A stretch of DNA of 37,377 nt from an uncultured Saprospiraceae bacterium. GTDB lineage: Bacteria > Bacteroidota > Bacteroidia > Chitinophagales > Saprospiraceae. Positions 1-37,377 of this stretch are shown piece by piece. Numbering within the stretch: the stretch's first letter is position 1; every line of letters starts with the position of its first letter. Made by a program: the position numbers and the translations under genes. Below the pieces are notes generated by a model, which saw only the letters and a list, made by a program, of their open reading frames with translations, did no database searches and was not told the DNA's origin. Where the stretch lies: positions 1 through 37,377 of the forward strand of contig CALAJP010000068.1 in the NCBI GenBank assembly GCA_937922815.1, in the 5' to 3' direction.

Positions 1-42
1 TACTGCTAACATAGCAGCAAAACATTTTGTTAATTTTTTCAT
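1..42 (-). CDS. Truncated 5' end of a secreted-protein gene
   Basis: Read on the minus strand from 42, an ATG opens a frame that stays open to the window edge and gives MKKLTKCFAAMLAV. This has the form of a signal peptide start: Lys-rich n-region followed by a hydrophobic Ala/Met/Leu/Val stretch. The upstream minus-strand sequence is A-rich, as is usual for Bacteroidota starts, and the gene diverges from the phosphatase at 233. Only 14 codons are visible, so export is likely but no function can be assigned. It could still be a chance ORF. Confidence 0.6.
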   Translation of the reverse strand, partial: MKKLTKCFAAMLAV

Positions 43-232
43 TTCGAATTTATTTGGTTTTATATTAAAATATGTAAACAATGAATCAATAATAAAGCCA
101 AAAAATAAAGAGCTAGGAATCTTTATAAAATTTTTTTAAAAAACCAATTTTATAAATTTGGTGAGGTTCATTTTTCTTTTAATGTGTTGAAGATTATCTT
201 GCATCATTTAAAGAATAATAAAAACAGAACTT

Positions 233-1342
233 ATGCAAATTAAAAATTTTTGTTTGTCGATAGTTTGTTTAATGATTTTAATTGGTTGTAACCAAAAATC
301 AACAAATGTATCTAATCAAATAACTGAAAAGCCCAAACAACCTAAAAATATTATCTTAATGGTTGGTGATGGAATGGGACTGACTCAGATTACTGCTGGG
401 TTATATTCTAATTCTAATAAATTACAATTAGAAAGATTTACAAAATTAGGCTTACACAAGTCTTATTCTGGTAATAATTTAGTAACAGATTCTGCTGCGG
501 GTGCTACTGCTTTTTCATGTGGTGTTAAATCGTTTAATGGAGCAATTGGCGTAGATTTAGACAAAAAATCGGTTAAAACGATTCTTGAAATGGCGGAAGA
601 AGATGGGAAACCAACGGGGTTAATTGCAACATCTACGATTACTCATGCAACACCAGCAAGTTTTATTGCTCATGTGGATTCAAGGCAAAAACAAGAAGAA
701 ATTGCGGCGGATTTTTTAAACACTGAAGTAGATGTTTTTATTGGAGGAGGTAAAAAATTCTTTAACAGGAGAGAAGATAAAGCAAATATTTTAGATTCGT
801 TAAAAGCTAAAAACTATTTCATTTCAGATAATTTTGAAATGGAAGTAGATTCGTTGCCATTTAACAAAGACCAAAATATAGGATATTTTACTTCGGATAG
901 TGATCCCTTACCTGTTTCTCAAGGGAGAAAATATTTACCAATTGCTGCTGAAAAAACAATTTCTTATTTGGATAGAAAGGCTAAAGATAAAGGTTTCTTT
1001 TTGATGGTAGAGGGCTCTCAAATAGATTGGGGTGGACATTCTAATGAAGGAGATTATATCATTAGCGAAATGTTAGATTTTGATAAAACGATTGGTAAAG
1101 TACTAGATTTTGCAGAAAAAGATGGCGAAACTTTGGTAATTGTAACTGCAGACCATGAAACAGGAGGTTTTGCTATTCAATATGGGTCTAAATTGGATTC
1201 TCTAAAAATGGCATTTACAAGTGATTATCATACCGCGGATTTAATACCTGTTTTTGCTTTTGGTCCAGGGGCTGAGGCATTTCAAGGAATTTATGAAAAT
1301 ACTGCTATTTTTGATAAAATGAAAGCTGCTTTTGGTTATTAA
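233..1342 (+). CDS. Alkaline phosphatase family lipoprotein (PhoA-type)
   Basis: Hydrolyses phosphate monoesters outside the cytoplasm to release inorganic phosphate. Visible: a lipoprotein signal peptide with lipobox LIGC and Cys19 as the lipidated residue; the first metal Asp in VGDGMG (D46); the catalytic serine in TDSAAGAT (S87); H138 and T140 in THATP; E260, D265 and H269 in VEGSQIDWGGH; D307-H308 in TADHETGG; and H333 in YHTADL. Every residue expected for the two zinc sites and the magnesium site of the alkaline phosphatase superfamily is therefore present. At 369 aa it is a normal length for the compact bacterial form. It is monocistronic, and its stop codon abuts the stop of the convergent permease gene with no spacer. 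Phosphate-starvation control is common in the family, but I saw no Pho box that I would defend. Confidence 0.93.
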   Translation: MQIKNFCLSIVCLMILIGCNQKSTNVSNQITEKPKQPKNIILMVGDGMGLTQITAGLYSNSNKLQLERFTKLGLHKSYSGNNLVTDSAAGATAFSCGVKSFNGAIGVDLDKKSVKTILEMAEEDGKPTGLIATSTITHATPASFIAHVDSRQKQEEIAADFLNTEVDVFIGGGKKFFNRREDKANILDSLKAKNYFISDNFEMEVDSLPFNKDQNIGYFTSDSDPLPVSQGRKYLPIAAEKTISYLDRKAKDKGFFLMVEGSQIDWGGHSNEGDYIISEMLDFDKTIGKVLDFAEKDGETLVIVTADHETGGFAIQYGSKLDSLKMAFTSDYHTADLIPVFAFGPGAEAFQGIYENTAIFDKMKAAFGY

Positions 1343-2410
1343 TCAATCGGCATTTTCGTTTTGGTTAACTGGGGTCGAATCTCCTATTTTGCCTGTTTCT
1401 GATAACAAGATGGCAATGGGTTTGGTACTTTCAAATTGGCTAAAAATAATAATAAGCATAACGGTAATGGGGACTGACAATACGGTTCCCATTATACCCC
1501 AAATTGCTCCAAAAATCACCAAAGCGACTATTACCACAAAAGGACTAATATTTAGACTATTTCCCATTATTTTAGGTTCTATAATATTACCAACAACTAT
1601 TTGGACAGCTCCTAGTGCAATCAAAACATAAACCCCGTCTATTAATTGCCCCTGCTCTAAAAAAGCCACCAAGGTCGGAAACGCGGTTGCAATTAATGAA
1701 CCTACGCTTGGGATATAATTCAGTAAAAAGATTATAAAAGCCCACAATATGGGAGAACTTACACCTAAAATTAATAATACTAAGTAGCTAAGAACAGCTG
1801 TTAATAATCCTACCAACGTTTTTAGCGAGATATATCTACTAAAAGAACGATCTATTTTTTTTATGAGTATTTGAAAAGTTTCTAATTTATCTTCAGTAGG
1901 GAAGAGGAGTCTAAATTTTTGGATAAAAATATTTTCTTCTAAAACGATAAATATGATAAACATTAGAATTAAAAATCCATCGCTCAAAAATGCAGTAAGC
2001 CCATTGACAACAGGATGCAAAATACTGGATAGTTTAATGTTTCCAATGTTTGTGTTGATGACTTCGATGAAGTTAAATTGGTAATCTTTAATTATCTGGG
2101 CATTAAACTTTTGAATGTTATTTTCATAATGGTCGATACGAGTACTAAATTCAGCTAAACTAGTAGATAATAATTGCGAAATGAAAGCTAATATTATAAA
2201 CATTAATACAAATACCATTGTATTTTGTAGCCATAAAGGTGTATTCTTTCGAATAAATTTATAGTGGTTTAAGAAGATTCTTAACTGTCTTGAGATATAC
2301 CATATAAGAATTGCTATAATCAAAGGCAATAAATACGCTTTGGTTTGAATCATTATAAAGACGATTGTAATGATTAACCATAATATAGAAAGAACTCTGG
2401 ATATAGCCAT
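1343..2410 (-). CDS. AI-2E family transporter (PerM/YdiK-like permease)
   Basis: An integral inner-membrane protein of 355 aa. Two hydrophobic segments near the N terminus (about residues 5-37) are followed by another (about 65-85), a soluble stretch, then a helix at about 140-157. A C-terminal bundle contains the family-typical segments LNYIPSVGSLIATAFP and VGNIIEPKIMGNSLNISP. The family is predicted to export small molecules. Members have been linked to autoinducer-2 release, sodium/proton exchange and other substrates, so the substrate here is unknown. It lies alone on the minus strand, downstream of two terminators, so it probably has its own promoter in 2411-2500. The convergent phosphatase ends at the base next to its stop, leaving no room for a terminator between them. 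Confidence 0.9.
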   Translation of the reverse strand: MAISRVLSILWLIITIVFIMIQTKAYLLPLIIAILIWYISRQLRIFLNHYKFIRKNTPLWLQNTMVFVLMFIILAFISQLLSTSLAEFSTRIDHYENNIQKFNAQIIKDYQFNFIEVINTNIGNIKLSSILHPVVNGLTAFLSDGFLILMFIIFIVLEENIFIQKFRLLFPTEDKLETFQILIKKIDRSFSRYISLKTLVGLLTAVLSYLVLLILGVSSPILWAFIIFLLNYIPSVGSLIATAFPTLVAFLEQGQLIDGVYVLIALGAVQIVVGNIIEPKIMGNSLNISPFVVIVALVIFGAIWGIMGTVLSVPITVMLIIIFSQFESTKPIAILLSETGKIGDSTPVNQNENAD

Positions 2411-2494
2411 TGTGTTTGATATTTATACTCAAGATAGACAAATCATTGAAATCAAAAAAATAGCGGGTAGGTATTTAAAAGTTAATAGCCTTCT

Positions 2495-2542
2495 AAAAAA
2501 AAATAGGGCAATTAGAATTATTTTACAGATTCTAATTGCCCT
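2495..2542 (-). terminator. Strong intrinsic terminator (minus strand)
   Basis: A perfect 14-bp inverted repeat (AGGGCAATTAGAAT at 2505-2518 with its complement at 2529-2542) encloses a 10-nt loop. On the minus strand it is followed at once by a run of T residues (2504 down to 2495). It cannot be the first terminator of rplS, which has its own hairpin at 2691-2726. It is therefore either a backup terminator or the end of an unannotated transcript between the two. Confidence 0.8.
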
Positions 2543-2690
2543 AAAGGGAAAAATGAGTGTTTGTTCTCAAAGAGTGTTTTATGTTCTTTTGAAAAGAAAA
2601 ATGAGTTTGTTTTTGTTTTTGTATGCTAATTCGATTAGCCTTCTGATAGTAAAACAAATTAAACTTATCAATAGTTCCCGAGAGGAAAAT

Positions 2691-2726
2691 AAAAAAACCT
2701 CAACTGCAATGCAATTGAGGTTTTTT
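2691..2726 (-). terminator. Terminator downstream of rplS (bidirectional form)
   Basis: CCTCAA and TTGAGG arms, extended through an imperfect inner stem with the loop around TGCAATGCA, are flanked by a poly-A run on one side and a poly-T run on the other. The hairpin can therefore terminate transcripts from either direction. It starts about 20 bases past the rplS stop codon. Confidence 0.85.
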
Positions 2727-2745
2727 ATTAAAAAAGAAATTAGAC

Positions 2746-3093
2746 CTAAAATCTTTTCTCTTTGATTCTAGCTTTTTTACCTACTAATTTTCTAATATAG
2801 TAAATCTTAGCACGTCTAACTTTACCTCTTTTTAATATTTTAATATCGTCAATGAAAGGTGAATTTAAAGGAAAAACACGTTCAACACCAACTCCACTTG
2901 ACATTTTTCTAACAGTGAAAGTTTTGGTTGCTCCTTCGCCATTTAGTTGAATAACGTTTCCTTTGAATATCTGAATTCTTTCTTTATCACCTTCTTTAAT
3001 CTTAACAGAAACAGAAATAGTGTCACCAGGTCTGAATGTTGGATATTCTGACTTCGTTATCATTTGTTCCTGAACGTACTTTATAGCATCCAT
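2746..3093 (-). CDS. rplS: 50S ribosomal protein L19
   Basis: A structural protein of the large ribosomal subunit that contacts 16S rRNA at the subunit interface. The 115-aa length is normal. Family hallmarks are visible: [22 protein letters not shown] near the N terminus, [12 protein letters not shown], the [22 protein letters not shown] core, and the basic tail [25 protein letters not shown]. It is separate here from the rpsP-rimM-trmD cluster it belongs to in many proteobacteria. It appears monocistronic, with a good TTG/TAnnTTTG promoter about 50 bases upstream and a hairpin terminator just after the stop. Confidence 0.98.
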
Positions 3094-3143
3094 GTTATAA
3101 ATCCATTAAATCTTGTAAAAAATAAATATCTTGATTTGGAATG

Positions 3144-3174
3144 CAAAAGTAACTATTTTATTTTAGATTACCAA
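3144..3174 (-). promoter_or_regulatory. Promoter of rplS (Bacteroidota -33/-7 type)
   Basis: On the minus strand TTGG (3174-3171) is followed by 19 bases and then TACTTTTG (3151-3144). This matches the Bacteroidota consensus TTG-N(about 19)-TAnnTTTG. It implies a 5' leader of roughly 40-50 bases before the rplS ATG at 3093. Confidence 0.75.
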
Positions 3175-3235
3175 TACTTATGTGATAAATGATTGGATTT
3201 TTGCATTTCAATTTGTAAAAAACAATTAATTAGTA

Positions 3236-3270
3236 AACAAAAAATCCCACCCAAAGTGATTGGGTGAGAT
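3236..3270 (-). terminator. Terminator of the glpD-GH31 unit
   Basis: On the minus strand, ATCTCACCCAA, the loop TCACT and TTGGGTGGGAT pair over 11 bp with one G-T wobble (arms 3260-3270 and 3244-3254). A T run follows immediately. It lies about 40 bases past the stop codon of the GH31 gene. Confidence 0.85.
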
Positions 3271-3307
3271 ATTCGGTTGTGTTTTAGATCGTAATCTATA
3301 AACTTCT

Positions 3308-5818
3308 TTAGTGGCTAACCACAATATTTTCAATGACGTTTGAAGGGTACATCAGTTGATAACAATTTTTGTCATCATTGCGTGTTACTTCAAATGATTC
3401 GCCATTTATTAGGAGTTTAGAAATATTTTCAAACCCTATAAAGTCTATGTTTATTTTTTGGTAATTGGGGGTAGAAGACCCTTCTGTGTGAAATTGGATT
3501 TGAGTACTTTCAATTTTAGAAACTTGTTCTATTTTATGTAATAAATAGTTTCCATTATTGTATTCGTAACCATCTCCTTGGTCTTCATAAAATTCAGTTA
3601 TATTATTCCCTTTATATATTTTTAAAGTAAGAGTATCAATAACTTCTTTTGTGTGTTGTCGCACTGGGTAAAGAGTTAAAACTGTACCCGATTCCACAAA
3701 GAAAGGAAATTTTTCTAAAGTAGTGGTAATTTGAACATTTTTTTCTCCAAAATAAATCGAATTATTCCAGAAATCATACCAATTTCCTTTCGGAAGATAG
3801 ATTTTCTTGCTTTTTTGCCCTTGCTCTACGACAGGGCTAACAAGCAAATGTTCTCCAAAAATAAACTCATCTTCTTTATATTTACAGTTACCATCGTTTT
3901 GGTGAACAAATATTAAGTTTTTAATAAGTGGAGTTCCTTTTTGCGAATTTTTTCTAAGGTAGGTATATATATATGGTAGTAATTGATATCTTAGTTCTAT
4001 TGCTTTTCTAGAAACTTCTGTATAAGGGTCACCAAAAACCCAAGGTTCTTGATCTGCTCTTTCCTCAGCGGTTAATTCTATCTCTTTCAATTTCAATTCC
4101 TCATCTACTTCAGCAGAACCATCATTCTTTTTACCCATCGAGTGAACTCTATAAACAGGGTGGAAAATTCCCATTTGTAACCATCGGGTCAGTAATTCGC
4201 CATCAGGGTAACCTGCAAAACCGCCTATGTCACTGCCTACTAACGAGAAACCAGAAATATTTAATCGTTGAGATTGAAGGTTTGCTAAATGTAGGTGTCC
4301 CCAATCAGATATATTATCCCCAGTCCATAGTGCTGCAAACCGTTGACCCCCACAGCTACTCGCTCTTGTTAATATAAATGGTCTTTTTTCTGGTTGTAAC
4401 TTTTTTAAACCTTCTTGCGATGCTCTAGACATTTGCATTCCATATACATTATGAATTTGAGCATGGTTTGTTGGTGCTCCTTCAAAATGGTGCATTACAT
4501 TTTCAGGAAATGTTTTTTCATTCACTTTAAATACTGCGGGCTCATTCATGTCATTCCAAAACCCTTCTATTTCTATGTCATTATATAGTTCTTTATATAA
4601 CTCTCCCCACCATTCTCTAACCTCTTTTTTTGTATAGTCAGGCCAAACACATTTAGGTGGCCAGACTGGACCGAACATTACGTCGCCTGATGACCTTCTG
4701 CAAAATGCATCAATTTTAACACCACTATCATAAACATCATACCCGTTTTTGGCATAAATACCTGGATCTATCATTACAACGGTACTGAAACCATCCGCTT
4801 TCAAATCAGAAACTAATTTCTTCATTTCAGGGAAATATTGCTTAGACCATGTGAAACATTTGTATTCGTCCATATAATCGATATCGAGATAAATAGCATC
4901 ACAAGGAATTTTTTTACTTCTGAAATCATTAGCTAGTTCTCTTACTCGTGTATCGGGGTAATAACTCCATCTACATTGATGAAAGCCCAAAGCCCACATC
5001 GGTGGCAATTCAGGAGTACCTGTTAGAATACTATATTTTTCAACAACATCTAATAATTGAGGCCCATTGATAAAGTAATAATTCAGTTCACCTCCTTTAG
5101 CGGCCATTTGAACCACATTTTTTCCTTCTGTGTCGAAATCGAATTTACTTTTGTATGAATTATCAAGAAAAATTCCATATCCATGCCCAGAGTTTAAGCC
5201 CAAATAAAAAGGTATTGATCGATATAATTCATCTGAATAAGTGCCGTAAGCAAATGCGTCAGTACAATAATTAGTACAATCGGTTCCTTTTAGGTTAAAA
5301 GGTCTTGTTTTATCACCCATACCATAAAAACTCTCATTTAGAGTAGTTTTAAAGGTAGTTCCTATTTCTGTTAAACCATTCATGATGGTTTTATAAGCAT
5401 AAAATCCATTTTCGTCGGCTAATATTTCAACGCCATTTTCGTCATAGATTGTTATTCTAAGATCACTTTTTTCAACACAAACCTTTAATTTTCCATTTGA
5501 TAATTCATATTGTAAATCATCTTCACTGTGAGTACAACTTATTTGTTCTCTTTTATAATTAGGGTCAATACAATAAGAAAAATCTCTACCAAAATCTAAG
5601 TCATGAATGTATCTAAACCTAACGATATCAGCAGAGTGAAAAGAAATTCTTAGTTTAATATTATTTTGACAAATAAAGGTGAAATCTGCTCCGTTAACTT
5701 CAATCGTAGCAATATTGCTTGGGAAAATTTCAGTATAAACATCATCTAATCGAGTTGAATTGTCAACAGATAATGTATTTACTAAATTTTCAGATGGTTC
5801 TAAAAAAAATGGTTTCAT
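3308..5818 (-). CDS. Glycoside hydrolase family 31 alpha-glucosidase
   Basis: Cleaves terminal alpha-linked glucose from oligosaccharides with retention of configuration. The 836-aa protein has the GH31 N-terminal beta-sandwich (about residues 35-260, ending in the FYGMGDK and YGIFLDN segments). The TIM barrel follows from about 270, with Asp423 as nucleophile in FWNDMNEPAVF and Asp500 as acid/base in ALWTGDN. SLVGSDIGGF and FHPVYRVHS complete the active-site region, and the C-terminal beta domains run from about 650. There is no signal peptide, so it should act in the cytoplasm on imported malto- or isomalto-oligosaccharides. It lies 61 bases downstream of glpD, probably in one transcript, and ends at the hairpin at 3236-3270. 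Exact linkage specificity (alpha-1,4, alpha-1,6 or alpha-xyloside) cannot be read from the motifs. Confidence 0.93.
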   Translation of the reverse strand: MKPFFLEPSENLVNTLSVDNSTRLDDVYTEIFPSNIATIEVNGADFTFICQNNIKLRISFHSADIVRFRYIHDLDFGRDFSYCIDPNYKREQISCTHSEDDLQYELSNGKLKVCVEKSDLRITIYDENGVEILADENGFYAYKTIMNGLTEIGTTFKTTLNESFYGMGDKTRPFNLKGTDCTNYCTDAFAYGTYSDELYRSIPFYLGLNSGHGYGIFLDNSYKSKFDFDTEGKNVVQMAAKGGELNYYFINGPQLLDVVEKYSILTGTPELPPMWALGFHQCRWSYYPDTRVRELANDFRSKKIPCDAIYLDIDYMDEYKCFTWSKQYFPEMKKLVSDLKADGFSTVVMIDPGIYAKNGYDVYDSGVKIDAFCRRSSGDVMFGPVWPPKCVWPDYTKKEVREWWGELYKELYNDIEIEGFWNDMNEPAVFKVNEKTFPENVMHHFEGAPTNHAQIHNVYGMQMSRASQEGLKKLQPEKRPFILTRASSCGGQRFAALWTGDNISDWGHLHLANLQSQRLNISGFSLVGSDIGGFAGYPDGELLTRWLQMGIFHPVYRVHSMGKKNDGSAEVDEELKLKEIELTAEERADQEPWVFGDPYTEVSRKAIELRYQLLPYIYTYLRKNSQKGTPLIKNLIFVHQNDGNCKYKEDEFIFGEHLLVSPVVEQGQKSKKIYLPKGNWYDFWNNSIYFGEKNVQITTTLEKFPFFVESGTVLTLYPVRQHTKEVIDTLTLKIYKGNNITEFYEDQGDGYEYNNGNYLLHKIEQVSKIESTQIQFHTEGSSTPNYQKINIDFIGFENISKLLINGESFEVTRNDDKNCYQLMYPSNVIENIVVSH

Positions 5819-5879
5819 TATATAAATTTATTGGATGTTTCTGAATATAGTTATTTTTAGTGTAGATAAAAATATGTTT

Positions 5880-7532
5880 TTATTCTTGATCAACAAAAAC
5901 AGTAATCAATTCTAAATCCTTGTTTAATTCTTGAACCTGTCTATTCATTTCGTTTTCATCGTATCCTAATTGGTTTTGAATTAGGTTTTTAGCTAAATCA
6001 ATATTAGGTTTAATGCTTTCAATGTAAAAGTATGAACGACCAGTTCTTCTCATAAAATAATCACTTAACGTTGCAACAGCTTCATTATTGATGCAATATG
6101 TTAATTCAGCTTTTATTAAAGCGGAATCTCCTTCAGAATTTGATTTGTCAATAGTTCCAATTATTGTTTTGGCAACCACTCCGTAGTTATGAACTAAATA
6201 GTAAGCCCATTTTTCATTTACGTTAACACTAGCTAATAATTTTCTTACTTCATTTCTAAGCTTAGCTACTTGAGCATATTTTTTAGGATTATTAGGTACT
6301 AAGGTAGTTGATTCGGTTTTACAATTACTTAGGATTTTGTTATAATCGGATTTAAATCTGTCACTTAGTAAGTCGACTACTTTTTCCGCCATTTTGCGGT
6401 AACCTGTTAGTTTTCCACCAGCAATTGAAATTAAACCTCTTTCAGAAATAAATACTTCATCTTTTCTTGAAATTTCTGAAGCCGATTTGCCGATTTCATG
6501 AATCAAAGGACGAACACCGGCCCAACTTGAAACGACATCATTCGCTTCTAATTGGTGATTGGGGAACATATTATTACTTGCCTTTAATAAGTAATCTACG
6601 TCTTTGTGAGTGATTTTAATAGCGTTCAAATCTCCTTTGTATTCGGTATCGGTTGTCCCAATATAAGTAATTTGGTCTCTAGGAATTGCAAAAATCATAC
6701 GACCATCAGGCACATCAAAATATATACTTTGTGTCAAGGGTAACTTTTCGTGTGGGACAACTAAATGCACTCCTTTAGAATGGAAAAGATGCTTTCCTTT
6801 TAATGAATTATCTTTTTTTCTCAATTGATCTACCCAAGGTCCAGCAGCACTAACGGTGTATTTAGCTTTGAATTGGCAAGGAGTGTTCGTCAATGTATCT
6901 GTACAACTAACACCTACTACTTTGTCATTTTCATAAATGAATTCATCAACAGCCATATAATTGAAAATAGTAGCACCATTTCTTTGAGCTGTTTTCATCA
7001 ATTCAGTAGTAAGCCTTGCATCGTCTGTCCTATATTCTGCATAATAACCAGCACCTTTTAGAATATCTGTTCTCAAAATTGGTTCTTGAGTCATTGTTCT
7101 ACCTTTGTTTAGCATCACTCTTTTGTCAGAACCCGTTACGCCTGCTAATAGATCGTAAACGTACAAACCAATAGAAGTAGCAAGCTTGCCAAATGTGCCT
7201 CCCTCGATAAGGGGCAAAAGCATTTTTTCAGGATTTACTAAGTGGGGGGCTAGCTTATGCACTATTGCACGTTCCTTGCCCACTTCTCTGACCAAAGCGA
7301 CGTCTAGTTGTTTTAAATACCTTAGTCCTCCATGAATAAGTTTTGTTGAACGGGAACTAGTTCCAAAAGCGAAATCTTTTTTCTCAACCAAAAGGACATT
7401 TAATCCTCTTTGTGAAGCATCTAGTGCAATTCCTGCACCTGTAATTCCCCCTCCAATAACGATTACATCAAATTCGTTTTCTGTAGCGTTTGAGATTTCA
7501 TGTGGTCTGTTTTTTACACTTAGTTCTTGCAT
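5880..7532 (-). CDS. glpD: Aerobic glycerol-3-phosphate dehydrogenase (FAD)
   Basis: Oxidises sn-glycerol-3-phosphate to dihydroxyacetone phosphate at the inner face of the membrane, passing electrons to quinone. Visible: the FAD-binding Rossmann motif VIGGGITGAGIALDASQRG (about residues 25-43); the ESS-like segment GTSSRSTKLIHGGLRYL; the DAR segment DDARLTTELMKTAQRNGA; the SKGVHLVVP and YIGTTDTEY substrate-region motifs; WAGVRPL; and the GGKLTGYRKMAE C-terminal FAD motif. The 550-aa length includes the usual C-terminal helical domain. No glpK or glpF lies next to it. It leads a probable two-gene unit with the GH31 gene. Confidence 0.95.
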   Translation of the reverse strand: MQELSVKNRPHEISNATENEFDVIVIGGGITGAGIALDASQRGLNVLLVEKKDFAFGTSSRSTKLIHGGLRYLKQLDVALVREVGKERAIVHKLAPHLVNPEKMLLPLIEGGTFGKLATSIGLYVYDLLAGVTGSDKRVMLNKGRTMTQEPILRTDILKGAGYYAEYRTDDARLTTELMKTAQRNGATIFNYMAVDEFIYENDKVVGVSCTDTLTNTPCQFKAKYTVSAAGPWVDQLRKKDNSLKGKHLFHSKGVHLVVPHEKLPLTQSIYFDVPDGRMIFAIPRDQITYIGTTDTEYKGDLNAIKITHKDVDYLLKASNNMFPNHQLEANDVVSSWAGVRPLIHEIGKSASEISRKDEVFISERGLISIAGGKLTGYRKMAEKVVDLLSDRFKSDYNKILSNCKTESTTLVPNNPKKYAQVAKLRNEVRKLLASVNVNEKWAYYLVHNYGVVAKTIIGTIDKSNSEGDSALIKAELTYCINNEAVATLSDYFMRRTGRSYFYIESIKPNIDLAKNLIQNQLGYDENEMNRQVQELNKDLELITVFVDQE

Positions 7533-7636
7533 CCGTTTTATTATTGAATAGTTACTGAATTCAAATGTACATCAAAACGATATTTTGCTTATTATTAAAA
7601 ATAGTTAACGTTTAAAGTACACTTTGTATGATGTGC

Positions 7637-7663
7637 CAAATATACGTATTAATTAGGAGTCAA
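7637..7663 (-). promoter_or_regulatory. Candidate promoter of glpD
   Basis: On the minus strand TTG (7663-7661) and TATATTTG (7644-7637) are 16 bases apart, slightly short of the optimum. A second perfect -7 box, TACATTTG (7569-7562), lies closer to the start codon but lacks a matching -33 element. Either would serve glpD. No hairpin terminator was seen for the methyltransferase gene that ends at 7729. Confidence 0.45.
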
Positions 7664-7728
7664 CGAATGAGAAAATTAAAAAAGAAACTCTTATTTTAAA
7701 TTTTCGAGAGGAAAGTTGCTATTTGGTT

Positions 7729-8493
7729 TTATTTAATACCCGCTACACCCAAACAATTCCATTGAATGAAGTTACCATGAAAGTCTAAAGGTTCTCGAAT
7801 GAGTATGTTATCTTTTATTTTTAGGTTGTTAAATCCTATTTCAGTTAATTCCTTTTCTATTTTATCCTTGGGGTAAAACAATTCCCAATGATTAGAGTAT
7901 TGAAAGTTCAAAGGAGATAATAAAATCATTGTTCCTCCTGGCTTTAGTATTCGATACATTTCTTGTAGTCCTTTAATTGGAAACTCTAATCTATCTAAAA
8001 GAAAACTATTTATGATTAAATCTTGACTATCCGAAAAAAAGGGGAGAGCGTAAGCTTTTGCTAAACCAAAAGATAAGTTTTTAAAATGCTGACCTTTTAA
8101 GAGAATTGAATTTTTAAACCCTTTGTTGGATAAATCCAAATGAATTTCTTTTCCTTGAACCCAATGGCTATTGGCTTGTTTTAACATTTGGTAGCTAAAA
8201 TCGATGCCCCAGCAATTAGCAAAAGGAAACTTCTGGGCAAGTGTAGCAATCCATCTTCCAACCCCGCAGCCAATTTCTAATATGTTTTCAGGTTTATTTT
8301 TAGGATAATATTGCTCTGCAAAACTCAATACTTCTTGCATTGGATATTTTCCCCACAAGTAATCTGCAAGATGAATTGCTGATTGACGAACCACCATTTC
8401 TTCATATCTTTCATAAACGTCTTTCCTGAATTCATTCTCATTTTTATTATAAAAGAATGGAATTTCTCTGCGATAGGAGAGAGGTGGCTTCAT
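7729..8493 (-). CDS. Class I SAM-dependent methyltransferase
   Basis: A 254-aa protein with a Rossmann-type methyltransferase core: motif I ILEIGCGVGRWIATLAQKFP at about residues 91-110, the acidic motif II loop WGIDFSYQML, a motif around LIINSFLLDRLEFP, and the post-motif YRILKPGGTMILLSP. That order matches the Methyltransf_11/UbiE-like group, which acts on small molecules, lipids or quinones. The substrate is unknown. The gene is last in a minus-strand run starting at guaA, 15 bases after the conserved unknown gene. The 90-residue N-terminal extension has no recognised domain. Confidence 0.85.
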   Translation of the reverse strand: MKPPLSYRREIPFFYNKNENEFRKDVYERYEEMVVRQSAIHLADYLWGKYPMQEVLSFAEQYYPKNKPENILEIGCGVGRWIATLAQKFPFANCWGIDFSYQMLKQANSHWVQGKEIHLDLSNKGFKNSILLKGQHFKNLSFGLAKAYALPFFSDSQDLIINSFLLDRLEFPIKGLQEMYRILKPGGTMILLSPLNFQYSNHWELFYPKDKIEKELTEIGFNNLKIKDNILIREPLDFHGNFIQWNCLGVAGIK

Positions 8494-8508
8494 TATATTA
8501 TAAAATAA

Positions 8509-9039
8509 TTATTTAGAATAGCTAGGTCCAAACCCAATTTTTTGAGGAGGCGTATTATCATCATCAAAATCTTCCCAATTGCTTAATTCAGCAAAAAATA
8601 TTTCCATTTGGCGTAAGAAAACCATTTCATTGAGTTCGTCAGGCCTAAAAATACCAACCATTTTGGGAGGTTTGGCTTCACCGTATCCCTCTATGAAAGG
8701 AAAGTTGATAAGTACTTGAAGTTTTCCATTAAAGATTTGCTGATAAATCAATTGACCATTATGTTTGAACCAAGGTTTGGTAGCTGTGTCAGAAAGAACA
8801 TGAGCAATACCGCTAGTTTCAGTTCCCAAATCTAAAGTTACAGATTGGAGCCCGGTCAATTCTTCATTAATTTGAATTTCAGCAGTCATTTCCGTTTCCT
8901 TCAAGACAAATTTCCAAGTTTCAAGTAACTCTTGTTTCAATCCATTATCCCAAGCCGCTCTATAGTTTATAGTATTTTGAAGTTTTTCAGTATAAGAATT
9001 TATACGAGCCTGTAAATTCTTCAAATCTTGCTTTTCCAT
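8509..9039 (-). CDS. Conserved protein of unknown function
   Basis: A soluble protein of 176 aa with no signal peptide or membrane segment, and no domain I can name. The N-terminal 50 residues are helical and charged and could form a coiled coil. The middle alternates beta-like segments (GLQSVTLDLGTETSGIAHVLSD and LQVLINFPFIEGYGE). The tail is acidic (NWEDFDDDNTPP). It sits between an RNA methyltransferase gene and a small-molecule methyltransferase gene, 48 and 15 bases away, and is probably co-transcribed with them. Composition resembles its neighbours, so it is likely a real gene. Confidence 0.75.
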   Translation of the reverse strand: MEKQDLKNLQARINSYTEKLQNTINYRAAWDNGLKQELLETWKFVLKETEMTAEIQINEELTGLQSVTLDLGTETSGIAHVLSDTATKPWFKHNGQLIYQQIFNGKLQVLINFPFIEGYGEAKPPKMVGIFRPDELNEMVFLRQMEIFFAELSNWEDFDDDNTPPQKIGFGPSYSK

Positions 9040-9087
9040 ATTTGTATCGTTTAATTTAGGTGGAATAAAAATAACGAAAAATCAGTT

Positions 9088-9756
9088 TTAATCTATACTT
9101 GTAATGGTATGATTATTAATTTGTTCAAAACTTCTTCTTTCGTACTCTTTAAATACGGAATTTTTTTGCTCTTTGTTTAGCGTTGGGTTGTCATCATAAT
9201 GACCCGCAGCTTTCTTTTGGCGATAGGCCTCGTACAAACTTACGGCACAAGCAACGGATACGTTTAAGCTTTGAGCCATTCCAACTTGTGGTATATAGAA
9301 ATTATGGTCAGAAATTTTAAGAAATTCATCAGAAAGCCCATCTGCTTCGTTTCCGAATGCCAAGGCTATGGTTTGATTTTTAAAATCTATATCGTGTAAA
9401 GTTTGAGGATTCTGTTGGTCAAAGTGAGCTGCAACTATTAAATCATATTTTTTGCGAACAGCATCAATACAATTTTCTAAATTATTATATAAATGAACAT
9501 CAACCCACTTTCGCGTTCCTTTACTGGTTCTTTTCCCTAAAATCATGCTTTCTCTCTGCAAGTTAGGCTCAGTATAAACTACATAGATTTCTAATAATCC
9601 AACAGAATCAGCAGACCTTAGAATAGCACTAATATTGTGGGGATCTTGAATGTTTTCCAAAATAATGGTAACATTCGATTGTCTTTGGTCTGCGACTGAT
9701 AAAAATTTCTTTTTTCTTGAAGGAGTAAGCTCTTTTTTCTTTTTTTCTGCCATCAA
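9088..9756 (-). CDS. SpoU/TrmH family RNA 2'-O-methyltransferase
   Basis: A SPOUT-fold (trefoil-knot) enzyme that methylates ribose 2'-OH in tRNA or rRNA. The three SpoU motifs are visible: motif 1 ENIQDPHNISAILRSADSVG at about residues 34-53, motif 2 IALAFGNEADGLSDE near 130-145, and motif 3 IPQVGMAQSLNVSVACAVSL near 156-175. The segment GKRTSKGTRKWVDV resembles TrmH, the tRNA Gm18 methyltransferase, and the 222-aa length also fits. rRNA specificity (RlmB-like) is less likely because the N-terminal substrate-binding domain of that group is absent. The gene is 14 bases downstream of the lipoprotein gene, in the guaA run. The start may be either of two adjacent ATG codons. Confidence 0.9.
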   Translation of the reverse strand: MMAEKKKKELTPSRKKKFLSVADQRQSNVTIILENIQDPHNISAILRSADSVGLLEIYVVYTEPNLQRESMILGKRTSKGTRKWVDVHLYNNLENCIDAVRKKYDLIVAAHFDQQNPQTLHDIDFKNQTIALAFGNEADGLSDEFLKISDHNFYIPQVGMAQSLNVSVACAVSLYEAYRQKKAAGHYDDNPTLNKEQKNSVFKEYERRSFEQINNHTITSID

Positions 9757-9770
9757 TTCTTGTGAATAAA

Positions 9771-11150
9771 TTATCGTATAGGTTGAAATTTATAATCCAT
9801 ATATTTAAGAATATGGACTTTTTTATTCTCCATAAAATTACTCCCATTTCTAGTGTCGCCTTCGTTCTGGAGATTAATATCAATATCCATTAAGGGCAAA
9901 TGAGTCAATTTTTTTGTAAAATTATTGGGAGTATCTAAGTAGTTTTTTACAACCTGATACGTTAAATCATAACCTTTAAGTGCATATTTGTTAGGTTCTG
10001 TACCGTATTTATGGAAATAATTTTGTCTAAAACTTTGCACCGAAGGGTTGTACAAATCCAAAAAATACTCAGCGCTTAAATGTAAATTGAGGTCAGTAAA
10101 GTTATCAAAGGTCAGTTTTTCCATTTCAAGCCATTGAGGCATACCGAAAAGAACAATTTTTGCATTTTTTGCATTTTTTTCAATTCTAACAACTCGCATT
10201 ACTTCTTCTAAGAAATCCACATCGGACCATGAAGGAACGATAAAACATTTAGAACTATTTTGACGAATCAATTCGGCTATATTTATTTCCCCAGGGAAAT
10301 TAACGATTAATTCTTGTATTCGACCTGTTGTACCAGGAATACTTTGGTTTGCTCTTCTAAAGTTTTGGATACGTTTAACTTCAGAACTTTTATTTTTTAC
10401 TACAACGATAATGTCTTCTGGAGAAAAAGTTTTTCGAGCTTCTTTAATAATTGCCAAACAATGAGAGTCAAAAGAAGGGTTGAGTTGAATAACCTTATTG
10501 TCCGTATTTCCCAAATTGCTGAGAGAAATAGCAGGGTTTATAGTCGAAATATAAACGTTAGGTTTGTTATAAATAGAGTTAATAGTTCGTGTTCCGACAC
10601 CTCCTATTAGCAAATCATACTTTGTTAAACCATTATAAAACTGTTCAGAAGTATTGGTTTTAGAGTCGAGAATTTCGACATTAGCAGTATAACCTTGGTT
10701 AGATAATTCTTCCAAAGCCATTTTAGCTCCAGCATAATAAGTTAATGCAAGTTGAGCTTTTCTAGGGATTGAATTTGAATTTGTATTGAATTCTTGACCA
10801 TTAAAAGGTAGAAGAATAGCAATATTATTACCAAAAGTGCCTGTATTTGTACTTGTCGAAGTATTCTCAGAAGGAATGGTATTCGTAGATGAATTTTCAA
10901 AAACTTGACCTTCATTTTTATAACGAATAACTTCTGCTTTTTCATCAATATCAGTAACTGTTTCGTATTGTCCAGTTTCTGGGTTATACCTTTTTTTAGG
11001 TAATTTACCTTGGCTACTACTTTGATTAGAATTAGAAGCAGTTTTGGTAGTTCCACAACTGAAAAGTACAAGACTAGATAATAATAGAAGGCAAAACAAT
11101 TTTATGTTATTCCCATTCAATAGTTGCTGGCGGTTTTGTGCTAATATCAT
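9771..11150 (-). CDS. Lipoprotein with periplasmic-binding-protein fold
   Basis: A 459-aa exported lipoprotein: hydrophobic core [15 protein letters not shown], with Cys32 as lipidation site. A low-complexity Ser/Thr/Asn linker (about residues 36-105) follows, and then a domain resembling the leucine-binding-protein fold (Peripla_BP_6), starting IAILLPFNG and continuing through [16 protein letters not shown]. No permease or ATPase genes are nearby, so a transport role is not supported. Related folds also occur in envelope proteins that regulate peptidoglycan synthesis (LpoA-like), which is only a possibility here. The only ATG start lies inside guaA, giving a 44-bp overlap in another frame and an unusually long n-region of 16 residues. 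A downstream TTG codon is an alternative start. Confidence 0.8.
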
Positions 11151-12645
11151 AAACGACTCTGTTTATTCCTTTTACGTTATTAATTATTTCATTAGATATT
11201 TTACCTAATATTTCATAAGGTATGTTAGACCATTCTGCAGTCATGCCATCGGTGGAGCTTACGGCCCGTAGAGCAACACACTGTTCGTACGTTCTTTCAT
11301 CTCCCATAACGCCTACAGACTTTATTGGTAATAGAATTGTTCCTGCTTGCCAAATATTGTCATACCACCCAGATTCTTTTAAGTTTTGGATATAAATATG
11401 ATCAGCTTCTTGCAAAATTCTAACTCTTTCTGGTGTAATGTCTCCTAAAATTCGAATGGCTAACCCTGGTCCTGGGAAAGGATGTCGCTGCAATATTTTA
11501 GGGTCAATATTCATTGATGCACCAACTCTTCTCACTTCATCTTTGAATAACATTCTAAGTGGTTCGATAACTTTAAGCCCCATTTTTTCGGGTAAGCCAC
11601 CGACATTATGATGAGATTTTATAGTAACTGAAGGCCCATGAACAGAAACAGATTCAATAACGTCAGGGTAAATTGTTCCTTGCCCCAACCATTTCATATT
11701 ATCATACTTTTTAGCATGTTCGTCAAACACATCTATAAAGCTTTTTCCGATTACTTTTCTCTTTCCTTCAGGATCAGAAATACCATTCAGCCTATCATAA
11801 AATAATTGTTTGGCATCTACTCCTGTAATATTTAGCCCCATGCCTTCATAAGAGGCAAGCACTTCTTCGTATTCATTTTTACGTAATAACCCATTATCAA
11901 TAAAGAAACAATGAAGTTTACTTCCTATAGCTTTGTGAAGAAGCATCGCTCCAACTGTAGAGTCAACACCACCAGAAAGTGCCATTAATACTTGGTCGTC
12001 ACCTAATTGTTTTTTTAATTGACTAACGGTCTGTTCTACAAAAGCATCAGGTGTCCAAGAACCAGAACATGAGCAAGTTCCGACAATAAAGTTTTTAATA
12101 ATTTGTAATCCATCTAACGAATGAGTTACTTCTGGATGGAATTGTAACCCAAAAATAGGGTGTTCAAACGCACCTTTTTTTGACTGATAGGCAGCAATAG
12201 GAATAGAAGGCGTACTAGCCGTAATTTCGAATTGATCCGATAGTCCCAAGATAGAATCACCATGAGACATCCAAACCTGTGAACCACTTTCTAAACCTTC
12301 AAATAATGGAGAATCCGTCGTGTTAGAAAGCGTAGATTTTCCATACTCTCTTTTATTAGATGTTTCTACTCTTCCTCCATTGTGTTTAGCTACCCACTGT
12401 GCACCATAACAAATGGCTAAAATTGGTTTGGTGTTCACATATTTTTGCCAATCAAACTGAAGAGCTTCTGGTTGATTAACAGAAAATGGACTACCCGAAA
12501 GAATTATACCTTTTACCGTATCATCAATAACAGGCTTTGCATTAAAAGGTACAATTTCGCTATAAACATTTAGTTCTCTTACTCTTCTAGCAATTAATTG
12601 CGTGTATTGAGAACCGAAATCAAAAATTATTATTTTTTCAGCCAT
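11107..12645 (-). CDS. guaA: GMP synthase (glutamine-hydrolysing)
   Basis: Converts XMP to GMP with ATP and glutamine, the last step of guanine nucleotide synthesis. The N-terminal class I amidotransferase domain shows the catalytic triad: Cys79 in AICYGAQ, and His170 and Glu172 in [10 protein letters not shown]. The ATP pyrophosphatase domain has the P-loop SGGVDS at residues 224-229. The C-terminal dimerisation domain contains [14 protein letters not shown] and ends KPPATIEWE. The 512-aa length is normal. The gene is 44 bases after the YfhO-family gene. A -7 box TACCTTTG occurs at 12679-12672, but its -33 element is poorly spaced. guaB is not adjacent. Confidence 0.98.
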
Positions 12646-12689
12646 GAAAACCTAATTTTAATAGTGAGCTGCAAAGGTAAAAAAATTAT

Positions 12690-15149
12690 CTAAGCAAGTT
12701 CTTTCTTTTTGTATTCCATAAACAACCAATATCCAAATCCAAGCACAAATAAAATACTCAAACCGTAATTGAAATATTTTCCAATAACATAACTATTCGG
12801 TTTGAATTTGAAAACTAGTTTGTGCTTACCTGCAGGTAATTGTAATCCTCGGATTAAATAATTCGCTTTAAAAAATCCATTTTCGATTTCTTCACCATCC
12901 AAAAATACTTTCCATCCGTTAGCGGGAGGGTAGTAAATTTCTGAAAAAAGAGCAACTCTATCTTGTGATAAATTATATTCATATTCCATGTTGTCAGGAA
13001 TATAATTGGTTAGGCGAATATTATCATTAGGATTAGCAGTAGTGTTAGTAGAACTAATAAAATTGGCAAATTTTTGCTGAACAACTGCTGTTTTTGCAGG
13101 GTCAATAGTTGCTAATGAATTTAGTTCAGTATCGGCATCTTCAACGAAATTTACATTTTCAACAAACCATGCATTCCCCAAAGCTTCAGGAAGGCGATTA
13201 GGTTGATTTTTATTTTGAATAATGTATTTTGTATTCAACATTCCCAATAAATTCAAATGTTCACTAAATACATATCGTCTTTTTTCTTTATCTAAAATAT
13301 ATTTATCCGCAAATTCTTGATAAATCATAAGTTTTGCGTAGTGATATCCACCTATACTTTTGTGATACGCACTTGCATCTGCCGTTGAAAGTGGATTTCC
13401 TCTAGCTAAATCCAATACCCTATAATGAGGGTCAGTATCTTTTAGAATGATGTCGTCAGCAGGTAGCTTTGTAGGAAGTTTATAGACATCTGAGGCTTTC
13501 TTTGTATAACTTTTATCGGTGATATATCTATTGGTAACACTAACGTTATCCGCAAGAGCAATTAACCCAATAATCAACAATGCGTAATTAGCCTTTAGTT
13601 TTTCAGTGCAATATGCGTAACATAATGCAGCCGCTAATAAGAATAGCCCCGCAGAGCGAAGTAAATCCGTTTTAGCAATACTTAATCGTTGTTCGTATAT
13701 TAAGTCAAATAACTCATTTAATGCTGGAATTTGAGCAGAAAGAGCAGCATCTCCTTTTAGTGCAGGAACGGTCATGAAAAGTAATGAAAATGCAAAAACA
13801 AGAATACCAAGCATAGCAATTGACCCTTTTTTGAGGGCATCCAGTTTTTCTTGTTTATTTAATTCCTTATCATAGAAAAACTTCATAATACTTAGTCCTG
13901 CAGCAATTACGATTAGCGATTCAATCATATTTAAGCAGCTACTGGTATCTCTAAATTTGTTATAATAAGGAAAGTTTTCAAACATAAATGTATTGAATCC
14001 TTTAAAGTAAGGTCCCCATGATAAAGCCATCATCATTAATATTGAAGCCCAAATCCAAAGGAAACTTTTATCTTTAGTAACGAAAAGACCTAAGACTCCG
14101 AAAAATACTAATATAATTCCGAGATATAAGGGGCCTGAAGAGAATTGTTTTTGTCCCCAGTAAGTCGTAGTTATTTGAGCAACTTGTTGAGCTTGTTGTT
14201 GTGAAATTTTACCCGATTGCATTAATTGGTAGAATTTCTTAGAAACAGGGTTTGATCTATCACTAACCATAGCATTAGACTTCCCTCCAGTATAATCAGC
14301 CGCAAGCATTGATAAAGATTCCATTTTTCCAGGACTCCATGCAAAAACGTAATCATAGTCTAAACCATCTTGTTTTTCCTTAGATTTTAGTTCGGACTTA
14401 CCTCGAATGGTATGTTTTGAGTATTCATATGTAGGCCCAAATCGTTGATAATTGATAAGAATACCAAAAAGAGCAGCTGCGATAAATAAACCACTCGATT
14501 TTAAAAAGGTAGTATAATCTTTAGATTTTGAAAGTTGATAGAACTGATAGATTCCGAAAAAGAAAAAGAAAAATATACAGTAATATAGTATCTGATAATG
14601 CCCATAAAGTATCCCCGAACTCCAGGCGACTGCACTAAATAGGAAATTCCCCAAACTAGGTTTTTTAAATAATGCAATTAATGTAGTAAGGATGGGGACA
14701 ATAAAAATCATGGTTAAATTCTTATTGAAATGCCCAGCTTCCATTAATAGTATATTGTAACACATCCCACCATAAATCAGTGCTAAAACGGTACTTATCT
14801 TGTAGTCAATTTTGATAGTTAATAAACCTAAATAGGTCATTAACATAGCTAAAAAGGTTATGAAATAGGGTCCACCAGATAAAATACTACTGACTAATGA
14901 ATAGTTTTTCTCTATTACATGTTTATTTATAGGAGGTTTGATCATAGTAGTTGGCATACCACCAAATAGCGAATTAGTCCAGTAGATTCCCTCGAATTTT
15001 TTCGCTTCTATTTGATTCCAACTGCCTGTTTGAACATCATGTATTGGAAAACTTTTTCCTTCAAAGACGATAGGTCTTAAGATAAAAGCGGCTACTATAA
15101 GGAAAAGAACTACAGGAATAGCTTGAATTAATATTTTTTTAAAGTTCAT
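12690..15149 (-). CDS. YfhO-family polytopic membrane protein
   Basis: An 819-aa protein with an N-terminal helix (about residues 7-28), a periplasmic loop, and then about a dozen further membrane segments up to roughly residue 530. A large C-terminal extracytoplasmic region follows, and a last helix lies just before the tail WLFMEYKKKEL. The order and segments such as FEGKSFPIHDVQ, AEIYYPPANGWKVFLDGEEI and LPAGKHKLVFKFKP fit the YfhO family. In Bacillus, YfhO is implicated in glycosylation of lipoteichoic acid. Family members have a GT-C-like topology, so transfer of sugar from a lipid carrier is plausible but not shown here. It follows a GT2 gene by 34 bases, which supports an envelope-glycan role. 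Confidence 0.85.
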   Translation of the reverse strand: MNFKKILIQAIPVVLFLIVAAFILRPIVFEGKSFPIHDVQTGSWNQIEAKKFEGIYWTNSLFGGMPTTMIKPPINKHVIEKNYSLVSSILSGGPYFITFLAMLMTYLGLLTIKIDYKISTVLALIYGGMCYNILLMEAGHFNKNLTMIFIVPILTTLIALFKKPSLGNFLFSAVAWSSGILYGHYQILYYCIFFFFFFGIYQFYQLSKSKDYTTFLKSSGLFIAAALFGILINYQRFGPTYEYSKHTIRGKSELKSKEKQDGLDYDYVFAWSPGKMESLSMLAADYTGGKSNAMVSDRSNPVSKKFYQLMQSGKISQQQAQQVAQITTTYWGQKQFSSGPLYLGIILVFFGVLGLFVTKDKSFLWIWASILMMMALSWGPYFKGFNTFMFENFPYYNKFRDTSSCLNMIESLIVIAAGLSIMKFFYDKELNKQEKLDALKKGSIAMLGILVFAFSLLFMTVPALKGDAALSAQIPALNELFDLIYEQRLSIAKTDLLRSAGLFLLAAALCYAYCTEKLKANYALLIIGLIALADNVSVTNRYITDKSYTKKASDVYKLPTKLPADDIILKDTDPHYRVLDLARGNPLSTADASAYHKSIGGYHYAKLMIYQEFADKYILDKEKRRYVFSEHLNLLGMLNTKYIIQNKNQPNRLPEALGNAWFVENVNFVEDADTELNSLATIDPAKTAVVQQKFANFISSTNTTANPNDNIRLTNYIPDNMEYEYNLSQDRVALFSEIYYPPANGWKVFLDGEEIENGFFKANYLIRGLQLPAGKHKLVFKFKPNSYVIGKYFNYGLSILFVLGFGYWLFMEYKKKELA

Positions 15150-15183
15150 TTGTTATTGGTTTTTGAACAAATAAATGTAAAAT

Positions 15184-15918
15184 TCAGTTTTTATAATTGA
15201 TTAGTATGTTAAAATGGGCAATCGATGTTTTTAGAAAACCAAACTGTTCATTAAGAATTTTCCATCTTTCTAACCACGATTTTTTTCTTGCATCGGTAGA
15301 AACACCACCTTCTAAAAAATAGGTGTAAGTTTCATCTGCAAAAAAAACATTTTTTACTTTTTTCATTATTTTAATAGACCACTCCAAGTCAGCAGATATT
15401 TGCCAACGATCCTCTTCAAAAGGCATTACTAATTCTAATTTAGGAATCATTGCTTGGTGGCAAATTACGCTACCTTTTAAAAAACTTTCTGCTGAAAGAG
15501 ATTGAGCATCAGGAGTGATTTTATGCCATGAGGATAAATGCCCATTTTCGTCAATTCTTTCGGCTTTTGCATATAAAAAATCTTTTCCTGCACCATTCTT
15601 CATAAATTCAGTCAGGTTGAAATTTTCATTAATCACATCTCCTGCATTCATAAAATTTATATAATCACCCGTAGCACAAGCTATGCCTTTGTTCATGGCA
15701 TGGTACAAATTTTTATCTTTCTCGGAAATAATGGTAGCAATTTCAGATTTATACTTATTGACTATATTTAAGGTATTGTCTTTAGATTTTCCATCGATGA
15801 TGATATATTCTAAGTTAGGGTATTTTTGATTAATAACACTTAGAATCGTCTTTTCTACTAATGCTTCTGCATTGTAGGTAACTGTAATAATAGATAACTT
15901 GGGCAAAGCTATTGACAT
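15184..15918 (-). CDS. Glycosyltransferase family 2 (GT-A fold)
   Basis: A 244-aa cytoplasmic transferase that uses a nucleotide sugar. It opens with LSIITVTYNAEALVEKTILSVINQ, followed by LEYIIIDGKSKDNT, the nucleotide-binding start of GT2 enzymes. AMNKGIACATGDYINFMNAGD contains the acidic DxD-position motif, here as NAGD. The second half is shorter than in many members and there is no membrane anchor. It is the first gene of the run with the YfhO-family gene (34 bases apart), so both may decorate the same lipid or envelope glycan. A perfect -7 box TATATTTG is at 15974-15967, but no -33 TTG is visible. Confidence 0.88.
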   Translation of the reverse strand: MSIALPKLSIITVTYNAEALVEKTILSVINQKYPNLEYIIIDGKSKDNTLNIVNKYKSEIATIISEKDKNLYHAMNKGIACATGDYINFMNAGDVINENFNLTEFMKNGAGKDFLYAKAERIDENGHLSSWHKITPDAQSLSAESFLKGSVICHQAMIPKLELVMPFEEDRWQISADLEWSIKIMKKVKNVFFADETYTYFLEGGVSTDARKKSWLERWKILNEQFGFLKTSIAHFNILINYKN

Positions 15919-15966
15919 TGACGGCTAAAGTTTGTTAAAAGTATTGACTTCCTATCGAAAGAATTT

Positions 15967-15974
15967 CAAATATA
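15967..15974 (-). promoter_or_regulatory. Candidate -7 promoter box of the GT2 gene
   Basis: TATATTTG on the minus strand matches TAnnTTTG and lies about 50 bases before the ATG at 15918. No TTG occurs at the expected upstream distance, so this is weak support. Confidence 0.3.
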
Positions 15975-16042
15975 GTATTTTCTATAATGTATTTCTTTAG
16001 ATTAGGATATTGAAACGATAAAATTTAAATTTTGATACAGCA

Positions 16043-17164
16043 TTAAATCTTTAGTTCGAATAAATTACAGTCAATTTCTCCATTTTTTAGTGCTGTCTTG
16101 CTTAAACAAGCAATTCCCGTCTTGCTTTCGACATCATGAGGGCTAATAACCCAAACGGTAGATCCTTGCCAATTGGATTGAAGTGTTTTCGAAAGTTGTC
16201 TATAAAATCGGTCAATGTCGATTAACGTTAACCTTTCGTCATAGGGTGGATTAAGGATTACAATGCTTTTGCCTTCTTCGTTTTCGAATTTATCAAAGTC
16301 TCCTTTACTAATTTCAATGATTTCATCTAAATAAGCAGACATAACATTCGCATTTGAAGCTTTGTATGCTCGGAAGTCTTTGTCAGAACTTCGGATAATA
16401 TGAGATGGCGAACAGATATTCTTTTCTAATTCATTTTTGACTTCATTCCATATTTTAGCATCATAATCATTCCAATATTGTAAACAAAACCTATCTTGAC
16501 GAATGTGTGGAGGTGTTTTGGTAGCAATCATAGCGGCTTCTATGCCTAATGTTGCAGAGCCACACATGGGGTCATAAAAGGGTAATTGACCTTTATATCC
16601 AGATTTTAAAACAATTCCAGCAGCTAAAACTTCATTTAGCGGAGCAGGACCTGAATAAGCACGGTATTTTCGTTGATTTAAAGAAAAACCGCTAGCATCT
16701 AAGTAAATGTTAACATTTTTGTTACTAATATGAAGATGAATTTTGATATCCGTAATTCTAGTATTTACACTGGGTCTTGTTCCTACTTCATCCCGTATCT
16801 TATCAACCAATGCATCTTTAAGCTTTAATCCTGCATATTGCGAATGAGTAAATATAGGTGAGTTGACTACAGAATCAATCGCAAAAGTTTGTCTTGGGGT
16901 TAAGTATTTTGACCAATCTATTTTGTACGCTTTTTGATATAATTCATCTGTGTCATAAGCTTTGAAGGAAGCTATTGGCACTAATATTCTCAATGCGGTA
17001 CGAAGATTAAGAATGGCTTTGTACAAAAAAGCTTGGTTACCTTCGCAAACGACTAACCTTTTCCCTTTCTTAATGACGGTTCCTCCATTTTCGATAATTT
17101 CTTTTTCTAAAATGGGCTCAAGGTTATACAAGGTTTTAATAACCAGCTCTTTGTAATATTTCAT
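16043..17164 (-). CDS. THUMP-domain RNA guanine-N2 methyltransferase (RlmL-like)
   Basis: A 373-aa enzyme expected to methylate guanine N2 in 23S rRNA or tRNA. The N-terminal ferredoxin-like/THUMP region covers about residues 1-160. A linker RKYRAYSGPAPLNEVLAAG comes before the SAM-binding motif YDPMCGSATLGIEAA at 197-211 and the catalytic NPPY at 305-308 (ILNPPYDERL). E. coli RlmL is about 700 aa because it is fused to RlmK. This protein corresponds to the N-terminal half alone, the usual state in Bacteroidota. It lies 13 bases downstream of the M1 peptidase gene and is probably co-transcribed with it. Confidence 0.9.
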   Translation of the reverse strand: MKYYKELVIKTLYNLEPILEKEIIENGGTVIKKGKRLVVCEGNQAFLYKAILNLRTALRILVPIASFKAYDTDELYQKAYKIDWSKYLTPRQTFAIDSVVNSPIFTHSQYAGLKLKDALVDKIRDEVGTRPSVNTRITDIKIHLHISNKNVNIYLDASGFSLNQRKYRAYSGPAPLNEVLAAGIVLKSGYKGQLPFYDPMCGSATLGIEAAMIATKTPPHIRQDRFCLQYWNDYDAKIWNEVKNELEKNICSPSHIIRSSDKDFRAYKASNANVMSAYLDEIIEISKGDFDKFENEEGKSIVILNPPYDERLTLIDIDRFYRQLSKTLQSNWQGSTVWVISPHDVESKTGIACLSKTALKNGEIDCNLFELKI

Positions 17165-17177
17165 GGTTTGGTAGAAT

Positions 17178-18821
17178 TTAATTTAATTCAAAATCGATGT
17201 AAAAATAGCTTTCTGGTAATGAAATTAATCCATTTGGAGGTAGTTTTTCTTTATTCCATTTTTTTGTACTGGGTTCAATCCATATTTTTTCATCATTTAA
17301 CCATAAAAATACGGGCATATCAAAACCATCGATACAGTTTTTCCATCGATACTTAATTTGAGTTCCTGATTTTTTCTTTTTTGTTTTAACTTCTAATATA
17401 GGAACAGTCGTATTTCTTAGGTATTGGTTGAAAAATGGACGAGTGTCTTTATTTAAATTATCGGAAAAAAAGTCAACCACATCTTTGGTGTCCATGTGAC
17501 TTTTTTTGTGGTCGGTATGTAATTTTTTTAATACTTCAAACCATTTTTTATCATCTCCAAGACTATTTCTTAGCGTATGGAGCATCCAAGCTCCTTTATA
17601 GTAATGGTCGCTGGTTCCTTTGTGTTGAAAGTTTACATCTCTTGGCCCAACGATGGGTTGAGTATTTTTAATAAAAGGTCTTTGCGATTCTAAATAAATC
17701 AAAACATCTTTCCATTCATAATGATATTCTACATAAAGAGCTTCCATGTAGGTGGTAAAACTTTCATGAATCCACATATCTGCCAAGTCATTGCAACTGA
17801 TACTATTTCCAAAATATTCGTGACCTGTTTCATGAACAATAATATAGTCCCAATCCATGTATTCTGGAATCATTCCGCCTAAATACCCACGCGTATATTT
17901 ATTACCGTAAGCAATACAACTTTGGTGTTCCATGCCTAAATATGGCGTTTCGACAAGTTTGAAACCATCGTTTGCAAATGGATAAGGACCAAAATAATGT
18001 TCAAAAGCTTCAAGAACGCCTTTCGTTTGACCAAAATGCTTTTTTGCTTTAAACTTATTTTCTTGCAATACATAATAATCCATATCCAACTGTTCTCCAT
18101 TATTCATATTCATAGAATCTTTGAAATGGAAGTAGTCCGCAATATTGACTGAAATATTATAGCTATTAATGGTATTGTTAGTCTGCCATGTCATTTTTCG
18201 TTTTCCATCTTCTAGTTTTTCTTCATGGATTAACCTACCATTACTTACAAAATACAAATCATCAGGAATGGTTGCCGTAAAAATGACTTTTTCGGGTTCG
18301 TCAGAAAGGTGGTCTTTATTAGGAAACCAAAGACTAGCTCCATCTCCTTCACATGCAAGTCCTACCCACGGTTTATTTTGTTTATCGGCACTCCAAACAA
18401 AACCTCCATCCCAAGGGGCACGTTCTGCAATGACAGGACTACCATGATAATACACTTTAATTTCGTTTTGGTTAGGTTCTATATTGATTAAAATAATATC
18501 ACCTTCTCTCGAGTATTCTAATTTTTTATGATTTTGAATAATCGAATCTACTAACATATTTTCATACAAATCCAATTGCATGAAGTTATGTTCTCTATTT
18601 TTCTGATAATTAATACTTACAAAACCTTCAATATTTTTGTTTTCGATATCAAAATTTAAATTAATATCGTATTCTTTTACATCGAACCAGTTTCTATTTT
18701 CATTAAGTGTACCCCGAAGAGTGTCTGCTTTTGTAAATGTTGATTGGGCATTGATTCCTGAAAAAAATAGGATTAAATAACAGATAGTAAAAGAAAAAAA
18801 AGTTTTCATTTGTAAATTCAT
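17178..18821 (-). CDS. Secreted M1-family zinc aminopeptidase
   Basis: A 547-aa metallopeptidase with a signal peptide (hydrophobic core FFSFTICYLILFFSG, likely cleavage after INAQ). The aminopeptidase N-terminal beta domain covers about residues 45-240. The exopeptidase-signature region reads GMEHQS at 296-301, in place of the more usual GxMEN. The zinc site is HETGH (H330, E331, H334), with E353 in WIHESFTTYMEA as the third ligand, so the catalytic site is complete. It lacks the large C-terminal ERAP1-like domain, as in the shorter M1 enzymes of Bacteroidota. An ATG four codons downstream is an alternative start and leaves a cleaner signal peptide. Confidence 0.93.
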   Translation of the reverse strand: MNLQMKTFFSFTICYLILFFSGINAQSTFTKADTLRGTLNENRNWFDVKEYDINLNFDIENKNIEGFVSINYQKNREHNFMQLDLYENMLVDSIIQNHKKLEYSREGDIILINIEPNQNEIKVYYHGSPVIAERAPWDGGFVWSADKQNKPWVGLACEGDGASLWFPNKDHLSDEPEKVIFTATIPDDLYFVSNGRLIHEEKLEDGKRKMTWQTNNTINSYNISVNIADYFHFKDSMNMNNGEQLDMDYYVLQENKFKAKKHFGQTKGVLEAFEHYFGPYPFANDGFKLVETPYLGMEHQSCIAYGNKYTRGYLGGMIPEYMDWDYIIVHETGHEYFGNSISCNDLADMWIHESFTTYMEALYVEYHYEWKDVLIYLESQRPFIKNTQPIVGPRDVNFQHKGTSDHYYKGAWMLHTLRNSLGDDKKWFEVLKKLHTDHKKSHMDTKDVVDFFSDNLNKDTRPFFNQYLRNTTVPILEVKTKKKKSGTQIKYRWKNCIDGFDMPVFLWLNDEKIWIEPSTKKWNKEKLPPNGLISLPESYFYIDFELN

Positions 18822-18880
18822 TTTTTAAAATGTTTGGTTGAGAATTTTTTTTAAAAAAATATCATACCGTAAGTAAGAAT

Positions 18881-18888
18881 CAAAATTA
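18881..18888 (-). promoter_or_regulatory. Candidate -7 box of the M1 peptidase gene
   Basis: TAATTTTG on the minus strand fits TAnnTTTG and lies about 60 bases upstream of the ATG, inside the divergent region 18822-18979. There is no clear -33 element. Confidence 0.35.
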
Positions 18889-18979
18889 ACTATTATTCGT
18901 TTAGAGATAGGGAATATATAAATAAAAATCTATATTTTGGACGATTCAAAGTTCAAAATATTAACAAGTTAAATTCTAT

Positions 18980-20401
18980 ATGCAGCATAAAATCGTTGAA
19001 CCAGAACAAAAAGCACTTGAAATTAATCTTAATCGATCTATTTATGGAATTTTTGCAGAAATAGGAGCAGGACAAGAAGTAGCTCGTTACTTTTTTAAAG
19101 TAGGGGCTGCAGCAGGTACGATAGCTAAAACCATGTCTGCTTACGATAAAATTATTTCGGATAATATTTATGGAGTTGAGAATTCTGGAAGGTACGTTTG
19201 CGAATCTCGATTATATAAAATGCTTGATCATGAGTATAATTTATTGATTAATAGACTTCAAAATGAATTAGTAAAGGCAAAGTTTTTTGTTTTTGCAGAC
19301 ACAATAGCTGCCATTAACTACCAACGAACCATCAAAGGGGATGGTTGGATGGGCTTGCGTTTTAGGCTAAACCCTGATGAAGAACCCAATGATTTTGTAC
19401 TTCATGTGCGAATGAAAGATAAAGATAATAACCTACAACAACAAGCCGTTGGAATTCTAGGCGTAAATATGATTTATGCTTGTTATCACTATCATGATGA
19501 CCCTCAAAGGTTGATAGTTTCCCTGATGGACAATTTAAAAGATAGGGTAGAGATTGATATGGTTCGACTAAATGGACCTGCTTTCGAAGGCTTAGATAAC
19601 AGAATACTTTCTCTTTGGTTGGTATTGAATAATATGACCAAACTATCCATGTTTGACAGTGATAAAAGACCAATTCATGCTTCGGAATATTTATACAAAA
19701 AAGATTTGCTGATCGTAAGAGGAAGTTTTAGACCGCCTACTTTGGTTAATCAAGATATGATGAAATCAGCATGGCAGCACTTTAAAAACCAACAAGAGCC
19801 TGGAGCAAAAGGTTCTATGATGATAACTGAAATTACCAAAGAGAATTTACTAAAAGAAGGAAACGTTAGTGTGCAGGATTTTCTGGACAGAACAGATGCT
19901 TTATGTGCTTTGGGGCAAACGGTCATGATTTCTAGTGCAGAAGACTATGTAGCTACGATAAAATACTTCAATGATCATCGCGTACGTAATATTGGCGTGG
20001 TTTATGGCGTTCAACAATTATTAGAACTTATTAGCCAAAAATATTATGACAACATAAATGGAAGTTTGTTAGCTGCGTTTGGTGCTCTGTTTTCTAAAAA
20101 AGTAAAAACATATGTTTATCCTGCCAAGCAAGAGGGGAGTGGTGAATTAATGAGTGCACAAAATTTGCAAGTACCTGAGGAGATTAAATTTTTGTACCAA
20201 CATTTACTTGACAACCAGCAGATAGAAGACATAGAAGGCATTAACGAAGATGTATTGCATATCTTTTCTCCTAATGTATTGGATATGATTAAACATGATG
20301 AGCCAGGTTGGCAATCTATGGTTCCTGTTAAAGTCGCTGAAGTAATTAAACAAAATCATTTGTTTGGTTTTCCAGCAACAAAATTATCTTTCGAATATTG
20401 A
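18980..20401 (+). CDS. Highly conserved soluble protein of unknown function
   Basis: A 473-aa protein without signal peptide or membrane segments. I recognise a widely distributed family with strongly conserved blocks: GIFAEIGAGQEVARYFFKVGAA and GTIAKTMSAYDK near the N terminus; KFFVFADTIAAINYQ; GDGWMGLRF; GILGVNMIYACYHYHDDP; RGSFRPPT; ALGQTVMISSAEDY; and a C-terminal DEPGWQSMVP. From memory, members carry conflicting database names such as TonB-dependent receptor and nicotinate-nucleotide adenylyltransferase. Neither fits the sequence: there is no barrel or TonB box, and I see no HxGH nucleotidyltransferase motif. The N-terminal Gly-rich blocks could bind a cofactor or nucleotide. It is monocistronic and divergent from the M1 peptidase gene. 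Confidence 0.85.
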   Translation: MQHKIVEPEQKALEINLNRSIYGIFAEIGAGQEVARYFFKVGAAAGTIAKTMSAYDKIISDNIYGVENSGRYVCESRLYKMLDHEYNLLINRLQNELVKAKFFVFADTIAAINYQRTIKGDGWMGLRFRLNPDEEPNDFVLHVRMKDKDNNLQQQAVGILGVNMIYACYHYHDDPQRLIVSLMDNLKDRVEIDMVRLNGPAFEGLDNRILSLWLVLNNMTKLSMFDSDKRPIHASEYLYKKDLLIVRGSFRPPTLVNQDMMKSAWQHFKNQQEPGAKGSMMITEITKENLLKEGNVSVQDFLDRTDALCALGQTVMISSAEDYVATIKYFNDHRVRNIGVVYGVQQLLELISQKYYDNINGSLLAAFGALFSKKVKTYVYPAKQEGSGELMSAQNLQVPEEIKFLYQHLLDNQQIEDIEGINEDVLHIFSPNVLDMIKHDEPGWQSMVPVKVAEVIKQNHLFGFPATKLSFEY

Positions 20402-20469
20402 TTATATTAGAAAAAGGTATGATATTTAACAAGAACGGTAAAAAAAACGATTGAATTAAATTGTAAGTT

Positions 20470-20477
20470 TATATTTG
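20470..20477 (+). promoter_or_regulatory. Candidate promoter -7 box of the CAP-domain gene
   Basis: TATATTTG at 20470-20477 has a TTG at 20451-20453, 16 bases upstream. It gives a leader of about 50 bases before the ATG at 20533. Spacing is slightly short. Confidence 0.5.
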
Positions 20478-20532
20478 TGGTAAATTTTTAGTTTATAACT
20501 TTAGACACACCAATTGTTAATTTTAACCTTGA

Positions 20533-21078
20533 ATGATTACGAAAGTGAAAAATTGGAATTTTTATATAATAGCTTTATGTTTTTTGCAAACAGCTTGTTC
20601 TCAAGATGAACCATCTGTAGTTCCTACAGAACCTACTACTGTTATTGAAGAGCCAGAAAGAGAAATAGACGAAAATAAATTTAACGTTGATAATCAAAAA
20701 GCTATTCGATTGGTTAATGAGTTAAGGCAAAGTGGTTGTATCTGTGGTAGTACAATGATGCCTTCTGTTGGCCCGTTAGTCGCTAATGATGAGTTATCGG
20801 AAATTGCACTTGCTCATTCTGAAGACATGCTTAAAAATAATTTTTTTAGTCACACTAGCTCATACGGAGCTTCTCCGAAAGATAGAATAAATAATTTTGG
20901 TGTTAAATGGACTAGTTTTGCTGAGAATATTGCGTTTGGTCATGATACCGAAGAGCAGGTAATTGACGCATGGCAAAAAAGTGAACATCATTGCAAAAAC
21001 ATGATGAATGCCAATTTAACAGACATGGGAATTGCTAAAAAAGACCTTTTCTGGACTCAAGTTTTTATTAGTCAGTAA
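20533..21078 (+). CDS. CAP (SCP/PR-1) domain secreted protein
   Basis: A 181-aa exported protein. The N terminus FYIIALCFLQTAC could be a lipoprotein signal with Cys22 as lipidated residue, but the -3 position is Gln, so the lipobox is weak. An acidic Pro/Thr/Glu linker follows, then a CAP domain at about residues 56-181. Its signatures are NELRQSGCICG, ALAHSEDMLKNNFFSHTS (His in the CAP cavity), WTSFAENIAFG, VIDAWQKSEHHCKNMMN and MGIAKKDLFWTQVF. The molecular role of bacterial CAP proteins is poorly known. It converges with the outer-membrane barrel gene across a shared hairpin. Confidence 0.88.
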   Translation: MITKVKNWNFYIIALCFLQTACSQDEPSVVPTEPTTVIEEPEREIDENKFNVDNQKAIRLVNELRQSGCICGSTMMPSVGPLVANDELSEIALAHSEDMLKNNFFSHTSSYGASPKDRINNFGVKWTSFAENIAFGHDTEEQVIDAWQKSEHHCKNMMNANLTDMGIAKKDLFWTQVFISQ

Positions 21079-21109
21079 AAAAAGGCCACTCTTTATAAAA
21101 AGAGCAGCC
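21077..21109 (-). terminator. Terminator of the glnK-amtB-barrel operon
   Basis: Arms 21084-21094 and 21099-21109 pair with a two-base internal mismatch around a 4-nt loop. On the minus strand the stem is followed by seven T residues. The convergent CAP-domain gene stops just before it and may use it in the other orientation, although the T run is poorer on that side. Confidence 0.7.
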
Positions 21110-21133
21110 CGATTTGATGACAGTATATTATTC

Positions 21134-22162
21134 TTAAAATTCATACACCGCTGCCAATACAAATGATGACAAATTTTTGCTACTTTCTACTGCGTTATTT
21201 CTGTTAAATGATGTGATATAAACTTCTTCGTCAGCAGAATCAACCCTAACTTCAGGTATAATAGTTAATGAACCAATTTTGATAGGAGCAGATAAGGTTA
21301 GTGTATTGAAGTTATTCCCTCCATCAACACTAAAGTATTCGTATCTAAGTCCTAAACCAAAGTTGTCTTTTAATTGCTGTTGAACATATACCGCTGCACC
21401 ACTAAACGCCTCGTCAGCAATAGTTGCATTTAGACCTAAGTAGGTTTTCTCTGCTACATCCCAACCTGTTGTCAAGTCCACTTGATAGCTATCATCCGAA
21501 AAAAGTCCATTTAAGTAGGCACTTCCTTGGTCGTTAGAATAACCTAACTGAACTCCTCCAACATAATTATCGTTTGGTTCAAACTCGGTAAGGTCGGTAG
21601 TATTGAAAACACCTGTCATTAATGAAAAACCTTTCCCTAGGTCAAAGTCTGCTTTCAAACCTGTATGTGAAAATGGACCATTTGAGAACATATAAGAGGT
21701 AGAATAGTTATAGTTTCCCGTAGGAGAAATAACCTCGTAGCCTAAAAAAGTATTGAAATTACCCATCGTCAAGGTTATTTTTTCACTAACATTCCAATAC
21801 ATATATAGTTGGTTGATAATGTTTGCTGAACCATCAGAACCAAATACGGCTTCTTCACCTCTAGGCCCAAACACAAAATCGGCAACCATACCAGTTTTTT
21901 TATACTCGTACTCTCCTATAATATTAGCCATGCCTAATGAAAAACCAGGTAGATTTGCAAATGAAGTTCCTGGGGCTATGGTAACTCCTCTGGATATATC
22001 GTTACTTGATGTGTTTAGATTCGTTCGGTAATAAACATCTAAGCTACCAGAGACGGAAAGCCCTTTAGGTAATTTACTTTCTTCATCTTGTGCATTCACC
22101 GAATTCATATTTATAAATAATCCAATGAACAAAAACATTGAAAATTGAGTTAATAGTTTCAT
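21134..22162 (-). CDS. Outer-membrane beta-barrel protein linked to amtB
   Basis: A 342-aa protein with a signal peptide (FSMFLFIGLFINMNSVNAQ, cleavage near residue 24). A run of alternating amphipathic strands typical of a barrel follows, from GLSVSGSLDVYYRTN through the C terminus VLAAVYEF, which ends in the Phe recognised by the Bam machinery. No plug domain or TonB box is seen, so it resembles a porin-like barrel rather than a TonB receptor. It is third in the glnK-amtB run, 148 bases after amtB. Its position suggests an outer-membrane channel for ammonium or another nitrogen source, but that is inferred from location alone. Confidence 0.82.
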   Translation of the reverse strand: MKLLTQFSMFLFIGLFINMNSVNAQDEESKLPKGLSVSGSLDVYYRTNLNTSSNDISRGVTIAPGTSFANLPGFSLGMANIIGEYEYKKTGMVADFVFGPRGEEAVFGSDGSANIINQLYMYWNVSEKITLTMGNFNTFLGYEVISPTGNYNYSTSYMFSNGPFSHTGLKADFDLGKGFSLMTGVFNTTDLTEFEPNDNYVGGVQLGYSNDQGSAYLNGLFSDDSYQVDLTTGWDVAEKTYLGLNATIADEAFSGAAVYVQQQLKDNFGLGLRYEYFSVDGGNNFNTLTLSAPIKIGSLTIIPEVRVDSADEEVYITSFNRNNAVESSKNLSSFVLAAVYEF

Positions 22163-22177
22163 AACATAATTTTTTGT

Positions 22178-22216
22178 ACTGAGACATTAGGAGAATTGCC
22201 GTTCTCCTGTCTCGGT
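22178..22216 (-). promoter_or_regulatory. Leader hairpin before the barrel gene
   Basis: A two-part stem: the outer 8 bp pair ACTGAGAC with GTCTCGGT (one G-T), and the inner 7 bp pair AGGAGAA (22189-22195) with TTCTCCT (22202-22208) around a 6-nt loop, with a 3-nt bulge on one side. On the minus strand it ends about 15 bases before the barrel ATG. No T run follows, so it is not a plain terminator. It could be an mRNA-stabilising or translation-controlling element between amtB and the barrel gene. Confidence 0.6.
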
Positions 22217-22246
22217 TTCGTTAAAAAATAATAATATAATTTTGGC

Positions 22247-22271
22247 TTTAGTGATAAGTTTACTCACTAAA
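22247..22271 (-). promoter_or_regulatory. Inverted repeat downstream of amtB
   Basis: TTTAGTGA (22247-22254) and TCACTAAA (22264-22271) form a perfect 8-bp inverted repeat with a 9-base spacer, 39 bases past the amtB stop. Without an adjacent T run it is a weak terminator at best. The symmetry also fits a protein-binding operator for the barrel gene. Confidence 0.4.
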
Positions 22272-22310
22272 AGAATTAATAAACCTTGTATTCTTGAGTT
22301 GAAATATTGA

Positions 22311-23531
22311 TTAGTTGAAATCGTAAGCCGTCATGTCGTGTTCTGTTATATCTAATCCTTTTTGTTCCATTCCTTCCGAAACTCTTACGCCCATTGTTGC
22401 TTTGATAATATAGAAAATAACAAAAGCAAAAACAAATGAAAATATGCCAACCGAAACAATGCCGATTAATTGAGTTACTATTTGAGCTCCTCCTGCCTTT
22501 GCTCCAAATATACCTACTGCTAGCGTTCCCCAAATTCCACAAGCTAAGTGTACCGAAGTTGCTCCAACAGGGTCGTCAATTTTAATTTTATCAAAAAAGA
22601 CTACTGAGAATGGAATAATAACACCTGCGATAAGTCCTATTAAAATAGAATCAATAACTCCCATTTGGTCTGCTCCTGCGGTAATGCCGACTAGTCCTCC
22701 TAAAATACCATTTAGTACCATTGATAAATCGTAGGTTTTGATATAAAATAGAGAACAGAAAAATGCTCCTATACCACCAGCCGCTGCGGCAAGTGAAGTT
22801 GTTACGAATACTGTCGAAACTCCTGAAGCATCTGCACTTAATACTGACCCTCCGTTAAAACCATACCAACCAAACCAAAGTAAGAATACTCCAATAGTAG
22901 CCAATGGCATGTTGTGACCTCTTATCGCAGTGCTTTCTCCATCTATGTATTTTCCTGAACGAGGTCCAATTAATAAAACACAAGCAAGTGCTGCAAAACC
23001 TCCCGCAGCATGGACAACAGTTGATCCTGCAAAGTCATAAAACGGAGTTTCAAGTTTACTTAACCATCCTCCTCCCCAGTGCCACATCCCTGTGATAGGG
23101 TAAGAAAGCGATACTAATAATATGGAAAAAATTAAAAAAGATTCTAATTTGATTCTTTCAGCAACAGCACCAGAAACAATAGTTGCACAAGTTGCTGCGA
23201 ACATTGCTTGGAAAATAAAATCGGTATAATAATGATAGTTTCCGTCAGCATAGTTTATGCCACCAGCATCTCCTTCTGGTAACGAAAGCCCAAAGCCTGC
23301 AAAACCAAAGAAGTCTCCTCCTCCTGGGTACATTAGATTAAAACCCACAAATGCATAAGAAATGAGACCAATACAAATGATTAGGGAATTTTTGAATAAA
23401 ATATTAACTACATTTTTTTCTTGAACGAAACCAGCTTCTAATGAAGCGAACCCTAGATGCATGATGAAAACCATACAAGTAGCCAATAATAACCATAAAT
23501 TATTGACTGTATATAAAGCAATATCTGTCAT
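22311..23531 (-). CDS. amtB: Ammonium transporter
   Basis: A channel-like inner-membrane transporter for ammonium, normally gated by P-II. The 406-aa protein shows about eleven membrane segments. The twin pore histidines are H174 (STVVHAAGG) and H328 (TSVHLACG), the conserved Asp is D166 in YDFAGS, and the signature DFAGSTVVHAAGGFAALA is present. No N-terminal signal peptide is evident, unlike E. coli AmtB. The cytoplasmic C-terminal tail (VSEGMEQKGLDITEHDMTAYDF) carries the conserved region that couples to P-II. It is 50 bases downstream of the P-II gene in one operon. Confidence 0.97.
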   Translation of the reverse strand: MTDIALYTVNNLWLLLATCMVFIMHLGFASLEAGFVQEKNVVNILFKNSLIICIGLISYAFVGFNLMYPGGGDFFGFAGFGLSLPEGDAGGINYADGNYHYYTDFIFQAMFAATCATIVSGAVAERIKLESFLIFSILLVSLSYPITGMWHWGGGWLSKLETPFYDFAGSTVVHAAGGFAALACVLLIGPRSGKYIDGESTAIRGHNMPLATIGVFLLWFGWYGFNGGSVLSADASGVSTVFVTTSLAAAAGGIGAFFCSLFYIKTYDLSMVLNGILGGLVGITAGADQMGVIDSILIGLIAGVIIPFSVVFFDKIKIDDPVGATSVHLACGIWGTLAVGIFGAKAGGAQIVTQLIGIVSVGIFSFVFAFVIFYIIKATMGVRVSEGMEQKGLDITEHDMTAYDFN

Positions 23532-23581
23532 TGTTAAATATTTTTGATTAGATTGATGATTAGAGAATTATAACGGGCTAA

Positions 23582-23920
23582 TTAAAGTGCATTGTCTTGG
23601 ACATCTCCTGTTCTAATTCTAATTATTTTTTCGACGGGAGAAATAACAATTTTCCCATCACCAACTTCGCCTGTTCGTGCCGAATTTAATATAGCATCAA
23701 CTATAGCTTCTACTTTATCATCATTGGCAATTATTTCAATCTGAAGTCTCGAAATATAGTCTGTGTTGATCACACTACCTCTATATTTTATGGCATCTCC
23801 TTTTTGTAATCCTCTTCCTTTTACCTCGTACATCGTGAAGAAATTTATACCAATATCACGTAGTGCATATTTTACTTTCTTATAAAGTGAATGTCTTATG
23901 ATGGCTTCAATTTTTTTCAT
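23582..23920 (-). CDS. glnK: P-II nitrogen regulatory protein (GlnK-type)
   Basis: Senses 2-oxoglutarate, ATP and ADP, and blocks AmtB when nitrogen is ample. The start at 23920 gives a 112-aa protein beginning MKKIEAIIR, the exact family length. An ATG at 24022 would add 34 unrelated residues and include the promoter -7 box, so it is rejected. Visible: the T-loop region VKGRGLQKGDAIKYRGS (about 33-49), the signature TGEVGDGKIVISPVEKIIRIRTG, and Lys90 in GDGKI. Tyr46 is kept, but position 51, the uridylylated tyrosine in proteobacteria, is Ile, so control by GlnD-type uridylylation is unlikely. First gene of the operon with amtB and the barrel gene. Confidence 0.96.
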   Translation of the reverse strand: MKKIEAIIRHSLYKKVKYALRDIGINFFTMYEVKGRGLQKGDAIKYRGSVINTDYISRLQIEIIANDDKVEAIVDAILNSARTGEVGDGKIVISPVEKIIRIRTGDVQDNAL

Positions 23921-24000
23921 ACTGTTAAAAGTTTTAATTGAGTAAAGATTAGGAAAATGGAAATAATCATAATTATTTACATTTTTTGTTGTCGACAGTA

Positions 24001-24008
24001 CAAATATA
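24001..24008 (-). promoter_or_regulatory. Candidate promoter -7 box of glnK-amtB
   Basis: TATATTTG on the minus strand is a perfect TAnnTTTG box about 80 bases before the glnK start. No TTG lies at the ideal -33 distance. No sigma-54 GG/GC element was seen. Confidence 0.45.
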
Positions 24009-24022
24009 TGTGATTTTTGCAA

Positions 24023-24356
24023 AAAAATGAAGGCTTTATTGCAATATTTTAAATCTTAAGCTCTTTTTGTTTTATTTTTTTAAATAAAAAGAACTATTTA
24101 TTGCGGTTTGTAAAATTTTTATAAAGTTTTGGTTCTGAAATTTAATTTTGTATAAGTAATATTGAACTTTATAAAAATTTTGTAATTCGTTAAATGATGT
24201 TTTTTTTATACAGAATGATGTTGAGGTTGGTGGTATGAAGTCGCTGAAATGGTAGGCTATTGTCAATTTTTTATTTTTTTTTAAAGCAGCATAATAATAA
24301 CTACATACGATATAGTTATATAAGCAATTAAATAAAAAAGAACATAAGCAGCTAAG
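24023..24356. other. AT-rich divergent region between glnK and the acyl-carrier gene
   Basis: The minus-strand frame at 24072-24266 is composed of AT-rich filler and is not a credible gene. The region holds a 17-bp perfect inverted repeat (24112-24181), an A/T-only hairpin near 24071-24089, and a 7-bp inverted repeat (24297-24319) just upstream of the acyl-carrier gene. It probably carries regulatory sites for both directions. Confidence 0.5.
24112..24181. repeat. 17-bp inverted repeat in the glnK upstream region
   Basis: AAAATTTTTATAAAGTT at 24112-24128 and its exact complement at 24165-24181 are separated by 36 bases. The arms are AT-rich, but exact pairing over 17 bases is more than expected by chance at this distance. 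It lies about 110 bases upstream of the glnK -7 box and 175 bases upstream of the acyl-carrier gene. Confidence 0.6.
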
Positions 24357-24593
24357 ATGAATTATCTAAATAGAATTATCGATATAACCAGTTCTCATTT
24401 AAATGTATCTATTAATACATTATGTGAAACTACCCATCTTAAAAATGATTTGAATATCGACTCTATTGATTTAATGATGTTGGTATTAAAATTAGAAGAA
24501 GATTTTGACACTGAAATTATAGAAGGTTTTAATATAGAGACCATTTCTGATTTTGTTTATGCTTTCGAACACAAAACACTCTGCGTAGCATAA
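24357..24593 (+). CDS. Orphan acyl-carrier-protein-like protein
   Basis: A 78-aa protein with the four-helix phosphopantetheine-carrier pattern. The attachment serine is Ser36 in LNIDSIDLM, followed by the acidic recognition helix LVLKLEEDFDTEI, and it ends near the usual 75-80 aa length. It differs from the housekeeping acyl carrier protein, which usually reads ADSLD at this site, and no fatty-acid or polyketide genes are adjacent. It may serve a specialised acyl transfer, perhaps to a lipid or aryl compound. Partners are not visible in the window. It diverges from glnK. Confidence 0.82.
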   Translation: MNYLNRIIDITSSHLNVSINTLCETTHLKNDLNIDSIDLMMLVLKLEEDFDTEIIEGFNIETISDFVYAFEHKTLCVA

Positions 24594-24750
24594 TATAAAT
24601 CGATTTATAATCGTTTGGCGTAAAATAAGTTTGAATAATTAAGCTATAAAGTTCAAACATTATTTATTTTTACCGTTTTATTATTTATAGTTAAACTTTA
24701 CTACTATATAATAAGTTTTATTGAAAACAGTTTCCCAAACAATTCTGATT

Positions 24751-25239
24751 ATGAATCGTATTCTTTTGTACTTGCTATTTTTTACTTTTTTGATAGGAGC
24801 GAATTTTTCTTCTGCTCAACAAGCTAATGGTCAATTGCCCGTAGTGTTCCAAATCGGTGAACACGAACCTCAGTATGAGCAATTACTTTCCGACAATACA
24901 GAAATGTTGCTTTCTGTCTGTGATTACGATATGAAAAAGGCTTTTTTGTCGTGGAACGAATTACTTATTGAGATGGAAAATTACTCAAAAGATATTGCTT
25001 TCGACCTGAGAGGAACTAAGTTTTGGGTAAATATATTCTTTAGCCCTGAGGGCAAGATTAATCACATCGCTTATTATTTGAAACCTAAATCAAGAAATAT
25101 TAACAAGGCAGAACTTTCAGCCTTCCTAAAGTCGTTTGCTAAACGATATCAGATTTCAGTTAGTCATGATAAATTGTTTTATCATGCAGGACAAGCATCT
25201 TTTCCCTTATTATCTCAAGTAAAACCTTTGCAGAATTAA
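24751..25239 (+). CDS. Small secreted protein of unknown function
   Basis: The frame can be opened from a TTG at 24721, but the ATG at 24751 gives MNRILLYLLFFTFLIGANFSSAQ, a clean signal peptide cleaved near residue 23, so I place the start there (162 aa). The mature part is small and mixed alpha/beta, with an FWVNIFFSPEGKINHIAYYLKP strand pair and AELSAFLKSFAKRYQIS helix. I recognise no domain. It lies 18 bases before the next secreted protein gene, measured to that gene's ATG, so the two are likely co-transcribed. Confidence 0.75.
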   Translation: MNRILLYLLFFTFLIGANFSSAQQANGQLPVVFQIGEHEPQYEQLLSDNTEMLLSVCDYDMKKAFLSWNELLIEMENYSKDIAFDLRGTKFWVNIFFSPEGKINHIAYYLKPKSRNINKAELSAFLKSFAKRYQISVSHDKLFYHAGQASFPLLSQVKPLQN

Positions 25240-25257
25240 TTATAAATTTTGTCCAGA

Positions 25258-26238
25258 ATGAATATCAATAGAATTTTCTTGTCTTTGTTAGGCTTACTAT
25301 ATCTTTCGACCGTTAATAGTCAAAATATCAGCGACAAATATGTTCAGATATTAGATAGTATAGAAGCGGCACAACAAATAATAGATGACGATATAGATAA
25401 TTTCTTTGAAAGGGTAGATGAGCATGATATGTTTTTACAAATGCAATCTGGAGGTAAAGAAAAAAAATATAGCCGTTTTTTGCAAAGTGATGTAGAGGAT
25501 TTTTCTAAGAACGAAAAAGAAATTTTGGGCGAAGTATTTGATGAAATTTTAGCTCAAATAAACGCGGTTTCACCGCATTTAATTCCTACGAATATTAAAT
25601 TAATAAAAACCAAAGGGAGACATTATGGTGAAGGAGTATATTATACTCGAGAAGAATGTATTGTTATTCCGAGAAATGTAATCTCAAGATCTTCTTCTTT
25701 TAAGGAAGTAATGATTCATGAGATTTGGCATATCATTTCGAGGTATAAACCCGAATTAAGAAAAAAAATCTACCATATTTTTGGCTTTCAGCCTATTTGC
25801 GAAGGTATTCAAATGCAATTAAACCCAAGTGCTGACTATAAAATGTTGTTAAACCCTGACGGAACTAACTTTGATTTTGCTATAAAAATAGATTCTCAAT
25901 GGGTAATGCCCCTTATTTTTAGTCATGCAAATTATAATGGAGGTACTTTTATGCAAAATTTAAATTTTGGGCTTTTTAAAATTAATGAAGATAACTGCCA
26001 AGTAGATTTCGACGATAAATTACCTACCTCCAGTATAAAAGATTATGTTGAAATCATTTCCGATAATACATCATATTTTATTCACCCTGATGAGGTGAGT
26101 GCTGACCATTTTATTTTTGCAGTGTTAAGTAATTCTGGCAAGCAATATAACTTCTCTGAATATGGGCAACAGTTATTGGCAAAGACCCTTGAAGTTTTAA
26201 AATCTGAAAAGGAATTGTTTCCCGATATTAAAGATTAA
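25258..26238 (+). CDS. Secreted putative zinc metallopeptidase (HEIWH)
   Basis: The ATG at 25258 (not the TTG at 25249) gives MNINRIFLSLLGLLYLSTVNSQ, a signal peptide with cleavage near residue 20, and a 326-aa protein. The motif VMIHEIWHII (H154, E155, H158) fits the HExxH zinc site. A later segment, HPDEVSADHF (276-285), resembles the glu-zincin-like HPEExxAENF pattern, which would supply the third ligand, perhaps Asp283. Family assignment is uncertain, because I do not recognise the full domain and catalysis is inferred only from the motifs. It sits between a small secreted protein and PBP1C, suggesting an envelope role. Confidence 0.7.
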   Translation: MNINRIFLSLLGLLYLSTVNSQNISDKYVQILDSIEAAQQIIDDDIDNFFERVDEHDMFLQMQSGGKEKKYSRFLQSDVEDFSKNEKEILGEVFDEILAQINAVSPHLIPTNIKLIKTKGRHYGEGVYYTREECIVIPRNVISRSSSFKEVMIHEIWHIISRYKPELRKKIYHIFGFQPICEGIQMQLNPSADYKMLLNPDGTNFDFAIKIDSQWVMPLIFSHANYNGGTFMQNLNFGLFKINEDNCQVDFDDKLPTSSIKDYVEIISDNTSYFIHPDEVSADHFIFAVLSNSGKQYNFSEYGQQLLAKTLEVLKSEKELFPDIKD

Positions 26239-26288
26239 ACACATACTGATTATCTTTGGTTATTCGTATCATCGAATTAATCAAATCC

Positions 26289-28631
26289 ATGCAGAAGTCT
26301 CAACTATTAAGGCGGTTATTTATTAGTTTTGGTGCATTGTTTATCCTATGGTTTGTTTTTTGCTTGCCTAAAGAACTGTTTGAGCAACCTAAAAGTACCG
26401 TTATATTTGATAAAAGAGGACAATTACTGAATGCTCAAGTAGCAGATGACGGACAGTGGAGGTTTTCTTCAACAACCCAAATACCCGATAAGTATATACA
26501 ATCTTTATTGATTTTTGAAGATAAAAGGTTCTACAATCACCCTGGTTTTGATATAATTAGTTTTAGTCGGGCTATTTTTCAAAATATTAAAAATCAAAGA
26601 ATAGTTAGTGGGGGAAGCACTATAACAATGCAAACCATACGGTTGGGGCTGAAAAACCCTAAGCGAACCGTTTTTCAAAAAGTTTATGAAATATTTCTCG
26701 CATTACGAATGGAGTGCTCCTATTCCAAGCCCGAAATTTTGCAACTTTATGCTAACAATGCTCCTTTTGGAGGTAATGTCGTTGGCTTGTCTGCGGCATG
26801 TTGGCGTTATTATAATCGCCCCCCAGATATGTTGACTTGGGCAGAAGCAGCTACATTGGCAGTATTACCTAATACTCCTTCTCTGATTCATCCGGGTAGG
26901 TCGCGAAGCCAGTTAAAAGAAAAAAGAGATAGACTATTAAAAAAAATGTACAAGAAAGGTCTTTTTGACGAAACTACCTTTGAGCTATCTATAGCCGAGA
27001 GTATTCCGCAAAAACCCTTTCCTTTACCTCAATTAGCACCTCATTTTAGCCATTTTGTTAAGCACAAAACAGACGAGTCGTTAATAAATAGTACCATAGA
27101 TAAAAATATTCAACAACAAACCGCAAGAATTTTATCATTACACAATCAAAAACAATCGTCTAATTTGGTTTTTAATACTGCTGCAATGATTGCAAATATT
27201 CATACAGGAGAAATTATTAGTTATCAAGGAAATGTCTGCCCCCAAAATAAACGATATTCACCTGATGTTGATATTATACAATCCAAAAGAAGCTCGGGTA
27301 GCATTTTGAAACCATTTTTATATGCATTGGCAATAGATGAGGGAATTGTTAGCCCTACTGAATTAGTTTCGGATATTCCAATATATATTAATGGATTTAC
27401 GCCCGAAAATGCGAGCCAGGATTATGATGGTGTCGTTCCTGTAAATGAAGCTTTGTCAAAATCTCTAAACATTCCTTTTGTTTTACTGCTAAAAAAATAC
27501 GGGCTTGCTAAATTTCTCCAAAAACTAAATGATATTGGTTTTACAAGTTTTGATAAAAATGCAGATTACTATGGTCTTTCCCTGATTTTAGGTGGGGGAG
27601 AGGTGAAGCTGTACGATTTGGTTCAACAGTACACGAATATGGCTAGAATTATGCACAATTACCCAAACCGTTCTTCTAAATACAGTCAGCGTGATATTAT
27701 TCCATTAAAACTTATCCAAAAACCTATAACAGACCCATCATTTCCAGACGTTATTAATCCTATTACATTTAGTGCTGGAGCGTCATTTCATACAATAGAG
27801 GCTATGAAAAAAGTAGTTAGACCAGAACAAGAAGGTACTTGGACCCATTTTTCTTCGGGTTTTGATGTGGCTTGGAAAACAGGGACTTCTTATGGTGGTA
27901 GAGATGCTTGGGCTATGGGCGTTTCGTCCGATTATGTAATTGGGGTTTGGGTTGGAAATGCCGATGGTGAAGGGCGTGCAGGCCTTAGTGGTATACAAGC
28001 TGCGGGACCTATTTTGTTTGATTTGTTTAATATTTTAAAAAGAAAAACGAATAAGTTGAATATTCCGCATGATGATTTAGTTGAAATGCCAATATGCTTG
28101 TTTAGTGGACTGAAAGCACGCAAAATATGCCCAAAAATAGATACGGTATTGTCTATAAATTCGAAAAACGAAATAGAGTTATGCAATAGACACGAAACGG
28201 TTTTTATAGACCCTTTAACAAACAAAAGAGTTCATTCGGGTTGTTTCTCTGTCCAAGATATGATGCCGAAAGTAGTTGCGAAATTAACTCCTTTGGAAAG
28301 ATATTTTTATAAAAATAACATTGGTAATACACCTGCTTGGTTAGAAGGCTGTAGTATTGAAAATACGGCAGAATTAGAATTTCTTTTTCCTAAAAATGGA
28401 ATGGATATTATACTGCCAAAGGATGTTGGAGGCTATAAACAAGGGGTATTGTTTAAGGTAGAAACGAATAGGGCTAATAAAATTTTATATTGGCATTTAA
28501 ATGGTTTTTATATAGGAAAAACAGAAGGGGTTCATCACTTTGAACACCACATAGAAAGGGGGAAATACGTAGTTTCGGTGATAGACGAAGAAGGAAACTC
28601 TATACAGTCTAGGTTTACAGTAAGCGAATGA
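26289..28631 (+). CDS. pbpC: Penicillin-binding protein 1C
   Basis: A bifunctional class A peptidoglycan synthase: glycan polymerisation plus peptide crosslinking. The start is set at the ATG at 26289, giving a 780-aa protein with a membrane anchor at about residues 10-25. The glycosyltransferase domain has the catalytic Glu77 in FEDKRFYNHPGFD and the motif VSGGSTITMQ (107-114). The transpeptidase has SILK (Ser338 nucleophile, Lys341), SLN at 392-394 and KTGT at 530-533. The C-terminal region from about 690 matches the PBP1C-type C-terminal domain (LFPKNGMDIILPKD). The usual partner gene for an alpha-2-macroglobulin is not adjacent. A 50-base gap after the peptidase gene suggests one transcript. 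Confidence 0.95.
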   Translation: MQKSQLLRRLFISFGALFILWFVFCLPKELFEQPKSTVIFDKRGQLLNAQVADDGQWRFSSTTQIPDKYIQSLLIFEDKRFYNHPGFDIISFSRAIFQNIKNQRIVSGGSTITMQTIRLGLKNPKRTVFQKVYEIFLALRMECSYSKPEILQLYANNAPFGGNVVGLSAACWRYYNRPPDMLTWAEAATLAVLPNTPSLIHPGRSRSQLKEKRDRLLKKMYKKGLFDETTFELSIAESIPQKPFPLPQLAPHFSHFVKHKTDESLINSTIDKNIQQQTARILSLHNQKQSSNLVFNTAAMIANIHTGEIISYQGNVCPQNKRYSPDVDIIQSKRSSGSILKPFLYALAIDEGIVSPTELVSDIPIYINGFTPENASQDYDGVVPVNEALSKSLNIPFVLLLKKYGLAKFLQKLNDIGFTSFDKNADYYGLSLILGGGEVKLYDLVQQYTNMARIMHNYPNRSSKYSQRDIIPLKLIQKPITDPSFPDVINPITFSAGASFHTIEAMKKVVRPEQEGTWTHFSSGFDVAWKTGTSYGGRDAWAMGVSSDYVIGVWVGNADGEGRAGLSGIQAAGPILFDLFNILKRKTNKLNIPHDDLVEMPICLFSGLKARKICPKIDTVLSINSKNEIELCNRHETVFIDPLTNKRVHSGCFSVQDMMPKVVAKLTPLERYFYKNNIGNTPAWLEGCSIENTAELEFLFPKNGMDIILPKDVGGYKQGVLFKVETNRANKILYWHLNGFYIGKTEGVHHFEHHIERGKYVVSVIDEEGNSIQSRFTVSE

Positions 28632-28762
28632 ATTTTGTATAGAATTGGTGTTTTTTTGAGCTATGGTATGATAGTTGTGTATTTTAAATTGACTTAGCCG
28701 TTGGTAATACCCAATCGGTGAAGTTCTTTTTATTCCAAATAAATCAACTAAATTTAGGGATA

Positions 28763-31102
28763 ATGCTCAACCAACTTCCTAGAAAACCTGTAAGAATCAG
28801 CTTTGTAATGTTATCTCTAATACTGTTAGAGCTTTCCGCTTTTGCTGAGAGAAACTCATCTTATTTTCGCAATTTTATTAGTGAAGATAATAAAGCCTTA
28901 GCAGGAGAAAATTCCAATTTTTTTAATGAAAATAATGGCAATGATACTCTGTATTTTGAAGTCAAAGCAGGTAGTTCTATTGAATTATGCGTAGATGTTT
29001 CTACGGTGGGAGTAACAGAGAGTGAGTATAAAGTAGAAAAACAGCCTACTTTTGGCAAACTATTTACCAAACCAAATGACTTTTGTTTAGGTTATTATGC
29101 TTCCCATATTTCTAATTATAGAGATACTGCCGTAATAAGTATTTGTAATGGATTAGAACTTTGCGATACTACTGTAGCCATAATGAATATTGAAACAGAG
29201 AGCTGTTTGTCAGAAACTAAAAATGATACCATTCTGCTAAATCGTTGTAATAAAATAAGTACCTATTGCTTAGGTATTCCATCTAGAGATGCTCTTAAAT
29301 ATGATATAACCATAGATGGAAATCTAGAGCAAGCAGTTAATTCTGATTGTATCAATGAATTAATGGTTCAGTATTTATTACCTACCAAATTTGGACTATT
29401 TAATGAACCATTTGTTCTAAGGTCTATAGAAATTAATAGTGAAGAATTTGCGGGAACGTTCGATGATGAAATTTCCTTAGTAAATCTATTAAATGCGATT
29501 TACCCAGAAGGAGATTGGGGGATTGAAGGCAGCCAATTACTTTCATTAGCTGTCGAGGGTAGTTCGTTTGGGAATATAACATTTGAACGAGTCTCTGACA
29601 GCAAAAGCATCGATGTATTACCTAGTAAAATTATTCCTACGGCACAAGGCTTAGTTTATCCTTTTTCAGCAGGAATACATACTATAACCTTGTATAATAA
29701 AGTCACAGGATGTTCTAAAGAGACTAAACTATACACTATTTGCGAATTGGATGTATTTGACTTTGAAATAACAAAGGATATGCCTCAACGAATTAATTTA
29801 AATGATCATTTAGACATTACTAACAATTCTGAACTTTCTGTCATTAGGCCTAAAGATTTATTAGATATTGGTTTAGTAGTAGATTTAGACCACGAAACTG
29901 GTGTCGTAGAGTTAAGTGCAACTAAAGAAGTAGTTAAAGAAGAAGTTTCTTTTAAAAACTGTAATGAAAACGGATGTGAAATATTACGAATTGTAGTTTC
30001 GGTAGGGTCTGGATGTAACCAATTTTTTCAGATAGACACATTAGTTTATAATGACCCAGACTGCCCTTCTGTTAAAGATATTTGTATTCCTTTTCCTTTC
30101 GACTCTCTGACTTCATCGTATTCTATTACTACTATCGATGGACAAGCTGTACCTTTTGAGGAAGGAGAATGTAATTCTTATTTAGGAGGAACTGGTATTA
30201 TGGTGCAGATGGATAAAGAGACAAGCATGAGTTTAGCTTTTACAAAACTAAGTGATGGTTGTGTTGATACTATGTATTTGTCTTATTCTTGTGCTTTGAA
30301 CGATTTTGATATACAATTAATAAAAGTTGCTACTTTAGATACTATCTGTATCGACACAGAAGAATTGCCAAGTAGACCAGTGAGCATTCGTAATTTTTGT
30401 ACTGAAAACTCTGGAAATATCGCTAACTTCGAACTGTTAAACGATTCGTACTGCGTTGAAGTCGAGACTTTTGGAGAAGGCGACGAAAGTGCTTGTATTG
30501 TTATTTGCGATGAGTTTGGAGTGTGTGACACTACAATATTTAATGCCAGAGTCGTAAACCCAATGGACGTTATAGCTAATGATGATTCAGATACAACCTT
30601 AATTAATACTCCAATTGAACTGAACGTAATAGATAACGATCAAATAACGTCTTTTAAAACGCTGAAAATTATTACTCCACCAACTAATGGTGATGCAATC
30701 GTTAGTTCTTTTGATAAAATAATTTATACACCAAGTTTTGATTATTGTGATCTTTCTGAACCTGACAGTCTTCTTTACGAAGTTTGTGATTACTTTGGAG
30801 ATTGCGATTATGGCTATGCAAAAATTGCAACATGGTGTGGAGAACTTAATGCTTATGATGGCTTTTCGCCAAATGGAGATGATGTAAATGATTGTTTTAG
30901 GATTGATGGCTTAGGCTTATTTCCTAATCATTTTCTGCAAATTTATAATAGATTAGGCAACAAAGTTTTTCAAGGAACAGATTATAATTGTGATTGGCAA
31001 GGGGAGTGGAACGGAACATTATTGCCCGACGGAATATATTTTTATATACTTGATAAAGGAGACGGAACTACAGCATCGGGAACAGTATTCTTGAGAAGGT
31101 AA
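28763..31102 (+). CDS. T9SS-secreted multidomain protein (type-B sorting domain)
   Basis: A GTG at 28718 opens the frame, but the ATG at 28763 gives a better signal peptide (VRISFVMLSLILLELSAFA), so the protein is 779 aa. The C terminus (about 696-779) is the gliding-motility-associated type-B sorting domain: NAYDGFSPNGDDVNDCFRI, FLQIYNRLGNKVFQG and LPDGIYFYIL. This routes cargo through the type IX secretion system. Just before it is an Ig/cadherin-like module with ANDDSDTT and NVIDND (about 604-680). Four short-spaced Cys pairs recur (near 128/134, 400/405, 582/588, 675/681), so the chain is probably a repeat of Ig-like domains. No enzymatic motif is seen; an adhesive or structural role is likely. 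Confidence 0.85.
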   Translation: MLNQLPRKPVRISFVMLSLILLELSAFAERNSSYFRNFISEDNKALAGENSNFFNENNGNDTLYFEVKAGSSIELCVDVSTVGVTESEYKVEKQPTFGKLFTKPNDFCLGYYASHISNYRDTAVISICNGLELCDTTVAIMNIETESCLSETKNDTILLNRCNKISTYCLGIPSRDALKYDITIDGNLEQAVNSDCINELMVQYLLPTKFGLFNEPFVLRSIEINSEEFAGTFDDEISLVNLLNAIYPEGDWGIEGSQLLSLAVEGSSFGNITFERVSDSKSIDVLPSKIIPTAQGLVYPFSAGIHTITLYNKVTGCSKETKLYTICELDVFDFEITKDMPQRINLNDHLDITNNSELSVIRPKDLLDIGLVVDLDHETGVVELSATKEVVKEEVSFKNCNENGCEILRIVVSVGSGCNQFFQIDTLVYNDPDCPSVKDICIPFPFDSLTSSYSITTIDGQAVPFEEGECNSYLGGTGIMVQMDKETSMSLAFTKLSDGCVDTMYLSYSCALNDFDIQLIKVATLDTICIDTEELPSRPVSIRNFCTENSGNIANFELLNDSYCVEVETFGEGDESACIVICDEFGVCDTTIFNARVVNPMDVIANDDSDTTLINTPIELNVIDNDQITSFKTLKIITPPTNGDAIVSSFDKIIYTPSFDYCDLSEPDSLLYEVCDYFGDCDYGYAKIATWCGELNAYDGFSPNGDDVNDCFRIDGLGLFPNHFLQIYNRLGNKVFQGTDYNCDWQGEWNGTLLPDGIYFYILDKGDGTTASGTVFLRR

Positions 31103-31104
31103 AC

Positions 31105-31148
31105 ATCAAAAAGGCTCTTTAAAATACATTTTAAAGAGCCTTTTTGAT
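31105..31148. terminator. Bidirectional terminator between T9SS cargo gene and serC
   Basis: A perfect 20-bp stem (31105-31124 with 31129-31148) around a 4-nt loop TACA contains GGCTCTTT/AAAGAGCC. It is bordered by A and T runs that give a U tract in both directions. It serves the plus-strand gene ending at 31102 and the minus-strand serC ending at 31164. Confidence 0.93.
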
Positions 31149-31163
31149 TGAAATCAGAAGATT

Positions 31164-32243
31164 TTAGGCGTGTTTTGCTTCCAAATCTTGCATAGCACTA
31201 ATCAAAGCTTTTATACCAGCCAACGGCATAGCATTATAAATAGAAGCCCTGAAACCACCGACAGAACGATGACCTTTAATACCACTACATTTAGCCGCTG
31301 TAGCTAAGCTCATAAATTCTTCGTTTAATGAATCATCATTTAAAACAAACGTTACATTCATCAACGAACGGTCTTCAGTAGCAGCAACCCCTTTAAATAA
31401 GGGATTTCTATCAATTTCAGCATATAAAAGAGCTGCCTTTTCAGCATTTCTTTTTTCCATACCTTCCAGACCACCGTTTTCAAGTACCCATTTCATCGTT
31501 AAATTACTAACAAAAATAGGAAAAACAGGAGGTGTATTGAATGATGAGTTTTTATCGATATGTGTTCTATAATCCAACATAGTTGGAATATTTCTTTCTA
31601 TCTTACCTAATAAATCTTTTCTAACAATAACTAATGTTGTGCCTGCAGGTCCCATGTTTTTTTGAGCACCAGCGTAGATAATTCCAAACTTTTCAATGGG
31701 TAAACGTCTACTGAAAATATCTGAAGACATATCGCACACAATCGGCATTTCTACCTCTGGAAAATCATGAATTTGAGTTCCGAAAATTGTATTATTTGAA
31801 GTCAAATGAAGATATTGACTATCCTTCGCAACCTCATAACCTTTAGGAATATAGGAGTAATTTTTATCTTTTGAAGAAGCAACAATTTCTACATTGCCAA
31901 AAGACTGAGCTTCTTTGATTGACTTTTTAGACCAAGCACCAGTGTCTAAATAACTTGCCGTTTGGTTTTCGCCTAATAAATTCATTGCAGTCATATAGAA
32001 TTGACTACTTGCTCCACCTGTCAAAAATAAAACAGCATAGTCATCATTTAAATTTAGGAGCGTTTTTACATTGGCTACAGCCTCGTCCAAAACAGCAACA
32101 AAATCCTTGCTACGATGTGAAATTTCTAAAATAGATAAGCCTGAATTATTAAAATTAAGAACTGCTTCCGCTGATTTTTTGAATACCTCTTGAGGTAATA
32201 TTGCAGGTCCTGCACTAAAATTAAAAACGTTTTGATTTTCCAT
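31164..32243 (-). CDS. serC: Phosphoserine aminotransferase
   Basis: Transfers the amino group from glutamate to 3-phosphohydroxypyruvate in serine synthesis, and to the analogous intermediate in pyridoxine synthesis. The 359-aa protein begins NVFNFSAGPAILPQEV, the family signature. It has LFLTGGASSQFYMTAMNLL, the cofactor-binding ADMSS-like region CDMSSDIFSRRLP, and the PLP lysine Lys195 in YAGAQKNMGPAG. C-terminal hallmarks KCSGIKGHRSVGGFRASIYNAMP are present. serA is not adjacent. A good promoter lies 45-76 bases upstream. Confidence 0.97.
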   Translation of the reverse strand: MENQNVFNFSAGPAILPQEVFKKSAEAVLNFNNSGLSILEISHRSKDFVAVLDEAVANVKTLLNLNDDYAVLFLTGGASSQFYMTAMNLLGENQTASYLDTGAWSKKSIKEAQSFGNVEIVASSKDKNYSYIPKGYEVAKDSQYLHLTSNNTIFGTQIHDFPEVEMPIVCDMSSDIFSRRLPIEKFGIIYAGAQKNMGPAGTTLVIVRKDLLGKIERNIPTMLDYRTHIDKNSSFNTPPVFPIFVSNLTMKWVLENGGLEGMEKRNAEKAALLYAEIDRNPLFKGVAATEDRSLMNVTFVLNDDSLNEEFMSLATAAKCSGIKGHRSVGGFRASIYNAMPLAGIKALISAMQDLEAKHA

Positions 32244-32287
32244 TTTGATGATTAACAGTTTATTGAAAGATTTAATAAATTCGCTGC

Positions 32288-32319
32288 CAAAGGTAACTCC
32301 TTTAGAGTTAATTCACCAA
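32288..32319 (-). promoter_or_regulatory. Promoter of serC
   Basis: On the minus strand TTG (32319-32317) and TACCTTTG (32295-32288) are 21 bases apart, a good match to the Bacteroidota consensus. Confidence 0.7.
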
Positions 32320-32405
32320 TTTTAAAGGACAATAATTGCATATTAAATTGGTAGGGAATGAGCGAATGATTATTTTTATTTTTAGACTAACTTTGTTTTA
32401 TCATA

Positions 32406-35105
32406 TTACCAATCGTCGTCAAAGCTTTCGGCAGACTCATCGTCAATCCAATTGTCCTCTTCTTCGTATGTATCATTGGCATTTTCTTCCAAGTTTTTAA
32501 TGACTTCAGAAGTGTTCTTGATAATGGTAGAGACTTTATTCTTGGTTTCGTAAATTTCTATATTTTCGACATACTCTTCATGCGGGTTACCTCCAAATTC
32601 GTCGTTGATAATGGTTCTAATCTTTTCTTTTCGTTGTTTTCCTACCGAAAATAAATGTTTGGATTGTTTGTTTTTCAGATTTCTAATTTCGAAATCATCA
32701 ACATTTCCTCGTATCGAAGTGTACCAATTCAGAAAACCTTTTTTGTCAGGGAGTAATTGTTTTTCTTTTTTATTAAACCAAGAGTGAGCCAATGCTTGAA
32801 CCGCATTTACTCGAATATCATAACTAATTTCTTGACTAAAATTATGCCTTCCACAGATTAATAAATTAGCGGCATTGTTTTGAATGAACATCGTCGGGAT
32901 ATGAATATTCCCTTTTTCGATTTCTATCCAATTTTCAAGTACATTAAACCGCACATTATTGAGTCGTTTCCCGTTGAGAACGGTTTTGAAACTTTCTAAC
33001 ATTTTAAAATCATTAAGTTCTCCTTCTTCTATTTTTAAATAACCGAACACTTTTAAATCATCAGCATCAAATGTTCCTTTTTTGTCCCATTTGGTTTCGA
33101 TATGCATCAAAGTAGTAAGATTGCCATCAATATTTTTATCCGTGATTACTTGTTGACCGAAGTTGTTGTTTTCGTCAAAAAAACGATGTGCATTAATAGA
33201 TTCTCCCGAAATATTAGCTTTTAATTCCGATTCGTCATCTAATGATAATTTACCTTCCATATTAAGGGTGCCGCCCATAGATTCGATATCCCCATCGATA
33301 AAAATATTGTTGTCAGAAAGGTTGATAGAACCATCAAAATCTTTACCTCTCATTTTATTGTACTTGAAATTCGTTACTGAAGTACGGAGGCTTCCATTGG
33401 CTTTGCTTAATATATTTTTTAAGTCATTGAGCCAACTGTTTTGAGAAGATAACTCAGCAACAGGCTGTACTTTTTGGGTAGCATTATTGGTAATCCATTC
33501 ATTGAGGTCAATATTATTGGCTTTTAATTTTGCTTCTATTTTGATTTGTTCACCTCCTTCTGGATGAAGTAGGGTAGGGACTAGATTGTGAAATTTACCA
33601 TTCAATAAAATGTCATTACGGTTGGTTTCTAATTTAAGATTACTTGCCGTTACGGTATTGTTAGATAGTGCCAAACTGCCAGTTGGCATTTTATAAAATT
33701 GATTTTCGAGCTTAAAACCAACATCTTGAACAGACAAAGTCCCATTGGCAGTAATATTTTTATAATTTCCGTTAGAAAAATCGGATACTTTTCCTTTTAT
33801 ATCTATTTTGTCAAGGTTGACATATCCATTGATGTCAGTTGCAGGAATATCCGTAAACAGGGGCAATATTTCATGAATGGCTATATCACCGTTCCAGTGA
33901 ATATCAATATAAGGTTTGACGAAATTTTGTACCAACACATCCCCCTCAAAGGTGTTGCTTCCCATACCTCCTTTTATGTTTGAAACTCGGATAGAGGAAG
34001 TTTTTTTATGTTTCTTTTTTCCATTTTTATAAGTCATTTTAAAGCTCAGATTCTGTATGCTCTCTTGTCCATCTTGCATTTGAAGACTTCCGTTTTTTAG
34101 CTCACATTTGAAACCAATCTGTGGTGTTTGGCTATCGTTTTGCAGACCTCTAATGATTGTGGCAAAAGAAAAATCACCTTTACTTTTTAGCGATTGAACC
34201 CTTTTAGGAAGCAGCTCTTTAGGAGTCAATGATAAAATTGTTGCTAAATTGCCATCTGAAGAACCGATTTTTAAATTCCAAAATATACCATTTTTTTGGG
34301 GTTCAAAAAAACCATGAATAGCCAATGGTTGGTCTTCTATTTTTAATTCGCTATTTATCAAATGATATTGATTGTCTTTTAATTGTAAACGAATTTGGTG
34401 TTGAGTATTTAGGTTCTCAACATAAGATTGATTACCGATTTGTTGTTTGTGTATGGTGATACTACCATTGCTTAAAATATCAAAATTGTCGGTTTCCCAG
34501 TTTCCTTTTACATCAATTTTATTTAATTTAGAAATAAGGCTTAGTTTATCTTTTTTGTCCAAATAAGATACCTTGGTATTGCGAATTTTTATTTTTTGGA
34601 AAGAAAGTTTTAAATCGGAAGCAGGTTCCGTTTTAGCATCAGGCTTTAGTGCAACAATTTCATAATTATAGCTTCCTTTTCTATCTTTTACAATTTTAAT
34701 ATTGGCATCTTCCAAAAATATATCATTGATGAAGTAATTTCCATTGATAATATTCCAAAAACTAACGCTAGCACCTATTTGGCCAGCCTTCAGTAGGGTT
34801 GATTGGTCACTTCCTTCGATGTTTATGCCCTCAAAAACAACAGAAATGTGGGGAAAGGATTTGAAAATGCTAATTGAAATATCTTCCTTGGATATAGAAG
34901 TTTGAATTTCTTCTTCTGCGAGTGCCCATAATTTTTCACCCAAATATTTTTCTAATTGCGAACCAATAATGAGTAGTGCTAATATTCCTATTCCAAATAT
35001 ACCAACTATCCATTTCCATTTGCCTGAAAATGAAAAAAATGAAGGCTTATTTTCGTCTTCGTAATAGTGGCTATACCTTCGTTTCCAATCCTGTTCTTGA
35101 TCCAT
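32406..35105 (-). CDS. AsmA-like envelope protein
   Basis: An 899-aa protein with a cytoplasmic N-terminal tail, one membrane helix (about residues 30-47, WIVGIFGIGILALLIIG) and a very long beta-rich periplasmic domain. The N-terminal part (EEIQTSISKEDISISIFKSFPHISVVFEGINIEG) matches the AsmA family pattern. The repeated GNLAT/GKFHN/GTLSV-like strands fit the elongated bridge-like repeats of the family, related to YhdP/TamB and eukaryotic VPS13 lipid-transfer proteins. Phospholipid movement across the periplasm is the leading idea for the family. The C terminus is strikingly acidic (Asp/Glu in about 20 of the last 35 residues). Monocistronic, separated from the next gene by 118 bases. Confidence 0.87.
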   Translation of the reverse strand: MDQEQDWKRRYSHYYEDENKPSFFSFSGKWKWIVGIFGIGILALLIIGSQLEKYLGEKLWALAEEEIQTSISKEDISISIFKSFPHISVVFEGINIEGSDQSTLLKAGQIGASVSFWNIINGNYFINDIFLEDANIKIVKDRKGSYNYEIVALKPDAKTEPASDLKLSFQKIKIRNTKVSYLDKKDKLSLISKLNKIDVKGNWETDNFDILSNGSITIHKQQIGNQSYVENLNTQHQIRLQLKDNQYHLINSELKIEDQPLAIHGFFEPQKNGIFWNLKIGSSDGNLATILSLTPKELLPKRVQSLKSKGDFSFATIIRGLQNDSQTPQIGFKCELKNGSLQMQDGQESIQNLSFKMTYKNGKKKHKKTSSIRVSNIKGGMGSNTFEGDVLVQNFVKPYIDIHWNGDIAIHEILPLFTDIPATDINGYVNLDKIDIKGKVSDFSNGNYKNITANGTLSVQDVGFKLENQFYKMPTGSLALSNNTVTASNLKLETNRNDILLNGKFHNLVPTLLHPEGGEQIKIEAKLKANNIDLNEWITNNATQKVQPVAELSSQNSWLNDLKNILSKANGSLRTSVTNFKYNKMRGKDFDGSINLSDNNIFIDGDIESMGGTLNMEGKLSLDDESELKANISGESINAHRFFDENNNFGQQVITDKNIDGNLTTLMHIETKWDKKGTFDADDLKVFGYLKIEEGELNDFKMLESFKTVLNGKRLNNVRFNVLENWIEIEKGNIHIPTMFIQNNAANLLICGRHNFSQEISYDIRVNAVQALAHSWFNKKEKQLLPDKKGFLNWYTSIRGNVDDFEIRNLKNKQSKHLFSVGKQRKEKIRTIINDEFGGNPHEEYVENIEIYETKNKVSTIIKNTSEVIKNLEENANDTYEEEDNWIDDESAESFDDDW

Positions 35106-35223
35106 TAAATTTATATAGGTTGATTGCTTTATTTCTAAAGTTTTAGAACGAGGATATTAAGATAAAGTTGTATGTGTTTGTGTAATTATTTATTGCAATT
35201 GTCAAGGAGAGAAAGTGAACGTA

Positions 35224-36132
35224 TTAATTATTTTTTATCTGTAAAATCCTATTTGTCTGTCGAATAGATTTAATATTGATAATATCATTATATAAAAAGT
35301 CCATAATTTCATCAAAAGCTAAGGTCATTGGTAATCCTGACCAGTCATGAGAACCACCCTCGACAGTATATAGATAACAAGAGGTCCCTAAGCCTTGTAA
35401 CCGTTTTGCAATAGGATGAGAACCATACAGCATTAAGAATCCTGATTTGTCAGGGTAGCAATAATGGTGTGCCGCCAACCGATATGGAACCAATCTATCT
35501 CCTGTACCATGAAATAATTGTGTAGGGATGGCGGTTTTCGTATTTATATTATCGACAGTTGTCACGGCACCAGCCATACTTATTATCCCCGCATAATTGA
35601 AGTTAGAAGGCAAGATGTTGTTTTTATAAACATACGCCATATTTAAGACAGTTTCGGCTCCTGCACTTGACCCCGAAATGATAACTTTGTTTTTATTAAT
35701 ATTAAAAAGTTGATTATTGTCAAGGATGTATTTTATAGCTAAGTCTACATCGTCCGAAGCTGCATTGATGGCACCTATTTTTTGATGAGCAGGAGTATTA
35801 CAATCAAAACCAATATCTTTCATAGTAAGCCGATAAGAAACAGAAGCTACAGCATATCCTCGATGAGCAATTTGGGTGCAAAATTTAATAATATCGTCAC
35901 GGTCTCTTTCGCCTATCATAAAACCTCCTCCATGAACATAAACAACTAATGGTGCTTCTTTGGGGGCGCCTTGAGCGAAATAATAATCAAATTTCAATAC
36001 CTCATTATTGCTAGAGTCGTAGGTGTAAGTAGTTTTTTTTACGTCTAAAAACAAACTGTCTTTATAAACGGTTTGGCAGAATATAGAGCTAGTAATCGTT
36101 ATAAGCAAGCAAAGAATTAGATGTGTTTTCAT
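35224..36132 (-). CDS. Secreted alpha/beta hydrolase (esterase-like)
   Basis: A 302-aa protein with a signal peptide (THLILCLLITITSSIFCQ, cleavage near residue 20) and an alpha/beta-hydrolase fold. The oxyanion-hole motif is HGGG (67-70), the nucleophile elbow is GSSAG with Ser156, the acid is probably Asp212 in GTGDRLVPY, and the histidine is His262 in GGSHDW. The HGGG motif places it near the carboxylesterase / polysaccharide-esterase group. The substrate is unknown. The secretion and lack of a lipobox suggest a periplasmic enzyme. It is 34 bases downstream of the HAD gene and may be co-transcribed. Confidence 0.88.
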   Translation of the reverse strand: MKTHLILCLLITITSSIFCQTVYKDSLFLDVKKTTYTYDSSNNEVLKFDYYFAQGAPKEAPLVVYVHGGGFMIGERDRDDIIKFCTQIAHRGYAVASVSYRLTMKDIGFDCNTPAHQKIGAINAASDDVDLAIKYILDNNQLFNINKNKVIISGSSAGAETVLNMAYVYKNNILPSNFNYAGIISMAGAVTTVDNINTKTAIPTQLFHGTGDRLVPYRLAAHHYCYPDKSGFLMLYGSHPIAKRLQGLGTSCYLYTVEGGSHDWSGLPMTLAFDEIMDFLYNDIINIKSIRQTNRILQIKNN

Positions 36133-36166
36133 TTTTTATATTCTAAGGGATCAAGAAGATATTATT

Positions 36167-36778
36167 TTATAAATATTGTTGTATATGTTGCGTAATTTCT
36201 GCTTCTGGAGCGTGATAAATACCCTGCCAACCCACTTGTATTGACATATCGATATTCAATTGATTATCATCAAAAAATAAGATTTCGTTGCCCGATGCAG
36301 AAATATTATGTTGGACAGTTTGGTAAATTTCAGCATCTGGTTTCCGCATACCCATTTCATAACTATAAAAAACATGGTCGAAGAAGCGAGTCTCAAAATC
36401 TGTAATCTGATATTCTCGTGCAAGGTAATCCCTCACATATTCGATATGAATTTCGTTAGTATTACTGAGTAAAAAAACACGATGATTTTTTCTTAATTCA
36501 ATCAGCATATCTAACCTTTTTTTAGGAATATCTAAAAGCAAAGCATTCCATGCTTCTTTTATTTGGTTTGTACTGATTTGAGGAGCATATTTTTGCAATT
36601 CAACCAAGAAACTATCGGATGAAATAAGCCCTTTTTCATATTCATAAAAAACATCGGCTGCATTTTCTTTATAGAATGCTAAATTAATTTTGTCTCCCAA
36701 TAGTTGTTTTAACATTTGGTCAGTACGCCCAAAGTCTAAATTGATTAAAACATTTCCAAAATCGAATATGATATCCAT
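36167..36778 (-). CDS. HAD-family hydrolase (YihX-like phosphatase)
   Basis: A 203-aa cytoplasmic phosphatase of HAD subfamily IA. Motif I is FDFGNVLINLD: the nucleophile is Asp6, and the second Asp of DxD is replaced by Gly, as in E. coli YihX, a sugar-phosphate phosphatase. Motif II is LLSNTNE, motif III Lys is in GMRKPDAEIY, and motif IV is FFDDNQLNI. A helical cap lies between motifs I and II (about residues 15-90). Sugar phosphates are plausible substrates by analogy only. Confidence 0.9.
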   Translation of the reverse strand: MDIIFDFGNVLINLDFGRTDQMLKQLLGDKINLAFYKENAADVFYEYEKGLISSDSFLVELQKYAPQISTNQIKEAWNALLLDIPKKRLDMLIELRKNHRVFLLSNTNEIHIEYVRDYLAREYQITDFETRFFDHVFYSYEMGMRKPDAEIYQTVQHNISASGNEILFFDDNQLNIDMSIQVGWQGIYHAPEAEITQHIQQYL

Positions 36779-36809
36779 ATAGTTTTTTTTGAAAATATAG
36801 TAAAAAAAA

Positions 36810-36840
36810 TTGAATATTATAAAAAGAAGTATTACTTTTG
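36810..36840 (+). promoter_or_regulatory. Promoter of the tRNA(CAU) gene
   Basis: TTG at 36810-36812 and TACTTTTG at 36833-36840 are 20 bases apart, an excellent match to the Bacteroidota promoter. It places the start of transcription about 20 bases before the tRNA. The downstream GIY-YIG gene has no obvious promoter of its own. Confidence 0.78.
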
Positions 36841-36868
36841 CAAAGCAATTTTCAAAATAGAAAATTCA

Positions 36869-36942
36869 GGTCCTGTAGCTCAGCTGGTTAGAGCACCTGA
36901 CTCATAATCAGGGGGTCCATGGTTCGAGCCCATGCGGGACCA
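36869..36942 (+). tRNA. tRNA with CAU anticodon (elongator Met or Ile2)
   Basis: A full cloverleaf folds: the acceptor stem GGTCCTG/CGGGACC has one T-G wobble, with discriminator A at 36942. The D-arm is GCTC/GAGC, the anticodon arm CCTGA/TCAGG with loop CTCATAA (anticodon CAT), the variable loop has five bases, and the T-arm CATGG/CCATG has loop TTCGAGC. The pairing G1-C72 and the lack of three G-C pairs in the anticodon stem exclude initiator tRNA. Elongator Met and Ile2 (with lysidine) cannot be told apart by sequence alone. CCA is not encoded (ACT follows the stem), so it must be added by an enzyme. Confidence 0.95.
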
Positions 36943-36979
36943 CTAAAAGCACTCAATTAGAGTGCTTTTTTTGTTTGTA
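36911..36979 (+). repeat. 69-bp direct repeat, copy 1 (tRNA 3' part plus terminator)
   Basis: Covers the tail of the anticodon stem, variable loop, T-arm, 3' acceptor strand, spacer and terminator of the intact tRNA. It is identical to 37309-37377 over all 69 bases visible. The offset is 398 bases. The copy in the window ends at the window edge, so the repeat may be longer. Confidence 0.95.
36945..36972 (+). terminator. Terminator after tRNA(CAU), copy 1
   Basis: AAAAGCACTC (36945-36954), loop AATTA and GAGTGCTTTT (36960-36969) form a 10-bp stem that runs into a T tract. Confidence 0.92.
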
Positions 36980-36984
36980 AAAAG

Positions 36985-37284
36985 ATGAAAGGAACAACAT
37001 ATATATTATACAGCAAATCGGTAAATCGTTATTATATAGGAGCTACACAAGAAGGCATCCAAAAACGATTGGAATCACATAATGAAGGCAAGTATGGAGG
37101 TAAGAGTTATACTTCAATGGCTACAGACTGGGAGGTATATTTAGCAATAGAATGTGATGATTATAGCCATGCGATAAGGCTAGAAAGAAAGATAAAGTCT
37201 ATGAAAAGTCGAGTGTATATCGAAAATTTAAAAAAGTATAAAGAACTCATAGAGAAAATAAAGAAAGAAACTAAGGGCACCTGA
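36985..37284 (+). CDS. Small GIY-YIG nuclease between tRNA repeats
   Basis: A 99-aa protein made of a single GIY-YIG nuclease domain, similar in length to the YhbQ/UPF0213 group. Visible: TYILYS (the GIY strand), RYYIGATQ (YIG strand, Tyr17-Gly19), the catalytic Arg28 in KRLESHNEG with His32, and the metal-binding Glu67 in LERKIKSMKSRVYI. Substrate DNA or RNA is unknown. The gene starts only 6 bases after repeat copy 1. Its last two codons and its TGA stop fall inside the duplicated tRNA sequence, so it fills the space between repeats almost exactly. It is transcribed in the same direction as the tRNA, but an intrinsic terminator separates them. Confidence 0.9.
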   Translation: MKGTTYILYSKSVNRYYIGATQEGIQKRLESHNEGKYGGKSYTSMATDWEVYLAIECDDYSHAIRLERKIKSMKSRVYIENLKKYKELIEKIKKETKGT

Positions 37285-37342
37285 CTCTTCCGAAAGCTTT
37301 CGGAACACGGGGGTCCATGGTTCGAGCCCATGCGGGACCACT
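37277..37342 (+). pseudogene. Truncated tRNA(CAU) remnant carrying a palindrome
   Basis: Matches the 3' part of the intact tRNA in two blocks: GCACCTGACTC (37277-37287, equal to 36893-36903), and GGGGGTCC onward (37309 on, equal to 36911 on). The 5' acceptor strand and D-arm are missing. Between the blocks, the seven tRNA bases ATAATCA are replaced by 21 bases: an 18-bp palindrome plus CAC. The remnant cannot be a working tRNA. The T-arm and 3' acceptor strand are perfectly kept. Confidence 0.9.
37288..37305. repeat. Perfect 18-bp palindrome in the tRNA remnant
   Basis: TTCCGAAAGCTTTCGGAA equals its own reverse complement over all 18 bases. It sits at the position of the anticodon loop and replaces the anticodon. 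Its length is six codons and it is in phase with the GIY-YIG frame after that gene's TGA stop. Confidence 0.95.
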
Positions 37343-37377
37343 AAAAGCACTCAATTAGAGTGCTTTTTTTGTTTGTA
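37309..37377 (+). repeat. 69-bp direct repeat, copy 2 (at window edge)
   Basis: Identical to 36911-36979. Includes a second copy of the tRNA terminator. In copy 1 the next bases lead straight into the GIY-YIG start, so another nuclease gene may follow outside the window. Confidence 0.95.
37343..37370 (+). terminator. Terminator copy 2, after the tRNA remnant
   Basis: Identical to the hairpin at 36945-36972. It probably ends the GIY-YIG transcript. Confidence 0.88.

Follow-up and report, generated by a model that had tools for sequence, protein, structure and literature searches.

SegB of phage T6, a GIY-YIG homing endonuclease encoded beside phage tRNA genes, drives recombination-dependent tandem amplification, as demonstrated by experiment, and has no isotype preference (PMC13096335). 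Elements that carry an integrase, such as prophages, ICEs and islands, insert into a tRNA gene, replace its 3′ part with one of their own and leave the displaced native 3′ part downstream. In intron-encoded GIY-YIG homing, a group I intron interrupts the target gene. RAYT/REP systems tie a short palindrome family to one mobility enzyme, and RAYTs are HUH/Y1 transposases.

The units analysed here lie at tRNA genes of Bacteroidota, one of them at the end of the window (the whole stretch of DNA analysed, 37,377 nucleotides from an uncultured Saprospiraceae bacterium). Like SegB and the free-standing GIY-YIG homing endonucleases of T-even phages, they place a GIY-YIG gene beside a tRNA gene and amplify a tRNA-nuclease segment in tandem, and spread by break and recombination, shown for SegB, is inferred for them; they differ in being chromosomal, in encoding a single-domain protein of about 99 aa, in carrying a palindrome-bearing partial tRNA copy, and in having one lineage per tRNA. 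The likeness to integrase-borne elements lies in entry into a tRNA gene with a replacement 3′ part and a displaced native one downstream, but the units have no integrase, measure 0.3–0.45 kb, move the terminator as well, and have a displaced copy interrupted by a palindrome. As in RAYT/REP systems, a short palindrome family is linked with one mobility enzyme; here the enzyme is of the GIY-YIG type and the palindrome of the window's genome is confined to the units, so that the dispersal expected of REP sequences was not met. Unlike in intron-encoded homing, no group I intron interrupts the target gene, and the likeness to UPF0213 proteins (BH0048, EF2693) and to SLX1 structure-specific nucleases is by sequence only. 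For the features tested, the units behave as a homing gene does and also as a tRNA-integrating integrase element does, and in each case lack a defining feature (no altered target, no integrase).

The open-access literature searched contained no description of GIY-YIG units tied to tRNA genes in Bacteroidota, and, within that literature, minimal selfish DNA of this kind is apparently undescribed. The window unit likely belongs to a large family of minimal mobile units in Bacteroidota tRNA genes, moved by a nuclease break and recombination, with the break, the recombination and the role of the palindrome being inferred.

Organization of the locus

The first-pass annotation, made from sequence alone, had described an intact tRNA(CAU) with its terminator, a one-domain GIY-YIG gene and, once more, the tRNA 3′ part with a terminator, and all of these held on analysis with ARAGORN, Pfam PF01541 and repeat comparison (Table 1); a further 11-base identical block that it had claimed also held, and was extended to the 14-position left arm listed there. 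The intact tRNA is the only one in the whole window. An exact 69-base repeat within 1.4 kb is far beyond chance. The near and far terminators are identical. The palindrome lies between both repeat blocks, at tRNA positions 35/40, and the last bases of the ORF are shared with the left arm of the tRNA copy. The only ORF of ≥60 aa in the unit is the GIY-YIG gene, no tyrosine or serine integrase is encoded among unit ORFs of that size, and a group I intron is absent, the tRNA(CAU) being uninterrupted and the GIY-YIG gene lying outside it; the claim that the unit contains neither integrase nor intron thus held.

Table 1. Coordinates of features at the window's end
Feature	Position	Strand	Support or remark
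Intact tRNA, anticodon CAU	36869-36943	+	ARAGORN; elongator Met versus Ile2 undecided
Near copy, tRNA 3′ part and terminator	36911-36979	+	69/69 identical to 37309-37377
Terminator stem of near copy	36945-36969		
One 398-bp unit (GIY-YIG gene, palindrome-bearing tRNA copy, terminator)	36980-37377	+	Repeat spacing 398; more copies on contig C51
Single-domain GIY-YIG nuclease gene, 99 aa	36985-37284	+	PF01541, E 2.5e-11
Left arm of tRNA copy (tRNA sequence just 5′ of palindrome)	37274-37287	+	13/14 identical to 36890-36903
Perfect 18-bp palindrome TTCCGAAAGCTTTCGGAA, replacing ATAAT of the anticodon loop	37288-37305	+	
Far copy, tRNA 3′ part and terminator	37309-37377	+	Reaches contig end
Terminator stem of far copy	37343-37367		

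The window ends at position 37377 with the end of its contig, C68. Contig C51 of the same genome opens with the 3′ end of a further GIY-YIG copy, which differs at 2 bases in the overlap, followed by the same palindrome, the tRNA 3′ part, the terminator, 24 bases of the start of a third unit, and unrelated sequence. Given that C68 ends with the repeat and that parts of a second and a third unit open C51, the locus is a tandem array with units of ~398 bp, and the assembly broke there, the placement of C51 after C68 being an inference; because C51 carries further unit parts, the second tRNA copy is read as one repeat of this array. A search of the rest of this genome for further tRNA-associated copies, as had been proposed, gave no second locus, and its other two GIY-YIG matches are ORFs of 601 and 344 aa, not small single-domain genes. 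C51 also carries a 201-aa ORF (L012:3831-4436) that by eye resembles a REP-associated Y1 (IS200/IS605-type) transposase.

Nuclease protein

The match of the encoded protein to PF01541 is above the curated cut-off. Residues Y6, Y17, R28, H32, T43, W49, E67 and K71 are invariant in all 17 aligned relatives, and membership of the GIY-YIG superfamily, judged by a domain match plus catalytic-type residues (Y6, Y17, R28 and E67, in 17/17 relatives), was met. The closest solved sequences to the profile were the UPF0213 proteins BH0048 and EF2693, and SLX1 (E 3e-14, 1e-10 and 9e-5). Among units of one genus, dN/dS was ~0.05–0.15 where measurable, many pairs being left out as saturated at synonymous sites, and the gene is under purifying selection in these relatives. 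DNA cutting by the protein, and the site of cutting, are inferred without cleavage data; spread by cutting tRNA genes, as proposed in the first-pass annotation, was not shown.

Occurrence across Bacteroidota

A search profile built from an alignment of 17 mostly tRNA-adjacent proteins matched in 263 of 392 Bacteroidota genomes. For a less biased count, all PF01541 matches of 12 complete genomes (picked among the profile-positive ones) were collected, giving 109 GIY-YIG loci, 81 with ORFs <200 aa. An intact same-strand tRNA lay ≤150 bp upstream at 25 of these 81 small loci, and such a tRNA lay ≤ about 110 bp downstream at 9 more; none of the 19 large-ORF loci fetched had a tRNA inside about 1.5 kb. 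By our estimate from about 50 tRNAs per 4 Mb, far below one locus would be tRNA-adjacent by chance. Arrays were found of five 315-bp units at tRNA-Asp, seven units with tRNA-Phe-like tails, three units at tRNA-Arg and two at tRNA-Ala. Units thus occur throughout the sampled Bacteroidota, and restriction to this phylum is not established.

Relatives of the window protein were scanned, as were viral contigs, with the single protein as query. In named genomes, 20 of 32 relatives had an intact tRNA ≤150 bp upstream, every one a tRNA(CAU), in hosts including Maribacter, Aequorivita, Aquimarina, Prolixibacteraceae and Saprospiraceae, and a palindrome lay inside the anticodon loop of the tRNA copy wherever the copy was readable. 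Phage or plasmid cargo was considered and rejected, the window protein having no match in the phage, viral-contig or plasmid collections.

Partial tRNA copies and palindromes

Copy anatomy was analysed in 69 non-redundant units with an upstream tRNA, 66 of which had a recognisable tRNA copy behind the gene. A perfect hairpin of ≥6 bp was present in 59 of the 66 copies, and shuffled copies attained the observed hairpin score in 66 of 3300 trials. Such a hairpin was also found in 24 intact tRNAs, so part of the 59/66 reflects tRNA arms. The usual palindrome forms are TCCCGA..TCGGGA and TCCGCC..GGCGGA, and their site in tRNA coordinates is almost constant per tRNA type, across host families: 27/45 for Ala and Arg, and 28/46 for Val and one Pro, spanning the whole anticodon arm; 35/40-41 for one Met type and 37-38/48-49 for the other; and, in the T arm, about 50/59 for most Asp and 56/62 for most Phe. 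The site varies in Asn, Gly and some other types. At its 5′ side the copy begins anywhere between tRNA position 2 and about 55. The anticodon region, suggested earlier as the area of cutting, fits only in part, with the palindrome there in the tRNA(CAU) family and in the T arm in other families.

In mirror-type units, a promoter region and a hairpin-bearing tRNA 5′ part precede the gene, and the intact tRNA follows it (L151, L152, L173, L193, L194, L199, L201, L208, L217). Degenerate tRNA-like copies with palindromes were also seen upstream of the intact tRNA (L031, L047, L023, L091, L039), and may be remnants of earlier units.

Genomes G228, G283, G351, G359 and G391 each contain 20–70 dispersed TCCCGA..TCGGGA palindromes (control pattern, 0–1), and the window's genome contains none. 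The window palindrome as a genome-wide dispersed repeat was rejected, its 16-bp core being confined to units in its own genome.

Occupied and empty sites

In one well-sampled genus, tRNA sites were located via conserved neighbour genes. The tRNA-Ala site was occupied in 7 of 29 genomes and the tRNA-Phe site in 4 of 30, with most being empty; the presence of occupied and empty alleles at one site, a criterion for a free-standing homing endonuclease gene, was met. At tRNA-Phe, the sequence beyond the unit runs on as in empty alleles. At tRNA-Ala, the near and far terminators are unlike at six occupied sites (L250, L259, L264, L269, L050, L055), and in 5 of these the far terminator matches that of empty relatives at a level exceeding the 95th percentile of comparisons between empty sites, which L259 does not reach. 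The near terminator resembles those of other occupied sites at L250, L259 and L264, and, weakly, those of L050 and L055 resemble each other; at L269, the near terminator and the encoded CCA match the species set L262, L263 and L266, and the far terminator matches the relative L267. Near and far terminators are almost identical at some other loci (L256, L277, L066).

The simplest reading at tRNA-Ala is that the incoming unit carried its own tRNA 3′ part and terminator and pushed the native ones aside, and the criterion for a tRNA-integrating element, a replacement tRNA 3′ part at one end and the displaced native one at the other, was met there. Because sites are polymorphic and, at occupied tRNA-Ala sites, far terminators are often native and near ones foreign, units move between species and restore the tRNA they enter, which stays intact. 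Since no same-genus genome was available for an empty allele of the window locus, this is shown for relatives and not for the window copy. The earlier proposal of a ~0.4-kb mobile unit that restores the tRNA and leaves the displaced 3′ part downstream was thus supported via relatives, and the absence of both empty sites and other tRNA-associated copies, which would have refuted it, was not encountered, as relatives show both.

The intact tRNA-Phe beside the unit has, in the compared region, the same sequence as in empty genomes. An altered target in the occupied allele, as expected in homing, was therefore not met at tRNA-Phe, where only the partial copy is altered, assuming that the target is the tRNA arm. 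Resistant tRNA alleles were rejected, as anticodon-arm variants of tRNA-Ala do not split occupied from empty sites. Separately, within a single genus the tRNA-Ala anticodon arm (L250–L279) exists in several variants with paired changes, which are found in genomes with an occupied site and in those with an empty one, and tRNA-Phe is nearly constant.

Nuclease lineages and tRNA identity

On a tree of 129 proteins (95 columns, many forks unresolved), tRNA identity changes 28 times, compared with a mean of 57.6 in 300 label shuffles (lowest value 51) and 53.8 times for labels shuffled within host family, and host family changes 44 times. Nuclease lineages therefore tend to keep one tRNA while crossing host families.

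Proposed mechanism

In the proposed mechanism, a unit entering an empty tRNA gene would supply the tRNA 3′ part and terminator and so leave a complete tRNA, and their native counterparts would be pushed to the unit's far end; mirror-type units would do the same with the 5′ part and promoter. Mobility, tRNA restoration and native-terminator displacement are shown in relatives. The GIY-YIG protein, specific to one tRNA gene and one arm, would break the unoccupied copy there, homologous recombination via the tRNA sequence beside the break would bring the unit in, and the palindrome would destroy the target in the unit's own tRNA copy. Here the tRNA-specific nuclease clades and the near-fixed palindrome position are shown in relatives, and it is inferred that DNA is broken, that copying proceeds by recombination, and what the palindrome does. 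If a lineage-specific place in the tRNA is the nuclease target, the palindrome protects the unit's own copy and recombination through the tRNA sequence inserts the unit, a palindrome flanked by tRNA sequence would be expected at that place. The repeated 3′ part and terminator would let a settled unit grow into tandem arrays, which are themselves shown in relatives.

Against the break model, a nuclease cutting a tRNA gene should also attack its own host, because the intact tRNA-Phe beside the unit is unchanged in the region compared, and host tolerance is unexplained; survival via low expression, fast repair or a context requirement is possible. The tie between clade and tRNA could also come from the need of recombination for tRNA homology, without nuclease specificity.

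Alternative explanations

The best-surviving alternative is passive mobility, in which units reach new species through horizontal transfer of the usual kind and integrate where a crossover falls in the tRNA arm that unit and site share; the protein would leave the tRNA gene uncut and serve some other purpose, for instance acting on the palindrome as a hairpin or cruciform. In its favour, the exact structure observed results when a circular or tandem unit undergoes one crossover in the 3′ arm, or in the 5′ arm for mirror-type units, the nearest solved sequences include SLX1, a structure-specific endonuclease, and palindromes are a constant companion of the copies. We consider it unlikely, however, as it leaves unexplained the nuclease gene as sole cargo, the purifying selection on that gene, and the constant place of the palindrome per tRNA type.

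A one-off local duplication of the tRNA end around a resident gene, without a mobile unit, is very unlikely. The identical terminators in the window, and the nearly identical ones at L256, L277 and L066, speak for it, and, since its near and far terminators are identical, the window array alone could also fit local duplication; recurrence at many tRNA types and in many host families speaks against it, and for the family it was rejected by site polymorphism and by foreign near terminators with displacement of the native ones.

An RNA-level system, in which the protein acts on the tRNA and the palindrome-bearing copy is a decoy or regulatory RNA in the transcript, would fit copies transcribed with the gene that keep tRNA-like 3′ parts, clades that track tRNA identity, and a palindrome replacing exactly the anticodon arm in Ala, Arg, Val and Pro units, but is also very unlikely, as the variable 5′ limit means that many copies cannot fold as tRNA (on which ground the decoy was rejected), mirror-type units carry the 5′ part only, and terminator copying with native-terminator displacement is a DNA-level event.

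Implications

The preferred reading remains that of mobile units moved by an inferred nuclease break and recombination. A bolder version, which we regard as slightly less likely than not, is that these are a new and undescribed class of autonomous mobile element of ~0.3–0.45 kb that holds a single GIY-YIG gene, targets one arm of one tRNA gene in each lineage, restores the tRNA, guards its own copy by a palindrome and is widespread in Bacteroidota. If true, they would be among the smallest self-mobile DNA units known. With nuclease relatives in about two thirds of sampled Bacteroidota genomes, they were probably overlooked, each resembling an unremarkable GIY-YIG nuclease gene. The units exploit a site that is indispensable to the host, exchange tRNA ends and terminators from one species to another, and build arrays. 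As nuclease and tRNA come naturally paired, the way in which a single-domain GIY-YIG enzyme selects its target can be tested directly.

Small GIY-YIG genes without a tRNA

A separate clade of small GIY-YIG genes without a tRNA (29 rows, support 99 on the protein tree) was also observed, often flanked on both sides by direct repeats of ~30–210 bp of the type GTCATxCTGAGCGxAGTCGAAGG (L156, L160, L165, L166, L175, L181-L183, L188, L204, L205, L209, L214 and L218, around 850-1750 of each), an arrangement that possibly resembles a REP/RAYT-style partnership with a GIY-YIG enzyme.

Follow-up and report, generated by a model that had tools for sequence, protein, structure and literature searches.

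A perfect palindrome between tRNA-like segments as the putative right end of a small GIY-YIG nuclease unit in Bacteroidota

Introduction

Near the end of a contig from an uncultured Saprospiraceae bacterium, a copy of tRNA sequence carries a perfect 18-bp palindrome, TTCCGAAAGCTTTCGGAA, in place of part of its anticodon arm, and a gene for a small GIY-YIG nuclease lies between this copy and the intact tRNA gene. What is the palindrome doing there? The initial annotation had considered three roles for it, as a nuclease target or recombination site, a marker that disarms the displaced tRNA copy, or an independent palindromic repeat that inserted at this spot; its interpretation is partly supported by what follows. 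We use the term window for the whole stretch of DNA that was analysed, 37,377 nt in length.

Several known systems invite comparison. Genomic islands that enter tRNA genes by means of a tyrosine integrase carry a copy of one part of the tRNA and so restore the gene, with crossovers that include the anticodon and T loops. Rickettsia palindromic elements are palindromic repeats of about 100–150 bp inserted in genes. Among GIY-YIG nucleases, SLX1 is a repair enzyme that processes branched DNA and needs a partner, and we know of no mobile context for the UPF0213 proteins. In fungal mitochondria, an endonuclease ORF (of the GIY-YIG type in Glomus atp9) enters a gene, supplies it with a new 3′ end and displaces the native one downstream (PMC3630166). 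Such endonuclease mORFs, which carry a duplicated 3′ end of the gene, are described for Allomyces atp6 and for Glomus atp6, atp9, cox2 and nad3 (PMC3630166).

The palindrome and its locus

The palindrome is exact, as had been claimed, and is the only perfect palindrome of at least 18 bp in the whole window, where 0.38 are expected from base composition. As single-stranded DNA it folds into a 7-bp stem with a 4-nt loop. The features around it are collected in Table 1. An exact match to the tRNA had been described on both flanks; this holds at length on the 3′ side, where 69 nt are identical and include the terminator, and on the 5′ side for only 11 nt, or 14 nt with one mismatch. The bases replaced are likewise fewer than the ATAATCA first named: comparison with relatives indicates that ATAAT alone is replaced and that CAG is kept after the palindrome, the CAC of the window being this CAG with about one base changed. 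The stop codon of the nuclease ORF (TGA, 37282–37284) falls within the tRNA-like D′ segment.

Table 1. Features at the right end of the window
Feature	Position	Strand	Remark
Intact tRNA gene, anticodon CAT (tRNA-Met by ARAGORN)	36869–36943	+	Host gene; 3′ half probably derived from the element
tRNA 3′ half with hairpin resembling an intrinsic terminator	36911–36979	+	Putative left end of unit 1, polarity taken from relatives; identical to 37309–37377
Terminator-like hairpin AAAAGCACTCAATTAGAGTGCTTTT, then T run	36945–36969	+	Between tRNA and ORF
GIY-YIG nuclease ORF, 99 aa, UPF0213/SLX1-like	36985–37284	+	PF01541
D′ segment GCACCTGACTC	37277–37287	+	Copies 5′ side of anticodon arm; part of right end of unit 1
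18-bp palindrome TTCCGAAAGCTTTCGGAA	37288–37305	+	Apparent right terminus of unit 1; stands where ATAAT of the anticodon arm would be
CAC	37306–37308	+	Altered remnant of the CAG found after the palindrome in relatives
Displaced tRNA 3′ half with terminator	37309–37377	+	Putative left end of next tandem unit, continuing in contig C51

The contig ends where the repeat ends, at 37377. Another contig of the same assembly, C51, opens with the 3′ end of a GIY-YIG ORF that differs slightly from the one in the window, followed by the same palindrome (positions 52–69) and tRNA 3′ half and then by the truncated start of a third ORF. The window is therefore cut inside a tandem array. What looks like a single tRNA remnant would thus consist of two unit ends, the right one of unit 1 and the left one of unit 2, and the native tRNA half is not seen. 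With up to two mismatches allowed, the assembly holds two copies of the palindrome, those in the window and in C51, both within the array. Outside the array, the tRNA-CAT gene contains the sole complete copy of its own 3′ half in the assembly.

A fixed position and a maintained dyad

Relatives in the clade of the window nuclease, mostly 45–63% identical to it, come from Maribacter, Prolixibacteraceae, Lacihabitans, Saprospiraceae, Porphyromonas and Paludibacter records, and nearly all of their units lie 36–130 bp past a tRNA-CAT gene. The palindrome follows the same CTGACTC and replaces ATAAT, at one identical nucleotide position across hosts of the Flavobacteriia, Bacteroidales, Cytophagales and Saprospiraceae. 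The variant found in the window recurs in Prolixibacteraceae bacterium JC049 (L144).

While its position is constant, the sequence of the palindrome changes in a compensatory manner. Hairpin pairing is complete (100%) in the 28 sequences compared. At palindrome position 2/17 (pair 13-28) the arms take all four Watson-Crick types (C-G 17, T-A 8, G-C 2 and A-T 1), and pair 18-23 is T-A in 20 sequences and A-T in eight. None of 500 shuffles matched the covariation score, a statistic that is inflated by relatedness. Recurrence and covariation together rule out a chance palindrome and the random decay of a duplicated tRNA. That decay was an unlikely origin had been argued from the window, and the argument is upheld by an arrangement that recurs phylum-wide, at clade-specific positions and with compensatory changes.

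A maintained hairpin might act in RNA rather than in DNA. The nuclease mRNA would then end in the remnant as a structured 3′ terminus, whose hairpin changes how the message is processed or how stable it is, and the order of tRNA, terminator, ORF, remnant and terminator does follow transcription. We regard this as very improbable: a G-U pair occupies only one of 196 palindrome stem cells in the 28 sequences while C-G, T-A, G-C and A-T swap freely, a pattern closer to symmetry in DNA than to pairing in RNA, and the units match no Rfam family at the gathering score except tRNA and, in one case, an unrelated RNase P, so that neither a group I or II intron nor any other RNA was found.

Two further properties of the clade concern the ends of the units. 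The D′ segment and 3′ half of the remnant resemble the tRNA of their own host more than those of other hosts (0/2000 permutations, to which host relatedness contributes). Four truncated array ends (L148, L164, L167 and L161) break inside or right at the palindrome; these are a supporting hint of nuclease action, although palindromes are fragile in general, and such breaks could follow from that.

Polarity of insertion

The direction in which a unit enters its target was read from an orthologous tRNA-Ala locus in 30 genomes of one genus, where 12 sites are occupied and 18 have no GIY unit, most of the latter being without any upstream unit as well. A terminator of the ACCCAAAC/GTTTGGGT type follows the intact tRNA at 11 of the 12 occupied sites and at none of the 18 others (Fisher p 2e-7). 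The native type, which is the one seen at sites without a GIY unit, stands behind the last remnant at eight occupied sites. The unit thus arrives with a tRNA 3′ half and terminator of its own in addition to the ORF, D′ segment and palindrome, and by the comparison of empty with occupied sites the palindrome marks where an inserted element that restores the tRNA ends on the right. One occupied site (L229) has no element-type terminator, which counts against this reading.

At the tRNA-Ala locus of these relatives, then, terminator sequences indicate that the element supplies a replacement 3′ end and pushes the native 3′ end downstream; the same replacement probably took place at the window's own locus. 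The unit evidently sits inside a tRNA gene and ends on the right in the palindrome, which directly adjoins the displaced native half. Such a place at the insertion junction would suit the target or recombination site of the initial annotation. That the displaced tRNA copy is disarmed by the palindrome is also correct, as an incidental effect.

In the same genus (L202–L231) the anticodon stem of tRNA-Ala alternates between CTACGC/GCGTAG and CTTGCC/GGCAAG, which is unusual for a tRNA and has no clear link to occupancy.

Distribution of the family

A profile search found relatives of the GIY-YIG protein in 189 of 296 Bacteroidota genomes sampled; within the order of the window's host they occur in 54 of 119 genomes. 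Loci were gathered by similarity, and the counts given here describe the sample, not the phylum. Tandem arrangement was seen for 12 of 131 distinct units, and 91 have a same-strand tRNA gene no more than 160 bp before their start. Among the 99 units that could be scored, tRNA sequence lies downstream in 89 and the palindrome is flanked by tRNA sequence in 68. A clear palindrome is absent in 31 of the 99, many of them decayed, which counts against the palindrome as the terminus of the unit. It was placed in the anticodon arm in 53 cases and in the T arm in 25, and in the typical remnant one of these arms is replaced by a CCG...CGG palindrome. In a locus from another family (L013), a hit for the 14-bp core of the palindrome, tRNA-Ala GGC is followed by a GIY-YIG ORF and then by a second tRNA-Ala sequence in which TCCCGAAAGCTTTCGGGA takes the place of the entire anticodon arm. 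The tRNA types used are Met/CAT, Val, Asp, Asn, Ala, Pro, Phe, Gly, Arg, Lys, Leu, Glu, Ser and Thr.

In three loci (L075, L077 and L048) the ORF runs on through D′ and the palindrome, such that the annotated C-terminus, AQLVRVPHVRD and similar, consists of residues encoded by tRNA and palindrome. Short units with no nuclease gene were seen upstream of many tRNAs (L202–L205, L210, L211, L214, L223 and L230, also L031, L033 and L047). They combine the 5′ half of a tRNA with a broken T arm, have their palindrome in the anticodon arm, measure ∼88 bp in L223 and are probably non-autonomous 5′-half elements. Outside Bacteroidota, a Phycisphaerae MAG (L171) has GIY-YIG units of similar layout, with a palindrome before a tRNA-like T arm.

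Searches of viral contigs, PLSDB and phage records gave no relative of the window protein, and phage or plasmid cargo was rejected accordingly. Comparisons with NCBIfam and PHROGs gave nothing informative. We found no description of this family or arrangement in the open-licence literature; a subscription paper could exist.

The nuclease

Residues Y6, Y17, R28, H32 and E67 are invariant in a wide alignment (A1), with R28 and H32 conserved in at least 90% of a close one. The closest solved proteins by sequence are UPF0213 members BH0048 and EF2693, then SLX1, with profile matches to 1zg2 (E 7e-12) and 7cq2 (E 3e-5). The AlphaFold2 model (pLDDT 90.8) is a single small domain with no obvious DNA-binding module, and Foldseek places it nearest to UPF0213 and SLX1, with I-TevI matched weakly. 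UPF0213/SLX1 GIY-YIG proteins (1zg2, 7cq2 and 6seh) are thus closest to the window nuclease in both sequence and fold. The link between such a nuclease and tRNA genes is new to us.

A tree of 90 nucleases tracks the tRNA type of the adjoining gene, with 29 changes compared to 60.8 when types are shuffled (0/200 as low; relatedness inflates this statistic). Apart from occasional switches, nuclease lineages appear from the tree to keep to particular tRNA types.

This fidelity, along with a palindrome position fixed per clade as for a specific cut site, would be explained equally well by homing, in which the anticodon or T arm of an intact tRNA gene is cut by the nuclease in a naive genome and repair copies the unit in, the palindrome only marking and destroying the cut site in the displaced copy. 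The logic is that of the fungal mitochondrial mORFs (PMC3630166). We nevertheless think homing unlikely. Any sequence would serve to destroy a site, which leaves the conserved CCG...CGG arms and the kept dyad symmetry unexplained; the protein is a single small domain; and the upstream tRNA is intact and, in the window's clade, resembles an uncut target.

Proposed mechanism and its significance

On balance we lean towards a different reading, that the palindrome is the right terminus of a small mobile unit which inserts into a tRNA gene, and that its hairpin is recognised or cut by the SLX1/UPF0213-like nuclease. Comparison of loci shows insertion into the tRNA gene, apparent restoration of its function, a displaced half, tandem growth, target fidelity and a maintained dyad; the hairpin as substrate of the nuclease is putative. 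The unit, of ∼400 bp, would comprise the tRNA 3′ half, terminator, GIY-YIG ORF, D′ segment and palindrome, and would enter the tRNA gene in the anticodon arm, or in the T arm in other clades. The upstream tRNA stays intact by virtue of the unit's own 3′ half, and the native half with its terminator ends up downstream, fused to D′ and palindrome. The perfect dyad could form a hairpin or cruciform, and its recognition or cleavage by a structure-specific nuclease would leave ends with tRNA sequence on either side (D′ and 3′ half). Guided by homology, these ends may recombine with a tRNA gene of that type, which would insert the unit when the host is new and extend the array when it is old. The displaced tRNA copy would, as a side effect, be non-working and probably not cut again as a tRNA gene. 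The intact tRNA is itself a plausible target, yet is uncut, which counts against this mechanism.

By analogy, the closest known kind of element is the fungal mitochondrial mORF, with the same insertion logic. Shared features are an endonuclease ORF with conserved catalytic residues (PF01541), replacement of the 3′ end (seen in relatives) and empty sites. The unit described here differs in being bacterial, in using tRNA genes and a single-domain UPF0213/SLX1-like nuclease, in carrying its terminator along and a palindrome at its right junction, and in forming tandem arrays. Like REP/RAYT systems it has a nuclease-type gene beside short palindromes, dispersed in some genomes; unlike them it has a GIY-YIG ORF and no Y1 (TnpA-like) transposase, its palindromes lie inside tRNA arms, and this genome has two copies, both in the array, rather than many dispersed ones. 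It is unlike a tyrosine-integrase island in its 400-bp length, its one ORF (GIY-YIG, no integrase) and the palindrome at the junction. Rickettsia palindromic elements, for their part, show no association with a nuclease gene or with halves of a tRNA. The features tested do not support identity as a REP/RAYT element, an intron or an integrase island.

More tentatively, and as something we hold possible rather than probable, these loci may represent an undescribed phylum-wide class, whose SLX1-like GIY-YIG nuclease brings about its own mobility by acting on a palindromic hairpin between stretches of tRNA homology, and which includes non-autonomous 5′-half units; the dispersed TCCCG...CGGGA palindromes are possibly moved by this enzyme too. 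If so, most Bacteroidota genomes would carry selfish units in tRNA genes, unnoticed as a 'GIY-YIG protein' plus a 'tRNA pseudogene', and such units would account for contig breaks and false tRNA calls beside tRNA genes. They would provide UPF0213-like proteins with a role and a common palindrome class of the phylum with an origin, together with many clean, comparable insertions for studying target recognition by a minimal nuclease that lacks a DNA-binding domain.

Dispersed palindromes

The initial annotation had called for counting the palindrome in this genome and in others. Here it is confined to the array; elsewhere its 14-bp core is also found at unrelated sites, such as the tips of ordinary terminators (G203). 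The core occurs in 19 of 298 genomes of the order, compared to six for a reversed control. In four genomes (G024, G037, G008 and G068), TCCCGATAGCTATCGGGA is dispersed away from any tRNA or nuclease gene. In a further genome (G031, contig C44; L035, L060 and L108), TCCCGATAGCTATCGGGA interrupts the GIY-YIG ORF with a frameshift in tandem copies. In G068 three TCCCG...CGGGA palindromes (1213–1231, 1293–1310 and 1422–1437 of L138) lie inside the RNase P RNA gene (RF00010). In a genome of the same family as the window's host (G190), CCGAAAGCTTTCGG stands at 102 places, at some of them within another palindrome, and five GIY-YIG relatives are present as well.

Such copies, the one in the nuclease ORF and those in the RNase P RNA gene included, are what would be expected of an independent repeat, a REP-like family of Bacteroidota hairpins that moves by other means and gathers in tRNA copies that are already dead. 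This suggestion, made at the outset, finds some support in the other genomes and is weakened in the window's own, where both copies are inside the array. It also has to face the non-random placement in remnants, which falls on the same nucleotide throughout the CAT clade, and the fact that the palindrome abuts the insertion junction. We consider it improbable as an account of the window, somewhat more so than homing; an independent repeat family that is used by the units, or that uses them, is possible.

Hairpin tips are the site of the dispersed palindromes in part only (G008 and G190), a minority effect: 25% of 56 contexts are of this kind compared to 3% with shuffled pairing.

In five loci (L133, L135, L136, L116 and L106), dispersed palindromes stand at the tips of larger CCCCTCC...GGAGGGG inverted repeats.
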